Shown one piece after another: positions 1 through 64,000 of a DNA stretch of 64,000 nucleotides (position 1 is its first letter; each line of letters opens with the position of its first letter). The notes under the pieces were generated by a model, which was given only the letters and a program-made list of their open reading frames with translations, was not told the DNA's origin and did no database searches. The position numbers and the translations under genes are program-made. Origin of the DNA: Deltaproteobacteria bacterium (GTDB taxonomy: Bacteria > Myxococcota_A > Polyangia > Nannocystales > Nannocystaceae); NCBI GenBank assembly GCA_003696955.1, contig RFGU01000015.1:1-64000 (forward strand), written 5' to 3'.

Positions 1-1257
1 CTCTTCGTGCTGCTGCGGGATCTCGGCCTGTGGGTGGGCGGCACGGTCGACGATCCCCTCTTCGACGGGCGCTACCTCGCCCCTGCGCCCCTCGAACGGC
101 ACCGGCGCGACGGCCTATGGCGGGAAGGGCTCGCGCCCATCGGGCTCGGCGATCCGGCCGAGGACGAGGCCGCGTTCGCCCGCTTCGAGGTCCATCTGGC
201 GGATCTCGCCCGCCGCGCCGTCGGCAGCGACGGTCGACGCCTCTTCGACTTCCCCGCACGGGCGAGCAGTCGCGACCTCGCCGGCCTCGACGCCATCGAC
301 TTCGCCACCTACCTCGAACGCAACGGCCTCTCGTCTCCGGCCCTCGATTGGTACGTCGACTACGCCTGTCGGGACGACTACGGGCTGTCGGCCCGGGACA
401 CCTCCGCCTTCGCCGGCCTGCACCACTTCCTCGCCCGCGGCCTCGAGTTCGAACGGGGCACGCGCCTGTTCGTCTCGCCACGGGGCAACCACCACCTCGT
501 CGAGGGCATGCTCGCCGCCTGTCCGCCGGGTCGGCTGCGCACCGGGCATGCCGTGGTGGCCGTCGATCCGGCCGGTGCCGTCACGGCCTACGACGTGGCG
601 GCCCGGCGCAACGTTCGCTTCGAGGCCAACACGATCCTGTGGGCAGCACCGCGCTTCGTGTTGCGGCGGCTCCTGCCCGAAGGCGCCGACCCCACCCACC
701 AAGGCGATCTGGGCTACACGCCCTGGCGGGTGTCGGCAATCGAGGTGGATGCAGGGCCCGGAGGGATCGGTGCCCCGCTTTCGTGGGACAACGTCGACGT
801 GGAGGCCGACCACCTCGGATACGTCGTGGCCAACCACGGCGAAATCGGACCGCCGCGCCCGGGCGCGGTGCTCGTACTCTACGAACCCCTCGTGGGTCGC
901 ACCGCGGCGGAGCTTTCCGCCGCCCGTCGCCGATTGCTGGCAACGCCCCTCGATGCCGCCGCGGCGGAGGTCGTCGCCACGCTCGAGGACCTCCACCCCG
1001 GCATCGCGTCCCACGTGCGCCACGTCCACGTCACCCGCTGGGGCCACGCCATGATCCGTCCCTACCCGGGCTACCTCTTCGGAGGCCCCCGCGATCGTGC
1101 GGCCGCCCCGGTGGGCGCCGTCGTGCCCTGCGCCGCGGACACGGCAGGCCTGCCCCTCTTCGAAGAGGCCTTCGCCTCCGGGATCCGAGCGGCGGCCCGC
1201 GCGATCGCCCGCGCCGGACGGCGCCCCGACCCGGACCTCGCCCACGTACCGGCATGA
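1..1257 (+). CDS. FAD-dependent amine oxidase-like protein, 5' truncated
   Basis: The reading frame is open from base 1 and ends at TGA 1255-1257, so the N-terminus, including the FAD GxGxxG motif, lies outside the window. The visible 418 or so residues resemble the C-terminal half of the flavin amine oxidase/phytoene desaturase fold. There is a substrate-domain stretch, a FAD-domain return segment (WAAPRFVLRRLL) and a terminal segment LPLFEEAFASGIRAAA, which is where this family places its last FAD contacts. The substrate cannot be told from sequence. The stop overlaps the ATG of the next gene (ATGA), so the two are probably co-translated, suggesting the oxidase works with that membrane protein. 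Family call is fairly firm; function is open. Confidence 0.75.
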   Translation, partial: LFVLLRDLGLWVGGTVDDPLFDGRYLAPAPLERHRRDGLWREGLAPIGLGDPAEDEAAFARFEVHLADLARRAVGSDGRRLFDFPARASSRDLAGLDAIDFATYLERNGLSSPALDWYVDYACRDDYGLSARDTSAFAGLHHFLARGLEFERGTRLFVSPRGNHHLVEGMLAACPPGRLRTGHAVVAVDPAGAVTAYDVAARRNVRFEANTILWAAPRFVLRRLLPEGADPTHQGDLGYTPWRVSAIEVDAGPGGIGAPLSWDNVDVEADHLGYVVANHGEIGPPRPGAVLVLYEPLVGRTAAELSAARRRLLATPLDAAAAEVVATLEDLHPGIASHVRHVHVTRWGHAMIRPYPGYLFGGPRDRAAAPVGAVVPCAADTAGLPLFEEAFASGIRAAARAIARAGRRPDPDLAHVPA

Positions 1258-2333
1258 CGCCCGCCTACCTCGTCTCGCCTCGCTACGACGCCCTGTGGTT
1301 CGTCGGACCGGCGCTCTTGGCCCTCGTCTGGGGGATCTTCCTGGGCGTCGCCACACCGACCCCGGCGCCGGTCCGCACGGGGCTTTGGCTCGTGGCGGTG
1401 GTGCTCGTGGACGTCGCCCACGTCTACGCCACGGTGTTTCGCACCTACGCCGACGCCGAGGCCCGGCGGCTGCACGGCCGGCGTCTCGTCCTGATCCCGG
1501 TCGTCTGCCTGTGGGTCGGTTTCCTCGTGCACCTGGCATCGCCCCTTTGGTTCTGGCGACTTTGGGCCTATGTCGCCGTCTTCCACTTCATCCAACAGCA
1601 CGTCGGGTTCGCCCTGCTCTACGCCCGCAAGGGAGGCGAACCTGCCACGGAGCGGCCCTGGATCCGGCTCGCCGTATGGGCGGGCACGGCCGCGCCCGTC
1701 GTGGTCTGGCACGCCACGTTGCCCCGGGAGATCGCCTGGTTCGTGGACGGCGACTTCTTCGTCGGACTTCCACCCGTCGCAGGCACGGTGGCGATGCTCC
1801 TTGCGGCCGCAATCCTCGGGGCGTGGATCGTGCATCGGGTACGCCTACACCTGCGCGGGCGTGCGAACCCGATGACCGATGCGATGGTCCTGTTGCCCGC
1901 GGCCACCTGGTTCGTCGGGATCGTCGCCTTCGACGACGACCGGATCTTCACGGTGACGAACGTCCTGTTGCACGGGATCCCCTACATGGCCCTGGTCTTC
2001 GTCACGGGCGGCCGGCGCCTCGTCACCCGACGCCTGCCGCGCCTGGCCGCCACGCCGGTCGCGGCCGCCGCCATCTTCTACGTGCTCCTTTCGACCTGGG
2101 CCCTCGTCGAGGAGGGGCTGTGGGATCTCTTCGTGCATCACGACCGCCCCGAACTCTTCGGAACGGGGGTCGCCATCGCCGACCCGTCGGTGGTGGCCCT
2201 GGCGGCGGCCCTGCTGTCCGTCCCCCAGACCACCCACTACCTCCTCGACCGGTGGATCTGGCGCGCCGGCCCCCTCAATCCGCACCTCGCCTCGGACCTC
2301 GGCTTCGCACCACGAAGCACGCCGCCCCCCTGA
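1254..2333 (+). CDS. Polytopic membrane protein with intramembrane histidines
   Basis: This 359-aa protein begins at ATG 1254, which overlaps the TGA of the preceding oxidase gene. It has about eight hydrophobic segments from start to end. Histidines sit inside or at the edge of helices: DVAHVYATVFRTY, HFIQQHVGFALLY, LLHGIPYMAL and PQTTHYLLDRW. Such membrane histidines recall metal-dependent membrane oxygenases such as the Brp/Blh carotene dioxygenases, but I see no decisive motif, so that is only an analogy. The strict coupling to a flavin oxidase suggests a shared pathway, perhaps modification of a lipid or isoprenoid. It is an uncharacterised integral membrane protein. Confidence 0.7.
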   Translation: MTPAYLVSPRYDALWFVGPALLALVWGIFLGVATPTPAPVRTGLWLVAVVLVDVAHVYATVFRTYADAEARRLHGRRLVLIPVVCLWVGFLVHLASPLWFWRLWAYVAVFHFIQQHVGFALLYARKGGEPATERPWIRLAVWAGTAAPVVVWHATLPREIAWFVDGDFFVGLPPVAGTVAMLLAAAILGAWIVHRVRLHLRGRANPMTDAMVLLPAATWFVGIVAFDDDRIFTVTNVLLHGIPYMALVFVTGGRRLVTRRLPRLAATPVAAAAIFYVLLSTWALVEEGLWDLFVHHDRPELFGTGVAIADPSVVALAAALLSVPQTTHYLLDRWIWRAGPLNPHLASDLGFAPRSTPPP

Positions 2334-2343
2334 AGGGGGCGGC
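2321..2343. terminator. Strong GC hairpin at tRNA 3' end, candidate terminator
   Basis: A 9-bp perfect inverted repeat (GCCGCCCCC and GGGGGCGGC) encloses a 5-nt loop. It spans the TGA stop of the upstream membrane-protein gene and lies 2 nt beyond the encoded CCA of the minus-strand tRNA. There is no T-run on either side, so it may act as a bidirectional factor-assisted stop or an RNA-processing barrier rather than a classical intrinsic terminator. Confidence 0.45.
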
Positions 2344-2345
2344 GG

Positions 2346-2421
2346 TGGTGGAGGATAGGGGGATCGAACCCCTGACCTCAGGCTTGCAAAGCCCGCGCTC
2401 TCCCAGCTGAGCTAATCCCCC
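2346..2421 (-). tRNA. tRNA-Ala (anticodon UGC)
   Basis: The minus strand folds into a complete 76-nt cloverleaf with genome-encoded 3' CCA. The acceptor stem GGGGGAT pairs with ATCCTCC and contains the G3:U70 wobble pair that identifies alanine tRNAs. The D arm is GCTC/GAGC, the anticodon stem CGGGC/GCCTG holds the loop TTTGCAA (anticodon TGC), and the T arm is AGGGG-TTCGATC-CCCCT. It stands alone, not in an rRNA operon. Genes on both sides run on the plus strand, so it must have its own promoter to the right. Confidence 0.98.
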
Positions 2422-2500
2422 ACGAGGGGTTCCCCGCGACCGGGGAGGCGGAGGGTAGCAGAGACGACCACGGACGGCGACCCCGAGGCCTCCCTTTCGC

Positions 2501-2506
2501 TATGCT
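2501..2506 (+). promoter_or_regulatory. -10 box TATGCT for the 2515 lipoprotein gene (leaderless)
   Basis: TATGCT ends 8 nt before ATG 2515, placing the predicted transcription start at or next to the start codon. No -35 consensus is visible. The pattern recurs at many genes in this window. Confidence 0.5.
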
Positions 2507-2514
2507 TGCGGTCC

Positions 2515-3669
2515 ATGGCGCTTCGTTCCATCGGCCGAGTCGCACCCGTGATCGCCATCGCGGCCACGACCTTCGCATGCAAGGACCCGCCGCCTCGGCC
2601 CGCAGCCGAATCCGCACCGTCGGCGGCGGCGACGCGGTCGGCCGAACCCGTCCGCACGCCGCAAGAGGCGTGCGGGGCGCGCCCCTTGACCGGCTTGCCC
2701 CTCTTCGACCGTCCCCTCGGGGGGCGACTCGGGGACCTCGACCTCGCACCCGCCGGGGTCGAACTCGTGCGGGGCGGCCTTGCCTTCGTGGTCGAAGGCG
2801 GCCGCCTGGTCGTACCGGTGCCCGGAGCCGGACGGGCCGAACTCCGGGTCCTCGCCACCCCGGAACGCCTCGCCGGCCTCGATCGCCTGCCGCCGCTGCG
2901 GGGGGGCGTGCACCGAGGCGACGACCGCATCGAGCCCAAGCTCACCGGACTTCGGCTCGATCTCTCTCCCATGCAGGACGGACGGGCCACGGGCCTCGTC
3001 ACCTTGTGCTTCGACGAGCCCGGCGGCTACCTGGTCGGCCGGTTCGAGGCCCGGGCCGACGAGGACATCTCCGATCGACCGGATCCGACCCGCGATCACC
3101 CGAGCGCCTTGCGCTACGTCGTCGACCGGGCCCTCGAGGCCCAGGGGGTTGCTCCGGCGGCGATCCGCCACCGCGGCACCCACCTCGATCCGACCCGCGG
3201 CGTGGGCTACGACCACGTGGTGGCGTGGCCGAAGGCCGCCACGCCGCCCCCCTGGTCCAGCCAGTCGTTCCTGCTGCGCAAGAAGAACGGAGCGTGGACC
3301 ATCGTGGCCCAGACCCAGGGGAACCGGATCCCCGAGACACAGGCGCCTACCCCTCCGGACGACGCAATGGCGCCGTGGGTGCGGGCCGCGGCCGCGGCCG
3401 TCGAGGAGAAGCTCGCCAAGAGCCGCCTTGCCGGGTTCGCCAGTCGCATCGAGCTGCGCACGCCGCCCAAGGCCGGCGATGTCCCCGAGCGGGCCGTCCT
3501 GCTCGTGACGATCCGGCCGGATCGAAGCAATGGCACCCTCGGGCGGCCCCGGCGCTACCGGGTCGAGGCCGAGCGGCGCGATGGGGGCGTCCGCGTCACG
3601 AAGGTCGTCTCCGTATCCTCCGCGTCGAAAGCCACGGCACGAAAAGCAGTGCCCAAGACGCCGGGTTGA
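2515..3669 (+). CDS. Lipoprotein of unknown function
   Basis: The 384-aa product starts with a basic n-region, a hydrophobic stretch and a lipobox-like TTFAC, so Cys21 or so would be lipidated and the protein anchored in the envelope. ATG 2515 is preferred over TTG 2506 because it gives a compact signal peptide and lies 8 nt after a TATGCT -10 box. The mature part is soluble, with a Pro/Ala-rich start, and shows no domain I recognise. Its last 74 bp are antisense to the 3' end of the next, convergent gene; the final residues (VSSASKATARKAVPKTPG) are low-complexity. Function unknown. Confidence 0.75.
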   Translation: MALRSIGRVAPVIAIAATTFACKDPPPRPAAESAPSAAATRSAEPVRTPQEACGARPLTGLPLFDRPLGGRLGDLDLAPAGVELVRGGLAFVVEGGRLVVPVPGAGRAELRVLATPERLAGLDRLPPLRGGVHRGDDRIEPKLTGLRLDLSPMQDGRATGLVTLCFDEPGGYLVGRFEARADEDISDRPDPTRDHPSALRYVVDRALEAQGVAPAAIRHRGTHLDPTRGVGYDHVVAWPKAATPPPWSSQSFLLRKKNGAWTIVAQTQGNRIPETQAPTPPDDAMAPWVRAAAAAVEEKLAKSRLAGFASRIELRTPPKAGDVPERAVLLVTIRPDRSNGTLGRPRRYRVEAERRDGGVRVTKVVSVSSASKATARKAVPKTPG

Positions 3670-4942
3670 GGGGCGCCCCCTGGGATCCCGCGCTGCGGCA
3701 GGCGCAGCCCTCGTCGCTCGCCGCCGTGCCGGCCGAGCCGTCCGTGTCGCCACCGCTTCCGCCGCCAAGGCCGCCGGTGCTCGCCATGCCCGAGGTTGCA
3801 CCGGTCCCGCTGGCTTCGCCGGAGGTGGTGCCCGCGCCGGACGTGCTCCCTCCGCCGGAGGTCCCGCCGCCGCCTTCGCCCACCTGGATGGAAATCTCGG
3901 CCATGCCGAGGTTGCCGTCCTCGTCCGAGGCCTCGACGCGTATCGTGTGGGGCCCCGGATCGACGCCGCCGTCGACGGGGAACTTGAGGGTCGTCGCCAC
4001 GAACGTTCCGGTGAGCACCTCGACGTCGTCGAAGAACACGAACGTGTCGACGAGTTGGGGCGATTGGTTGTCGGCGATCGTCACCACCAGGTCGAAGACC
4101 GCCGGATACGGCAGCACCGCGCCATCGGCCGGCGCGTCGATGGTCACCGTCGGCGGCACGGCGTCCGGCACGCCCGGACCGAAGAGCCACAGCATCTCCT
4201 GATAGCTGTTCTGCCAACCAGCATTGCAGAACTGGGTGTGGACGGCGTTGCAAACCCCGTTGGACGGCGTCAGGTCGGTGTCCGACACGATCTTCATGCA
4301 CATGTCGGTGTACTTGGGGTCGGAGACGCCGCCCGACGTGGGATAGAGGTTGTCCGCCGGGTGGTCCACGTGCTCGAGGCCCCAGGTGTGCGCGGCCTCT
4401 TGGTTGATGACGGTGATGCTGCCGACCAGGTCGAAGCTCGTGATGTTGGGGTTCGAATTGCCGCAGTCGATGGTGGGGGCGACGCCCGCGAAGCCGTGTT
4501 CCATGGACCCCCCGGTGGCGCTCTTGCCGACGAGCACCATGGCGTAGTCCTCGGTGGGCGGCGGACGCACGTCCGTGACCGTGATGCCGAAGTCGGCCAC
4601 GTCCGCGCGCACGCCCTGGACGAGTGATGCCCGCTGCCCCGGCCCCCCTTCGTAGGGCAGGATCTTGCCGCCGAAGGTGAAGGCAAGCGTGGAGCAGTTG
4701 TTCTTGGGATCGTTGCCGCAGCCCGAACTCAGCTCGGTGCCGTCGAAGTTGACGAAGAGGATCGTCGGCTCGCCGGCGCGAGCCGGGCGACCGTAACCGA
4801 GCCCCATGGGCTCGGGCTCGATGCCGGGTGCCGTAATCGGATGGCCGGCGGGCAGGGGCTCTGCGGCGACGGCGAACGCGGGGGCCGTCGCGGCGAGTAC
4901 GAGCAAGGGGGCGAAACAGGGGCGAAGGCGGGGGGCGAGCAT
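3596..4942 (-). CDS. Metzincin-like surface protein with MYXO-CTERM-like anchor
   Basis: This 448-aa exported protein has a Sec signal peptide (residues 1-27), a protease-like domain, an Ig-like module (about 250-345), a Gly/Ser/Thr-rich linker and a C-terminal GCAC motif, hydrophobic helix and Arg cluster (STRRIRRR) typical of MYXO-CTERM sorting. Residues 181-191 read QEAAHTWGLEH, which matches the zinc metalloprotease signature HExxHxxGxxH except that the first His is Gln. Either the zinc site is altered or the protein is a non-catalytic relative. ATG 4942 is preceded by GAAGGTG (Shine-Dalgarno-like) and a TAGGTT box. The C-terminal anchor codons overlap the convergent lipoprotein gene by 74 bp. 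Confidence 0.8.
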   Translation of the reverse strand: MLAPRLRPCFAPLLVLAATAPAFAVAAEPLPAGHPITAPGIEPEPMGLGYGRPARAGEPTILFVNFDGTELSSGCGNDPKNNCSTLAFTFGGKILPYEGGPGQRASLVQGVRADVADFGITVTDVRPPPTEDYAMVLVGKSATGGSMEHGFAGVAPTIDCGNSNPNITSFDLVGSITVINQEAAHTWGLEHVDHPADNLYPTSGGVSDPKYTDMCMKIVSDTDLTPSNGVCNAVHTQFCNAGWQNSYQEMLWLFGPGVPDAVPPTVTIDAPADGAVLPYPAVFDLVVTIADNQSPQLVDTFVFFDDVEVLTGTFVATTLKFPVDGGVDPGPHTIRVEASDEDGNLGMAEISIQVGEGGGGTSGGGSTSGAGTTSGEASGTGATSGMASTGGLGGGSGGDTDGSAGTAASDEGCACRSAGSQGAPLNPASWALLFVPWLSTRRIRRRPS

Positions 4943-4952
4943 GGCACCTTCG

Positions 4953-4958
4953 AACCTA
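4953..4958 (-). promoter_or_regulatory. -10 box TAGGTT for the metzincin-like gene
   Basis: On the minus strand TAGGTT ends 10 nt before ATG 4942. The short gap would give a leader of only a few nucleotides, although a GAAGGTG sequence also lies in it. Confidence 0.4.
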
Positions 4959-5053
4959 CCCCACGAACCCCACGTTCACGACGAACCCAACGGTCCGGAC
5001 CTCGACGGCGGTCCTAGGCGGTCGAGCGAAGGTGCGCTAAATGCGCAGATCGG

Positions 5054-5866
5054 TCAGGTGCCGTCGCCGAACCAGACCGAAAGGCCCAGCAGGATCCCGA
5101 GGTTCACGACGTTGGCGATGGGGTCGTACTCCTCGTCGTTGCCGCCCGGCGGGTCCGGATCGACGAGCGTGCGGCCGTGGGGCGCGGCGTAGTCCACGTT
5201 CAGCCCCACGTCCACCGACAGGGCGTCCACCAGGAAGATGTGCGCGCCGCCGCCGGCCCCCACCGTCGGGTAGACGATGTTGGTGGTGATCTTGGTGTCG
5301 GGCACGTTGCCGGGCTCGTTCTGCACCATCGTCCCGCCGCCGAGCCCGAACCGCAGCTCCACGTAGGGCCGCACGCGCTTGCCCGGCAGGAAGATCCAGC
5401 GAAAGTACGGCACGAACTGCCCCGCGACCAGATGGGTGGCGTCGTCGTCGTTGTCGTCGTCGTCGTAGATCCCGTCCACCGTGAAGGAAAACCGCGTCCC
5501 CACCACGATCTGGCCCGACAGGAGCACGACCCCGAGGCCCAGGCCCCAGATCGGCCGCACGGACAACAGGCACGCGCCGCCGCACAGCCCCGAGTCGGTC
5601 AGGGTCGGCCGGCCGAAGCCGAAGCCCACCACGTTGACGTCCGGGTCGTCCGGCCCGGGGCCCTCGTCGTCGACGTGGGTCCATCCGAAGAAGTCGGTGT
5701 CCGCGTGGATTCGGATGCGGGGGATCTTGCCCCGGAACGCGCCACTGCCACCGCCCACCTTGGCGGAGGCGGACGCGCTCGGGGACGGCGCCGCGTGGGC
5801 GAGGACCGGGGCCGACGCCACGACGCCGGAAGCCAACAGACAGGTCGCGAGTTGGAGCGATCGCAT
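5054..5866 (-). CDS. Putative outer-membrane beta-barrel protein
   Basis: The 270-aa product has a signal peptide ending near AHA (residue 27) and then alternating hydrophobic/polar strands with aromatic and Gly residues, ending in a strand with a penultimate-type aromatic pattern (GLSVWFGDGT). This looks like a small outer-membrane barrel. A striking acidic loop, DDDDNDDD, occurs mid-protein and is probably surface-exposed or metal-binding. ATG 5866 was chosen because the region upstream in this frame lacks protein-like sequence, a TAACGT box lies 10 nt before it and the signal peptide begins there. It follows an ABC-transporter gene set on the same strand after 50 bp. Confidence 0.7.
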   Translation of the reverse strand: MRSLQLATCLLASGVVASAPVLAHAAPSPSASASAKVGGGSGAFRGKIPRIRIHADTDFFGWTHVDDEGPGPDDPDVNVVGFGFGRPTLTDSGLCGGACLLSVRPIWGLGLGVVLLSGQIVVGTRFSFTVDGIYDDDDNDDDATHLVAGQFVPYFRWIFLPGKRVRPYVELRFGLGGGTMVQNEPGNVPDTKITTNIVYPTVGAGGGAHIFLVDALSVDVGLNVDYAAPHGRTLVDPDPPGGNDEEYDPIANVVNLGILLGLSVWFGDGT

Positions 5867-5876
5867 GGTGTCCGCG

Positions 5877-5882
5877 ACGTTA
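5877..5882 (-). promoter_or_regulatory. -10 box TAACGT for the 5866 barrel gene
   Basis: TAACGT on the minus strand ends 10 nt before ATG 5866. It suggests this gene can be transcribed separately from the ABC cluster. Confidence 0.4.
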
Positions 5883-5916
5883 GCGCGGTGGCGCGCCCGC
5901 AGACAAGGAAACTGGA

Positions 5917-6534
5917 TCACGTCGCCGCGAAGCGCGTGAGAACGGCCCAGGCCACGAGCCCGACGAGCCATACGATCCCCCACCGGACCGCCGCGGGACG
6001 CAGCCGACCGGCACCGTCGATCCCACGCCGAATCAAGTGCAACGAAGCCCACACCCAGATCACGAAGCACGCTGCCGCGCCGGTAGCCCGCAGGGGAGAG
6101 AAGGTCCCGGCCCCCTCGGCGGGCTCGACCCCGGGAACGGGCCCGTCGGGGTTTTCGGCCCGCGCCGCGTGCTCGAAGGCCTCGGGATCGTCCACCGCGA
6201 AGACGCGTCGGGCCGCGATGGCCCGCCGAACCTCACGGTGCGCAAGCCGCTGCAGGGCGTGCGGCACGGTCCGGTCGTGGGCGATCTCCTCGAGTTCGGC
6301 CTCGGCCGCGCGGTAGGCCTCCGCAAGCGGCGTGCGCATCCGTGCCGCACCACCGAGGACGTAGATCGCCGACGGCAGTCGGCCCTCGGCCCGGAGTCTG
6401 CGCCCCTCGGCGAGTTGCCGTCGGCCGTGGTGGGCGACGGTCGCAGCCACGGCCAGGTAGAGGAGCCCCGCAAGGACGAGCCCCACGCCCCACGGACGCA
6501 GTCGCACGGCGAGGGGCGGTCGCCGTCCGGTCAC
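5917..6534 (-). CDS. Small membrane protein coupled to ABC transporter
   Basis: The 205-aa protein starts at GTG 6534, which overlaps the permease stop (GTGA). It has one N-terminal transmembrane helix (about residues 14-32), a charged helical middle with Ala/Glu/Arg repeats that may be periplasmic or coiled-coil, and two C-terminal helices (about 150-165 and 185-200). No known family is recognisable. Strict translational coupling to the permease and ATPase indicates it is an accessory part of the same transporter. Confidence 0.75.
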   Translation of the reverse strand: MTGRRPPLAVRLRPWGVGLVLAGLLYLAVAATVAHHGRRQLAEGRRLRAEGRLPSAIYVLGGAARMRTPLAEAYRAAEAELEEIAHDRTVPHALQRLAHREVRRAIAARRVFAVDDPEAFEHAARAENPDGPVPGVEPAEGAGTFSPLRATGAAACFVIWVWASLHLIRRGIDGAGRLRPAAVRWGIVWLVGLVAWAVLTRFAAT

Positions 6535-7334
6535 GTCAGATCCCGCCGCGAGAACAAGACCGACGCGAGCACCACCGCGACGGCCGCGTAGCCTACGCCG
6601 TAGGCGGCCGTGGTCCCCACGTACGCCCACGACACGAACGTCTCGTGGATCGTCACGACCTCCCCCGCAACGTTCGATCCGGACACGTAGAACAGATGGA
6701 AGTCGGGCAGGACGGCCGCGACGGCCTCGACGAGGGCCCCTGCCGGCGTGCCCGCCAGCTTGCCCTCGGCCAGGGCGACGAGTTCGGGGGTACTGCGTCC
6801 GGCCACCCACAGGCCGCCGGCGAACATGGCCGAAAGGTACGGTGAGGAGAAGCCGGAGAAGAACAGCCCCACGGCCGTAAGCAGCACGAGCTCGAAAAAG
6901 ATCAGCACCTCTGCCCGGACGAGGAGGACCGACACGTCGCCCCCTCGAGCCTCGACCAGCGCCCCGAGGATGGCCGACATGGCGACGACCAGAACAGCCA
7001 AGGTGGCGACGAGCCCGAGGTACTTGCCCACGATGAATTCCCAGCGTTCGAGGGGCTTGGGTACGACGAAGTAGACCGTCTTCTCGTCGAGTTCCTTGCG
7101 CAAGAGGTTGACCCCGAGGAAGAGCGCGATGATCACGCCGAAGAGGCTGATCCCGGCCAGCCCGAGATCGGTGATGACGCGCACCTCCTCGTGGAGCGAA
7201 AGCTCGCCGAGCACCCACGAAAACGCCATCAGCGCCAGGGCGAAGGCCACGAGCACGTAGAGGACGCGGTTGCGGATCGCCTCGCGGAAGGTCGTGGCGG
7301 CGATGGCCACGATGCGCCCGAGTGTCATCGTCAT
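6531..7334 (-). CDS. ABC-2-type transporter permease
   Basis: The 267-aa inner-membrane protein has six predicted transmembrane segments. It starts with the typical ABC-2 permease layout, an amphipathic helix (TTFREAIRNRVLYVL) followed by a first helix, and has the conserved segment LLRKELDEKTVYFVVPKPL between helices 2 and 3. ATG 7334 overlaps the ATPase stop (ATGA). It would form the membrane channel driven by the neighbouring ATPase; the family moves substrates such as polysaccharides, lipids, drugs or proteins, and the cargo here is unknown. Confidence 0.88.
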   Translation of the reverse strand: MTMTLGRIVAIAATTFREAIRNRVLYVLVAFALALMAFSWVLGELSLHEEVRVITDLGLAGISLFGVIIALFLGVNLLRKELDEKTVYFVVPKPLERWEFIVGKYLGLVATLAVLVVAMSAILGALVEARGGDVSVLLVRAEVLIFFELVLLTAVGLFFSGFSSPYLSAMFAGGLWVAGRSTPELVALAEGKLAGTPAGALVEAVAAVLPDFHLFYVSGSNVAGEVVTIHETFVSWAYVGTTAAYGVGYAAVAVVLASVLFSRRDLT

Positions 7335-8281
7335 GATCCGCCCTCCGTCGCTGCGGGCGCCCGGCTCGCCGTCTTCTCCACGAAGATCTCCTCGAGGGTC
7401 TGGCGATGGGGGACGACCTCGTGGACCTCTCCCCCTGCCGCGAGGACCGCACGCAGGAAGGCCTGCACGGCGTCGTGATCGGAAAAGCTCGCCACGTCCC
7501 CTTCGGGCGTACGGCGCACCGCCGATGGCAGCGCATCCGCGAGCGCCGGCCGGGCCTCCTCGGGGATCGAGAACACCACGTCGATCCGATCGATGCGGCG
7601 CTCGAGCATCTCGTCGAGGCTGCCGACACCCCGGATCCGGCCGCCGGCGATGATGGCCACCCGGTCGCACATGGTCGAGGCATCCGCAAGGATGTGGGTC
7701 GAGAAGAAGATCGTCTTGCCCTTGCGCTTCTCCTCGAGGACGATGTCGCGCACGTCCTTGCGACCGATGGGATCGAGCCCGCTGGCCGGCTCGTCGAGGA
7801 CCAAAAGGGGCGTCTCGGGCAAGAGCGCCTGGGCGAGCCCGACCCGTTGCAACATGCCCTTGGAGTAGCTGCGCAAGGGCCGGTCCGCGGCATGGGTCAT
7901 CCCGACCCGCTCGAGGAGTCGCTCGGTCCTGCGCGAGCGCTCGCTCCGGTCGAGGCCGTACAATCGGCCCACCAGGTCGAGGAGTTCGCGCGCCGTGAGG
8001 TACTCGTAGAAGTAGGGGCGCTCGGGCAGGTAGCCCACCTGGGCCTTGGCGGCGCGGGTTCCGGCGGGTACACCGTAGATCCGAGCCGAACCCGCCGTCG
8101 GGAACAACAGTCCCATCAGGATCTTGATCGTCGTGGTCTTCCCCGCACCGTTCGGTCCGAGGAAGCCGAAGACCACCCCTTCGGGGACGTCGAGATCGAT
8201 GCCTCGCAGGGCCACCGTCTTGCGCCGGAGGAAGCCCCGGACGAAGGTCTTGGCCAGGGAACGTACGCTGATGGCGTTCAC
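7331..8281 (-). CDS. ABC transporter ATP-binding protein
   Basis: This 316-aa ATPase has Walker A GPNGAGKTTT (about residues 41-50), a signature region SYSKGMLQRVGLAQAL, Walker B LLVLDEPASGLDP and the switch His in STHI. The last 90 residues form the C-terminal extension common in ABC-2 exporters (CcmA/GldA-like). The signature reads YSKGM rather than LSGGQ, as in many exporters of this group. GTG 8281 overlaps the stop of the upstream barrel gene, and its own stop overlaps the permease start. Confidence 0.93.
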   Translation of the reverse strand: MNAISVRSLAKTFVRGFLRRKTVALRGIDLDVPEGVVFGFLGPNGAGKTTTIKILMGLLFPTAGSARIYGVPAGTRAAKAQVGYLPERPYFYEYLTARELLDLVGRLYGLDRSERSRRTERLLERVGMTHAADRPLRSYSKGMLQRVGLAQALLPETPLLVLDEPASGLDPIGRKDVRDIVLEEKRKGKTIFFSTHILADASTMCDRVAIIAGGRIRGVGSLDEMLERRIDRIDVVFSIPEEARPALADALPSAVRRTPEGDVASFSDHDAVQAFLRAVLAAGGEVHEVVPHRQTLEEIFVEKTASRAPAATEGGS

Positions 8282-9372
8282 GGGAATCGCGTCTGGATGC
8301 CGGCCTGGATGTCCAGGCCGAACTCGAACCATCGTAGGAAGGTCATGCGTGCCGCCGGCATGAGGAACACGCCCACGTTGTGATGCACGTCGGCCTGGAC
8401 GAGAAAGCCCAGCCGCAGACCGATGTCGTCGTCCTTGGTCTTCCGCTCGGCATCGTCCTTGGGGGCCTCGCGCCCGAGGGGACAGACGACTTCCGTGCCG
8501 GACGTACCGGTACACACGGGCCGTCCGCGGTAGCCGGCGAAGTTTTCGTGCATCCACAGGAAATCGACCGCCGCCCCCACCTTGACCAGGGCCTCGGGCT
8601 TGGAGAAGTAGGCCCGGATCCCGGGGAAGAGGCCGAAGCCCACCTTGTCGACGAAGAGGCCCGAACACGTCTCCGGGTCGCCCGCGTCCTTGCAGACGTA
8701 GTCGCGCTTCATGAGGTTGATGCGCACGGTGAGCAGGAGGTCGATCCTCGGGTGGACGCCGTAGCCCCCCGTGAGGTCGAGAAACGCCATGCCCCGACGC
8801 TCGGTACAGAACGCCTTTCGCCCCGTGTCGCTGCCCGGATCCGTCGAGTACTGTCCGCAGAATTGGCCGTCGTTGTAGGGCACGATGCCGAAGTAGCCCC
8901 ATCCGGCGGCCACCCCCAGAAGACCGAGGCGATGGTGGGACCTGGGATGGACGGCACGCGGGGCCCTCGTCTCCGTCGTGGTCGCGGCGGACGGTCCGGA
9001 GGCCGACGGGACGCCACCTTCGGTCGGCACGTCCCCGTCGGCCGCCCCACCCTCGCCGGCCCCGGGGGCCTCCGCGGTCCCGGCGGGCTGGTCCTCGGCC
9101 TTCCCCGACGGCGGCGCGGCCGGGGCGTCCGTGCTCGGCGGCGCGGCCGGGGCGTCCGTGCTCGGCGGCGTGGCCGGGGCGTCCGTGCCCGGCGGCGTGG
9201 CCGGGACGTCCGCGCTCGGCGGCGTGGCGGGCGCATCCGTGGGCCCGACCGCCCCCCGGGCCGGCACAGGCACCACAGAAAGGAGCACGGCGACGAGCGG
9301 GATCGCTTCGCGGCAGCCTCGACGTCGAGCGTGGGGCACACATCGGAAGACGGCGGGCGCTCGGTGGAACAT
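8278..9372 (-). CDS. Putative outer-membrane protein with Pro/Ala repeat linker
   Basis: This 364-aa exported protein has a signal peptide (about residues 20-40, ending PARGA), a Pro/Ala/Thr/Asp repeat region (five near-identical 9-residue units), an acidic Gly/Ala linker, and a C-terminal beta-rich domain (from about 145) with aromatic-ended strands like an outer-membrane barrel. Cys residues in the barrel part could pair. It is first in a minus-strand set with ATPase, permease and small membrane protein, joined by a GTGA overlap. I infer that the Pro-rich linker spans periplasm or peptidoglycan and that the barrel is an outer-membrane partner of the ABC transporter. Confidence 0.7.
   Translation of the reverse strand: MFHRAPAVFRCVPHARRRGCREAIPLVAVLLSVVPVPARGAVGPTDAPATPPSADVPATPPGTDAPATPPSTDAPAAPPSTDAPAAPPSGKAEDQPAGTAEAPGAGEGGAADGDVPTEGGVPSASGPSAATTTETRAPRAVHPRSHHRLGLLGVAAGWGYFGIVPYNDGQFCGQYSTDPGSDTGRKAFCTERRGMAFLDLTGGYGVHPRIDLLLTVRINLMKRDYVCKDAGDPETCSGLFVDKVGFGLFPGIRAYFSKPEALVKVGAAVDFLWMHENFAGYRGRPVCTGTSGTEVVCPLGREAPKDDAERKTKDDDIGLRLGFLVQADVHHNVGVFLMPAARMTFLRWFEFGLDIQAGIQTRFP
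9110..9244 (-). repeat. Five tandem 27-bp coding repeats
   Basis: Five direct copies of a 27-bp unit (9110-9136, 9137-9163, 9164-9190, 9191-9217, 9218-9244) encode nine-residue units of the type TDAPATPPS in the outer-membrane protein. The first two copies are identical and later ones diverge, so copy number may vary between strains. Confidence 0.85.
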
Positions 9373-9428
9373 GGGAGCAGGGGTACGTTGCGCGCAGGGA
9401 CGTGCGCGCAGGGCACGGCCCGAGCATA

Positions 9429-9434
9429 TACGAT
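9429..9434 (+). promoter_or_regulatory. -10 box TACGAT for the DUF4159 gene (leaderless)
   Basis: TACGAT, within the AT-rich CATATACGAT, ends 6 nt before GTG 9441. It supports that start over GTG 9402. Confidence 0.5.
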
Positions 9435-9440
9435 CCGGCC

Positions 9441-10214
9441 GTGGCGTTCGCTCCGACCGCACCACGCTTCGGCCGACGCGCGTTCCTGCGCGCGGCGTCC
9501 GCCGTCGCCGCCCCCGGCGCCTTCGGCACGCCGCCGTCGTCGGTCGTCACCCTCGACCTGCCCCAGCTACGCTACGAGGGCAATTGGAACCCGCGGCCGG
9601 GCGCCGTCGTCGAACTCGCTCGGGAGGTACGACTGCGCACCCGGCTCGAGCCGGTGGCACGCCCGTCGGTGGTCACCCTCGACGGCAACGACGTCTTTCG
9701 CAGCCCGTTCCTCTACGTGGCCGGCGACGGTCCCCTGCCCCCCCTCGACGCGGCACGGCTCGGCCGGTTGCGCACGTTCGCGGCCCTCGGCGGCATCCTG
9801 GTGTTCGACGAGGCCGACGGCGGCACCGACCGGGCCTTTCGGGATGCGGTGGCGGACCTCGTCGCGCGCATCTTCCCGGGACGCTCCCTCGCGCCCCTGT
9901 CTTCCGAACACGTGCTCTTTCGGAGCTTCTACATCCTACGGGGCATGGTGGGACGTACGGCCGCCGACCGTACGGTCCACGCCGTGCTCGACGGGGGTCG
10001 GATCCAAGCCATGCTGTTGCGCAACGACCTCGGTGGGGCGCTCGCACGGGACGAGAACGGGCTTGCCCGCCACCCCTGCATTCCCGGCGGTCCGGCCCAA
10101 CGGGAGCAGGCCACGCGCTTCGGGGTGAACCTCGTGTTGTACGCGACCTGTCTCGACTACAAGGCCGACCGCGCCCACGTCGAGACGCTCCTGCGAGCGA
10201 GAAGGTGGCGCTGA
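9441..10214 (+). CDS. DUF4159 domain protein with twin-arginine signal
   Basis: The 257-aa product begins with a Tat-type signal: twin arginines in GRRAFLRAASAVAA followed by a hydrophobic stretch. The rest matches the DUF4159 family, a GATase-like fold thought to bind partners in the envelope: an early TLDLPQLRYEGNW-type strand, a GGILVFDEADGG segment, FRSFYILRG and a final NLVLYATCLDYKADRAH. GTG 9441 is preferred because a -10 box ends 6 nt upstream; GTG 9402 is an alternative. It is tightly linked to the VWA gene, as in the MoxR/DUF58/VWA clusters of other bacteria, although MoxR and DUF58 are absent here. Confidence 0.8.
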   Translation: MAFAPTAPRFGRRAFLRAASAVAAPGAFGTPPSSVVTLDLPQLRYEGNWNPRPGAVVELAREVRLRTRLEPVARPSVVTLDGNDVFRSPFLYVAGDGPLPPLDAARLGRLRTFAALGGILVFDEADGGTDRAFRDAVADLVARIFPGRSLAPLSSEHVLFRSFYILRGMVGRTAADRTVHAVLDGGRIQAMLLRNDLGGALARDENGLARHPCIPGGPAQREQATRFGVNLVLYATCLDYKADRAHVETLLRARRWR

Positions 10215-10216
10215 CC

Positions 10217-12490
10217 GTGCATCTTGGCCTCGCGTTCACGTTCGGCGAGTCGTCGCCGTGGGTCCAGGGGGCATTGCTCGCGGCGACCGTGCTTTCGGTG
10301 TACGGGCTCTGGCGAGACCGCCGCCACGGGGCGGTCGCCGGCTCCGCCATGCTGCGCATCGCGACGCTGCTGGTCCTCGCCGGCATCGTCACGCGCGTCC
10401 AGGTCACCATGGAACGCCCGCCCGACCGCCGCGCGCGTCTGGCCGTTCTGTTCGACACGTCCGCCAGCATGACGCTGCCCGACGCACCGGACGCCGGCGA
10501 TCCGCTGCGCCCGCGCTACGAGCGCGTCCGGGCGACGTGGACCGCCGAGACGGTGCGGGCCTTGTCCCGCGCAGGCATCGACCTCGAGGTCCTGACGTTC
10601 GACGAAGAACTCGGGCGACACACCGGCGACGCGCCCACGCCCTACGCCACCGCCCCCGACGGTTCAGGCTCGGATCTCCTGGGAGCACTTTCCGCCATGC
10701 GAGATCGCGTGGCCGCCTCGCACATCGGTGGCATCGTCGTGGTGTCCGACGGAAGGGTCGCCGGCGAGGACGCGGCCGCCGCGTTGGTGGACACGGCTCG
10801 AACGCTCGGGGTCCCGGTATCGACGGTCGCGGCGGGTGCCCCGTATGCCCGAGACGTATGGATCGCAAGCGTCCGGGCGCCACCGTTCGCGTTCGCCGAG
10901 AACGTCGTGGACATCGACGTGGACGTGGCCGCCCTCGGCTATCCGGGGCGCGCCTTCGAGGTGCGACTCTACCAGGGCGACGAGATCCTCGAGCGCCGCA
11001 CGGTGGTCCCTCCCACCGACGGTGGCTACGGCCGCGTTCGCTTCGACGTGGCGTCGGATCGCGTGGGATCGTTCGCCTACACCGTGGAGGTCGAAGGGCC
11101 CGCGGACCAGGCCACCCGGGCGAACGACCGGCGCACGTTCGTGATCGAGGTGCTGCGCGACAAGGTCCGCATCCTGCACGTCGCCGGACGGCCCGACTGG
11201 GACGTACGCGCCCTGCGCCTTCTGTTGCGCCGCGATCCCAACGTCGAGTTGCTGAGCTACTACATCCTGCGGGACCTCGACGACATCCTGCGGGATCCCA
11301 CGCCGGCCGACGAACTCAGCCTGATCCCGTTCCCCACGGACGAGTTGTTCTCCGAGGAACTCGGCAGCTTCGACCTGGTGGTGCTGCAGAACTTCGACTA
11401 CGGGCGACACCAGGTGGGCCGGTACCTGCCCGACATCGCGCGCTACGTCGAAGAAGGTGGCGGGCTCGTGCTCATCGGCGGCGATCTGGGGCTCGGCCAG
11501 CCGGGCCAGGCCGACGCCAGCTTCGCCAAGGTCCTACCGGTGGACGTGCGTCGGGCCGCGCCGTTCGAACGTCGCAGCGTGGAGATCCGGATCACCCCCG
11601 AGGGACGCACGCATCCGGTCACCGCAGGACTCCTCGACGCCTCGGGCACGCTGCCGAACCTCGGCCCCTTGACCGACCGCAACCGGGTTCGGCTCGCCCC
11701 CCACGCAGCCGCCATCGGAACGCGGGTCCTCCTCGAGGGTGCCGGTACGCCTCTGTTGCTGACGGCCGAACCGGGCAAGGGACGGGTCGTCGTGCTGGCC
11801 ACGGCCTCGGCATGGCGGCTCGGCTTCGGACCCGACCTGGCCTTCGTGGGGGGTATGCGGCCCTACGACGTGCTGTGGCTCGGCGCCATCCGCTGGCTGC
11901 TGCGCGACGAAGCTTCCGACCGCCTCGGCGTCGAGACCGACCGGCCGCGCTACGACGTCGGAGATCCCGTCAGGGTCATGGTCACGACCCTCGGTCCCGA
12001 CTACGCCCCCGAAGCCGGCGTCGCCGTTCGTGGCACGGTGCGCCGGGCCCACGGAGCGACCGACGAGGCGCCGGAGGCCACCTTCGAGCTTACGACCGGC
12101 CCGTCGGGCACGGCACGCACGGAGATCGGCGGTCTGCCCGTCGGCGCCCACGTCGTCGAGGTCCAACGGGACGGCACGGGCGCCGAAGACACCGAGGACA
12201 CCGCGCGCCACGTGTTCCTCGTCGACCCTCCACGGCGCGAGCTTTCGGACGTGGACGCACGCGAAGGTACGCGGTTCCTCGCGGCCCTCGCCGAGGCCAC
12301 CGGCGGCGCCTTCGTGGACCTGGGCGCCGGCGACGACCTCCCGCGGACGTTTCCCCTGCGACCGCGACGGGCCGAAGGGCGTGCCGCTCGGCGCACCGTC
12401 TCGTTGTGGGATCATCCGTTGCTCGTGCTGCTGGCCCTCGGCCTGGCGGTCGCGGACGTCCACCTTCGGCGCCGGCGGGGCCTTGCCTGA
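10217..12490 (+). CDS. VWA domain membrane protein with GATase-like region
   Basis: This 757-aa protein has two N-terminal transmembrane helices (about residues 10-28 and 38-55), a von Willebrand A domain with the MIDAS motif LFDTSASM, a beta-rich middle, a glutamine-amidotransferase-like domain (around KVRILHVAGRPDWD to GGGLVLIGGD, no catalytic Cys evident), and a last transmembrane helix (HPLLVLLALGLAVADV). This is the layout of large BatA/YfbK-associated proteins encoded with DUF4159. GTG 10217 follows GAGAAGG by 11 nt; GTG 10205, overlapping the previous stop, is also possible. It probably forms a membrane complex with the DUF4159 protein. Confidence 0.82.
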   Translation: MHLGLAFTFGESSPWVQGALLAATVLSVYGLWRDRRHGAVAGSAMLRIATLLVLAGIVTRVQVTMERPPDRRARLAVLFDTSASMTLPDAPDAGDPLRPRYERVRATWTAETVRALSRAGIDLEVLTFDEELGRHTGDAPTPYATAPDGSGSDLLGALSAMRDRVAASHIGGIVVVSDGRVAGEDAAAALVDTARTLGVPVSTVAAGAPYARDVWIASVRAPPFAFAENVVDIDVDVAALGYPGRAFEVRLYQGDEILERRTVVPPTDGGYGRVRFDVASDRVGSFAYTVEVEGPADQATRANDRRTFVIEVLRDKVRILHVAGRPDWDVRALRLLLRRDPNVELLSYYILRDLDDILRDPTPADELSLIPFPTDELFSEELGSFDLVVLQNFDYGRHQVGRYLPDIARYVEEGGGLVLIGGDLGLGQPGQADASFAKVLPVDVRRAAPFERRSVEIRITPEGRTHPVTAGLLDASGTLPNLGPLTDRNRVRLAPHAAAIGTRVLLEGAGTPLLLTAEPGKGRVVVLATASAWRLGFGPDLAFVGGMRPYDVLWLGAIRWLLRDEASDRLGVETDRPRYDVGDPVRVMVTTLGPDYAPEAGVAVRGTVRRAHGATDEAPEATFELTTGPSGTARTEIGGLPVGAHVVEVQRDGTGAEDTEDTARHVFLVDPPRRELSDVDAREGTRFLAALAEATGGAFVDLGAGDDLPRTFPLRPRRAEGRAARRTVSLWDHPLLVLLALGLAVADVHLRRRRGLA

Positions 12491-12529
12491 CCCCGAGTCG
12501 TATGCGTGCGCCCCCCGCGGGCTCGGCGC

Positions 12530-12769
12530 TCAGGCGGCGCCGTCGGGCGCCCCGAGCAGGTCCGACGGATCCATCCCGAGGGCCTCGGCAAGTCGCGCCA
12601 ACTCGTCCAATTCCGGTAGATCGGCGCCGAAGACGAGGCGGCGAAGCCGTGCCTCCCGGACGCCGCTGCGGTGCGCGAGTTCGCCGAGGTCGATGCCCCG
12701 CGCAGCCATGGCCCGCCGTACGTTGTCGGCGAAGTGCTCGAGGGATCCAGGGCCCACGGCCCTCGACAT
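12530..12769 (-). CDS. Small XRE-family helix-turn-helix protein
   Basis: This 79-aa protein is almost entirely one XRE-type HTH domain: FADNVRRAMAARGIDLGELA, then SGVREARLRRLVFG as recognition helix, then LDELARLAEALGMDPSDLLG. ATG 12769 starts just before the domain; ATG 12799 would add ten residues. It lies in tandem with a second XRE gene upstream. The target is unknown; it is convergent with the VWA gene. Confidence 0.82.
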   Translation of the reverse strand: MSRAVGPGSLEHFADNVRRAMAARGIDLGELAHRSGVREARLRRLVFGADLPELDELARLAEALGMDPSDLLGAPDGAA

Positions 12770-12878
12770 CGGCGGGCCGCGACGATGATTGCGTCCCATC
12801 TAGACCCTGTGGCCGGGACGGCGCCCCACCCGCGGACGCGCGCGTCCCGCGAAACGGCCACACCGGGCGACCGAACCG

Positions 12879-13145
12879 TCAGTCGCCGCGCGGTTCGCAG
12901 GGGTCGAGCAGCCGGCGCACGTCCACCTCGAAGACGGCGGCCACCTTGGCCAGCCAATCCAGGCGGGGGCTCGCCCGGCACCCGAGCACGTTGAAGAGCT
13001 GCGAGCGCGACACACCCGCAAGGTCCGCCACCATCTGCATGCTCCAACCGCGCTGTTCGGCCAACACCCGAATGTTGTCCCGCACGCGTCGGCGAAGTCG
13101 CAGCACGGTGTCGAAGGTGTCGGGGGGGATCGGCTTTCGAGGCAA
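12879..13145 (-). CDS. Second small XRE-family helix-turn-helix protein
   Basis: The 88-aa product is an XRE/Cro-type DNA-binding domain: RVRDNIRVLAEQRGWSMQMV, recognition segment AGVSRSQLFNVLG, and RLDWLAKVAAVFEVDVRRLL. No ATG exists in this frame near the domain, so TTG 13145 is the best start. A TACCCT box on the minus strand ends 15 nt upstream. A short palindrome (13178-13190) lies in the divergent region shared with the hydrolase lipoprotein gene and could be its operator. Start is uncertain, the domain is not. Confidence 0.75.
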   Translation of the reverse strand: MPRKPIPPDTFDTVLRLRRRVRDNIRVLAEQRGWSMQMVADLAGVSRSQLFNVLGCRASPRLDWLAKVAAVFEVDVRRLLDPCEPRGD

Positions 13146-13177
13146 GGCGGCGATGGGGCATAGGGTATGACAAAATC

Positions 13178-13190
13178 GCCCCGAAGGGGC
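13178..13190. promoter_or_regulatory. GCCCC-GAA-GGGGC palindrome, possible operator
   Basis: A perfect 5-bp inverted repeat with a 3-nt centre lies in an AT-rich patch between the divergent XRE gene and hydrolase gene. Position fits an autoregulatory operator; no second copy was seen nearby. Confidence 0.35.
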
Positions 13191-13255
13191 ATATTCGCGC
13201 CTGCCGTCGTTCGCACCGCCCCGCGGCCCCATCGACGTGTGATATGGCAGCGCCC

Positions 13256-15019
13256 ATGCCGACGTCCCACCTGCGCCGAGCGGTACGCCGAAGCGCGACC
13301 GTGGCCCTCGTCGGTATGGTCGGTTGCGCCCGACCGACCCGCCCAACACCCACCGTAGCCCCGGCCGAAGAGGATCGGACCGCGGCGCCGGCACGCTCCC
13401 CCACATCCGTCGCCGCACTGTGCGACGAACCGCCGCGGGCGTACGCGGTGATCCGAGACGGACGCACCATCGAGCGCGCGGTGCGGTTCTGCGCGGGGCG
13501 GACCGCCCGGGGCTACGCCCTCGTGCACCAGTTGTGGCCGACGGACGCGCAGGTACCCGATCACGAGTTGTGGGTGTTCGTGGGGCGCTCGGGCCGCTTC
13601 AAGGGGGCGGAACTGCGCCGCTCCGGGATCGTCGGCACCGAGCGGGCCCCGGTGACCATCGACTTCCGCGCCACGAAGCGAGGGCTCGAGCGCACGCTCC
13701 ACGGGGATCGGACCATCGTCGCCGAGCCCCTTCCCGACGGGTCTTCACCGTGGGTGCTCACGCGCCATGCCATCGGTCTGCGCGCGTGGATGATCCGGCT
13801 CGGCGTCGGGGCGGCCGCCCCCGGGGCGCCCCAGGTCACGTACGCGCCGGAGACCGGCGAGGTTCTCGAAGTCTCGTTCGAGTTCGAGTCCACGGCGACC
13901 GGCGTCGTCGCCCGCAGCCCCACCGCAACCCTCCACTTCGTGGGCGACCCGCGGGCGGGTTGGGACGACCTCGTCCTCGATCGCGTGGACGGCCCGCAGG
14001 GACGGACGCTCTACCGCGCCGAACCGATCGAGGAAGCTGCATCCGTCCTGCCCCACGTCCCCGAGCCGACGTATACCCTACCTGCGGACCTCGCGGTCGA
14101 GCCGGTACGGATCGACGGCGAGGGGGCACCGACGCTCGCCGGAGAGTTCGTGCGCCGCCGCGACCTACGAGCCCGGCGCACCTGCGGCGCGGTGTTCGCC
14201 AGCGGCTCCGGCCCACAGGATCGCTACGGATTCGTACCCGGCACCTCCATCGACGTCGGGTCCCACGAGATCACCGACGCCATCGCCCGGGCGGGATGCA
14301 TCGTCCTGCGCTTTGACGATCGCGGTACGGGGGAGAGCCAGCGGGGGCCGAAGGACGTGGGCTACTTCGACGAAGTGGAGGACGTGCGCCGTGCCGTCGC
14401 CACCTTGGCCCGACATCCACGGGTCGATCCCCGGCGCGTCGTCCTGGTCGGACACTCCCTCGGTGGCACCACCGCCATCCTCCTCGGCGACGAACCCGTC
14501 GCCCGCGGCCAGCGTCCCGCGGCCCTCGTCCTGATGGCGACGACGGGGCGCAACCTGCGTTCGGTCATCGAGGACCAGGTACGGGCGCTGTACGCCGACG
14601 ATCCGGAACGCCTCGAGGCCAAGCTCGCCGAGACCCGCCGGATCCACGAGACCATCGTACGCGGCGAGACGCCACCGCCGAACGTGGCCCCCGCCGCCCG
14701 CTGGATGCGGGAGGTCTTCTCCGTCGACCCCCTCGCGGAGCTTCGCCGGGTCCGGGCGCCGGTGCTCGTGCTGCAGGGCGGCAAGGACTTCCAGGTCCAC
14801 CCCGAACGGGACTTCGGCCCCCTGCGGGCCGCCGTCGAGGCCCCCACGCCACCGCCGGGACGCGCCGTGCTCTTCGAGGGACTCGACCACCTGTTCAAAC
14901 CCGAACCCGGCGTATCCACGGTCGGCCACTACGGGGACCTCTCGCGGCGCGTGGCACCCGAGGTCGTCGAGACCATCGTGGCATTCCTTCGGGAGGAGGC
15001 ACGGGTGCTTCCCGACTGA
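13256..15019 (+). CDS. Lipoprotein alpha/beta hydrolase
   Basis: This 587-aa protein has a lipobox VGMVGC (Cys24) and, after a Pro/Thr-rich linker and a beta-rich N-terminal domain, an alpha/beta hydrolase domain from about residue 300. The nucleophile elbow GHSLGG gives Ser401, GGKDFQV gives Asp511 and LDHLFKP gives His545, a complete triad. An RFDDRGTGES oxyanion-region motif precedes the elbow. It is likely an envelope esterase or peptidase of the S9/DUF-hydrolase type; the substrate is unknown. ATG 13256 lies 7 nt after TATGGC, a near-match to the local leaderless pattern; ATG 13244 would add four residues. Confidence 0.85.
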   Translation: MPTSHLRRAVRRSATVALVGMVGCARPTRPTPTVAPAEEDRTAAPARSPTSVAALCDEPPRAYAVIRDGRTIERAVRFCAGRTARGYALVHQLWPTDAQVPDHELWVFVGRSGRFKGAELRRSGIVGTERAPVTIDFRATKRGLERTLHGDRTIVAEPLPDGSSPWVLTRHAIGLRAWMIRLGVGAAAPGAPQVTYAPETGEVLEVSFEFESTATGVVARSPTATLHFVGDPRAGWDDLVLDRVDGPQGRTLYRAEPIEEAASVLPHVPEPTYTLPADLAVEPVRIDGEGAPTLAGEFVRRRDLRARRTCGAVFASGSGPQDRYGFVPGTSIDVGSHEITDAIARAGCIVLRFDDRGTGESQRGPKDVGYFDEVEDVRRAVATLARHPRVDPRRVVLVGHSLGGTTAILLGDEPVARGQRPAALVLMATTGRNLRSVIEDQVRALYADDPERLEAKLAETRRIHETIVRGETPPPNVAPAARWMREVFSVDPLAELRRVRAPVLVLQGGKDFQVHPERDFGPLRAAVEAPTPPPGRAVLFEGLDHLFKPEPGVSTVGHYGDLSRRVAPEVVETIVAFLREEARVLPD

Positions 15020-15075
15020 GCGCAGCCTTCGGCGTAGCTTGCCAACGACGAGGGCCTTCGTCATGCTCGGCGCCC

Positions 15076-15348
15076 ATGGCCACGGATCTGGACCGGCGGA
15101 TCCTCCAGCGGATCGCAGACATGGGGGACGACGGCGTTCCCATGGGGACCGTCGTGGACGCGCTCGTCGCCGAAGGCGTCCCCGCACCGTCGGTGGAACG
15201 CGGGGTATGGAACCTGCTCGCCGCGGGCCACCTCGTCCTCGCCGGCTTCGTGGCCCGCAAGGTCCGCCGGCCCGACGCCCGGGGTGCGCGCTCGATCCAC
15301 CATACGTACGAACCCCTCCTGGCACCGGCCCCGACGGACGATGCATGA
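15076..15348 (+). CDS. Small winged-helix-like protein
   Basis: This 90-aa basic protein reads like a single winged-helix fold: LDRRILQRIADMGDDGVPMG, then VVDALVAEG and VERGVWNLLAAGHLVLAG, then a basic tail. I do not recognise a family. Its stop overlaps the start of the tRNA dihydrouridine synthase gene by 8 nt, so the two are coupled. A CATGCT box ends 8 nt before ATG 15076. Confidence 0.6.
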   Translation: MATDLDRRILQRIADMGDDGVPMGTVVDALVAEGVPAPSVERGVWNLLAAGHLVLAGFVARKVRRPDARGARSIHHTYEPLLAPAPTDDA

Positions 15349-16456
15349 TCGACGGCACGCACCACGGGCCGCGCCCACACCGCGGACGTGCAGCGCCCCA
15401 CCGTTCTTGGCGCTCGCTCCCATGGACGGCGTCACCTGTCACGTCTATCGCGACGTCCTGACCCGGGGGGGCCCGGAGGTCTGCGGGATCTCGACGTGCG
15501 TGTCGGAGTTCGTCCGGGTGACCGACCACCAGGTCCCGGACCACGTGCTGCTGCGCATGGTCCCCGAGCTCGCCCAAGGCGGGGCCACGCCGTCCGGGGT
15601 GCCCGTCTACGTGCAGATCCTCGGCGGGGCGGAGGCCCCCATGGCCGCCACGGCGCGCGCCGCCGTGCGGCTCGGCGCCCGCGGGATCGACCTGAACTTC
15701 GGTTGCCCGGCGCGCACCGTGAACCGCCACGACGGCGGGGCCGCCCTGTTGCGCACCCCGGAGCGAATCCGCCGGATCACCGCCGCCGTGCGCGACGCGG
15801 TGCCCGACGACGTGCCCGTGTCCGTCAAGGTCCGCCTCGGCTGGGACCGCACGAACACCATCGGTGCCATCGCGTCCGCGGCCGAGGAAGGTGGTGCCAC
15901 CTTCCTGGTCGTCCACTGTCGCACGCGCTGCCAGGGTTACGCTCCGCCCGTGGACTGGCATGCCCTCGCCCCCGTCGTGACCGACCTACGGATCCCGGTC
16001 GTCGCCAACGGGGACCTCTTCACGCCGCAGGACGTGGCCGCCTGCGAGGCGGCCTGCGGCGCCACTGCCTTCATGTTCGGCCGGGGCGTCATGGGCCGGC
16101 CGAGCCTGTTTCGCCAGGTTCGCGGCATCGCGCCCCGCGCCCCCGATCCACTTCCCGACCTCGCCCGCCTCGTCTGCGCGTACGCCCGGTCGCTGGCCCA
16201 CCACGGTGCTCCGCCGCGGGCGCGACTTTGCCGGATCAAACAGTGGTGGCGTATGGCGGCGGCGACGCGCGCCGACGCCGTGCCGGTGTTCGACCGCGTA
16301 AAGCGCATGGGCGATCTCGGCGACGCGCTCGCGTTCCTCGAGACGATCAGCGACGGCCGCCCGGAAAGGCCCGTGCGCACCGATCCACCGCCAGGTCCAA
16401 CTCCGCGCCCTCCTCGTCGAGCAACAGCGTCGCGCAGCGGGCCGCCTGCGGCGTGA
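15341..16456 (+). CDS. dusC: tRNA-dihydrouridine synthase, DusC-like
   Basis: This FMN enzyme reduces uridine to dihydrouridine in tRNA. The 371-aa product has the Dus barrel: LALAPMDGVT at the start, EFVRVTD, PSGVPVYVQILG, the catalytic Cys122 in DLNFGCPARTVN, PVSVKVRLGWD, VHCRTR and GRGVMGRP (FMN phosphate). These segments resemble E. coli DusC more than DusA or DusB, which would predict U16 as the target; that is inference. The normal fold seems complete by about residue 345. The last 30 residues are Pro/Arg-rich and are read antisense to the convergent lipoprotein gene (110 bp), so the natural stop may have been lost. Confidence 0.9.
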   Translation: MHDRRHAPRAAPTPRTCSAPPFLALAPMDGVTCHVYRDVLTRGGPEVCGISTCVSEFVRVTDHQVPDHVLLRMVPELAQGGATPSGVPVYVQILGGAEAPMAATARAAVRLGARGIDLNFGCPARTVNRHDGGAALLRTPERIRRITAAVRDAVPDDVPVSVKVRLGWDRTNTIGAIASAAEEGGATFLVVHCRTRCQGYAPPVDWHALAPVVTDLRIPVVANGDLFTPQDVAACEAACGATAFMFGRGVMGRPSLFRQVRGIAPRAPDPLPDLARLVCAYARSLAHHGAPPRARLCRIKQWWRMAAATRADAVPVFDRVKRMGDLGDALAFLETISDGRPERPVRTDPPPGPTPRPPRRATASRSGPPAA

Positions 16457-16883
16457 GTTCCTCGCGGCAGGCGGCTTCGTCGGCGGCGCGGGTGCGGTCG
16501 AGCTCCGCGAGGATCCGCGCCCGCACCCGCGGGTCGGTATCGACGGCGGCGTAGCGGCGACGGGCCGCGTCCAACATGGCACGGCAGGCCGCCTCGGGAT
16601 CCCCCACGGCGGGCACCCGGGGGCCGAGTCGCGCCGCCAGCGTACGCGACTCGGCGTCGTAGTCGGGACCCTTGCCGACCGAACCGGGGTCGCGATTGGC
16701 CACCCGGACCCGCGTCAGCGGCGCCACCGCGCCACGGGACGACTGCGTGCGCCCCTCGCCCCCACGCGGAGCGTGACCGGCCGTCGGCGGCGGCGCGGGA
16801 GGCGTCTGCGCACAGCCGGCGGCGGCTGCGAACGCGACGACGCGGAGCAGCCGACGAAGGTGGGATGGCGCGGCCACGACCAT
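16347..16883 (-). CDS. Small Cys-containing lipoprotein
   Basis: The 178-aa protein has a signal peptide with lipobox AAAAGC (Cys near residue 24), a Pro/Gly-rich linker and an Ala/Arg-rich helical domain with several Cys residues (about 105-178). No family is recognised. ATG 16883 lies 5 nt after a TATGCT box that overlaps the -10 box of the divergent cytochrome gene. Its last 110 bp are antisense to the DusC tail; the protein-like quality of its C-terminus suggests this frame is the real one there. Confidence 0.72.
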   Translation of the reverse strand: MVVAAPSHLRRLLRVVAFAAAAGCAQTPPAPPPTAGHAPRGGEGRTQSSRGAVAPLTRVRVANRDPGSVGKGPDYDAESRTLAARLGPRVPAVGDPEAACRAMLDAARRRYAAVDTDPRVRARILAELDRTRAADEAACREELTPQAARCATLLLDEEGAELDLAVDRCARAFPGGRR

Positions 16884-16887
16884 CGCG

Positions 16888-16894
16888 TAGCATA
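16888..16894. promoter_or_regulatory. Symmetric bidirectional -10 element TAGCATA
   Basis: TAGCAT (plus, 16888-16893) ends 6 nt before GTG 16900. TATGCT (minus, 16889-16894) ends 5 nt before ATG 16883. The same seven bases can therefore serve as the -10 box for two divergent leaderless transcripts whose start codons are separated by only 16 bp. Confidence 0.55.
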
Positions 16895-16899
16895 GGCCG

Positions 16900-18717
16900 G
16901 TGCCCGCGAGAAGCCGCCTGCACCTCCCGCTTGCCGTGACGACCTTCGCGCTCACGGCGGCACGGGCCCACGCCGCCCCCACCGAGCCGGGCGACCTGGC
17001 CCATCCGCTCGACGCCGCCACGAGCTGTCAGGGCTGTCACGCCTTCGGCAACCCCGCTCCCCACGCCATGGATCCCCCCTATGCGCCCTTCGCGTGGCAG
17101 GGTTCCCTGATGGCCAACGCCGCCCGGGATCCGGTGTTCTGGGCGGGCGTCGCCATCGCGAGCCAGGACGACCCGACCCACACCGACACGTGCATCCGGT
17201 GCCACTCTCCCCGGGCCTTCCTCGAGGGAAGGGGCGACGCCATCTCCCCGGAGGATCTGACCTACGCGGACTTCGACGGGGTCACCTGCGACGTATGCCA
17301 TCGACAGATGGACGACGGGCAGACGCCCCCGGGCAATGCGGCCTACGTCCTCGACGACACGGAGGTGGACGGCGCCGTCCCCAAGCGCGGCCCGTGGTCC
17401 TACGCAGGCCCCCCCATGCCCGAACACCCGACCCTTCAAGACGCCTTCGTCGGCTCGTCGCGCATGTGCGGCACCTGCCACGACGTCACCACGCTTCGCG
17501 AGCGCGTCGACGACGACGGCGTCCCGATGGGCATGGCGTTCAACGAGCAACGCACCTACTCGGAGTGGGCGAACAGCGCCTACGCCCAACCCGGACCCGA
17601 CTTCCGCTCGTGCCAGGACTGCCACATGCCCGCCGTCGCCGACGTGTCGGGATGCGCCGACTTCGCCGCCATGCAGCTCCATGCCACCGGGGGCCGCCGG
17701 CACGACCTCGTGGGCGCCAACCGATTCGTCCTCGAGTTGTTGCGGGATCTCTACGGGGACGCGGGGACCGGCGACGTCCAGAGCATCTGGTTCGATCGTA
17801 CCCTCGAGCGACTCGACGAACTCGCCCCCACGTCGGCCACCATCGACATCGACGCCCCGGCGAGTATCGACGCCGCCGCCGGCTTCTCCATGACGGTCAC
17901 GGTGACCAACGAGACCGCCCACAAGCTGCCCACCGGCTACTCGGAGGGCCGGATCGCCTGGCTCGAGGTCGTGGCCCGCTACGGGGAAGAGATCGTGTGG
18001 TCTTCCGGGGACCATGCCCCGGGCGAAGGCCCCCTCGGTGATCCCCAGCTTCGCACCTACCGGGCCGTGGCGGAGAACTTCGCCACGAAGCAGTCGTTCC
18101 ATCTCCTCGAGAACGACCACTGGGTCGAAGACACCCGGATCCCCCCCAAGGGGCTCGTCCCGGACCCCGAGACGGACCCGGTCACGGACCGCTATCCCCT
18201 CCTGCCCGAGGGCAGCTACGCCCACTACGACGTCGTTCCCTACGACTTCGAGGGCGCCGAGGTGGTGGATGCCACGCCGAGCGACCCCGACGACGATCTG
18301 CTCGAGATCGAGGTGCGCCTGCTCTACCTCGTCAACACCAACGCCTACGTGGACTTTCTGGCCGCCGAGAACGTGACCAACGACGCGGGCGAACGGGTCA
18401 AGACCCTTTTCGACGACCGCGGCGGCGCCCCCCCGGTGGTCCTCGGCCGCGCGAGCCTGCAGATCCCCCTCACCGGGCTCGTGCCACCCGCGGGAGGTTC
18501 GTCGACGGGGGGCGCGTCCGACGGCGGGACGACGGGCGCGTCCGGGGACACGACGGCGTCGTCCGGCACGGGAACGGGGACCGGCGGGACGGACGGAATG
18601 GCCATGGAGACCGGGCGCGGTTGCGGTTGCGACGCCCGGGCACCTGCGCCGTCCGCACCCATGCTGGCCTCGGTCGCGGTTCTGCTGGCAGGACGCCGCA
18701 GGCGCCGTCGGCGTTGA
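16900..18717 (+). CDS. Pentaheme cytochrome c-like protein with MYXO-CTERM-like anchor
   Basis: The 605-aa exported protein has a signal peptide (residues 1-25) and five CxxCH heme sites: CQGCH (43), CIRCH (98), CDVCH (130), CGTCH (190) and CQDCH (238). A beta-rich domain follows (about 290-520, with NETAHKLPTGYSEGR, a motif common in multiheme proteins of this type). Then come a Ser/Thr/Gly linker, a GCGC motif, a hydrophobic helix and a terminal Arg cluster, the MYXO-CTERM layout. This predicts a heme protein displayed on the cell surface, possibly for electron transfer. GTG 16900 sits 6 nt after a TAGCAT box. Confidence 0.88.
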   Translation: MPARSRLHLPLAVTTFALTAARAHAAPTEPGDLAHPLDAATSCQGCHAFGNPAPHAMDPPYAPFAWQGSLMANAARDPVFWAGVAIASQDDPTHTDTCIRCHSPRAFLEGRGDAISPEDLTYADFDGVTCDVCHRQMDDGQTPPGNAAYVLDDTEVDGAVPKRGPWSYAGPPMPEHPTLQDAFVGSSRMCGTCHDVTTLRERVDDDGVPMGMAFNEQRTYSEWANSAYAQPGPDFRSCQDCHMPAVADVSGCADFAAMQLHATGGRRHDLVGANRFVLELLRDLYGDAGTGDVQSIWFDRTLERLDELAPTSATIDIDAPASIDAAAGFSMTVTVTNETAHKLPTGYSEGRIAWLEVVARYGEEIVWSSGDHAPGEGPLGDPQLRTYRAVAENFATKQSFHLLENDHWVEDTRIPPKGLVPDPETDPVTDRYPLLPEGSYAHYDVVPYDFEGAEVVDATPSDPDDDLLEIEVRLLYLVNTNAYVDFLAAENVTNDAGERVKTLFDDRGGAPPVVLGRASLQIPLTGLVPPAGGSSTGGASDGGTTGASGDTTASSGTGTGTGGTDGMAMETGRGCGCDARAPAPSAPMLASVAVLLAGRRRRRRR

Positions 18718-18784
18718 CGATGGCGGGACGGCCCGTCCCATCAACGGACGGGGCGGGCGCTCAGGATCCGGCGCGGTCCGAGCG

Positions 18785-19654
18785 ATGGCCGGATCGCCCA
18801 TGACCGCCATCATCGGCCTCGTCGTGGTGTTCGGTGCCGTCATCGGCGGCTACCTCATGCACCACGGAAATCTCGCGGTGCTCGTGCAGCCCCACGAGTT
18901 CGTGATCATCCTCGGCTCGGCCCTGGGCACCCTCGTGGTGTCGACGCCGATGACCACGATCAAGAAGATGGGGGCGCAGCTCAAGGGCGTCCTCGGCGGG
19001 CGGCCCGGCAAGAAGGAATACCTCGAGGTCCTGACGATGATGTTCGAGATGTTCCAGATCGCCCAGAAGCAGGGGCTGCTCGGCTGGGAGGAACACATCA
19101 ACGACCCCGAGAAGAGTTCCGTCTTCCAGAAGTACGGAAGCTTCCTCAAGAACCACCACGCCGTGGAGTTCATGGCGGACACGATGAAGGTCATCGTCTC
19201 CGGGACGAGCGATCCCCACGATCTCGAGGAACTGATGGACATGGACCTCGAGACGCTCCACGCCGAGGAGGGCAAGGCTCCGACGGCGCTGACCAGCGTC
19301 GCCGACGCCATGCCGGGGCTCGGGATCGTCGCCGCGGTGCTCGGGATCGTCATCACCATGGGCGCCATCGACGGCCCACCGTCGGTCGTCGGCATGAACG
19401 TCGCGTCGGCACTCGTCGGCACGTTCCTCGGGATCCTCGCCTCCTACGGCGTGCTCGGTCCCCTGGCCACGGCCATGACCCACTACAACGACGAACATCA
19501 CAAGTACGTCGAATGCATCAAGAACGGCCTGCTCGCCCACGTCAAGGGCACGAGCCCCGCCATCGCGGTGGAGTTCGCGCGCAGGTCCATCTACGCCGCG
19601 GTGCGCCCGACCTTCGAGGAGGTCGAGGAGGCCTGCCGCGCCGCGAAGGGATAG
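18785..19654 (+). CDS. motA: Flagellar-type motor stator protein MotA
   Basis: The 289-aa inner-membrane protein matches MotA along its length: an N-terminal helix (TAIIGLVVVFGAVIGGYLM), QPHEFVIILGSALG, the cytoplasmic loop, and the conserved pore helices around DAMPGLGIVAAVLGIVITMG and GTFLGILASYGVLGPLA. MotA forms the ion channel of the stator with MotB. ATG 18785 or ATG 18800 could be the start. motB follows after 3 bp. No flagellar genes are visible within 18 kb upstream or 43 kb downstream. Confidence 0.93.
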   Translation: MAGSPMTAIIGLVVVFGAVIGGYLMHHGNLAVLVQPHEFVIILGSALGTLVVSTPMTTIKKMGAQLKGVLGGRPGKKEYLEVLTMMFEMFQIAQKQGLLGWEEHINDPEKSSVFQKYGSFLKNHHAVEFMADTMKVIVSGTSDPHDLEELMDMDLETLHAEEGKAPTALTSVADAMPGLGIVAAVLGIVITMGAIDGPPSVVGMNVASALVGTFLGILASYGVLGPLATAMTHYNDEHHKYVECIKNGLLAHVKGTSPAIAVEFARRSIYAAVRPTFEEVEEACRAAKG

Positions 19655-19657
19655 ACC

Positions 19658-20623
19658 GTGTCGGGCGGAGCGGAACAAGGGGGCGGCCACGGCGAGGGCA
19701 AGGCCCCGATCATCATCAAGAAGAAGAAGGGGGGCCACGGTCACGGACACCATGGCGGCGCCTGGAAGGTCGCCTTCGCGGACTTCGCCACCGCCATGAT
19801 GGCCCTGTTCCTCGTGCTCTGGCTCGTCGGACAGAGTCCGAAGACGAAGTCGGCCGTGGGCGCCTACTTTCGCGATCCCCTCGGATTCAACTCCGGCGGC
19901 AACATGGATCTCAACCAAGGCCCCAACCCCGGCGGCGCCGGCCTCTTCGACGGCGGCAACACGGCCGTCGCCATCGACACCCACCTTTCGGCCCGGGGCA
20001 ACGAGGCCGGCACCGGCGACCGGCGGCGGGATCTGCCGGACCTTTCCACGGCACGGGACAAGCTCGCCCAGGCGCTCATGGCCCTGCGCAGCCACAGTTG
20101 GGCCCGCCACGTCGAGATGTCCGCGGTCGAGGAGGGCCTGCGCATCGAGATCCAGGACACCACGGACGAGCAGCTCTTCGCCCCGGGCGGGACCACGATC
20201 AACGAGGCGGCCCGGCCGGTCCTGGCCGTGATCGCGGAGGAACTGGCACGGCTCCCCAACCGCATCGTCGTCGAGGGACACACCGACGCCACGCCGGCCA
20301 AGGGCAAGATGTCCAACTGGGAACTTTCGGTGCTCCGCGCCGCCGCGGCTCGCCGCTTCCTCGTCGAGCACGGCATGCGCGACGAGCAATTCGTGGAGGT
20401 CCGCGGCTACGCCGACCGCCGGCCGAAGCTGTGGCACGATCCGACGCATCCGCGCAACCGCCGGATCTCCCTCCTCGTGCTCGTCGGATCGAAGGATCCG
20501 CGCGAGCCCGACGGGCCGCCACCGCCGGACCACCCGCTCCTGCGCAAGCTCGACCGCCTCGACGTGGCCGCCCAGGGCCCGGAGCCCGTCCGCGAGATCG
20601 ACCCGGCCGGACATCCGCAGTGA
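19658..20623 (+). CDS. motB: Flagellar-type motor stator protein MotB (OmpA domain)
   Basis: The 321-aa partner has a Lys/His/Gly-rich cytoplasmic start (IIIKKKKGGHGHGHHGG) and a single transmembrane helix with the ion-binding Asp (FADFATAMMALFLVLWLV). A linker and a peptidoglycan-binding OmpA-like domain (EGHTDATP, LSVLRAAAARRFL, GYADRRP, NRRISLLVL) follow. The domain holds the stator against the cell wall. GTG 19658 is 3 bp from the motA stop. The C-terminal 40 residues are Pro/Asp-rich and extend beyond the usual domain. Confidence 0.93.
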   Translation: MSGGAEQGGGHGEGKAPIIIKKKKGGHGHGHHGGAWKVAFADFATAMMALFLVLWLVGQSPKTKSAVGAYFRDPLGFNSGGNMDLNQGPNPGGAGLFDGGNTAVAIDTHLSARGNEAGTGDRRRDLPDLSTARDKLAQALMALRSHSWARHVEMSAVEEGLRIEIQDTTDEQLFAPGGTTINEAARPVLAVIAEELARLPNRIVVEGHTDATPAKGKMSNWELSVLRAAAARRFLVEHGMRDEQFVEVRGYADRRPKLWHDPTHPRNRRISLLVLVGSKDPREPDGPPPPDHPLLRKLDRLDVAAQGPEPVREIDPAGHPQ

Positions 20624-20652
20624 GCGGGCTACGCCCGTGCGGCGCGCCCTGC

Positions 20653-20658
20653 TAGCGT
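20653..20658 (+). promoter_or_regulatory. -10 box TAGCGT for the 20665 lipoprotein gene (leaderless)
   Basis: TAGCGT ends 6 nt before GTG 20665, so the transcript should begin at or very near the start codon, independent of motAB. Confidence 0.5.
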
Positions 20659-20664
20659 AGGTCC

Positions 20665-22191
20665 GTGCGCATCCTCGCCGCGGCCTTCCTGTCCGTCGCC
20701 GCCTGCACGGCTTCCGTGCCGGCCGGCGAGGGCGACACGGAGACGGCCACGGGAACCGGAACGGGCGCTCCCCTGCCCCCAGCCCCGGCGTTCCTGCAGC
20801 CGGCCGACGGCGTGCTCGCCCTCGACACGAATCGCCACGCCGACGTCTTCCTTTCGATCCGCGACGTCCTGCTCGGCCGCACGCAACTCGAGATCGACGG
20901 CGTCTCCCGTGGAACCCTCCTCGGTGGGTCGATCATCGGTCATCTCGAAGCCGAGATGCTGACCCTCTTCGTACATGGTGGCATGGTGCCGGGGCTGCAC
21001 ACCATGGCCCTTTGGACGCCGGCCGAAGAGCCCCTGCGCTCCCGGACCATCGAGATCCGCCTTCGTGCGCCGGAGGCCCCGCCGGCCTGGGCCGTCGCGC
21101 CGTCGACCATCGCCGACGTCTCGGCCCAGGAGGTCCGAACCTACGGCCACGGCTCGGGAACCCTGCTCGCCTACCGTACCTTCGACGAGAAGACACACCT
21201 GGGGCAGCCCCTCGCCCCAGAAAGCCCTCAAGCCGACGATGCTCCGCTGCCGCCGGAGATCCCCTCTCCCCAAGACCTCGGCCGGATCGCCGTCGTCGTC
21301 GGACCTTCGCCCGAGCGGCGCACGGTCTTCACCATCGAGGGCCCCGCCGGCCCGAGTCGACGTCTCGTGGCCCGATGCCTCACCTGGCAGGACTCGGCCT
21401 GGACCGTGACCGACACCTTCGACGTCCTTACGGCCGATGCCGGCACCTCCGGGATCGAGTGGGCCGAACTGGTGGAGGTCACCGCCACGGGCGAAAGTGT
21501 CGTGGTCGAACGCATCGCGTCGGTCGACGTCGAACATCCCGTCCCCGGGGACCACACCCTTCTGTGGGTCTTCGATCCTTGCACGAGCGAAGGTGGTTGG
21601 GAGGCGTTGCCCGTGGCACCGGGCATCGACGCCACCGGCGTCACACCGGTCCTCGACCTCGCCGCCCTTCGGTTCGACGCCCCGCCTTCGGTCTTCGCGA
21701 CCGAGACCGACGTCCCCGTGATCTTCGAACTCGACGCCTCGACCCACGCCGTACGCGTGCGCCATCGGGGCACGGGAGCGGCGCGGGGAGGTGCGCTCGG
21801 CGTCGCCGCCGCGTTGGGCACGTTCGGGGGCGTCACCCTGGCGTCGGCCGAAGCCACGGGGATCGTGCTCGAGACGGCCCTCGAAGGCGCCGGCTCCGCC
21901 GAGTTCGTCGACGCCGACCCGGTGGCCGCCGCCCCCCAGGGCCCGCCCAGGTTCTTCGTGCTCGACGGTTGGATCGCTGCCGCCGTCCCCCTCGGGACGG
22001 CCGTCCCGCTCCGTCTGCTCGCCTCCTCGGGGGCCGGTTGGGTGACGCCCGAAATCCAGGATCCGTTGCCGGCGTGCCGTGACGTCGTCGTCCCGTGGAC
22101 CTACGACGGCAACCTCGGCGGCTCGGCGTACATCGGCTGCCTCGACGACGACGCGTTGCGCTGGTTCGAGGTGAGCGCGGCGTCCGAGTAG
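20665..22191 (+). CDS. Large lipoprotein of unknown function
   Basis: The 508-aa product has a signal peptide with lipobox SVAAC (Cys14) and a Thr/Gly-rich acidic linker of the type seen in Nannocystales lipoproteins, then a long beta-rich body without recognisable motifs. Regularly spaced Asp/Gly turns suggest a propeller- or Ig-like fold, but I cannot assign it. A few Cys residues near the end (DPLPACRDVV, YIGCLDDD) may form a disulfide. Confidence 0.75.
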   Translation: MRILAAAFLSVAACTASVPAGEGDTETATGTGTGAPLPPAPAFLQPADGVLALDTNRHADVFLSIRDVLLGRTQLEIDGVSRGTLLGGSIIGHLEAEMLTLFVHGGMVPGLHTMALWTPAEEPLRSRTIEIRLRAPEAPPAWAVAPSTIADVSAQEVRTYGHGSGTLLAYRTFDEKTHLGQPLAPESPQADDAPLPPEIPSPQDLGRIAVVVGPSPERRTVFTIEGPAGPSRRLVARCLTWQDSAWTVTDTFDVLTADAGTSGIEWAELVEVTATGESVVVERIASVDVEHPVPGDHTLLWVFDPCTSEGGWEALPVAPGIDATGVTPVLDLAALRFDAPPSVFATETDVPVIFELDASTHAVRVRHRGTGAARGGALGVAAALGTFGGVTLASAEATGIVLETALEGAGSAEFVDADPVAAAPQGPPRFFVLDGWIAAAVPLGTAVPLRLLASSGAGWVTPEIQDPLPACRDVVVPWTYDGNLGGSAYIGCLDDDALRWFEVSAASE

Positions 22192-22281
22192 GCCCTTTGG
22201 CACCGGCGTGGCCCATCGACGGGCTCCGCGGCCCGAGGGCGGGCAACGTGGCCGTACACCACGGTCCCGAAGCCGCGCTGC

Positions 22282-22287
22282 TACACT
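22282..22287 (+). promoter_or_regulatory. -10 box TACACT for the 22296 gene (leaderless)
   Basis: TACACT ends 8 nt before ATG 22296. It would drive the thioredoxin-like gene and the coupled rsmB. Confidence 0.5.
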
Positions 22288-22295
22288 GCCGGCCG

Positions 22296-23345
22296 ATGCG
22301 TGCGCGCACCCTGCTCCGGTACGGACTTGCGGCGGCCGTCCTCCTTGCCGGCACCCTCGGCTTCGCGGCGTATCGCGTGCTGCGCGTCGAGGACGTCCCC
22401 GACGAGCTTCCCGACGTGCCGGCGCCCGACGCCTCGCCTCCCCCCGTCCTCGCCGGGATGGGCGACCTGCCGCCCCTCGACCTCGGCCACCCCACGGCCC
22501 GACGCACGTTCGTCGTGGTGGAGAACCAAGCCAGCATGCGCAGCCGGGAGGGCAAGCGCCTGCACCGCGCCCTCGAACGATGGGTGCTGCCGGAGGACGT
22601 GGCGGGCTACATCGTCGGCGACGCCGCCGGGTTCGGCTTCCTGCGGGACAAGATCGCATCCATGATGGGCGCATGGCAGAAGGAGATGCGTTTTCCCGTC
22701 TACCTCGACTTCGAGGGGGCGGTCGTCGAGCGGTTCGGCCTGCCCAAGGGACACAGCGCCATCGTCGTGCTCGACGAACGGGGCGAGGTGCTCTTTCGCC
22801 ATGCCGGTGCCGCAGACGATGAAGTCGTCGAGAAGGTTCGTGGGCTCCTCGGCGCCTCGGAACCTCCCCCCGGCCCGCCCGCGCCTTCGTTCCAACTCGG
22901 CGAGCTGTCGGCGGATGCGTGCAAGGGGCGGCATTGCATCGTCGCGTTCGTCGGCGTGCCCCTCGCCCGCAACCAGATCCCCTTCGTCGAAGGCGGTGCC
23001 GACCTCGAGGCCATGGGCAAGGACGCCATGACGTACATGCAGCGTCCCGAGATCCGTCTCGCCACCACCTTGGTGCGCCTTCCCCTTCCGGAAGGGACCG
23101 GTGCCGCCATCGTGGGCACCCTCGACGGACTCGACGAGGAACTCGAAGGATGGCACGTCGTGCCCTCCGCGCCGGAGGTCGCCGCGGCGTTCGGCGTAGA
23201 GCCGGGAACGACGGCGCTCTTCGTCATCGATCCCGAGGGCCGAATCGCCATCGCCGAGAAGGGGGCCTTTCCGGCCTACCGCATGGGACGACTCGAGGAC
23301 GTGCTCGGCGTCGAGTTGCCCCGGGGCCCGGCCAAGGACGAATGA
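22296..23345 (+). CDS. Tandem thioredoxin-like (YtfJ-like) membrane-anchored protein
   Basis: The 349-aa protein has one N-terminal transmembrane helix (about residues 8-25) and two similar halves. Each has a FVVVEN- or IVAFVG-type first strand, a helical part and a segment SAIVVLDERGEVLFRHAG or TALFVIDPEGRIAIAEKG, followed by a helix. These segments resemble the thioredoxin-like YtfJ family. No CxxC is present, so redox activity is unlikely. The stop overlaps the rsmB start (ATGA). Confidence 0.6.
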   Translation: MRARTLLRYGLAAAVLLAGTLGFAAYRVLRVEDVPDELPDVPAPDASPPPVLAGMGDLPPLDLGHPTARRTFVVVENQASMRSREGKRLHRALERWVLPEDVAGYIVGDAAGFGFLRDKIASMMGAWQKEMRFPVYLDFEGAVVERFGLPKGHSAIVVLDERGEVLFRHAGAADDEVVEKVRGLLGASEPPPGPPAPSFQLGELSADACKGRHCIVAFVGVPLARNQIPFVEGGADLEAMGKDAMTYMQRPEIRLATTLVRLPLPEGTGAAIVGTLDGLDEELEGWHVVPSAPEVAAAFGVEPGTTALFVIDPEGRIAIAEKGAFPAYRMGRLEDVLGVELPRGPAKDE

Positions 23346-24676
23346 GCACCCCGTCCCGAGGCCGCCTGCGCCGCCTGGCCGCGGACGTACTGGCCGCCGT
23401 CTGGGCCGGCATGCACAGCAACCGCGCCCTCGGCGAACACCTGGAACTTCACGGCGAACTTTCCCCCGCCGACCGGGGCTTCGTCACCCACGTGGTCTAC
23501 GGCGTGCTTCGGCATCGCCTGCGCCTCGATGCCCACATCGACGCTGCGGCCCGCAAACCGGGCGGCCTCGGTCCGCGGCTGCGGGACCTTCTGCGGATCG
23601 GCACCTTCGAACTCCTCGAACTCGGGCACCCGCCCCACGCGGCCATCAGCGAGGCGAAGGCGGCCACACGCGCCGTGGTCGGCGGCGGCCCGATGGCGGC
23701 CGCGGTCGGCGGCATCCTCGCGACGGTCGCGAAGCAGGCGGCTCACCGGGACGCCGAGCTCGACGAGCTTCCGCTCCTCGACCGACTCGAACGAAGGTAC
23801 TCGATCCCACGTTGGTGGGCGGGACGATGGGTTCGCACGCTGTCGCCGGATCGGGCCATCGCCCGGGCCCAGGCCATCGCCCGCCCGCCTCCGGTCGAGG
23901 TGTGCGTCGCCCCCCACGCCGATCTGGAGACGATTGCGACGACGCTCGCCGAGCGGCGGACGCATGCGCGCGTGGTCCGCATCGAGGGCGTTCCCCGGGG
24001 CCTCGCCCTTTCGGCCGCCGGCGACGTCTTCTACGCCCCCGAAGCGACCGCCGGCGATCTGTGGGTCCAGTCGGGGCCCTCCCAGCGCGTAGGCCACGTC
24101 CTCGACCCGCAGCCCGGCGAATCCGTGCTCGATCTGTGCGCCGGTCGCGGAACGAAGACCCAGCAGATCGCGGCCCTCCTCGGTGGGCGCGGCCGCATCG
24201 TCGCGGCCGACGTCGATCCGCGGCGACTCGACGATCTGCGCGACCGGCTCGCGGCCGGCAGGATCCGCCGACCGGACGGCGGACTCGAGGTCATCGTGCA
24301 CGACGCGACGGAGCCCGTGCCGGAGCCGTGGCGGGAGGCCTTCGACGCGGTGCTCGTGGATGCACCATGCACCGGGCTCGGTGAGGCGGCCCGCCACCCC
24401 GAAGTACGATATCGGCGACGCTTCGAGGATCTCGCGGCCTGCCAGGCACGTCAGCGGTCCATCTTGACCGAAGCGGCGGCGACCGTACGGCCCGGCGGGC
24501 GCCTGGTCTACGCCGTCTGCAGCACCGAAGCCGAGGAGGGCCCCGATGTGTTGGCCGCCTTCATCCGCGACCGGGGAGACTTCGAAGTCACCCACACCGA
24601 AACGCTCCAGCCCGAGGACGGCTGGTCGGCGGGCTTCTTCGTAGCGCGGCTCGAACGACGGATCGACGCCGCGTGA
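23342..24676 (+). CDS. rsmB: 16S rRNA (cytosine-967-C5)-methyltransferase RsmB
   Basis: This 444-aa enzyme has an N-terminal NusB-like RNA-binding domain (about residues 10-150; DRGFVTHVVYGVLRHR, LLRIGTFELLEL, AISEAKAATRAV). The SAM-dependent m5C methyltransferase domain follows: motif I VLDLCAGRGTKTQQIA, then DAPCTGLG with Cys343 and YAVCSTEAEEG with Cys393. Paired cysteines are characteristic of m5C RNA methyltransferases. The start ATG 23342 overlaps the upstream stop. The domain order is that of RsmB (Sun/Fmu); the exact target is inferred from family. Confidence 0.9.
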   Translation: MSTPSRGRLRRLAADVLAAVWAGMHSNRALGEHLELHGELSPADRGFVTHVVYGVLRHRLRLDAHIDAAARKPGGLGPRLRDLLRIGTFELLELGHPPHAAISEAKAATRAVVGGGPMAAAVGGILATVAKQAAHRDAELDELPLLDRLERRYSIPRWWAGRWVRTLSPDRAIARAQAIARPPPVEVCVAPHADLETIATTLAERRTHARVVRIEGVPRGLALSAAGDVFYAPEATAGDLWVQSGPSQRVGHVLDPQPGESVLDLCAGRGTKTQQIAALLGGRGRIVAADVDPRRLDDLRDRLAAGRIRRPDGGLEVIVHDATEPVPEPWREAFDAVLVDAPCTGLGEAARHPEVRYRRRFEDLAACQARQRSILTEAAATVRPGGRLVYAVCSTEAEEGPDVLAAFIRDRGDFEVTHTETLQPEDGWSAGFFVARLERRIDAA

Positions 24677-24740
24677 CGGTGCGATCCCCTCGCCGGCGGA
24701 ACCGGCTCCCGGGGGCGGGTCGACTCGCCGCGGCATCGTC

Positions 24741-24746
24741 TATCCT
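24741..24746 (+). promoter_or_regulatory. -10 box TATCCT for the exchanger gene (leaderless)
   Basis: TATCCT ends 8 nt before GTG 24755, consistent with a transcript beginning at the start codon. Confidence 0.5.
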
Positions 24747-24754
24747 GCCCGCCC

Positions 24755-25726
24755 GTGCCCTTGGCCCTCGCCCAACTTGCCGCCGGACTGCTGCTGCTGG
24801 CGGTCGCGGCGGAACGATTCGTCGAAGCCACGGCGCGGCTCGCCCGCATGTTGGGCATCTCGGCGATCGTGGTGGGGGCCGTGATCATCGGCGTCGGCAC
24901 GAGCCTGCCGGAGATGACGGTGACCCTGCTCGCCGCCGTCGAGGGCGAGGCGGCGATGGGGCTCGGCAACGCCGTGGGCTCGAACGTCGCCAACGTCACG
25001 CTGGTCCTCGGGGCCGCCGCGGTGCTCTCGCCCCTGGCGACCGACCGGCGAGCCATCCGCCGCGAAGGCCTCCTCGCCCTCCTCGCCTGCGCCCTGGCCA
25101 CCGCCGCGTGTGCCGACCGGGGCGTGACCCGGATCGAAGCGGCGGGCCTCGGACTCTTCGGCGCGGCGTCCGTGGCCGCCATGGCGTGGTTTGCGCGGAC
25201 GATGCCCGACCTTCCGCCGGGCGAGGTGACGGTGGCGCAGACGAGCACCGATCGAGCGTCCGAGGCCGTGCGCTCCCGTCGCGCGCTCCTGGTCCGCGAC
25301 GCCGTCGTCTCCGTCCTCGGGCTCGGTGCCGTGCTCTTCGGCGCGCACCTCTTGGTGGCCGGCGCCGGGACCCTCGCGCGGCACCTCGGTGCCAGCGAAT
25401 CCGTCGTCGGCCTGACCGTCGTGGCCGTGGGCACGAGCCTGCCCGAGTTGGCGACGTCGGTGACGGCCGCCCGACGTGGCCACGGCGACCTGGTCCTCGG
25501 CAACGTGCTCGGCTCGAATCTGTTCAACGCCACGTTCGTGGCCGCCGCCGCCACCGCGAACGGAACGGCGCCGGTGGACCCGATCCTCTGGCGCAGTACC
25601 CTCGCCATGCTCGCGGCGGCGATCGCAGCCGGAGCGTTCGCCTGGACGGCACGGCGGATCTCGCGATTCGAGGGGATCGCCCTCCTCGTCGCCTTCGCGG
25701 CCCACGTCTACCTGACCGCGACGTGA
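24755..25726 (+). CDS. Cation/Ca2+ exchanger (CaCA family, YrbG-like)
   Basis: This 323-aa inner-membrane antiporter has about ten helices and the two inverted alpha-repeats that form the ion site. The first has GVGTSLPEMTVTLL and GNAVGSNVANVTLVLG; the second has AVGTSLPELATSVTAA and GNVLGSNLFNATFV. These are hallmarks of bacterial Na+/Ca2+ or K+-dependent exchangers. Transport ion specificity cannot be read from sequence. It is convergent with the K+ channel gene (11 bp gap), possibly an ion-homeostasis neighbourhood. Confidence 0.9.
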   Translation: MPLALAQLAAGLLLLAVAAERFVEATARLARMLGISAIVVGAVIIGVGTSLPEMTVTLLAAVEGEAAMGLGNAVGSNVANVTLVLGAAAVLSPLATDRRAIRREGLLALLACALATAACADRGVTRIEAAGLGLFGAASVAAMAWFARTMPDLPPGEVTVAQTSTDRASEAVRSRRALLVRDAVVSVLGLGAVLFGAHLLVAGAGTLARHLGASESVVGLTVVAVGTSLPELATSVTAARRGHGDLVLGNVLGSNLFNATFVAAAATANGTAPVDPILWRSTLAMLAAAIAAGAFAWTARRISRFEGIALLVAFAAHVYLTAT

Positions 25727-25737
25727 ACACGCCGTAC

Positions 25738-27258
25738 CTACCCGGCCGGCAGACATGGCTCGTGGGCGAGGTAGACCAGGTGCCACGTGGGCGAGACCGG
25801 CGCGTCGGGGGAAGGCGGAAGATGGGCTTCGCCGGTGCTCGGATTGCGCACGCCGAACACCGTCACCCCGTAGTCGTGGAGGAGGCGGCGCGCGAGTTCC
25901 TCGTAGGGCATCGCGGCACCGTAGGGCGACTTGCCGAGGTAGACGTTCAGTCCACCGAGGGTCGCGACCTGCCCCATGATCTCCCCGGTGCCGGGCATCA
26001 CGACGGCGTGGGCGACGAGTCCGAAGGCCAGTCGCGTCGTCTCGATGATCTCGTCGGCCCCCGCCGCCCGCGCATGGTCGGTGTTCTCCGGGTCGAGGAT
26101 CTCGGCTACGACGTAGAGCGGCTTGCGACGCTGCGCCGCCCGGGGCGTGTGCCCGAGGTAGCGCCGGATCGTGAAGACCGTCAGGATCGTGGTCCCGTCG
26201 GCCTCCTGGGGGCTGCGCCGCCGATCGCCGACGACGATGGCCACGCTCGCCTCCTCCACCCGCGCAAGTCCCAGGTCCGCTTCCCGGGTGGGATCGCCTT
26301 CGATCCACGTCACCCAGTCGGGCGCATCGCGGGCCCGAGGTTGCGGCGCGAGCACGACGACCTCGCGCTCGTCGCCCGGCGTGCCCGTGCCCCGTGCATC
26401 GAGCTCCGAGCGTAACTCGGCGAGCAAGAGCGGTGCGCCATCGAAGTACCCGCACAGAAGGATGTGGCCGACCTCGGAGGACATGCGAAAGTGCTCCCTG
26501 CGAATGGTGAGGATGGCGCCGAGGAGGGTCGAGCCCACGACCCCGGCGAACATGGCGAGGGTGAACATCCCGGCGACCATCACCGCGCCCCCGACGCCGC
26601 GACCGAGCCCGGTGGCGGGCACCACGTCCCCGTAGCCGACGGTCGTCAACGTGACCAGGGCCCACCACAAGCCGTCGGCGACCGATCCGATGGCCGGGTT
26701 GATCCGCGATTCGACGAAGTAGATCGAGATGCCACCGACGAGCACGACGACGGCGAGCCCCCCGAACAGGATCTCGAACACGAGGGCGCTCTCCGCGAAG
26801 CTACGGGCGAGCGCGTCGATGGGGCGCGAGCGCCGGAACACGGCCATGCCCCGCAACAGTTGGAAGAGCCGCAGCGCCCGAAGGGCGCGCAGGGCCGGCA
26901 GGAGCGCGATGACCGTCAGCAGGTCCACCAGCGGTCCGGGCCGCAGCAGGTAGCGGACCCGCCCCCGGACATGCTCGGCCATGGCCCACGCGCGACTCTT
27001 GGCGTAGAGATCGAGACGCGGGGGCCGATGGGTGGCGACGCGCAGGGCCAGTTCGACGGCAAAGAGCACGAGGACGACGCGGTCGAACGCCGCGATCCCG
27101 CGTCGCACCCCCTCGAGGTCCGGGCGATCCGCGATGGCGACCTCGAGCGCCAAGCTCGACAGGCTCGCGACGACAAGGACCGACACCCTCCACTGCACGA
27201 TCCGGTACGCACGCGAACCGGTCCCGTGGAAGGCATCGACGAGGAAGGCCCACGGCAT
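25738..27258 (-). CDS. Voltage-gated-like potassium channel with RCK-type domain
   Basis: The 506-aa protein has six transmembrane segments. S4-like arginines occur in [22 protein letters not shown] cut by hydrophobic residues, here described as residues 122-143. The pore helix and K+ filter TTVGYGD lie at residues 205-211. The C-terminal half (from about 255) is a Rossmann-type TrkA-N/RCK domain with [14 protein letters not shown], lacking a full GxGxxG, and a second lobe. It would gate K+ flow in response to voltage or cytoplasmic ligand. ATG 27258 lies 8 nt after a TAGTCT box. Confidence 0.87.
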
Positions 27259-27266
27259 GGGCCTTC

Positions 27267-27272
27267 AGACTA
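27267..27272 (-). promoter_or_regulatory. -10 box TAGTCT for the K+ channel gene (leaderless)
   Basis: TAGTCT on the minus strand ends 8 nt before ATG 27258. Confidence 0.5.
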
Positions 27273-27327
27273 CCAGCGCCGGCACCGGACCTGCCGTCGA
27301 CGCGGACTTGCGGTAGAACCGTTGCCC

Positions 27328-28022
27328 GTGCCGCCGCCCACCATCTGTCCATCGATCCTCTCGGCCGACTTCTCCCGACTCGGCGACGCCGTCGGCGAGG
27401 TCACCCGCGCCGGGGCCGATTGGATCCACGTCGACGTCATGGACGGCCGGTTCGTCCCGAACCTGACCTTGGGCCCCCCGGTCGTGGCGGCGCTTCGTCC
27501 CCATACGCACCTCCCCCTCGACTGCCACCTGATGATCGTCGAGCCCGAGCGCTACCTCTCGGCCTTCGCGCAGGCAGGGGCCGACGTCATCACGGTTCAT
27601 GCCGAGGCCTGCCCCCACCTGCACCGCACGCTCCAGACGATCCGCGAACTGCCCCACCATGGTGGCGGGCGGATCCTCGCGGGCGTTGCGATCAACCCGG
27701 CCACGCCGCCCGATGCCGTGGCCTACGTCCTCGACGTGGCGGATCTCGTCCTCGTGATGACGGTCAACCCCGGGTTCGGCGGCCAGTCCTTCATCGACGG
27801 CGTGCTCCCCAAGATCCGCAAGCTGCGCGAGACGATCGACGCCCGCGGCCTCGACGTGCGGATCCAGGTGGACGGGGGCATCGGCCCGGCGACGGCCCGC
27901 ACGGCCGCCGACGCGGGCGCCTGCACCTTCGTGGCCGGCAGCGCGATCTTCGGCGCCGCGGACGGAGATCTCGGCGGCGCCATCGCTTCGATCCGAGCCG
28001 CGGCGGCGGGAGGATCTTCACC

Positions 28023-28026
<4 letters not shown>
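27328..28026 (+). CDS. rpe: Ribulose-phosphate 3-epimerase
   Basis: This enzyme interconverts ribulose-5-phosphate and xylulose-5-phosphate in the pentose phosphate pathway. The 232-aa product shows the full family pattern: [30 protein letters not shown] (metal/catalytic Asp), [38 protein letters not shown] and [12 protein letters not shown] 27328 gives the usual length; TAGAAC, a weak -10 match, ends 9 nt upstream. Its stop overlaps the dapF start (GTGA). Confidence 0.95.
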
Positions 28027-28898
<872 letters not shown>

Positions 28899-29031
28899 CC
28901 GCGACGGGCCGAAACGGCCGTGGTGCGGGGGGCTCGCCCCCCATGGTCCATCTCGGGCACCGCCCCTCGGCCCCGGCCGCACGCACGCCGTCCGTACCCT
29001 CGATGGCGGGCGGGCCATCGCCGGCTCCACG

Positions 29032-31644
29032 TCAGAAGTCGATGTTGCGCCGCACCCGTGGGTCCACCTCGAGGTCCCACAGTGGAAGGTCGCCGGTCGC
29101 GAGGAACGTGTAGATCGCCTCGGTCTCCATCACGCGACGCACGTACCTGCGCGTCTCCCGGAACGGGATCTCCTCGACGAAGAGATCGAGGGGCAACGGA
29201 CGGGAGGCCTTCGCCACCACCCATCGCCCCACGTTCACGGGCCCACCGTTGTACGAACCGTAGGCCAGGGGCATCTGGCCGCGGAACTTCACGGCGAGTT
29301 CGGCCAGATAGTAGGCGGCCAGGCGCACGTTGGTCTCGATGTCGTAGAGCCGATCCGGATCGAACGTACCTCCGACGGGGATCTCTCCGAGCCGTTCGGC
29401 GAGGCGCCGGGCGGTGTACGGCATGATCTGTACGGCCCCACGCGCGCCCACCGGAGAGACGACGAATCGACGAAAACGCGACTCGGTGTACATGAGCGCC
29501 CAAAGGTGGCTCGGGGAGAACCCCCACCGTGCGGCGGCGGCTTCCACGGTTCGGCGATAGGCCGGCACGTACCACCGCATCCCGTAGGGATCGGCGCCCA
29601 CGGCCCCCGTGCGCAGGGCGTCGTACGGCTCGTCGAGCCCGTAGGCCACGACGAAGAGCCCACGCTCGAGGTCCTCGAGCGCCGCGCGGTCGCGCACCAC
29701 GGCGCGAAGCTCCCGCGAATGGGCAAGCCGCGGGGTGCGAAACTCCCGGTGCCACGAAAGGCCCCGTTCGAGGGCCTCCGACCGGGCCCGGTACATGCGA
29801 CCGCCGCGGAGGCGAAGTTTCAGGTTGCGGACCGTTCGAGCAGCCCGGCGGACCTCACGCCGCGCCGCCTCGAACCGCCCCGCGCCGAGGAAGGCACGCG
29901 CCCGTCGCAGCGCCGGCAGGGCGTCGCCGTAGCGCGCGCCGAGCCCATCGAGGACCGTCAAGACCTCGCCGAGCTCGGGCGGCCGTTCGAGGGCCGCGGG
30001 GCGTCGCGCCGCCGGTGGCGGATCGACCGGCTCGCCGAGCCTTCGCAGGTGCACGCGGGCCCACATGCCGTAGTAATCGAACGGTCGTTCCTCGGCCAGC
30101 TCCCGCAACTCGGCGACGGCCGCCGCGCGTTCATCCGAAGATGAACTATATAACCTGCTCCGCGCCAGGAGGTAGCGCGCCCGGGGATCGTACCGCCGCG
30201 ACCGGGCGAAGACCTCGAAGGCCTCGGCCGCCTCGTCGGCCCGCCCGAGTCGCAACAGGGCCATGCCCCGGTAGAACGACGATTCGACCCGATGCCCCCG
30301 TGACACCTCACGGTACGCGTCGAGATGCGCTAGGGTCCGTTCGTAGAATCCGGCGCGGAACGCAAGCCCCACCGCCTCCCACAGATACGCGGCGCGGCTT
30401 CGTCCCTTGCGCGCCTTGGCCCTGTCGAGCACGGCCGCGAGGGCCTCGTCGTACTGGTGGGCCCGCTCGTAGCAACGCACCAAGTCGCCGTGAACGGACG
30501 CCGTGTAGCGGCGAAGCTCCCGAAGGTCCGCCGCGCACTGGGCGTAGTCCCGCTGGCGGTAGGCCGTGTAGGCACGCTCCCGCAGGACCGAACGCCGAAA
30601 GGCCGGAGGAAGGTTTGGCTCCGCCAAGAGCCCGTCGAGGGCCGCACGGGAGGCTTCGTACCACCGCAACCTCCGGGCACGGGTGGCGTATGCGAGGGAC
30701 TCGGCCCGGGACAGGCGTGGCACGCGTAGGCCGTGCTCGGCCGCGAGGCGCTCGGCAAGACGCAGGGCATCGTCCGACGCGGGATGCCCCGCCCATTCGA
30801 GGTGGACCGCTCGCAGCGCCTCGATCCCAGCCTTGGGCCCGCGCACGACCGCGACGGCCTCGGCCCGGACGAGGGCGACCTCGGGTGCCCGCGGTGCATT
30901 CGGGTATCGGTCGAGGAAACGCGCGGCGTCCCGGTCGAGCCGTCGCGCCGCGGCACGTCGCCCATCGGGCGCCACCGACCGATAGGCCCGGACTCGCAGG
31001 TCGACGCGGAGCAGTTCGAGCAGGGGACGCTCCGGCACCTTGCGGTGGCGGAGGGCGCGGGCCACGTACTCGAGTCCGGCCGCAACGATGGCGCGGCGGC
31101 GCTCGGGATCGCTGACCCGGTCGGCCCACTCGAGCGCGAGCTGCGCTCGCTCGCCGGCGACGAACCAGGACGGCAGGTGGTCGCCCCGGGGGTCCGCGGC
31201 CTCGAGCCGCTCGAAGGCCGCATCGGCCGAGGAGAAGCGTCCGAGCCGCCACAGGGCCTTGGCCCGCAGGGCTTCCCGCTCCACCCGCGCGGCCCCCCGT
31301 TCTGGCGCCGGAAGCGCCGAAAGATGGGCCAGCGCGCCCAGCGCGTCCCCATCGGCCAGGGCGGAAAGGGCCGCCACGTGACCGGCTGTCGGCGCGACCG
31401 GCGGATCTTGCCGTGCCGATGAAGCGGCCGGGGAAGGATGGGCGCGATGGGCGATTTCGCCCTCCACGCCCGTAGCGGCGGTGTCGGGCACGCGCCATTG
31501 GGCCTGCATGACGTCCGCCGCGACGGCCTGCGCGGGCCAGAGCCCCAGCGGGACGACGAGCAACGCCGCCGCGGCCGTCGTGGCCCATCGTAGGCCGCCT
31601 CGCCGACGCGCGGCCGACGAAGCCCGTGCGGCAACCGACGTCAC
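29032..31644 (-). CDS. Large periplasmic lytic transglycosylase (SLT family)
   Basis: This 870-aa exported enzyme cleaves peptidoglycan. After a signal peptide (about residues 12-45) it has some 600 residues of Ala/Arg-rich helical hairpins, a TPR-like or superhelical scaffold as in Slt70. The catalytic domain lies near the C-terminus, with Glu721 in LMYTESRFRRF, GARGAVQIMPYTARRLAERL, NVRLAAYYLAEL and AYGSYNGGPVNVGRW. It then ends EIPFRETRRYVRRVM. The scaffold is longer than in E. coli Slt70 (about 640 residues in all). GTG 31644 lies 7 nt after a TAGGCT box. Confidence 0.9.
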   Translation of the reverse strand: MTSVAARASSAARRRGGLRWATTAAAALLVVPLGLWPAQAVAADVMQAQWRVPDTAATGVEGEIAHRAHPSPAASSARQDPPVAPTAGHVAALSALADGDALGALAHLSALPAPERGAARVEREALRAKALWRLGRFSSADAAFERLEAADPRGDHLPSWFVAGERAQLALEWADRVSDPERRRAIVAAGLEYVARALRHRKVPERPLLELLRVDLRVRAYRSVAPDGRRAAARRLDRDAARFLDRYPNAPRAPEVALVRAEAVAVVRGPKAGIEALRAVHLEWAGHPASDDALRLAERLAAEHGLRVPRLSRAESLAYATRARRLRWYEASRAALDGLLAEPNLPPAFRRSVLRERAYTAYRQRDYAQCAADLRELRRYTASVHGDLVRCYERAHQYDEALAAVLDRAKARKGRSRAAYLWEAVGLAFRAGFYERTLAHLDAYREVSRGHRVESSFYRGMALLRLGRADEAAEAFEVFARSRRYDPRARYLLARSRLYSSSSDERAAAVAELRELAEERPFDYYGMWARVHLRRLGEPVDPPPAARRPAALERPPELGEVLTVLDGLGARYGDALPALRRARAFLGAGRFEAARREVRRAARTVRNLKLRLRGGRMYRARSEALERGLSWHREFRTPRLAHSRELRAVVRDRAALEDLERGLFVVAYGLDEPYDALRTGAVGADPYGMRWYVPAYRRTVEAAAARWGFSPSHLWALMYTESRFRRFVVSPVGARGAVQIMPYTARRLAERLGEIPVGGTFDPDRLYDIETNVRLAAYYLAELAVKFRGQMPLAYGSYNGGPVNVGRWVVAKASRPLPLDLFVEEIPFRETRRYVRRVMETEAIYTFLATGDLPLWDLEVDPRVRRNIDF

Positions 31645-31651
31645 GCCGGCA

Positions 31652-31657
31652 AGCCTA
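31652..31657 (-). promoter_or_regulatory. -10 box TAGGCT for the lytic transglycosylase (leaderless)
   Basis: TAGGCT on the minus strand ends 7 nt before GTG 31644. Confidence 0.5.
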
Positions 31658-31734
31658 GCATGGCGCCGAGTGCGTCCCGATTTTTGCGCACCATCGTGAA
31701 GACGCCCGGGGTCAAACCGGCGCGACGGCGCTGG

Positions 31735-31740
31735 TATGGT
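31735..31740 (+). promoter_or_regulatory. -10 box TATGGT for the beta-oxidation operon
   Basis: TATGGT ends 7 nt before GTG 31748. Its internal ATG (31736) is in frame with the coding sequence and could be mistaken for the start codon. Confidence 0.5.
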
Positions 31741-31747
31741 CCGCCCC

Positions 31748-34183
31748 GTGAACTTCCAACGACCGCCGTACACGTTCGTCGCCACCGTTCTCGGCGCCGG
31801 CACCATGGGCTCGCAGATCGCCGCCCACTTCGCCAACGTCGGGATGAAGGTGTTCCTCCTCGACATCGTGCCGAAGGACACCCCCGCGGATGCACCGCCG
31901 AGTGAACGTAGCCGGATCGCCGCCGGGGCGATCAAGGCCATGCTCAAGAACAAGCGCAACCCCTTCATGGATCCGGACTTCGCGGCCCGGGTCACGCCGG
32001 GGAACTTCGACGACGACCTCGAGCGTTGCGTCGCGGCCAGCGACATCGTCCTCGAGGCCGTCATCGAACGTCTCGACGTCAAGCGAACGCTGTTCTCCCG
32101 GGTTGCCAAGGCCGCAAGGGGCGATGCCCTGCTGGCCACGAACACCAGCGGGCTACCCATCACGTCCATCGCCGAGGGACTGCCGGAGGAGGCCCGCGGG
32201 CGCCTGGTCGGGATGCACTTCTTCAATCCCCCAAGGTACCTGCACCTGCTCGAGGTCGTGCCGTCGAAGTACACCCGGCCGGAGATCGTGGACGCGGCCC
32301 GCCACATCGGCGACAAGATGCTCGGCAAGGGCGTCGTGGTCTGCCGCGACACCCCCAACTTCATCGGCAACCGCATCGGCATCGCCGAGATGATCCTGAC
32401 CAACAAGGTCACCCTCGAGGAGGGCTACACCGTCGAGGAGGTCGACTTCCTGAACGGCCCCCTGGTGGGCCGCCCCAAGACGGGTTCGTTCCGGCTCGGC
32501 GATCTGGTGGGCATCGACGTGGCGGCCCTGGTCATCCAGAACCTCGCCAAGGCCACCTCCGGCGATCCGAACGATCCCAACTACGACGAGCTGCACGACC
32601 TCATGGTCGTGCCGGACGTCATCGCCAAGATGATCGAGCGAGGCTGGATCGGCGACAAGGCCGGCCAAGGCTTCTACAAGAAGACCCGCGACGAAAGCGG
32701 CGCCCGCAAGATCCTGGCCCTCGACCTCGAGAAGATCGAGTACCGCGACAAGCGCAAACCCGACTTCCCCGAGCTTGCACGGATCGCCAAGCACCCGAGC
32801 CTGGACAAGCGCATCCACGAGGCGTTTCGCGCCGAAGGACGCGGCGGCGACTTCCTGCGCAAGGTCTACCTGCCGCTGTTCGCGTATGCGGCTCGGCGCG
32901 TGGGCGAGATCTGCGACACGCCGGCGCAGATCGACCAGGCCATGCGCTGGGGCTACGGCTGGAAGAAGGGCCCCTTCGAGATGTGGGATGCGGCCGGGGT
33001 CGCGTACTGCGTCGAGGAGATGCGAAAGCTGGGGATCGATCCGCCCAAGGCGGCCCTCGATCTGGTCGAGCGCGGCGGCAAGGAGGCACGTTGGTACGGC
33101 GGAACCCCCGGATCGCTGACGGTGTTCGTGCCGGAAAGCGGCTCCTACCGTGAGGTGCCTGCCACCGAAGGGAGCATCGATCTCGACGCCTTCCGCAACG
33201 ATCGGCATCGGATCCACGCCACGAAGACCGCGGAACTGCTCGACATCGGCGATGGCATCGCATGCCTCGAGTTCCGCTCGAAGATGAACATCCTCGATGC
33301 CGGCGTGGTCGAGCTGCTCGCCACCGTCTTCGACCACCTCGAGAAGGCCGGCGGCTTCCGTGGGCTCGTCATCGGCAACCAAGGCGACCACTTCAGCGCC
33401 GGGGCCGACGCGTTCCAGATCCTGATGTTCGCCCAGCAGGGCAAGTTCAAGGAGCTCGAACAGGTCGTCGAGACCTTCCAGAACACGATGATGGGCCTGC
33501 GCCATGGTCCCATCCCGGTGGTCGCAGCTCCCTTCGGGATGACCCTCGGAGGCGGTTGCGAGTGCTCCCTGCACTGCGCGGCCATCGCCGCGAGCGCCGA
33601 GCTCTACATGGGGCTCGTCGAAGCCGGGATCGGGGTCGTGCCCGCAGGCGGCGGCCTCAAGGAACTCGCGCGCCGGGCATCGGCATGGGCCGCCCAGGTT
33701 CCGGACGGGGATCCCTACCCGTTCCTGCGGCGAGCGTGGGAGGCGGCGGCCACGGCCAAGGTCTCCATCAGCGGATTCGACGCCCGCAAGCTCGGTTTCC
33801 TCACCCCGACGGACACCATCGAGTTCCATCGCGACCGCGTCATCGCGCGGGCGAAGGCGCGGGCGATCGCCCTCGCCGAGGCCGGGTGGACCCCGCCCGA
33901 CCCCGAAGAGCCCATCACCGTGGTCGGCGCCCCCCATGGCGCGTCGTTCCTGCTCGGAGCCTGGCTGTTCCAGCAGGCAGGCTACGCGAGCGAACACGAC
34001 AAGCTCATCGCCGAGAAGATCGCCAACGTCCTGTGCGGCGGCATGGTGCCCGCCCGCACCCAGGTGACGGCCAAGCGGCTGCTCGAACTCGAACGCGAGG
34101 CCTTCGTCAGTCTCTGCGGCACCGAGAAGACCCGTGCCCGCATCGCCCATACGCTGCAAACGGGCAAGCCCCTGCGCAACTGA
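31748..34183 (+). CDS. fadN: 3-hydroxyacyl-CoA dehydrogenase/enoyl-CoA hydratase (FadN-like)
   Basis: This 811-aa protein catalyses the middle steps of fatty-acid beta-oxidation. The dehydrogenase comes first, with NAD motif GAGTMG at residues 16-21, NTSGLPITSIA, GMHFFNPPRYLHLLEVV and DTPNFIGNRIG. A crotonase-type hydratase domain is at the C-terminus (LEFRSKMNILDAGV, IGNQGDHFSAGAD, FGMTLGGGCECSLH, MGLVEAGIGVVPAGGG). This order matches Bacillus FadN and is the reverse of E. coli FadB. GTG 31748 is chosen because a TATGGT box ends 7 nt before it; ATG 31736 is the alternative. fadA follows after 42 bp. Confidence 0.92.
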   Translation: MNFQRPPYTFVATVLGAGTMGSQIAAHFANVGMKVFLLDIVPKDTPADAPPSERSRIAAGAIKAMLKNKRNPFMDPDFAARVTPGNFDDDLERCVAASDIVLEAVIERLDVKRTLFSRVAKAARGDALLATNTSGLPITSIAEGLPEEARGRLVGMHFFNPPRYLHLLEVVPSKYTRPEIVDAARHIGDKMLGKGVVVCRDTPNFIGNRIGIAEMILTNKVTLEEGYTVEEVDFLNGPLVGRPKTGSFRLGDLVGIDVAALVIQNLAKATSGDPNDPNYDELHDLMVVPDVIAKMIERGWIGDKAGQGFYKKTRDESGARKILALDLEKIEYRDKRKPDFPELARIAKHPSLDKRIHEAFRAEGRGGDFLRKVYLPLFAYAARRVGEICDTPAQIDQAMRWGYGWKKGPFEMWDAAGVAYCVEEMRKLGIDPPKAALDLVERGGKEARWYGGTPGSLTVFVPESGSYREVPATEGSIDLDAFRNDRHRIHATKTAELLDIGDGIACLEFRSKMNILDAGVVELLATVFDHLEKAGGFRGLVIGNQGDHFSAGADAFQILMFAQQGKFKELEQVVETFQNTMMGLRHGPIPVVAAPFGMTLGGGCECSLHCAAIAASAELYMGLVEAGIGVVPAGGGLKELARRASAWAAQVPDGDPYPFLRRAWEAAATAKVSISGFDARKLGFLTPTDTIEFHRDRVIARAKARAIALAEAGWTPPDPEEPITVVGAPHGASFLLGAWLFQQAGYASEHDKLIAEKIANVLCGGMVPARTQVTAKRLLELEREAFVSLCGTEKTRARIAHTLQTGKPLRN

Positions 34184-34225
34184 CCGCATCGTCTCGATCC
34201 CCATCGTCCAAAGGAACGTCCCATC

Positions 34226-35377
34226 ATGTCGACCATGCAAGAAGCCGTCATCGTCGCCGCCCGCCGCTCGGCGGTCGGCCGCGCCGCAAAGGGTGCCCTG
34301 GCGAACACCCGCCCCGATGACATCGCCATCGAGGTCATCGAGAAGATGCTCGCCGACCTGCCCCCCTTTCCGAAGGAGATCGTCGACGACGTGGTCCTCG
34401 GCTGCGCGATGCCCGAGGCCGAGCAAGGGCTCAACGTCGCCCGCGTCGTGGGGCTGCGGGCCGGTCTGCCCGAGTCCACCAGCGCGATGACGATCAACCG
34501 GTTCTGTTCGTCGGGCCTTCAGGCCATCGCCCTGTGCGCCGAGCGGATCATGGTCGGTGCGGCCGAGTGCGCCATCGCCGGGGGGCTCGAGTCCATGAGC
34601 CTCGTGCCCATGGGGGGCAACAAGGCCATGTTCAACCCGAAGGTCGTCCGCGAGCAGCCCGAGATCTACATCTCGATGGGGCTGACCGCGGAGAACGTGG
34701 CCCGTCGGTTCGAGATCTCCCGCGAAGACCAGGACGCCTTCGCGCTCCGCAGTCACCAGCGGGCCGTTGCGGCCCAAGATGCCGGCAGGTTCGACGAGGA
34801 GATCGTGCCCGTCACCACCATCGACGGAAAGGTGTTCGACAAGGACGAGGGCCCGCGCCGGGATACGTCCCTCGAGGCCCTCGCCAAGCTCAAGCCGGCG
34901 TTCCACGCCAAGGGCACGGTGACGGCCGGAAACTCGTCCCCCATGAACGACGGCGCCGCCGCGGCCTTGCTCATGTCGCGCCGCAAGGCCGAAGAACTCG
35001 GACTTACGCCCGTCGCCCGGTTCGTCGGATTCGCGGTGGCCGGTGTGCCGCCGGAGATCATGGGCATCGGGCCGGTGGAAGCGATCCCCAAGGTGCTGCG
35101 ACGGACGGGGCTTTCGTTGTCGGACATCGACGTCATCGAACTCAACGAGGCCTTCGCCGCGCAGTCCCTGGCGGTCATCCGCAAGCTCGGCCTCGACGAG
35201 GACAAGGTGAACCCCAACGGCGGCGCGATCGCCCTCGGGCACCCCCTCGGCTGCACCGGAGCCAAGCTCACGGCCACGGCCCTGGCCGAGCTCCACCGCC
35301 GCAAGGGGCGGTACGCCATGGTCACCATGTGCATCGGTGGCGGCATGGGCGCTGCCGGGATCTTCGAGCGCATGTAG
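34226..35377 (+). CDS. fadA: Acetyl-CoA acyltransferase (3-ketoacyl-CoA thiolase)
   Basis: The 383-aa thiolase carries out the last step of beta-oxidation. The nucleophilic Cys94 is in [10 protein letters not shown], His339 in [10 protein letters not shown] and the second Cys369 in [21 protein letters not shown] is also conserved. Length is standard. ATG 34226 follows AAAGGAA by 9 nt, so this gene has a Shine-Dalgarno-type start, unlike the operon's first gene. It forms the usual two-gene FadN/FadA unit. Confidence 0.94.
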
Positions 35378-35407
35378 GTTTCCCGGTATCCGAGGACGCA
35401 CGCGATC

Positions 35408-35431
35408 GATATGTAAGGCATCTTACATATC
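35408..35431. promoter_or_regulatory. AT-rich perfect 24-bp palindrome, probable operator
   Basis: Half-site GATATGTAAG and its exact complement CTTACATATC flank GCAT. It is the most AT-rich element in the region and lies 30 bp after fadA and 93 bp before the kinase gene. It is followed by TTTCTT, so weak termination is possible, but the low-GC stem fits a TetR-like or other dimeric repressor site better. Confidence 0.5.
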
Positions 35432-35524
35432 TTTCTTGCGGAATTTCCGGCGGATCCGTGGTCGAATTGGGGTGAAGGGCCCCCACTCCCCCGTGCCGAT
35501 CCCGGGTGGGGGCGCCCCGAGCCC

Positions 35525-36661
35525 ATGGCCCCGCAACCGCCCCACCAATCCCCTCCCTCGGCGCCGCCTTCGGCGGATGGCGTGCCCCGCCCCGTACGGG
35601 ACCGCCAGGGCAATCTTCGCCGTCACCCGGCCGCGGGACTCGTGCCGGGCGAACGGGTGGGGCCCTACCGCGTCGAGTACGAATTCGGCTCGGGCGGTAT
35701 GGGGCGCGTCTACGCGGCTCGTCACGGTGCGACCGGCCGACCGGTGGCGATCAAGGTGTTGCGCAACCCCTTCGGGACGGGCCCCCTCGACGGGGCCGAA
35801 GGTCGGCGTCGCCTCTACCGCGAAGCGATCGCCCTGTCCAAGGTGCGCCACCCGAACGTTCCGGCGCTCCACGCCGTAGACCAAGACGATCGCGTCGGGC
35901 CGTACGTGGTGCTCGAACGGGTGGAGGGGGTATCCCTCACCCGGTGGCGACAGATCCACACGCCGAGCACGGGCCGAATCCTCGACACCCTCGTCCAGGT
36001 CGCGCGTGCACTTGCCGCCTGCCACGAGGCGGGTCTCGTGCATCGCGACGTCAAGCCGACCAACGTACTCGTCGAGCCTTCCGGCCGCGCCGTGCTGGTC
36101 GACTTCGGCCTGGCGGTCCGCCCGCGCCCCGCCGATGCCCCCGTCGCGACCACCGAAGATCCCCTGCGCGGCCGGATCACCGACGTCGGGACGGTCCTCG
36201 GGACGAACGGCTACATCGCCCCGGAACTCGTTCTCGGTCGGGCCCTGACCTACGCGGCCGACCAGTTCTCCTTCGGCGTGCTGCTCTTCGAGGCCCTGTG
36301 CGGCAAGCGGCCCTACGAGGGGGCCACGGCCGTCGCCTACGCCCGCGCCGTTCGCGACGGCGCTCGACGGGCATTTTCGTGCACCGATGCCCCGGACGAA
36401 TTGCCGCGGGCCCTCGACCGGATGCTTGCCGTCGACCCGGGAGCCCGCTTCGCATCGATGCGTGACGTGGCGAAGGTTCTCGAGCGATGTGCGCGGAAGG
36501 TGCATCGCAGCACCGTGGGCGACGCGCTGCGACGGGCCCGGGGGTGGTGGCGCGCCCACCTCGGCCTCAGGGTTCCCGCCGCAGCCGAGCCCATCACCAC
36601 CTCCCCTGCCCATGTGGCCACGACGGAACTCCAATCGGTGGATCTGACGATCCTACCGTGA
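35525..36661 (+). CDS. Hanks-type serine/threonine protein kinase
   Basis: The 378-aa kinase has a Pro-rich N-terminus, then the catalytic domain from about residue 47. The P-loop is GSGGMGRVY, the catalytic Lys77 is in VAIKV, and the catalytic loop HRDVKPTN contains Asp175. DFG lies at 193-195 and APE at 232-234. All key residues are present, so it should be active. The C-terminal 80 residues lack a transmembrane helix or known sensor domain, so it is probably cytoplasmic. No substrate is suggested by neighbours. Confidence 0.93.
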   Translation: MAPQPPHQSPPSAPPSADGVPRPVRDRQGNLRRHPAAGLVPGERVGPYRVEYEFGSGGMGRVYAARHGATGRPVAIKVLRNPFGTGPLDGAEGRRRLYREAIALSKVRHPNVPALHAVDQDDRVGPYVVLERVEGVSLTRWRQIHTPSTGRILDTLVQVARALAACHEAGLVHRDVKPTNVLVEPSGRAVLVDFGLAVRPRPADAPVATTEDPLRGRITDVGTVLGTNGYIAPELVLGRALTYAADQFSFGVLLFEALCGKRPYEGATAVAYARAVRDGARRAFSCTDAPDELPRALDRMLAVDPGARFASMRDVAKVLERCARKVHRSTVGDALRRARGWWRAHLGLRVPAAAEPITTSPAHVATTELQSVDLTILP

Positions 36662-36863
36662 CGACGGACGAGCCCTCGGGCCTGCGGCACGCACGGCTGC
36701 AGCACGTGCCGACGGCCGAAAAGCACGTACCGTGCATCCAACGGCGACGGGTTCACGCGAACCGGCCGTCACGGTCGCCCGGGTGCGCCCCCGCGCGACG
36801 GCCCCCCTGTCGTCCCGACGACCGAGCGGCGGATCACCCCCTTCGGAGTGCCGGCCCGGGCGT

Positions 36864-38675
36864 CTATTCCTCGGGCGCCGCGTCCGCTTCCGAAGCCACC
36901 TCGCCCCCCAGCGCCTCACCGCCGGCATCCCGCGTCTCCCAGTCGGCCCTCAGATCGTCCACACGGCGTGCCTTGGAGGCCCCGGCGGGGTAGTTGAACG
37001 CCCGGGCGGCCAGGTCGACCCGATCCAACGCCGGTCCCATCAGGCCTCCGATCGCAAGCGACAGGAAGGCGGAAACGGCGACCACGGCCGGTCCACCACG
37101 GCCGGGAAGCGTCGTAAAGCCGTCCCGGGGCGGCTCGCGGAAGTACATGGCGACGACGAGCCGCAGGTAGTAGTAGGCGCCCACGACGGCATTGAGCAGG
37201 GCCCAGACCACGAGGAATTGCAGCCAGTCGTTGCTGTTCTCGAACACGGCACGGAACAGGAAGAGCTTGCCGAAGAAGCCCGCGACCGGCGGCAGCCCCA
37301 TGAGCGACAACAGGCAAATCGTAAGCCCTAGGGCCATGCCCGGGTGTCGGCGCGCAAGGCCGGCCCACTGGTAGCTTTCGAGGGCCTCGTGCTTGTTGCC
37401 CGAAAGCCAGGCCACGGCCACGAAGGCGCCGAGGCTCGCGACGGCGTAGAGCACGATGTAGAGCACCACGGCCGCGACGGCGGCGTCCCCCGCCGCACGG
37501 GACCAAAGCAGCGCATCCGTACCGGCGGCCGGCCCCTTCGCATAGGCCTGACCGTAGAAGTTGGCGGCGGCGACCACGCCGAGGAGCAGGTAGCCGACGT
37601 GGGCGATGGAACTGTAGGCGAGCAGGCGCTTGACGTTGGTCTGGCGCACGGCCGCGAGGTTCCCCACCGTCATGGTCAAGAACGCCACGAGCGCCACCGC
37701 CGTCGTCCAACCGTAGGGCGCGGTCACGAGCCGGTGGCTCGAGAAGATAGCGACGAACACCCGCAAGAGCGCAGCCACCCCCGCCACCTTGACCACGGAC
37801 GCCATGTAGGCGGTCACCGGCGTGGGCGCCCCTTCGTAGGCATCGGGCGTCCACATGTGCATGGGGACCGCCGAGACCTTGAAGAGCAGGGCGCCGAGCA
37901 CCATCAGGATCCCCGGCAGCAACAGCGCCGCCTTGGCGACGCCCTGGATCACGAGGTCGGTGGCCGCCGGGTTCGCCACCTGGCCCGCATCGAGGGCCCG
38001 CGCGAGGTCGTTGACCCGCAGCCAGCGCACGAAGGCCTCGGTGACCGCGCCACGCAGGACCTCGAAGTGGGTCGTGCCTGCCGCCCCGTACAGCAGCGCC
38101 ATGCCCATCAGGAGAATCGCCGACGCGAACGCCCCCATGAGAAAGTACTTGAGGGCCGCTTCCGCGGAGGGCTTGGCGTTCCATCGCGCGCCCACGAGCA
38201 CGTACACCGCGATGCTCATGGTCTCGATGCCGAGGAAGAGAGCCAAGAGGTCCTGGGCGTGGACCACCATCATGGCACCGAAGGTGGCGATGCACAGCAA
38301 GGACTCCTGCTCGCCGTACTCGAAGCGGTGGGTGCGGGCATAGTCCCCGGCGACTAGCACCGTCCCCGCGCACAGGCCCACGAGCACGAGGTCGAGCAGC
38401 GCCGAGAACTGGTCGACCACCAGAAAACCGCGGAAGACGGCGACGCCCCCGTCGTAGTCGGCGTTCCCGTAGATCGACAGACCGGCCACGAACGCGAGGG
38501 CCAGGCCGAAGAGCGCGATGCGGCGCTGGAAGAGCCGGAACCCGATGCTGGTGAAGGCATCGGTGGCCAGGAGCAAGAGCCCCCACGTGCCCACGATGAC
38601 CATGGGGGCGAGGTGGGCGAGGTCGGCGAGCGTCGATGCGCCCATGTTCTCGGTGACGACGGAGGGTTGGATCAT
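36864..38675 (-). CDS. nuoN: NADH-quinone oxidoreductase subunit N
   Basis: The 603-aa antiporter-like subunit of complex I has about 14 helices and family motifs such as LGIETMSIAVYVLVG, LKYFLMGAFASAILLMG (key Lys), FKVSAVPMHMWTPDAYEGAP, KRLLAYSSIAHVGYLLLG and LSLMGLPPVAGFFGKLFLF. It is longer than E. coli NuoN (485), with a 60-residue soluble C-terminal tail rich in acidic residues. ATG 38675 overlaps the nuoM stop (ATGA). It is the last gene of the operon. Confidence 0.95.
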   Translation of the reverse strand: MIQPSVVTENMGASTLADLAHLAPMVIVGTWGLLLLATDAFTSIGFRLFQRRIALFGLALAFVAGLSIYGNADYDGGVAVFRGFLVVDQFSALLDLVLVGLCAGTVLVAGDYARTHRFEYGEQESLLCIATFGAMMVVHAQDLLALFLGIETMSIAVYVLVGARWNAKPSAEAALKYFLMGAFASAILLMGMALLYGAAGTTHFEVLRGAVTEAFVRWLRVNDLARALDAGQVANPAATDLVIQGVAKAALLLPGILMVLGALLFKVSAVPMHMWTPDAYEGAPTPVTAYMASVVKVAGVAALLRVFVAIFSSHRLVTAPYGWTTAVALVAFLTMTVGNLAAVRQTNVKRLLAYSSIAHVGYLLLGVVAAANFYGQAYAKGPAAGTDALLWSRAAGDAAVAAVVLYIVLYAVASLGAFVAVAWLSGNKHEALESYQWAGLARRHPGMALGLTICLLSLMGLPPVAGFFGKLFLFRAVFENSNDWLQFLVVWALLNAVVGAYYYLRLVVAMYFREPPRDGFTTLPGRGGPAVVAVSAFLSLAIGGLMGPALDRVDLAARAFNYPAGASKARRVDDLRADWETRDAGGEALGGEVASEADAAPEE

Positions 38676-40350
38676 GGTGCGTGGCCTCCTTCGTGCCGGG
38701 CGACGGGGCCGAAACCGGAAACCTCCGGCGCGCGCTCGTCACCGTAGGCCGCTCGGATGGTCGCCATGGGATCTGCACAGGCCTCCATCAAGTCCTCGGC
38801 GAACGCAGCCTTCTTCGCGCCGGACTCGGCGAGCGCCACGGATGCGCACCGCTTGGCGGTAAAGTGCGAGACGAGGGCTTGGGCGCTCGGGTCGATGGTC
38901 TCGAGGAAGGGCTTGGGGTAGACGCCCATGACGACGATGAGGGCGATGACCGGTAGGAACACGAGGCGTTCTCGCAGGCCCAGATCCGGCAGGTGCTCGT
39001 TCTCCGCGTGCACGATGGGTCCGAACATCACCTTCTGGAACATGTGCAGCAGGTAGACCGCGCCCAAGATGACGCCGGTGGCCGCGACGAGCACCAGAAG
39101 CGGCGGATTGTTGAGCACGTGGGCGCCCCCGCTGAACGTGCCCACCATGATGAGGAACTCGCCGACGAAGCCCACGAGCCCCGGCAAGCCCGCCGAGCCC
39201 AGCATGGCGATCATGAACACCGCGGTGAAGACGGGCATCACCTTGGCGAGCCCGCCGAAGGCGTCGAGCTTGCGGGTGTGTCGCCGCTCGTAGAGGACGC
39301 CGATGCACATGAAGAGGGCCCCCGTGGTCAGGCCGTGGGCCAGGCTCTGGTACGTGGCGCCGGTGAGCCCCTGGGGCGTCATGCCGACGATTCCGAGCAC
39401 GACGAAGCCCATGTGGCTGACGGACGAATAGGCCACCAGCCGCTTGACGTCCTCCTGGGCGTAGGCCGTCAGCGCCCCGTAGACGATGCCGACGATGGCG
39501 AGGATCGCCAGGGCCTGGGCCGCCTCGCCCGCGGCCCCGGGAAACAGCGGCATGGCGAACCGAATGAAGCCGTAGGTACCGAGCTTGAGCAACACGCCGG
39601 CCAGGATCACCGAGCCCGGCGTCGGTGCCTGGGTGTGGGCGTCGGGCAACCAGGTGTGCACCGGAAAGAGCGGCACCTTGATGGCGAAGCTCGCCACGAA
39701 GGCCCAGAAGCAAAGCGCCTGCACCTTCGGGGGCAGGACCACGCGGTCGAGATCGGCCAGGTCGAAGCTGAAGGTGCCCCCCGAAAGTTCGTAGTGCGCG
39801 ACGGCCAGGTACAAGATGGCGGCCAACATCAGGGCCGAGCCGACCATGGTGTACAGGAAGAACTTGATCGCCGCCTTGATCCGCTGCTCGCTGCCCCAGA
39901 TGCCGATGATGAGCGCCATCGGAACGAGCATCACCTCCCAGAAGGTGAAGAAGAGGATGAGGTCGAGGGCGACGAGGGCGCCGGTCATCCCGGTCTCGAG
40001 GACCAGCATGGAGGCGACGAACTCACGACTGCGATGCTCGACGCTACGCCACGCCCCCCAGATGCAGATGGGCGTGAGGAAGGTGGCGAGCAGGACGAGC
40101 CACACCGAAAGGCCGTCCACGCCGACGTGGTAGGAGATGCCGAAGCGCTCGATCCACGGCAGCTTCTCCTCGAACTGCATGCCGGCGACGCCATGCTCGA
40201 ACTCGGTGGCGAGCGGCAGGGACACCAGGAACGTAAGCCCGGAGAAGAAGAGGCCGAGCCCCTTGGCGAGCCGTTCCTCGCCCCGCGGCAAGAGCGCCGT
40301 GGTGAGCGCGCCGAGGATCGGCAGGACGAGGACGATGGAAAGCAGGTGGT

Positions 40351-40354
<4 letters not shown>
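38672..40354 (-). CDS. nuoM: NADH-quinone oxidoreductase subunit M
   Basis: The 560-aa proton-pumping subunit has the conserved FFTFWEVMLVPM (key Glu), KFFLYTMVGSALML, FAIKVPLFPVHTWLPDAH, EDVKRLVAYSSVSHMGFV and GSAGLPGLVGFVGEFLIM. About 65 residues follow the last helix, including Cys in AKRCASVAL and MEACADP; this tail is absent from standard NuoM. It is coupled on both sides by ATGA overlaps. Confidence 0.95.
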
Positions 40355-42600
<2,246 letters not shown>

Positions 42601-42610
42601 GCAAACCCCG

Positions 42611-42913
42611 TCAGTCTCGCAGCAGGGCGAGGTCGTCGATGTCCACGTCGTTGCGGGACCGGAAGATGCTGACGATGATGGATAGGCCCACCGCCGCCTC
42701 CGCCGCCGCGACCGCGATGACGAAGAAGGCGAACACCTGACCGTCGTGGTTGCCGTGCAACCGCGAGAAGGCCACCAGGGCGACGTTGGCGGCGTTGAGC
42801 ATCAGCTCGATGCTCATCAGCACGAACAGGGCGTTGCGCCGAAGGAGCACGCCGGCCACGCCGACGAGGAAGAGCAGGACGGCGAGGTAGAGGAGGTGGG
42901 TGATCGGGACCAT
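42611..42913 (-). CDS. nuoK: NADH-quinone oxidoreductase subunit K
   Basis: The 100-aa, three-helix subunit is exactly the usual length. It contains [29 protein letters not shown] in two conserved parts: the Arg pair after helix 1 and the membrane Glu in [11 protein letters not shown], and Glu in [12 protein letters not shown]. These glutamates belong to the proton path. ATG 42913 gives the canonical N-terminus; longer upstream frame is not protein-like. Confidence 0.95.
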
Positions 42914-42965
42914 CGTGCGCGGAGGGTGGGCGAAGGTGCGGAGGGAGGGAGCGTCGAAGGCGGGG

Positions 42966-43640
42966 TCACAGACCGCGGTGCCCGGTGCCCGAGGGCTCCC
43001 CGAAGTCGGTGGCCGGCGTCGGCCCGGGCGGGGCGAGATCGCCGGCCTCGTGGGGACCGAGCCCGGCGGCATGGCGCGCCGCCGCGTCGGTCAGATGGCG
43101 GGCGGCATGCTCCCGTTCCTTGCGGCTGCGCGCCACCACGACGGCGCCGACGATGGCGGCGACCAGCAGCAGGGACACCGCCTCGAACGGGAAGACGTAG
43201 TCGGTGAAGATCTCGCGGCCGAGGCCCGTGGCGGTGCCGAAGTCGGTGCCCGGCTCGAGTTCGGCACCGTAGGTGACGTACTGCCGGGCGAGGGTGCCGA
43301 CGAGGACCCAGGCGAGGAAGCCGGCGGAGAGCAGGAAACCGCCGTAGTAGGCGATCTTGCCCACCCGCGAGGGCCTGCGGTGGGTCAGCTTGCCCGTCGC
43401 ATCGACGTCGACGACCATGATGACGAAGACGAAGAGCACCATGACGGCGCCGGCGTAGACGATGACCTGGATCGCCGACAGGAACGTGGCCGAGGCCAGC
43501 ACGTAGCAGGCCGCCACCGAAAGGAACGTCGCGATGAGCCACATGGCCGCCACGATGGCGTTCTTGCGCGTCACCATGGCGAGCGCCGAGAAGACGGCGA
43601 GGCCACCGAAGAAGAAGAAGGCGATCTCGGCTCCGGACAT
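42966..43640 (-). CDS. nuoJ: NADH-quinone oxidoreductase subunit J
   Basis: The 224-aa subunit has five helices and the signature [20 protein letters not shown] in helix 3. The last 50 residues are a hydrophilic Arg/His/Ala tail, longer than in many NuoJ proteins. ATG 43640 was selected because it begins the first helix and follows the nuoF stop by 8 bp. Confidence 0.93.
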
Positions 43641-43648
43641 GGGGGTAC

Positions 43649-45013
43649 CTAGGGGCTCGTTTCGAGGGCGGCCGCAGCTCCCGTGACGGCGCGGGCCGCC
43701 CGCGGGATCTTGGCGACGAACTCGTCGCGGTACTTGGTCAGGAAGGCGAGGGTTGGCCACGCGGCCGCATCGCCGAGGGCGCAGATGGTGTTGCCGGCGA
43801 TGCCGTTGGCGATGTCGGCGAGCAACTCCACGTCGCCGGGCCGACCGTCACCGAAGGCGATGCGCTTGGCGACGGCCACCAGCCAGCCCGTCCCCTCGCG
43901 GCACGGCGTGCACTGCCCGCAGCTCTCGTCGTGGAAGAAGTGGAGAATTCGCCACAAGGCCTTGGTCATGTCCGTGGTCTCGTCCATGACCACCACGCCG
44001 CCCGAGCCGGCCATGGTGCGCAGGGTCCTGCCCCCGCCGAGATCGAACTTCTGGCCGGGATGCACCTCGACCTCGCGGATCCGTTCGTCACGCTGCAGGG
44101 CGTCGAACTCGAAGGGGACGTCGAGTTCGTCGGGCAGGAGCACGGGCATGGACACGCCGCCCGGGATGACCCCCTTGACCTTCCTGCCGCCGCGCATGCC
44201 GCCGCAGACCTCCTCGATGACCTCGCGCCCGGTGGTCTGCATGGTCACCTCGTAGACGCCCGGCTTCTCCACGTGGCCGCACACCGACAGCAGGCGCGTC
44301 CCGCCCGAGCGCTCGGTCCCGAACTCCGCGAAGGCCTTGCCCCCGTGTTCGACGATGAAGCCGCAGTTGGCGATGGTCTCGACGTTGTTGACCACCGTGG
44401 GCTTGCCGAACAGCCCCTTGACGGCCGGAAACGGCGGCTTGAGCCGGGGCCAGCCGCGGCCGCCCTCGAGACTCGACAAAAGCGCCGTCTCCTCGCCGCA
44501 GATGTATGCCCCGGCCCCCCGGTAGATGGTGATGTCCAGGTCCATGTCGGACCCGAAGATCCGTTTGCCGAGGTAGCCCTTGGCGTAGGCCTGGTCGAGG
44601 GCCGCCTGCACCACCTTGTACTCCCGCATCATCTCGCCGCGCATGTAGATGTACGCGTTGCGTACGCGCAGGGCACGGCTCGCGCAGATCATGCCCTCGA
44701 TGAGCAGGTGCGGATCCCAGTAGAGGATGTGCCGGTCCTTGAAGGTGCCGGGCTCGGACTCGTCCGCGTTGACCACCAGGTAGACCGTGTCGGCGTCCTT
44801 GGGCACGAAGCCCCACTTGATGCCCGTGGGGAAGCCCGCGCCGCCGCGGCCGCGCAGGTTGGATGCCTTGACCTGCTCGGCGATCTCGGCCGGATCCATG
44901 CGCACCGCCTTGCGGGCCGCCCGGTAGCCGCCGCTCTTCTCGTAGGCGTCGATGTTCTTGGCCTCGGGGTCGTCGAAGCGGGCACTGACGATCTTGGTCT
45001 CGGCGATGGGCAT
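43649..45013 (-). CDS. nuoF: NADH-quinone oxidoreductase subunit F
   Basis: The 454-aa NADH-binding subunit has the FMN/NADH region RGRGGAGFPTGIKWGF, NADESEPGTFKDR, RGAGAYICGEETALLSSLEG and the [4Fe-4S] ligands ESCGQCTPCREGTGW plus a fourth Cys in NTICALGD. It is the electron entry of complex I. ATG 45013 lies 5 bp after the nuoE stop. nuoG, H and I, which often follow, are missing; nuoJ is next. Confidence 0.96.
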   Translation of the reverse strand: MPIAETKIVSARFDDPEAKNIDAYEKSGGYRAARKAVRMDPAEIAEQVKASNLRGRGGAGFPTGIKWGFVPKDADTVYLVVNADESEPGTFKDRHILYWDPHLLIEGMICASRALRVRNAYIYMRGEMMREYKVVQAALDQAYAKGYLGKRIFGSDMDLDITIYRGAGAYICGEETALLSSLEGGRGWPRLKPPFPAVKGLFGKPTVVNNVETIANCGFIVEHGGKAFAEFGTERSGGTRLLSVCGHVEKPGVYEVTMQTTGREVIEEVCGGMRGGRKVKGVIPGGVSMPVLLPDELDVPFEFDALQRDERIREVEVHPGQKFDLGGGRTLRTMAGSGGVVVMDETTDMTKALWRILHFFHDESCGQCTPCREGTGWLVAVAKRIAFGDGRPGDVELLADIANGIAGNTICALGDAAAWPTLAFLTKYRDEFVAKIPRAARAVTGAAAALETSP

Positions 45014-45018
45014 GGCGA

Positions 45019-45558
45019 CTAGACCCCCAATTCCACGGGCACGCGGCCCTCGAGCAGGGCATCGACGATGGCGTCGATCCGCTTCTCGTCGAGTTTCTCG
45101 AAATAGAGGGGGATGTCCGGTTTCCCCTTTTGCGCTATCTGCGCCACCGGGCCATAGCCACAGGCGGCCAGGCACTCCACCTCGGAGACGGTGATCTTGC
45201 CGTCGGCGCTCGTCCCGTGGTTCTTCTCGATCCCCAAGCGCTTCTTGCAGCGGCCGAGCACGTCGTAGGCACCTTCGAGCATGCACCCGATGTTGGTGCA
45301 GATCTGGAGGTGGAACTCGCCGACCTCTCCGGTCTCGATCATCGTATAGAAGGTGGCGACGCCCCGGACGTGGGCCGGGGGCAGCTCGAGGCGTTCGGCC
45401 ACGAGCCGGATCACCTCCTCGTCCACCCGCCCGAACTGCTGCGAGGCCATATAGAGGACGGGCAGACAGAGGACCTTGCGCACCTTGTCCTCGGGGAAGC
45501 GAGGCCAAAGCTCGGCGATCTTCTGCTCGATTTCGTCGGATAGCTTGAGCGCGGTCAC
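45019..45558 (-). CDS. nuoE: NADH-quinone oxidoreductase subunit E
   Basis: The 179-aa thioredoxin-like subunit carries the N1a [2Fe-2S] centre, with ligands in CTNIGCML (CX4C) and CLAACG (CX3C). The N-terminal helical part (EIEQKIAELWPRFPEDK, VRGVATFYTM) is typical. GTG 45558 is the first gene of the operon; the mapped promoter lies 22 bp upstream. Confidence 0.95.
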   Translation of the reverse strand: MTALKLSDEIEQKIAELWPRFPEDKVRKVLCLPVLYMASQQFGRVDEEVIRLVAERLELPPAHVRGVATFYTMIETGEVGEFHLQICTNIGCMLEGAYDVLGRCKKRLGIEKNHGTSADGKITVSEVECLAACGYGPVAQIAQKGKPDIPLYFEKLDEKRIDAIVDALLEGRVPVELGV

Positions 45559-45579
45559 GGGCGGTCCGTTGGCGGCCGG

Positions 45580-45608
45580 ACCCTAGGATCGGCCCTAGCT
45601 CAAGTCAA
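45580..45608 (-). promoter_or_regulatory. Probable promoter of the nuo operon
   Basis: On the minus strand TTGACT (45603-45608), a 17-nt spacer and TAGGGT (45580-45585) form a recognisable sigma-70-like promoter 21 nt before GTG 45558. It is the only nearby -35 element that fits consensus well. Confidence 0.55.
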
Positions 45609-45700
45609 CAACGCCCGAGGGCCCGCCCCCCGCCGGACCACGCCACGAAAGCCACGTCACCCCGACTTGCGCAATACGCGCAGGCCTGCCCCGTCGTCGC

Positions 45701-46585
45701 CTACGCCGCCTCGGCGTAGATCGGCAGCAGTCGCGCCGGAGCGTTGGGCCCCAAGTCGGCGAGTTGGCGGCGCAGCTTGGCCTTGACGCGATGCTCGAGC
45801 TGGCGCACCCGCTCGCGGGAGATCCCCAGCTCGCGGCCGAGATCGGACAATGTCGTACGGTCGTCGTCGACCGACAGCAACCTTCGCTGCACGATGGCCT
45901 GCTCGCGGTCGTCGAGGGACTGCATCACGCGGGCGATGCGATCGCGGACGATGCGGATGCGCTCGCGACGGCCGACCTCGTCCTCGATGCCGGGGGCCTC
46001 GTCGGCCAGGGTCTCGAGCAGGGTCGTGGCGCCCTCGCGGTACGCCCTCGCGTCGAGGGAGGTGTCCTTGTGCTCGAGCCGCTGCTCCATGCGTCGGATC
46101 CGGTTCTTCGAGCAACCGAAACGCTCGGCGAGCAAGGCCGTGGTGTCGACGTCGGCACCGTGCTCGGCCAGGATCTTGGCCTTCTCGCGTTGGAGCCGGA
46201 AGAAGAGCTTGCTCTGCATGGGCCCCGTGCCGATGCCCACGACGCTGTAGTGCTTGAGGACGTAGGTGAGGATCTGGGCCCGCACCCAATAGGAGGCGTA
46301 GGTCATGAACCGCAGGCCCCGATCGGGTTCGAAACGCTCGAGGGCCTTGAGCAGACCGAGGTTGCCCTCCGAGACGAGGTCGGCCAGCTTGAGGCCGTAG
46401 CCCCGGTAGCCGTGGGCGATCCGTACGACGTAGCGAAGGCTCGCGCTCACGAGCAGGTCGCCCGCCGCCTTGTCGCCTTCGCGATGGCGACGCGCGAGTT
46501 CGAGTTCCCGGGCGCGGTCGAGGACCGGGTAGCGTTCGATGGCGGCGAGGTAGTGCTGGAAGCTGGCGTTCGAGAAGGTGATCAT
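45701..46585 (-). CDS. rpoH: RNA polymerase sigma factor RpoH (heat-shock type)
   Basis: The 294-aa sigma-70-family factor has region 2 (LVSASLRYVVRIAHGYRGYG, DLVSEGNLGLLKALERFEPD, FMTYASYWVRAQILTYVL), the RpoH-box-like segment QSKLFFRLQREKAKI that marks heat-shock sigma factors, and region 4 (SLDDREQAIVQRRL, TLSDLGRELGISRERVRQLE). ATG 46585 has GGAGG 6 nt upstream. The upstream 267-bp region also serves the divergent dehydrogenase gene and contains a small hairpin. Confidence 0.9.
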   Translation of the reverse strand: MITFSNASFQHYLAAIERYPVLDRARELELARRHREGDKAAGDLLVSASLRYVVRIAHGYRGYGLKLADLVSEGNLGLLKALERFEPDRGLRFMTYASYWVRAQILTYVLKHYSVVGIGTGPMQSKLFFRLQREKAKILAEHGADVDTTALLAERFGCSKNRIRRMEQRLEHKDTSLDARAYREGATTLLETLADEAPGIEDEVGRRERIRIVRDRIARVMQSLDDREQAIVQRRLLSVDDDRTTLSDLGRELGISRERVRQLEHRVKAKLRRQLADLGPNAPARLLPIYAEAA

Positions 46586-46641
46586 GTGGGTCCTCCATCT
46601 CCTCCGGGATGGGGACCCCGTAACGGGTGGGACACGCATGG

Positions 46642-46659
46642 GCTCGCTCCCCAGCGAGC
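46642..46659. other. Inverted repeat in rpoH upstream region
   Basis: GCTCGCT and AGCGAGC flank CCCC, a perfect 7-bp stem 57 bp upstream of rpoH. It could be an operator or a leader hairpin if transcription starts farther upstream. It does not cover the ribosome-binding site, so a classic thermometer is not indicated. Confidence 0.3.
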
Positions 46660-46852
46660 ACGCGCCCCGATGACGCACCTGCATGTTTGCACCGGTGGTC
46701 CGCGACGCGCAAGTGGAAAATCGTCCTCGGCCTGCGGTGCGGCGAAATTCGGTGGGATGATGTAGGCTCGGCTCGCCGGTGGGCGGGCCCGCTCCCACCT
46801 CGATGCGTCCCGTTCCGGTCCGCCCCCGTCCCCCGCGAAGGAGGCTCCATCG

Positions 46853-47911
46853 ATGCGTGCCATCGGCTTGTACGAACATGGCGGGCCCGAGGTGCTCGTC
46901 CCCCTCGACCTGCCCGAGCCCGAACCCGGTCCCGGAGAGGTGGTGGTGGACGTGGCCGCCTGCGCCGTCAACCGGCTCGACCTGTGGGTTCGGGGCGGCC
47001 TGCCGAACCTGCGCATCGCCTATCCCCACGTCCTCGGCAGCGACGTGGCCGGTACCGTGCGGGCGGTGGGCCCGGGCGTGGACGAAACCTGGATGGGACG
47101 GCGCGTCGTGGTCAACCCCGGCCTTTCGTGCGGCGCGTGCGAGTCGTGCCTGTCCGGCTGGGACAACCTTTGCCCGCGGTACCGGATCCTCGGGGAGAAC
47201 GCACCCGGCGGCTACGCCGAGCGGATCGCCGTTCCGGTGACGAACCTGGTCCCGATCCCCGAGGGCGACACGCGATCCCTGGTGGAATGGGCCGCGGTGC
47301 CCCTGGTGTTCCTGACGGCGTGGCAGATGCTCGTGGTGCGGGCGAAGGTCGCCCCCGGCGACGTCGTCCTCGTCCATGCCGTGGGCAGCGGCGTAGGGTC
47401 GGCGGGCCTTCAGATCGCGCGCCTGTTCGGCGCCCGGGTCATCGGCCTCGCGAGCACCGACGCCAAGCTCGAACGCGCGCGGGCCCGCGGCGCCGAGGCG
47501 ACGTTGCGCAGCGACGACCCCGAGTGGCCGGCCAAGGTCCGCGCCCTGCCCTTCGTGGGCAAGCGCGGCGTGGACGTGGTGTTCGAGCACGTCGGTGCGG
47601 CGACTTTCGCCGACAGCATCAAGCTGGCCCGGCGCGGCGGCGTGGTGGTCACCTGCGGCGCAAGCTCCGGGTTCGATGCACGCGTGGACCTGCGCCACGT
47701 CTTCTTCCGGCAGATCCAGATCCTCGGCAGCACCATGGGCAGCAAGGCCCTGCTCCACAGGATCGTTCCCCTGGTGGCGCGCGGGGCCCTCACCCCCGAA
47801 GTGGATCGCGTCTTTTCCCTCGAGGATGCCGCCGAGGCCCACCGCTACCTCGACCGCCGCACGCAGTACGGCAAGGTGGTTCTCCAGGTGTCCGCCGGGG
47901 AGAACGCCTGA
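46853..47911 (+). CDS. Zinc-type alcohol dehydrogenase (MDR family)
   Basis: The 352-aa medium-chain dehydrogenase/reductase has a GroES-like domain with the structural-zinc cysteines CGACESCLSGWDNLC (about residues 93-107), catalytic-site region CAVNRLDLWVR, the GSDVAGTV strand, and a nucleotide domain with VLVHAVGSGVGSAGLQIARL. Such enzymes reduce aldehydes, ketones or quinones with NAD(P)H; the substrate is unknown. ATG 46853 is preceded by GAAGGAGG. A membrane-protein gene follows after 12 bp. Confidence 0.9.
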   Translation: MRAIGLYEHGGPEVLVPLDLPEPEPGPGEVVVDVAACAVNRLDLWVRGGLPNLRIAYPHVLGSDVAGTVRAVGPGVDETWMGRRVVVNPGLSCGACESCLSGWDNLCPRYRILGENAPGGYAERIAVPVTNLVPIPEGDTRSLVEWAAVPLVFLTAWQMLVVRAKVAPGDVVLVHAVGSGVGSAGLQIARLFGARVIGLASTDAKLERARARGAEATLRSDDPEWPAKVRALPFVGKRGVDVVFEHVGAATFADSIKLARRGGVVVTCGASSGFDARVDLRHVFFRQIQILGSTMGSKALLHRIVPLVARGALTPEVDRVFSLEDAAEAHRYLDRRTQYGKVVLQVSAGENA

Positions 47912-47923
47912 CCCGGGCGGGGC

Positions 47924-49426
47924 ATGGGTCCGTTCGCCCGCCACGCCGCCCTCGAGCGCGCCATCCCCGTCGCCGGCTTCGTCCTGGCCTTCGTCCTCGG
48001 GCGCGCGGCGGCGGCGGGGTTTGCGAGTTTTCCCCTCGACGACGCGTGGATTCACCTCTCCTACGCCAAGAGCCTACGTCTAGGGGACGGCCTTTCGTAC
48101 AATCCTGGCGATTGGGAGACGGGATGCTCGTCGCCCCTTTGGGTCCTCGTGCTCGCCCTCGTCCCCTGGGGCACGGCGCCCGCGGCGTCCGTCGCCTGGG
48201 TGGGCGCCTTCTTCTTCGGGCTCGGTGCCTACGCCACCACGCGCTTCGTCCGCGACGTATGCCGGTCGGCCGCCACCGCGGATGCGCCCGTGCCCGTCCT
48301 CTCCATCACCGCCGCGGCCGCCGTGTGCGCGGCCGTCTCCCCCGTGGGGCAGCTTGCTGCGGCCAGCGGCATGGAGGTGTGCCTGGCCTATGCGGCAAGT
48401 GCCCTCGCACTCCACGCCATCTGGTTCGCCACCGCCCCCGTCGCCGCCCTGACCGCGGCCCTCGCCGTCCTCGCCAGGCCCGAGGCCCTCGTCTTCGTCG
48501 GCGCTGCCGGGGCCGTCGCCGTCCTTCGGAGCGATCGGCGACGCGCAGGACTCGCGGCGGCCGGTGGCGCCGTGGCGGCCATGGCGGCGTGGTCGGCCTA
48601 TTGCCTGGTCGTCTCGGGCGCGCCGTTGCCGAACACCTACTACGTCAAGGCCGGGCGCGGCGGCACCGCCGGCTTCGCCTACCTGGTCGAGGAGGTCCTG
48701 TCGTGGCAACCCGAGGTCGTCTCCCTCGCGGGTGTGGTGCTCCTGGGCCTTTGCGTGCGCTGGGAGGTCCGTGGCCGACGCCGCCACGTCGCCTCCGCCC
48801 TCGTGGCCGTCGCCGCGACCTTCGTCGCCATCGTCGTCGGCCGTCCGCTCCATCCGGGCGTGGGATTCTACGAGGCGCGCTACTTCGCGCCGTGGGCGAT
48901 CCTCCTCACCGCCCTCGTCCCCCTCGGGCTCGCCGGGGTGCGCCGTGCCTACCTCGGCGCCGCCGGCGTCCTGCTCGTGGTCGCCGTGGGCGTGTTGCAG
49001 GCCCGGGACCTGCTCGCACGCGGGCGAGCCATGGCCGAGGACGTGGTCGCCGTGCACGAGGCACCGGCGCGGTGGATCGCCGACCACCTCCCCGAAGATG
49101 CCCGCGTGGCCGTCGAAGGCGCCGGGGCCACCCGCTTCTTCACCCCGCGCTCCATGGTCATCGTGGACCTCGTCGGCCTGAACGCGCGGCGCCTCGCCCA
49201 CCTGCATCACGACCGCCGTGCCAAGCTGTGCGCACTCGTGGACATCGCCCCCGGCTACTTCGTGATGCCCACGAACTGGCGCGCGCTCTTCGCTCCGGCC
49301 TTCGAACTCCGCGAGATCCGGACGTTCTTCGACCCGGCCTACGTGCAGGTGGACCCACCCCACCCCCATCGCGTGAGCGTCTTCGCCGCCACGGCGGCGC
49401 CCTCGGATGCCCTCGGTTGTCCGTAG
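47924..49426 (+). CDS. GT-C-type membrane glycosyltransferase-like protein
   Basis: This 500-aa protein has about 11 transmembrane helices and an early periplasmic-loop motif FPLDDAWIHLSYAKSL, with the double acidic residues found in GT-C enzymes (Pmt/ArnT/mannosyltransferase-like). A C-terminal soluble domain of about 130 residues follows the last helix. It probably transfers a sugar from a lipid carrier to an envelope acceptor, but neither is known. The 12-bp spacing suggests co-transcription with the dehydrogenase. Confidence 0.65.
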   Translation: MGPFARHAALERAIPVAGFVLAFVLGRAAAAGFASFPLDDAWIHLSYAKSLRLGDGLSYNPGDWETGCSSPLWVLVLALVPWGTAPAASVAWVGAFFFGLGAYATTRFVRDVCRSAATADAPVPVLSITAAAAVCAAVSPVGQLAAASGMEVCLAYAASALALHAIWFATAPVAALTAALAVLARPEALVFVGAAGAVAVLRSDRRRAGLAAAGGAVAAMAAWSAYCLVVSGAPLPNTYYVKAGRGGTAGFAYLVEEVLSWQPEVVSLAGVVLLGLCVRWEVRGRRRHVASALVAVAATFVAIVVGRPLHPGVGFYEARYFAPWAILLTALVPLGLAGVRRAYLGAAGVLLVVAVGVLQARDLLARGRAMAEDVVAVHEAPARWIADHLPEDARVAVEGAGATRFFTPRSMVIVDLVGLNARRLAHLHHDRRAKLCALVDIAPGYFVMPTNWRALFAPAFELREIRTFFDPAYVQVDPPHPHRVSVFAATAAPSDALGCP

Positions 49427-49539
49427 GTGGCGGGCGTCCGAGTGCCCGGTGCGTGCTCGACCTCACATCCGACAGCTTTCCAGCCGCCCCGGATCCGTCC
49501 CAAGATGGTCGCGGCGACGAACGAAAGGTCGGGCCGCAC

Positions 49540-50091
49540 GTGACGCGCTTTACCCTCACCCACACCATCTCGTGTTCGGAAGACACCTTCTGGGCCCTGT
49601 ACCTCGACACCGAGTTCACGGTGCGCCTCATCACCGAAGGGCTCGGGTTCGAGGCCTGCCGCGTCGAGGAACTGCGCGACGACGGCGCGACGATCCACCG
49701 TACGACCGTGGCCCAACCCAAGCTCGAACTGCCCGACGCCGTCGCCAAGCTGCTCGGCCCGCGCCTTTCCTACCGGGAGGAGGGCACCTTCGACAAGGCG
49801 CGCCGTACCTGGGAGTGGACGACCCACCTGGCCGTGTTGTCCGACAAGATCCAGCTCGGCGGCACCATGCGAACCCGGCCCGAAGGCAACGATCGATGCG
49901 TCCGCATCGCGGACCTTTGGGTGCGCGCCCGGATCTTCGCCCTCGGCGGCCTGGTGGAGAAGGCGGCGGAACGCAACCTCCGCAAGGGCTGGCAGACCAG
50001 CGCGGACTGGATGAACGAGGAGCTTCGCACCGGGCGACTCGTTCCGCCCACGCCCGAGGCGGCCACGACCGAACGGGCGACTACGGCGTGA
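49540..50091 (+). CDS. DUF2505 family protein
   Basis: The 183-aa cytoplasmic protein looks like the DUF2505 family, a START/polyketide-cyclase-like fold: TISCSEDTFWALYLDTEFTV at the start, a strand-rich middle (YREEGTFDKARRTWEWTT), and a final helix LVEKAAERNLRKGWQTSADW. Such folds bind hydrophobic ligands. GTG 49540 starts the domain directly. Its last 11 bp overlap the convergent lipoprotein gene. Confidence 0.7.
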   Translation: MTRFTLTHTISCSEDTFWALYLDTEFTVRLITEGLGFEACRVEELRDDGATIHRTTVAQPKLELPDAVAKLLGPRLSYREEGTFDKARRTWEWTTHLAVLSDKIQLGGTMRTRPEGNDRCVRIADLWVRARIFALGGLVEKAAERNLRKGWQTSADWMNEELRTGRLVPPTPEAATTERATTA

Positions 50092-50887
50092 TCGCCACCT
50101 CGAGGTCCTCGCCCACGACACCGTCTGCCTGCACGACCTTGCCGCCGTCTTCGGAGGTGGCGTACGTGGAGATGGGGCATACGCCCGACATGCACCCGCA
50201 CGTGGCCGGGTCGTCCGCAGGGCACGTGGCCGTCACGGCCACCTCGAGCACGAAGGACGTTGCCGGTTCGAGGGCGTCGGCCACACGGCATCCGGCAAAC
50301 AATGGCCGCTCGCCTTCGAGGATCTCGCAACCTCCACAGATGTCGCAACCCCGGCAGCTCGAGACGCTCCCGAGCTGCCGCCACAGCCGCCCGTCCCAGG
50401 GCACTTCGAGGACACCGCCCGGAGCGACGGCGTAGGTGTCGAAGCGACGTGCGAAGTTCTCGTCGCACGCTGGTCCCTCGTAGGGGTCGAAGCATTGCGA
50501 CGGCGCCACCCACTGGGCCGCGTCCCAACAGCTCGCCCCCGCCGGAGACGGTGGACTGCGCTCGATCTGGCCGGACGACACGGACAAGAGCGCCAGGTCG
50601 TCGCCACACGCGGCCGGTAGCTCGAACGGCAAGAGGTACTGCACCTCGGTCGTCTCGTTGCGGATCCGAATCGTCGTCTGCGCACCGGCCGACGGGTCCT
50701 CGTCGGCGACCGGCATGCACTCGGACGGCGAGCCCGTGCTGGTGCCCTCCAAACCCGTCGTGCCCGTGTCACCTTCGGACCCCACGGTTGCCTCGCACGC
50801 GGACACGGTTCCCGCCAGCATGGCAAGGAACGCCCCAGCGGACACGTATGCAGCTCGACGGAGGACGATGGGGGACGAGCGGATCAT
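50081..50887 (-). CDS. Cys-rich lipoprotein of unknown function
   Basis: The 268-aa product has a signal peptide with lipobox GTVSAC, a Gly/Thr/Ser linker, then a Cys-rich body. Notable clusters are CRGCDICGGCEILEG and CPADDPATCGCMSGVCP, which may form disulfides or bind metal. No family recognised. ATG 50887 is preceded by the same 14 bases, including GAAGGTG, found before ATG 4942 of the metzincin-like gene. Confidence 0.75.
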   Translation of the reverse strand: MIRSSPIVLRRAAYVSAGAFLAMLAGTVSACEATVGSEGDTGTTGLEGTSTGSPSECMPVADEDPSAGAQTTIRIRNETTEVQYLLPFELPAACGDDLALLSVSSGQIERSPPSPAGASCWDAAQWVAPSQCFDPYEGPACDENFARRFDTYAVAPGGVLEVPWDGRLWRQLGSVSSCRGCDICGGCEILEGERPLFAGCRVADALEPATSFVLEVAVTATCPADDPATCGCMSGVCPISTYATSEDGGKVVQADGVVGEDLEVAITP

Positions 50888-51014
50888 GGCACCTTCGAGT
50901 AGATGGGTCCGTTCCAGCGGTCCATTGTTCCCCCTCCGACATCGCGGCGCCACCGGACACGCCGGGGCGCGTACGCCGGGGCGCGCCCCCCGACGACGCC
51001 TCGATGGGCTCCGG

Positions 51015-52403
51015 TCAGGCCGGCCGCCTGCGACGCGCCAGCGCGAGGACGAAGCAGAGTGCGAGCCACGCGCGGGATCGAGCCCCGCTGACGCTGCAGC
51101 CCTTGGCCGACGCCCCGGGGGCTCCGTCCACCGGTGGCGGCGTCTCGTCGGCTGCGCCGCCCGGAGCCTCGGCATCGGGCGATCCGGCGGACGTGCCGAG
51201 GTCCTCGCCGGCTCCGGCCGCGCCGCCCTCGTCCTCCCCGCCGGACGGCTCCGCCCCACCCCCACCGGCTCCGGCGCCTCCCGATTGCTGCCGCTCGCGC
51301 TCCTCCTTGTGCTTCAAGAAGCGCTCCGGGTACGGCGGCAGCTCGAAGTTCGCGGGCATGGGCCGCGCGTCGGCGAGCTTTCGCCAGCGCGCCGGGATCT
51401 GGCCCCCGGGTGCCGGCTGCTGCACCGTGAGCAGGTACAGGGCACGCCGATTCCGTACCTCGTCCACGTTGTCGCCGGTGGGCACCCGCAGGCCCCGCTC
51501 GCCCATGCCGGCATAGTAGATCTCGGCCCAGAACCCGTGGTCGTAGAAGTACTTGGCGATGGCACGGGCACGGTTCTCCGAGAGCTTCTGGTTGTCGGCC
51601 GCACTGCCCACCGTGTCGGTGTACCCGACGATGTAGAGGCGCGGCGTGATCTGGGCGCCCACGGCCTCGTTGACCTTCTGCAGCCCCACGAGTTCGTGAA
51701 GGGCGACCGCCAGCGCCTCCTTCACCTTCCATTCCTGGTCGGGCTTGATGTCGTACTTACCGCTGTCGAAATTCACCTCGGTGTGCGGGATCTCGACGCT
51801 CCAAGGTACGAGCTTGTACTCTACGAAGCCCCCGAAGTCGTTCTCCGCCTTGACGTAGACCATGAATACCTCGGCGGGGCTGTCCCAGGTGACCTCGAAC
51901 ACCTCGCCGGTACCGATCTCCTTGGTGACGAGGCCTTCGGCGATCACGTTGCCACGGGTGTCGTAGACCTTGTACTCGTAGCTCGAAAGGGGCGAAGGGG
52001 CCCGGTAGCGCACCTTGTGCCCCTCCACGATCTCGTCGCGATCGCTCAGCACGACGAGGTTGCCGATCTTGCCCGCCTTGCCCACGGGCCGCAGCACGTC
52101 GAACTCGAAGGTCGCCGACAACTCGTCGCTCTCGATGGACATCTCGTAGTGGGCCTGCCGCGATCGCTGCTTCCAGGCGATCTTCTTGCGGCTGCCGGCC
52201 CGCATGCCCGGGACCTTCTTGCGGATCGTCTGGCCGTCGCCTCGGATCACCACGGTAAACGGCGGCAGATCCTCGTTGGCGACCAGGGTCAACGCGGCAC
52301 GCCCAGCGCCGTCGGTCTGGCCCATGTACTCGTAGGAGAGCGGTCCGTCTGCGACGGCGGCGGCGGCGATGACGACGGGGGCGATGGTGGCGAACGAGAA
52401 CAT
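51015..52403 (-). CDS. OmpA-domain protein with MYXO-CTERM-like tail
   Basis: This 462-aa exported protein has a signal peptide (1-19), two beta-sandwich-like modules (about 20-200), an OmpA-like peptidoglycan-binding domain (about 205-335, with EVNFDSGKYDIKPDQ, IVGYTDTVGSAADN, LSENRARAIAKYF and RNRRALYLL), a long Gly/Glu/Pro linker, then a GC motif, hydrophobic helix and ARRRR tail. It would grip peptidoglycan while also carrying a surface-sorting signal. ATG 52403 has GAGGAG upstream. Confidence 0.88.
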   Translation of the reverse strand: MFSFATIAPVVIAAAAVADGPLSYEYMGQTDGAGRAALTLVANEDLPPFTVVIRGDGQTIRKKVPGMRAGSRKKIAWKQRSRQAHYEMSIESDELSATFEFDVLRPVGKAGKIGNLVVLSDRDEIVEGHKVRYRAPSPLSSYEYKVYDTRGNVIAEGLVTKEIGTGEVFEVTWDSPAEVFMVYVKAENDFGGFVEYKLVPWSVEIPHTEVNFDSGKYDIKPDQEWKVKEALAVALHELVGLQKVNEAVGAQITPRLYIVGYTDTVGSAADNQKLSENRARAIAKYFYDHGFWAEIYYAGMGERGLRVPTGDNVDEVRNRRALYLLTVQQPAPGGQIPARWRKLADARPMPANFELPPYPERFLKHKEERERQQSGGAGAGGGGAEPSGGEDEGGAAGAGEDLGTSAGSPDAEAPGGAADETPPPVDGAPGASAKGCSVSGARSRAWLALCFVLALARRRRPA

Positions 52404-52472
52404 GGGCGTACTCCTCGGCGAGCGTTGGGCCGCGCAAGCATAGCGAACGCCCCCGCGCCCTGCCCCGCGGCC

Positions 52473-53495
52473 TCATCGCGTCGATCGCAAGGCGGCCTCG
52501 ATGCAGGCCCGAACCTCGGCGAACCCTCCCCGGCCACACGAAACCGCGTCCGCCTCGCGCAACACGGCGGCCACCGCGTCCGGGTCCACTCCGTCCGCCT
52601 GCGGGCTGCGCTCGATCCGCCCCGCGTCGGCCAACGCAGCTTCGACGGCTCGGTCGAGGCGGTCGAGGGCCTTTCCATACGCCTCCCAGAAGTCGGCGAA
52701 GGCCGCGCGCGCCTCACCCTCGAGGGCCCGCAGCAGGGCGCCTGCCGTCCGACCGAGCATGGGGGCCATCTCCTCGTAGCGCCGCGTCCGCCACGCATCC
52801 GCGTCGATGCCCTCGTCGAACCAACGGCCGAACGCCTCGGACCAGCGGAACAACGCCGAGCCCGGGACGCCACCCGCACGAAGCCGCCCGCCGAGTCCTG
52901 CACTCCACGCGGCCTCGCGGGTGCGAAGCGTCGCAAGGGCCGCATCCACGGACTCGGGCAGCCCCCCCCCGACGGCCGGACGCAGGCGGGCCACGAGCAC
53001 CGGCGCGAAGGCCCGCGCACGCCGCAAGGCGGCGCCGTCGCCCGGACCGCCCACCGTGACGCGAACGACGGCCCACGGGACCTGCGCCGTCGCAGCGAGA
53101 CGCTCCCAGGCTTCGGCGTCCTCCACGTCGAGATCGAGTCCCCACGCTGCTGCGCCGGCGTCGGCGGCATGTTGGTCCACCGGCGGCGTGCCGCCCTCGC
53201 CGCCGGGGCGATGCCAGATCAGGTCCGGGGAGCGCCCCCAGGGAAATTCGGTGACACCTACGTCGGCCGCCACGGGCACGTCCGCAAGCGACGGCCGGTC
53301 CCCGGCGAAGCGCAAGGTCCGCCGCGACGGCGGCTTCGGCGGATCCGCGCCCACGTCGACGATGGCGACCGCGGCGCGGGTCGCCTCGACCCAACGAACC
53401 GCTTCGGCCCATGGTCGCCCCTCGACCTCGAGCACCAGCCGAAGGCCACTGCGGATCCGCGCCGAGCACTCGGCATCGGGAGCTACGCGGGGCAT
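52473..53495 (-). CDS. Uncharacterised protein
   Basis: The 340-aa protein shows no signal peptide, membrane helix or motif I can name. The first half alternates strands and helices (VRWVEATRAAVAIVDVGAD; WGLDLDVEDAEAWERLA), loosely like a TIM-barrel or Rossmann-like fold. The second half is Ala/Arg helical with Trp residues. Codon pattern supports a real gene. ATG 53495 is the best start; no promoter or ribosome site is evident. Function unknown. Confidence 0.6.
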   Translation of the reverse strand: MPRVAPDAECSARIRSGLRLVLEVEGRPWAEAVRWVEATRAAVAIVDVGADPPKPPSRRTLRFAGDRPSLADVPVAADVGVTEFPWGRSPDLIWHRPGGEGGTPPVDQHAADAGAAAWGLDLDVEDAEAWERLAATAQVPWAVVRVTVGGPGDGAALRRARAFAPVLVARLRPAVGGGLPESVDAALATLRTREAAWSAGLGGRLRAGGVPGSALFRWSEAFGRWFDEGIDADAWRTRRYEEMAPMLGRTAGALLRALEGEARAAFADFWEAYGKALDRLDRAVEAALADAGRIERSPQADGVDPDAVAAVLREADAVSCGRGGFAEVRACIEAALRSTR

Positions 53496-53762
53496 GCATC
53501 CCACGAAAGCGCGCCGCGGACGGCTTCGCAAGTCGGCCCCCGGGGGACTTCGTGGCCCCGCGGGGCGTGCCTTTCGTGCGCCGCAGGAGACGGGCTGCAG
53601 CTTTGGCCGCGTCCCCTCCCTGCCGTCCCCGACGGCCGACGCGCCCCGCTCGGCCGAGGCGGCCGACCAGATCGCCACGACGTTCGAAGCCGGACGGGCG
53701 AAACGGCACACGTTCGCCCAAGGGCGTCGTCGTCCCCGGCAACCGCGAAGGGCCACTCGGCC

Positions 53763-54167
53763 TCAGGCGTTGGAGACGCGGCGCTTGGGCCCGGCGATCT
53801 CCCGCAGGGCCGGATCGACGATGCGATTGTCGTCGTCGACGAGCACCACCCTCGGCGTCCACGTCGATGCGGCCTGCTGCGGGACCTCCGCAAACGTCGC
53901 CACGATGATCTTGTCGCCCGGCTTGGCGAGGTGGGCGGCGGCGCCGTTCATGCACATCACGCCGCTTCCGTCCTCGCCGCGCAGGGCGTACGTCACGAGC
54001 CGCGTCCCGCGGGTCACGTTCCACACGTGCACCTGCTCGTGCTCGTAGATGCCGGCGGCGTCCATCAGGGCGCCGTCGATGGTCAGGCTGCCCTCGTAGT
54101 CGAGGTCGGCGTGGGTGACGGTCGCGCGGTGGATCTTCGACTTGAAGAGATGGATCCGTGGTTCCAT
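53763..54167 (-). CDS. panD: Aspartate 1-decarboxylase
   Basis: PanD makes beta-alanine for pantothenate/CoA. The 134-aa product has the self-cleavage site Gly26-Ser27 in YEGSLTID, which forms the pyruvoyl group, the early [35 protein letters not shown] and [12 protein letters not shown]. Length is normal. ATG 54167 is preceded by GGAGGG. Neighbours are not pantothenate genes. Confidence 0.95.
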
Positions 54168-54235
54168 GGTGCCCTCCGTCCCGGCCCGAGGGGTCCAGGC
54201 GGTCGGGCCAAGCGTGGCCGCCCCCGCCGCCGCCG

Positions 54236-55135
54236 TCAAGGATCGGCCCCGCCCGGCGGCGGCACCCAGATCCATCCCCCGCGCACGAACACCTCGGGGG
54301 AGCGGGCGACCTCGGCGGCCAGCGGCTCCGCCACGGTGTCCTCGAACGACCAGCCACAGCGCGCAAGATCGCAGGCGACCACCGAGGCGATCACGGCATA
54401 GAAGACGGCCCGCTGCCGCACCACGAGCTCCGGCCAGACGTGGTCGAAACGAAGGCGACCGCGCAGGGATTCGAGCACATCGGCCCGGGCGCGGCGAACG
54501 TCCGCGAGGGCGCCGGCACGGGTGCGCCGCTCCGTCTCCTCGCCGAACCAGCGCACCACGGCCGCCCGTGGCGCCACCTCGACCAAGTTGACGCCCGCCA
54601 CGAGTCGACCGGCGAACCTTCGCCGCAGGTAGTGCATCCGCGCCGCGAGCGGGGCCGTCCCCTGGCCCCACCCCGCCCGCACGGGCAATGCCTCGCGCTG
54701 TCGGACGACCTCGCAGGCCCGTTCCACGTACGGAAGCACGGCGGGCTTGCCCGAACGGACATGCCCGATGCGCGTGGCGAAGCGCACCTCGTCCACGGGG
54801 CATGCGGCGACCCCCGGACAGGGTACGTCGCAGCGCAGACACGGTGGCACGACCAGCGGGGCGTCCACGGCGACGAGGGTCGCGTCGGTCACGTGGGCAT
54901 CGAGGTACGCCTCGAGTTCCGCGTCCCGCAGATAACCGGTGTCCGCGACCGGACGGTGCTCGCCGTGATCGCCGGTGCCCCGGTGCCCGATCCGCGTCGC
55001 GGCGTGATGAATCGCCAAGTTCGGAGACGGAGCGCCCGGCTCCCACGACAGTCGCGCCACGGCCGTCTGCTTGCCGCGGCCCCCTCCGAGGGAGATCCCG
55101 ATGAATCGGCGAAATCGCCCCCGCGGCCCGCTCAC
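54236..55135 (-). CDS. DUF429 family protein (predicted RNase H-like nuclease)
   Basis: The 299-aa product starts with [19 protein letters not shown], the first strand of the DUF429 RNase H-like fold, followed by [12 protein letters not shown] (second acidic strand) and a Cys cluster [14 protein letters not shown] that may bind metal. A third region ends [14 protein letters not shown]. Activity is predicted from family only. GTG 55135 overlaps the stop of the UPF0158 gene (GTGA). Confidence 0.75.
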
Positions 55136-55788
55136 TCGCCCGCTTGTTCCCCGTCGAGGTGGGACGAGGGCATCCGCTCGGTCAGGAAGCGCAGGTAGGC
55201 GATGGCCGCCGGCAACTCGAGCGCCGGCAACGCGTCGACCACCTCGTGGGCCGTCCGCCGCAGGGTCTCGGTGGGCCCTTCTCCCCGCTGGCCGATGGGC
55301 TTTTCGAGGGGCACGTCCGGCTCGGGGGGTTCTTCGGGCTCGCCCCACGGGGGGGGTTCGGCCAGGGGGATGTCGTGGGCCTCGAGCCAGCCGTTGATGT
55401 AGAGGTGGAGCAGGTTCGCACGGTAGGCGAACCATCGATCCCGCTCGACGGGATAGGACAAGAGCACGTCCTTGAAGCGCCGAAACGCTCCCTTGCCGTC
55501 GATGGCGAGGATGAGCCGCTCCTTGAGGGCGGGGTCCTCCACGGACATGACGAACCGCTCCATCCACCGGTACTGCTCCCGCGACGAGGCAGGATCGAGG
55601 TGGATGTAGCGTCCGGTGCCGCGACGGATGATGCGGCGTTTCTCGTCGTCCTCGGGCCTCGAGTCGACGATGGTGACGACCTGGCCGCTCTCGAGGTCCA
55701 GGTAGCTGTGGGTGTCCGGGGCGTTGTGCTCGAAGGCCGTTTCGAGCGCCGCCCAGTCCGGCTTGACGCCGGTCGGCGTGATGTTCAT
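55132..55788 (-). CDS. UPF0158 family protein
   Basis: The 218-aa cytoplasmic protein matches the uncharacterised UPF0158 family: [33 protein letters not shown], then the conserved [15 protein letters not shown] and [11 protein letters not shown]. The last 60 residues (Pro/Glu-rich, then helix) are variable. ATG 55788 has GGAG upstream. It is coupled to the DUF429 gene. Function unknown. Confidence 0.82.
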
Positions 55789-56095
55789 GGGATGCTCCAG
55801 GTAGAAGTTTGCGCAAGAAGAGGCCCCCACGACGTTGGTCGGACGCCGAAGGGCCCTTGGGGTCGGTGCTGGGTTCAGTGTAGCCCGCCCGCCTGTTGCG
55901 GCCAACGCGCAGCTTCCGTCGTTCCCGCGGAACGACGATGCGGACGGGCGGACGGGGCCGGCGGCCCCCCCGAACGAGCGTCGTCGCGCCCCCCCGCGAG
56001 CCGGCCGGCCCGCGAGCCGGCTACGCGGGCGCCCCCACGCACGCTTTTCGTGGCATGGGGGGTGCGCTCCCGACAATCGTGGTCATAGTGCGTCC
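55789..56095. other. 307-bp divergent intergenic region with repeats
   Basis: No gene is visible here. It holds a perfect inverted repeat (55917-55937), a direct repeat CGCGAGCCGGC (55995-56005 and 56011-56021) and CATAGT (56084-56089), a -10-like box ending 6 nt before ATG 56096. Confidence 0.6.
55917..55937. promoter_or_regulatory. Perfect 9-bp inverted repeat, candidate operator
   Basis: CGTCGTTCC and GGAACGACG flank CGC. The 21-bp element lies between the divergent UPF0158 and coiled-coil genes, about 130 bp from one and 160 bp from the other. Confidence 0.4.
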
Positions 56096-56377
56096 ATGAC
56101 CGATGCGACCACGACTTCGGACAAGTTCGACCGCGTGCAGAAGATCGTCGACGAGCTGAGGACCATGCGCGACGAGCTGCGGGTACAGCTCCATCTCGCG
56201 GGCATGGAGGCCCAAACCCGTTGGAAGGAGGACCTCCAGCCGCGACTCGATAAGCTCGAGGCGGAGATCGAGCAGGCGGGTCGCAACCTCGGTGACACCC
56301 TCGAGCGACAATCGCTGGAGCTGCGCGACCAGATCCGCGAGCTTTGGTCCACCGTGCGCGACAAGGCCAAGCGCTAG
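56096..56377 (+). CDS. Small coiled-coil protein
   Basis: The 93-aa protein is nearly all charged heptad-like helix (KIVDELRTMRDELRVQLHLA; RLDKLEAEIEQAGRNLGDTL), with no membrane or signal segment. Such small proteins often act as stress- or nucleoid-associated helices, but I cannot assign a role. CATAGT ends 6 nt before ATG 56096. Its TAG stop shares the palindrome CTAG with the stop of the convergent gene. Confidence 0.72.
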   Translation: MTDATTTSDKFDRVQKIVDELRTMRDELRVQLHLAGMEAQTRWKEDLQPRLDKLEAEIEQAGRNLGDTLERQSLELRDQIRELWSTVRDKAKR

Positions 56378-57645
56378 CGCACCCGGCCCCGTAGCTCGCG
56401 ACGAAGGCTGCGGGCCAGGGCCCGAAGGTCCGCGAGCAGGGCCGTCGCCGCGACGGGCCCCCCCGCCTCGAGACGGCGGATCCAACCTTCGAGGGTGACG
56501 AGGCGAGCGGGCAACCCCGCGGGCTGCGACCGCGACGTCGCATCCTCTTCGGGTTCCACCTCGACCGCGGATTGCGGGCTGGCGCCCGCCGGTCGAGGGG
56601 GCGGAGACGGCGCATCGAGGTGTGCCGCCGCCTCGCCGGCATCCGCGGCATGGGCGCGCAGCCTCGCCTCGAGCTCGGCGACCTTCGCTTCGAGCTCCTC
56701 CACCGGCCGGGCCCGAAGTGCCGCGAGTTCGGCTTCGGCCTGCTCGAGGCGCCAACGCAGTTCCTGCTCGCGGGCCGCCACGAGGGCCGCGTCCGCCTCG
56801 GCGGCCGCGCGGGGCCCACCCCGGAACGCGCGACCGTCGAGTTCGACGAGGGTCAACCCTTCCGGAGCCCACGCGTGGGCCGACGGACCGCATACGGCGA
56901 TCCAAAGGTCCGGCTCGGGCTCGGCGGGGCCGAGGGCGTTGTCGTAGACCACCGGTACGTCGTCCTCTTCGTCCTCTGCGTCTTCGTCGTCCTCGTCGTC
57001 CTCGCCCTCCTCGTCGTGGCCGCCCTCGACGAACGTCTCGTCGTCCTCCGCTTCTTCGTCCTCGTGCTCGTCGCCGTCGGCTTCCTCGCCCCAGTCCTGC
57101 GGGGGCTCTTCGCCCACGTCGCCGAACTCGACCACCCCGAATGCGCACGCCGGATACAGTCCGAAGACGCGCCCACCACCGAGTGCGAAGACCGCCTCCT
57201 CCACCTGGTCGTAGGGTACGCCGGTGGCATCTTCGATCAGCACCACGACCCGCTCCGGGTCCGCCTCCACGGCCCGGGCGAGGGTCGCGACGATGTCTTC
57301 GGCCGGAACGGTTCGGGCGAGGTCGCCGCGATCCACCACGGCGACCGTCCATGGCGACGTACGGCACACCTGCTCGAAGTGGCCCATGGGCTCTACGCGA
57401 ACGCCGCGGCGCCCGGCGAGGGCCGCTCGGGTCGGCGGATCGGCCAGACAGGTCACGTCGGCCGCCTCGCGGGCCCACGGAAAGACCGCATCGAACAGGT
57501 CGGCCCCCGGCTCGGCATCCTCGGGGGCGGCCTCGATGGCCGCGGCCCAGGCATCGATCCCTGCGTGGGCCACCAGGCGGGACCGGTCCCGGAGCAGGCC
57601 TTCGAGAAAGCCGTAGACCGCTGCGATCCGTGCCGGGTCCGTCAT
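56374..57645 (-). CDS. Acidic-tract protein of unknown function
   Basis: The 423-aa product has an alpha/beta N-terminal part (residues 1-185), a run of about 45 mostly Asp/Glu residues, a short strand-rich segment, a coiled coil (about 285-330, EQELRWRLEQAEAELAALRA), a Pro-rich linker and a basic helical end. No known domain is evident. The acidic tract suggests interaction with basic proteins or RNA-binding partners, which is speculation. Confidence 0.7.
   Translation of the reverse strand: MTDPARIAAVYGFLEGLLRDRSRLVAHAGIDAWAAAIEAAPEDAEPGADLFDAVFPWAREAADVTCLADPPTRAALAGRRGVRVEPMGHFEQVCRTSPWTVAVVDRGDLARTVPAEDIVATLARAVEADPERVVVLIEDATGVPYDQVEEAVFALGGGRVFGLYPACAFGVVEFGDVGEEPPQDWGEEADGDEHEDEEAEDDETFVEGGHDEEGEDDEDDEDAEDEEDDVPVVYDNALGPAEPEPDLWIAVCGPSAHAWAPEGLTLVELDGRAFRGGPRAAAEADAALVAAREQELRWRLEQAEAELAALRARPVEELEAKVAELEARLRAHAADAGEAAAHLDAPSPPPRPAGASPQSAVEVEPEEDATSRSQPAGLPARLVTLEGWIRRLEAGGPVAATALLADLRALARSLRRELRGRVR
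56959..57088 (-). repeat. Low-complexity acidic codon tract
   Basis: A run of GAC/GAG/GAA codons (GTC/CTC triplets on the plus strand) encodes the Asp/Glu-rich segment. It is imperfect and likely prone to length change. Confidence 0.7.
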
Positions 57646-57737
57646 GGCGGCGCAGTCTTATCCCGAAGGCCGCGCCGAAGCAACGAACCGCGCCCACGCG
57701 AGCTTCGCCATCCTCCGGGCCCGTTGCGCGCCCGCGC

Positions 57738-57743
57738 TAGAAT
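57738..57743 (+). promoter_or_regulatory. -10 box TAGAAT for the DUF1285-like gene
   Basis: TAGAAT ends 10 nt before GTG 57754, giving a leader of only a few nucleotides. Confidence 0.45.
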
Positions 57744-57753
57744 CACCGTCGCC

Positions 57754-58269
57754 GTGTCCGGCCCGTCCCCGAACGAACTCGACGCCCTGCGTCGCAGCCT
57801 CGACGTACGGATCCGTCGCGACGGTGCGATCACCATGAAGGGGGCGCCGGTGGTGCACCCGCGGATCCGTCAGGCCATCCTCGACGGGCTCGACGTTACG
57901 GACCGCGGCGACCTGTGCTTCCACTTCGGGGGCAAGTGGGCCTACGTCACCGCCGAGGACACCCCCCTGCGCGCGCGGCACGTGGGCGTCGTGGGCGGTC
58001 GGCTGCAGGCGGATCTCGACGACGGCCGGACGGTCGAGGTCGGTCCCGAGGCGCTGTGGGCCGACGCGGCCGGGCTGTGCCTCGCGGTGCCGTCGCAACG
58101 CTCCGGCCGGCGCCTTTCGGCACGCGTCACCAACACGGCCCTCGTGGATCTCGAACCCTACCTCGCCTGGGACGGAGAGGTGCCCACGTTCGTGGACGGC
58201 GGGCGGCGGCTACGGATCCCGAACGCGCCGCCACCTGCCTTCGCGGCGAACGAGCCGCACGGGGCGTGA
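57754..58269 (+). CDS. DUF1285-like protein
   Basis: The 171-aa product resembles DUF1285: SLDVRIRRDGAITMKGAPVV at the start, AYVTAEDTPLRARHVGV in the middle, SARVTNTALVDLEPYL near the end. No signal peptide. The last 60 bp overlap the convergent methyltransferase gene. Function of the family is unknown. Confidence 0.65.
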   Translation: MSGPSPNELDALRRSLDVRIRRDGAITMKGAPVVHPRIRQAILDGLDVTDRGDLCFHFGGKWAYVTAEDTPLRARHVGVVGGRLQADLDDGRTVEVGPEALWADAAGLCLAVPSQRSGRRLSARVTNTALVDLEPYLAWDGEVPTFVDGGRRLRIPNAPPPAFAANEPHGA

Positions 58270-59523
58270 CCACACCGAGCCGTCCGAGGCGAACACGCGC
58301 ACCTCGAGGTCGAGCCTGCGGGCCCTCCGGGCCGGGCGCACGGGGCCCAGGCGCCGCTCGAGGTCGCCCGTGGGCAGCGGCCGCATGGCGTGGGCCGATG
58401 CCACGAAGCATCCGTCTCGATCCACCGTCCCCACCGCCCAGCCACCGACCCGTTCGTCGGGCACCTCGCCGCCCGCGCCGTCACGCACCGTCTCGAGCCG
58501 GACGGACACGGCCCCTTCGGCTTCGTTGCACACCCGGACCCCGAGGGGCGCCGAGCGCACGCGCGGCACCGCGTTCCCGGGCACCTGCACCGTAAGGCCC
58601 GTCCGCTCCCGCGTGAGGATCCTGCGGCGCACGACGTCCACCGCGACGGGCGATGCGTCGATCCCGACGGCGCGACGGCCCATGCGTGCTGCCACGGCCA
58701 GCGTCGTTCCGGAACCGCAGAACGGGTCGAGGACCACGTCACCTTCGTTGGACGAAGCGCCTACGATCCGCGCCAGCAGGCTCTCGTTCTTCTGGGTGGC
58801 GTATCCCGTCTTCTCCCGGGACAGGCTCTTGATCTGGATGGAGTCGAGGCTGGCGGCCCCTTCGAGGGCCAGGTCCTCGGGCCCGGCGTTCCACACGTCA
58901 CCGACGGCCACGCCCGAGCGCCCCCCGCGTCCCCCACCCCGGCGCCGGTACCCGGGACGATGGGGCACGTAGACCTTGTGGAACGTAAAGCGCGTGGGAT
59001 GCTTCGTGTAGAAGAGGATCGTGTCGTGGTTTCGGACCCAGTTGCGTTGGGCCGCCTTGAAGCCCGAGATCCACCCGATCCGCCAGACGATCTCGCGCTG
59101 GAAGCATCGCGGCCCCAAGATCTCGTCGAGCAGCAGCTTGACCGGATGCACCGCGATGGGATCGACGTGAACGTAGAGGCTTCCGGTCGGCGCGAGGAGT
59201 TCGGCCACGAGCCGAAGACGCGGTTCGAGCATGGACAAAAGCCCCGCAACGCCCCCCTCGAAGCGGTCCTCGTAGGCCACGTACGCCCCATCGGCGGCGG
59301 CGAAGCGCCTGCCCGTGCCGAAGGGCGGGTCGAGGTAGACCAGGCCGACGCAACCCTTGTACTCGGGCACGAGCCCGGCCAGGGCCTCGAGGTTGTCGCC
59401 GTGGCACAGGCGGACGCACGATGCGTCCGGGCCGAAGCGCTCGACGGCCCGCCATTTCGGCCCCGCCTCGGGTGGCCGTAAGGCGGTGCGGCCCGGCCAG
59501 TCGATCCGGATCGGCGGCTCCAT
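58210..59523 (-). CDS. Beta-class DNA methyltransferase (N6-A or N4-C), orphan
   Basis: The 437-aa enzyme has motif IV VYLDPPFGTG (Asp65) before motif I DPFCGSGTTLAVAARMGRR (Asp266), the beta-class order. Target region and IVWRIGWISGFKAAQRNW lie between. About 140 residues follow the SAM domain and have no known match. DPPF is compatible with adenine-N6 or cytosine-N4 methylation. No restriction enzyme is nearby, so it looks like a solitary or regulatory methyltransferase. It starts 16 bp after the cytochrome c gene, with GGGGAGG upstream. Confidence 0.88.
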   Translation of the reverse strand: MEPPIRIDWPGRTALRPPEAGPKWRAVERFGPDASCVRLCHGDNLEALAGLVPEYKGCVGLVYLDPPFGTGRRFAAADGAYVAYEDRFEGGVAGLLSMLEPRLRLVAELLAPTGSLYVHVDPIAVHPVKLLLDEILGPRCFQREIVWRIGWISGFKAAQRNWVRNHDTILFYTKHPTRFTFHKVYVPHRPGYRRRGGGRGGRSGVAVGDVWNAGPEDLALEGAASLDSIQIKSLSREKTGYATQKNESLLARIVGASSNEGDVVLDPFCGSGTTLAVAARMGRRAVGIDASPVAVDVVRRRILTRERTGLTVQVPGNAVPRVRSAPLGVRVCNEAEGAVSVRLETVRDGAGGEVPDERVGGWAVGTVDRDGCFVASAHAMRPLPTGDLERRLGPVRPARRARRLDLEVRVFASDGSVWSRPVRLVRREGRWRRVRDP

Positions 59524-59539
59524 CGCCCGGCGCCTCCCC

Positions 59540-59914
59540 TCAGGGCGTCGCCGGCGCGAGCTCGCGCTCGGCATCGGGTTGAGCGGAGAGGCTTCGGACG
59601 TAGGCCACCAGGACCTCGAGGGCGGCATCGGTGAACTCGTTGCCGAAGGCCGGCATCCGCGGGGGCTTGCCCATGCGGATCACCATCTTGAGTTGATCGT
59701 TGCGAAGCTGCTCCATCACACGGGCGTCGGTCAGGTCGCGGACGCCTGGGACCTCGGGCACGCCTCGCCCGTCCGTGCCGTGGCATCGCGCGCAGTGCTG
59801 GAGAAAGAGCGTCTTGCCGTCGAGGGGACGCTCGGGCCCGGTGGGACTCGAGCACCCACCGGCAAGGACGAGGGCCAGGCTCGTCAGGGCGGTCCGCAGG
59901 ACGGTCGAGCGCAC
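59540..59914 (-). CDS. Monoheme cytochrome c lipoprotein
   Basis: The 124-aa product has a lipobox LAGGC, a heme site FLQHCARCHGTDGRG and a distal Met in PPRMPAFGNEFT, all expected for a class I cytochrome c. It would be anchored in the envelope and carry electrons. GTG 59914 gives the signal peptide. It sits in tandem before the DNA methyltransferase. Confidence 0.9.
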   Translation of the reverse strand: MRSTVLRTALTSLALVLAGGCSSPTGPERPLDGKTLFLQHCARCHGTDGRGVPEVPGVRDLTDARVMEQLRNDQLKMVIRMGKPPRMPAFGNEFTDAALEVLVAYVRSLSAQPDAERELAPATP

Positions 59915-59958
59915 GGGGCGAGACTTAGCACGATCGCCGACGGAGAGCGTCTTCGCGA

Positions 59959-60702
59959 TCAGCGGCCGGCCCCGTGGGCCGAACGCGGGCGCAAGGCCAC
60001 CCCCTCGGCGCCCGTGGCGGACCGCGTCGCGGAGGTCGGGGGCAGGGCCCCGGCGGTTCCGGTGCCGTCCGGCGCCACGTCCTCGAGGATCACGTTGCCC
60101 TCCTCGTCGACGAGTACGTCGGGCGGAGGGATGTACCGACCGTCGGCGGTGAGGATCCCAAGGCGCATGCCAAGACTGTCGTTGTAGACGTCCACGGCGC
60201 GGGCGTACCCCTTGCGCGCCCGGCCGAAGAAGACGCCGCTGGTCACCGAGAAGGCCAACGTGGCGAGGGCACTCGAGATCAGCACGGCACCGGGCCCGTT
60301 GACGTTGGAGAAGTCGAACCCCTCCCGCGCCGAGGCGGCCGTCGCCGCGATCGTCGCCGTGCCACCGATGAGCGCGAGCCCGAGGAAGAACCGTGCGACG
60401 AAGAGATCGCGCACGGGCAGTGCCTCCGACGCGAAACGATCCGACCGCAGCACGGCGTCGAGGGACTGCCAACTACGCTTCGTCGCTCCCTCGTCCTTGC
60501 CCTTCGTGTACCGGATCCCCTGGGGTTCGCGATGCACGTAGATCGTATTGTCCTCGAAGGCCCGTTGCCGATCCTCGCGCGACTCGAGCTTCTCGAGGGC
60601 CGCGTAGTCCGTGGGCGGAAGCTGCGGCGTGATCGTCATGCACCCCGAGCAGAAGGCCGCCGCGAAGGCGATGCCGGGCGCGTGGGGTGGGCGACGGGGC
60701 AC
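59959..60702 (-). CDS. Lipoprotein with internal membrane segments
   Basis: The 247-aa protein has a lipobox FCSGC, a charged region (LEKLESREDRQRAFEDNTIY), two hydrophobic segments (FFLGLALIGGTATIAATAAS and VLISSALATLAFSVTSGVFF) and a C-terminal region with a metal-like DVLVDEEGNVILEDV strand and a Gly/Thr tail. Family not recognised. GTG 60702 lies 6 nt after a TACCCT box, so it is likely transcribed on its own. Confidence 0.7.
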   Translation of the reverse strand: MPRRPPHAPGIAFAAAFCSGCMTITPQLPPTDYAALEKLESREDRQRAFEDNTIYVHREPQGIRYTKGKDEGATKRSWQSLDAVLRSDRFASEALPVRDLFVARFFLGLALIGGTATIAATAASAREGFDFSNVNGPGAVLISSALATLAFSVTSGVFFGRARKGYARAVDVYNDSLGMRLGILTADGRYIPPPDVLVDEEGNVILEDVAPDGTGTAGALPPTSATRSATGAEGVALRPRSAHGAGR

Positions 60703-60708
60703 GGAGCG

Positions 60709-60714
60709 AGGGTA
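60709..60714 (-). promoter_or_regulatory. -10 box TACCCT for the 60702 lipoprotein (leaderless)
   Basis: TACCCT on the minus strand ends 6 nt before GTG 60702. Confidence 0.5.
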
Positions 60715-60755
60715 CCGCAACACGCGCGGGGTTCTACGCTTCGCGTCGACCGGCC

Positions 60756-61919
60756 TTACAGGGAACGCCCGGCGCGTTCGGCCAGACGTGCGGGACGGGG
60801 ATCGAACGGCACGTGACGGCGCGCCCACGCGGCGATGCGGCGGGCCTCGACCACGTCCTTTCCGCGCCCCGTGGCGAGGTAAGCCCGGACCAGCACGAAG
60901 GCAGCGTCGGCGGCGAGTTCGGGCCGCAGACGGGCAGCACGATCGGCCTCGGCGAAAAAGCGCGGCGCAAGGGCGCCGAGGGCGCGGTGGGCATGTCCGC
61001 GCCGAAGGGCCCTGCGCGCCACGCCCACGGCCTGACCGAGGGTGACGGGCGCCTCCTCGATGCGCGCGACTTCGGCACCGACCCGGGCGAGCCCCACGAG
61101 ATCGCTGAGGTTGTGGGCGACCACCCGCTCCACCCCGTGGCGGGTCTCGGGCCCCGGAGCCTCGAGGTACGCGGCGTGAGCGGCTGGAACGCGAGCCCCG
61201 GCGAGATCGCCGGAGCGCCGGTGACCGAGCAGGTGTCGCTCGAGGGCCGACAGGTTGCGGCGGGGCACGTCGTACCGCAACAGGCGCCGGGCATGGGGGA
61301 GGACGTCGAGGTGGTCCATCTCGGGCGGCTCGGCCACCCCGAGACGACGGCATCGCCCCCGGAGCAGCGGCACGTCGAAGCGCAGCCCGTTGAACGTGAC
61401 CAGCAGCGCACCGCGCCCCGCCCGGGCCGCGAGGTACGCGACGACGGCTTCGAGCATGGCCGCCTCGTCCGACGGATCCCACAGGACGAACGTCGTCGCC
61501 TCGGCGAGGCCCTCTGCCCGTTCGAGGCACCCCACCACGAACGGCATGGCCCCCGGCACGTCGAGCCCGGTGGTCTCGAGATCGAGGTAGATGGCACGGT
61601 GCACGGGCCCGTCCACCAAGGGTTCGAGCGCGGCCGCAGGTGGCAACGGACCGAAGGAGGCGCACGTCCGGACTTCGACCCCCGCGGGCGTGGGCGCCGC
61701 CGCACCCGTCCCGCATGCTACGTCCCAATGAGCCCACCGCCCGTTCACCGGGGGGCGAGGCGCGACCCACGAGCGTTCGGATCCCGCTTCGCCCGACATC
61801 ACACCGTCCTGCGGCTCCGGCGACTCGACGTGCCCCGGCCCGTCGCCACGCGACACGGCGTCCGCACCGCCGGCCGGCGAGGTCGTAAACGCCGCAAGAC
61901 GGCTGGCGAATCCGGTCAC
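60756..61919 (-). CDS. mrfB: RNase H-like 3'-5' exonuclease, MrfB/YprB-like
   Basis: The 387-aa product has a DEDD-type exonuclease domain: YLDLETTGL (first acidic pair), LLVTFNGLRFDVPLLRGR, and VAHNLSDLVGLARV (HNxxD). The Bacillus YprB/MrfB family has this fold and is encoded with the helicase YprA/MrfA, as here. The N-terminal 90 residues are Pro/Gly-rich; the C-terminus is TPR-like. GTG 61919 overlaps the helicase stop (GTGA). Predicted role: trimming DNA during repair. Confidence 0.85.
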   Translation of the reverse strand: MTGFASRLAAFTTSPAGGADAVSRGDGPGHVESPEPQDGVMSGEAGSERSWVAPRPPVNGRWAHWDVACGTGAAAPTPAGVEVRTCASFGPLPPAAALEPLVDGPVHRAIYLDLETTGLDVPGAMPFVVGCLERAEGLAEATTFVLWDPSDEAAMLEAVVAYLAARAGRGALLVTFNGLRFDVPLLRGRCRRLGVAEPPEMDHLDVLPHARRLLRYDVPRRNLSALERHLLGHRRSGDLAGARVPAAHAAYLEAPGPETRHGVERVVAHNLSDLVGLARVGAEVARIEEAPVTLGQAVGVARRALRRGHAHRALGALAPRFFAEADRAARLRPELAADAAFVLVRAYLATGRGKDVVEARRIAAWARRHVPFDPRPARLAERAGRSL

Positions 61920-64000
61920 GGCGCGCTCGCTCCCGGCCCGAAGGCCTCGGCCACGAGACGGATCGTGCGAAGAACGTCGTCCTTCGAGGCTGCGGTATCG
62001 AGATGCTCCGGCACGGCGCCGACGCACCTCGAACACCCGGCCGTACAGCCGCATCCCGCAACCCAGGCTGCGGCCCGATCGAACACCGCGTCGAGCTGCG
62101 CGAGCGCCCCCTCGGCCAGGCCCGCCCCTCCCGGACGGCGGTCGTAGAGGAGCACGGCCGGCCGGGCCGAGGCGAGATGGCATGCATCCACCGACGGCCC
62201 GCGGAACGTACCGAGGGCCTCGGCCCATCCGCCCGCAGCCCCCGTCCCCGGATCGTCGAGCACCGCAAGGCCAAGATCCGACGGATCGCACATGCTGACG
62301 AAGGCTGCTGCGACCCGCATGGCCCGGGCCGCGCCGAACACGGCGACGATCCGCGCGTCGGCGTCGGGCAGTGCGACGGCGAGTCGCTCGGGCGCCATGG
62401 TCACGAGGGCGGCCGTCGTGTCGAAGGCGAGATCCGGCACGCGCACCGGACCGTAGCCCATGGTCTCGTGGGTGCGAAAACGGATCTTCTTGAAGCCCGG
62501 CACGCTGCGCACCACCTCGGCGAGCACGGCCACCGCTCGCGCGCCACCGCCGCCGCGACGCTCGGTCCCACGCTCGCCGAGGATCCGCGCGCGCAGCCGC
62601 GTGACGGCCTCGGTGTAGTAGTCCGCCTCGACCCGCCGCACGAACGCCTTGCGCGCGTCCCAGTCGAGTTCGAGCACCTCGTAGGTCGCGCCTTCGAGGG
62701 GGTAGATCGCCCCCTCGTGCAGGTAGAGGGGCGCGTCCTCGAAGTCCACCCGTGCGAGCACGTGGCCCTCCCGCACGGTGCCGCCCTCGCGCTCGAGCAC
62801 GGCGAAGTCCTCCTCGAGGGGGCCGCGAAGATCCACGCGGTCGGCCGGGGAGACGCCGCCGACGTGGACGTAGACCGGCCCGCGGGACGACGGGCGGCAC
62901 ACCAGGGCCCCGGCCCCTGCGAGGTGGCGCGCCGCGGCGACGAGATCCTCGCCGTCGAAGCCGAGGGGCTCGGCACACGATGCGCCGAGGGGAGCCTCGA
63001 AGGCGGCGCACCGCAGGTGGGGAAGGACGACCCGCGGGTTGGCCGGGTCGAGCCGGGCCTGCTCCACGTCACCGTCCCAGAGCACGTTCGGATCGGCGGC
63101 CACGAAGCGGTCGAGGGGATCGGAGCCGAGCACCGTCACCACCAGGGCCCTTCGGCCCCGGCGCCCCGCCCTGCCCGCTCGCTGCCGGGTGGCCGCGACA
63201 CTGCCCGGATACCCCGACAGCACCACGGCATCGAGGCTGCCGATGTCGATCCCGAGTTCGAGGGCGCAGGTGGCAGCGACCACGTCCACGTCCCCGGCCC
63301 GCAACGCGCGCTCGATCTTGCGACGCAGCTCGGGCAGATAGCCGCCACGGTAGCCGCGGACGCGCCGGGCGGCCTCGGCCTCGGCTTCGGCCGAAGGCCG
63401 GCGAGTGCCGGAGATCCCGAAGGCCGCGTCCTCCCGTAGGTAGCGGGTGAGCAGCTCCACCCGCCGGCGGGTGCGACAGAAGACGAGGGTGCCGAGCCGG
63501 TGCCTGCGCAGCACGTCGGCCACGCGGCGGGTCACCTCCACGTGGTCTCGCCGCAATCCCACGACGGGATCGACCACCGTGCCCTGCACCACCAGGTGCG
63601 TTCGAGGTCCGGACGGCGAGCCGTCCTCGGCCTCCACCTCGACGGGGGCACCGAGCAGGGCGCTCGCGTGGGCGCCCGGATCGGCCATGGTGGCCGAGCA
63701 GAAGACGAAGCGCGGTGCCGCACCGTAGTGGGCGCACAGGCGACGCAGGCGCCTCAACACCCACGCGACGTGGCTGCCGAAGATGCCGCGATAGACGTGG
63801 GCCTCGTCGACCACCACGTAGGCGCAGGAAGCGAGGAACGCCGCCCACCGTTCGTGGTGGGGCAACACGGCACGGTGCAGCATGTCCGGGTTCGTCGCCA
63901 CCACGTGGGCCCTTCGTCGCGCCGCGCGTCGCTCCTCCGGGGGCGTGTCGCCGTCGTAGGTCGCGATGCCGGCGGCACCGGGTCGAACGTCGCCTACGAG
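61916..64000 (-). CDS. mrfA: DEAH-box helicase with DUF1998, MrfA/YprA-like, 5' truncated
   Basis: The frame stays open to the right edge, so motif I lies outside. The visible 694 residues have ATNPDMLH, motif II VVVDEAHVYRGIFGSH, motif III FCSATMADP, LVFCRTRRRVELL, CALELGIDIGSLDAVV and motif VI QRAGRAGRRG. A C-terminal DUF1998 domain has the four-Cys cluster CGCTAGCSRC and LLYDRRPGGAGLAEGA. This is the layout of YprA/MrfA, a helicase linked to mitomycin-C crosslink repair in Bacillus. The 3' end overlaps the exonuclease start. Confidence 0.9.
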   Translation of the reverse strand, partial: LVGDVRPGAAGIATYDGDTPPEERRAARRRAHVVATNPDMLHRAVLPHHERWAAFLASCAYVVVDEAHVYRGIFGSHVAWVLRRLRRLCAHYGAAPRFVFCSATMADPGAHASALLGAPVEVEAEDGSPSGPRTHLVVQGTVVDPVVGLRRDHVEVTRRVADVLRRHRLGTLVFCRTRRRVELLTRYLREDAAFGISGTRRPSAEAEAEAARRVRGYRGGYLPELRRKIERALRAGDVDVVAATCALELGIDIGSLDAVVLSGYPGSVAATRQRAGRAGRRGRRALVVTVLGSDPLDRFVAADPNVLWDGDVEQARLDPANPRVVLPHLRCAAFEAPLGASCAEPLGFDGEDLVAAARHLAGAGALVCRPSSRGPVYVHVGGVSPADRVDLRGPLEEDFAVLEREGGTVREGHVLARVDFEDAPLYLHEGAIYPLEGATYEVLELDWDARKAFVRRVEADYYTEAVTRLRARILGERGTERRGGGGARAVAVLAEVVRSVPGFKKIRFRTHETMGYGPVRVPDLAFDTTAALVTMAPERLAVALPDADARIVAVFGAARAMRVAAAFVSMCDPSDLGLAVLDDPGTGAAGGWAEALGTFRGPSVDACHLASARPAVLLYDRRPGGAGLAEGALAQLDAVFDRAAAWVAGCGCTAGCSRCVGAVPEHLDTAASKDDVLRTIRLVAEAFGPGASAP

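Follow-up and report, generated by a model that had tools for sequence, protein, structure and literature searches.

A symmetric -10 box probably shared by back-to-back cytochrome and lipoprotein genes in the Nannocystis family

The divergent genes and their spacer

The window, a 64,000-nucleotide stretch of contig RFGU01000015.1 (Nannocystaceae; assembly GCA_003696955.1), contains a five-haem cytochrome gene and a predicted lipoprotein gene that diverge from a very short spacer (Table 1). Both reading frames appear genuine: the cytochrome carries five CXXCH motifs and a signal peptide over 605 residues, and the 178-residue lipoprotein, for which no Pfam or NCBIfam family was matched, has the lipobox-like sequence AAGC. 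At the C-terminal end of the cytochrome (window 18500-18717), a linker, a Cys motif, a hydrophobic stretch and an Arg run match the MYXO-CTERM part of NCBIfam models, and this tail suggests myxosortase-dependent anchoring at the cell surface. The 3' end of the lipoprotein gene overlaps convergently with that of a dihydrouridine synthase gene (+ strand, ending at 16456) over 110 bp (window 16347-16456).

Table 1. Features of the divergent locus, in window coordinates
Feature	Positions	Strand	Remarks
Predicted lipoprotein gene	16347..16883	-	178 aa; ATG at 16883; possible GTG start at 16877; lipobox-like AAGC
Alternative lipoprotein start codon GTG	16875..16877	-	Kept in the same-genus relative G001, in which the ATG is changed to ATC
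Intergenic spacer, CGCG-TAGCATA-GGCCG	16884..16899	.	16 bp, read from sequence
Candidate shared -10 box, TAGCATA	16888..16894	.	TAGCAT on +, TATGCT on -
Putative -10 hexamer TAGCAT, cytochrome gene	16888..16893	+	6 nt before GTG 16900
Putative -10 hexamer TATGCT, lipoprotein gene	16889..16894	-	5 nt before ATG 16883, 11 nt before GTG 16877
Five-haem (five CXXCH) cytochrome gene	16900..18717	+	605 aa; GTG start; signal peptide; MYXO-CTERM-like tail

Re-reading the sequence confirmed the positions, the two hexamers, the 16-bp gap between start codons and the 6-nt and 5-nt distances given in the preliminary description. The box is flanked on the left by CAT (16881-16883) and CGCG (16884-16887), and on the right by GGCCG (16895-16899) and GTG 16900. 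It fits the pattern TANNNT on each strand; a TANNNT hexamer with a trailing A reads as TANNNT on the opposite strand as well. Within the box T1 and A7 belong to one direction each, while A2 and T6 belong to both. When the hexamer ends are taken as -12 and -7, A16889 and T16893 fall at -11 and -7 in the forward direction, and their complements at -7 and -11 in the reverse direction. TAGCATA thus displays the reciprocal -7T/-11A pairing (rule from PMC10268837) that is a feature of the symmetric -10 class of bidirectional promoters.

Start-codon spacing in the genome

We counted TANNNT hexamers upstream of start codons in an 874,530-base sample of this assembly (~20%, taken as stretches), in which 644 genes were called by codon usage and 611 had enough upstream sequence. 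Genes were called with a simple program of our own, which misses the lipoprotein gene itself because the 3' end of that gene overlaps the adjoining gene. The numbers of genes with TANNNT at 6, 7, 8 and 9 nt from the start codon are 28, 14, 22 and 22, respectively, against a background of 1.62 per position further upstream. This amounts to 86 of the 611 genes where ~6.5 are expected, an excess which indicates that leaderless-type genes are common in this genome; ~14% of the sampled genes look leaderless or nearly so. The same spacing picture came from a smaller first sample, and the same peak from a 400-kb sample of Paraliomyxa miuraensis. In the survey of Zheng et al. (2011), leaderless genes were found in 8 of 33 delta-proteobacterial genomes, at an average of 15.8% in those (PMC3160421). 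The leaderless-type genes here use both ATG and GTG, as do leaderless genes of Mycobacterium tuberculosis (PMC3898074). Only six of the 86 hexamers are followed by the A that completes a two-way box. Just before the hexamer, TG is enriched (T 39%, G 62%; an extended -10) in the 66 leaderless-type genes of the first 0.66 Mb sample, where position -23 from the hexamer also shows a weak preference for T.

The preliminary description had called both genes leaderless. No clear Shine-Dalgarno site was found for either gene. For the cytochrome the claim is supported, since its box lies at 6 nt, the commonest TANNNT distance in the genome. The lipoprotein is less straightforward. Its ATG 16883 is 5 nt from the box, a distance seen in just one of the 611 genes, and the aligned codon in the same-genus relative G001 is ATC, so a leaderless reading at this codon is insecure, as is the ATG itself as the genuine start. 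The next start codon common to both genomes is a GTG 11 nt from the box and 6 nt inside the ATG (window 16877). In orthologues outside the genus, the lipoprotein start sits 7-8 nt from the box, within the leaderless range, a spacing that would fit a leaderless lipoprotein gene in those relatives. Initiation usually falls 6-7 nt from the hexamer, and a reverse transcript made in this way would begin inside ATG 16883, ~4-5 nt before GTG 16877; the lipoprotein mRNA may therefore have no leader or a very short one (~4-5 nt). The label 'leaderless' is thus well supported, on sequence grounds, for the cytochrome only. A longer lipoprotein frame, open as far as 17021, was rejected as the source of the start because the lipobox spacing fits a start close to the box.

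The box in relatives and elsewhere in the genome

The comparison set comprised 11 genomes from seven genera of the family holding Nannocystis, Enhygromyxa, Plesiocystis and Paraliomyxa, with the window genome included. The head-to-head pair recurs with a 20-21-bp spacer in nine genomes outside the genus, and the box is also present in G001. Both genomes of the window's genus have TAGCATA, eight genomes have TACGATA and one (G007) has TACCATA, giving the consensus TASSATA, so that all 11 tight pairs have a -10 hexamer readable on both strands. T1, A2, A5, T6 and A7 are unchanged throughout (10/10 when G003 and its near twin G013 are merged, as in all column counts); the remaining columns between -30 and +36 reach 8/10 at most. 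The central bases vary (GC, CG or CC), but those that are read in both directions do not. Outside the window's genus, the distance from the box is 8-9 nt for the forward start and 7-8 nt for the reverse start, and both fall in the leaderless range. The proposal that one symmetric -10 box serves both genes, for which conservation in relatives had been named as a check, survives this comparison: the box is held while the surrounding spacer drifts.

The shared-box arrangement is rare within this genome. Among 88 divergent pairs called in the sample, the target is the only one in which a TANNNTA lies at promoter distance from coding starts on both sides; the other close divergent pairs lack a box altogether, have a single one, or carry two distinct boxes placed back to back. 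In the 400-kb sample of P. miuraensis (G009), the sole case is the orthologous pair. A looser version of the layout, with two separate leaderless-type boxes, is seen in the window genome at two divergent pairs 53-60 bp apart (L199 on contig 66; L063 on contig 16, 4012-4072).

A chance TANNNTA in the 16-bp spacer deserves hardly any credence. The box is only seven bases long and the pattern requires just four of them, but the expectation for T, A, T and A in a usable register at 31.4% A+T is ~4 x 0.157^4 = 0.002 per spacer, and the arrangement is unique in the 0.87 Mb sampled. Its invariance over seven genera refutes a chance origin.

In other relatives the two genes are separated. The Nannocystis genes are still divergent but ~250 bp apart: in six genomes the lipoprotein has TATGCT followed by C, 8-9 nt from the ATG, and in the genomes read the cytochrome box, 7 nt from the ATG, is TAGGAT or TAAGAT with a G after it. 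The Plesiocystis and Enhygromyxa genes lie on separate contigs, each with its own one-way box, and the Plesiocystis cytochrome box is TAGCAT-C, lacking A7. In G008, for example, the cytochrome is preceded by TAGCATC and the lipoprotein by TATGGTC. A box of this kind is missing from several other separated cytochrome copies. Most separated lipoprotein genes retain their own TANNNT 6-9 nt upstream. The exception is G024 (L006, L044), where the genes lie ~6 kb apart and both still carry the full 7-mer (TACCATA and TATGGTA), as if a recent rearrangement had split the pair. Its lipoprotein side was left out of the count of tight pairs because there is no convincing coding frame opposite. By genus, among those with a box, A7 is present in 7/7 tight and 1/4 separated cases (hypergeometric p ~0.02), a contrast that counts as support rather than proof because the genomes are related and not independent.

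These observations bear on whether the box is a one-way -10 element for the cytochrome only, with the lipoprotein promoter inside the cytochrome gene and A7 coincidental or inherited. The unusual 5-nt distance of the lipoprotein ATG, its loss in G001 and a minus-strand frame that is open upstream to 17021 would all suit such an arrangement. We consider it improbable, given that A7 is invariant in 11/11 tight pairs and mostly gone in separated genes, that the lipoprotein start is 7-8 nt from the same box in nine relatives, and that most separated lipoprotein genes have a TANNNT of their own at 6-9 nt. The invariance of T1, A2, A5, T6 and A7, together with the loss of A7 from most split genes, instead gives good support to a shared bidirectional -10. 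The persistence of the base dedicated to the second direction in back-to-back genes, and its loss from most genes after separation, suggests that the second direction is itself under selection.

Initiation in two directions and comparison with known systems

The preliminary description placed any -35 contacts inside the opposite gene, and here it found no support. At spacers of 15-19 in both directions, the best matches to TTGACA in the 11 genomes mostly reach 1-3 of 6 positions, no better than sites picked at random in the window; 4-5 of 6 are reached on the reverse side in a few relatives, and neither gene contains a -35 element better than chance. An extended -10 (TGn) is absent in both directions in 11/11 genomes. 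The sequence TCGC is partly kept ~20-23 nt upstream of the forward box, but within lipoprotein codons, where it could equally reflect protein conservation. Since the genome's other leaderless-type promoters often bear TG, the lack of both TGn and a -35 indicates that the shared promoter may be weak or activator-dependent.

The same lack, combined with the extreme conservation of the box, might suggest that a regulator or an alternative sigma factor binds here and that the box is no -10 element of the housekeeping type. This seems very unlikely: the start-codon distances follow the genome-wide TANNNT spacing of unrelated genes, both hexamers are TANNNT, and the box is non-palindromic, unlike the usual site of a dimeric regulator. 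TAGCATA is very probably one shared, bidirectional -10 element of the housekeeping type that serves both genes.

As a shared element, the box would be bound by RNA polymerase in either orientation. In the forward direction the polymerase would melt TAGCAT and most likely initiate on the G of GTG 16900, so that the cytochrome mRNA would lack a leader; in the reverse direction melting of TATGCT would lead to a start at 16883-16881 and a lipoprotein mRNA that is leaderless or begins ~4-5 nt before GTG 16877. Two polymerases could not occupy the box at once, so that each round of initiation would choose one direction. In this scheme the sequence, the extent of its conservation and the leaderless-type spacing across the genome are observed, and the start sites, the sigma factor and the mutual exclusion are inferred. 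A bolder reading, which we regard as doubtful, is that this lone symmetric -10, kept by selection family-wide and accompanied by no other promoter element, forms the entire control region of two (nearly) leaderless genes. Which of the multihaem cytochrome and its partner lipoprotein is expressed, to the exclusion of the other, would then depend solely on how the polymerase is oriented.

Bidirectional promoters with a symmetric -10 have been described by Warman, Grainger and colleagues: because the -10 is nearly symmetric, RNA polymerase can bind it in either orientation, and the usual distance between start sites is 18 bp (PMC12825309, PMC10268837). That group reports competition between directions only at high activity (PMC12825309, PMC10268837), so mutual exclusion in the cell is, for our locus, an expectation and not a finding. 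By the class rules in these papers, divergent start sites lie 7-25 bp apart on opposite strands; the start codons here would imply 17 bp, and the start sites predicted from sequence 17-19 bp. One -10 box read on both strands, reciprocal T-7/A-11 pairing and no need for a -35 are shared features, and at the sequence level the locus belongs to this class. The arrangement is therefore not new in kind. It differs in that each direction leads into a protein-coding gene whose leader is predicted to be very short or absent, which places the start codons beside the promoter, and in that the element is kept family-wide. Bidirectional promoters are known mostly from start-site maps, and the second RNA is often non-coding; this locus, compact and naturally occurring, could serve to study how polymerases compete for one -10 that feeds two mRNAs, each predicted to have a very short leader or none.

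Other parallels are partial. The TA-led leaderless genes of M. tuberculosis (PMC3898074) and those in the survey of Zheng et al. (PMC3160421) likewise have TANNNT ~6-9 nt before ATG or GTG and no clear -35; those promoters are mostly one-way. The M. tuberculosis prpD/Rv1129c pair consists of close divergent leaderless genes, for which the available part of that report describes no shared box (PMC3898074). The EcoRV restriction-modification promoters (PMC5333194) are also divergent with overlapping polymerase binding sites, but they are under the control of a C protein, whereas no regulator gene belongs to the pair described here. Within the known class of bidirectional promoters, what is unusual at this locus is the combination of very short leaders with long conservation.
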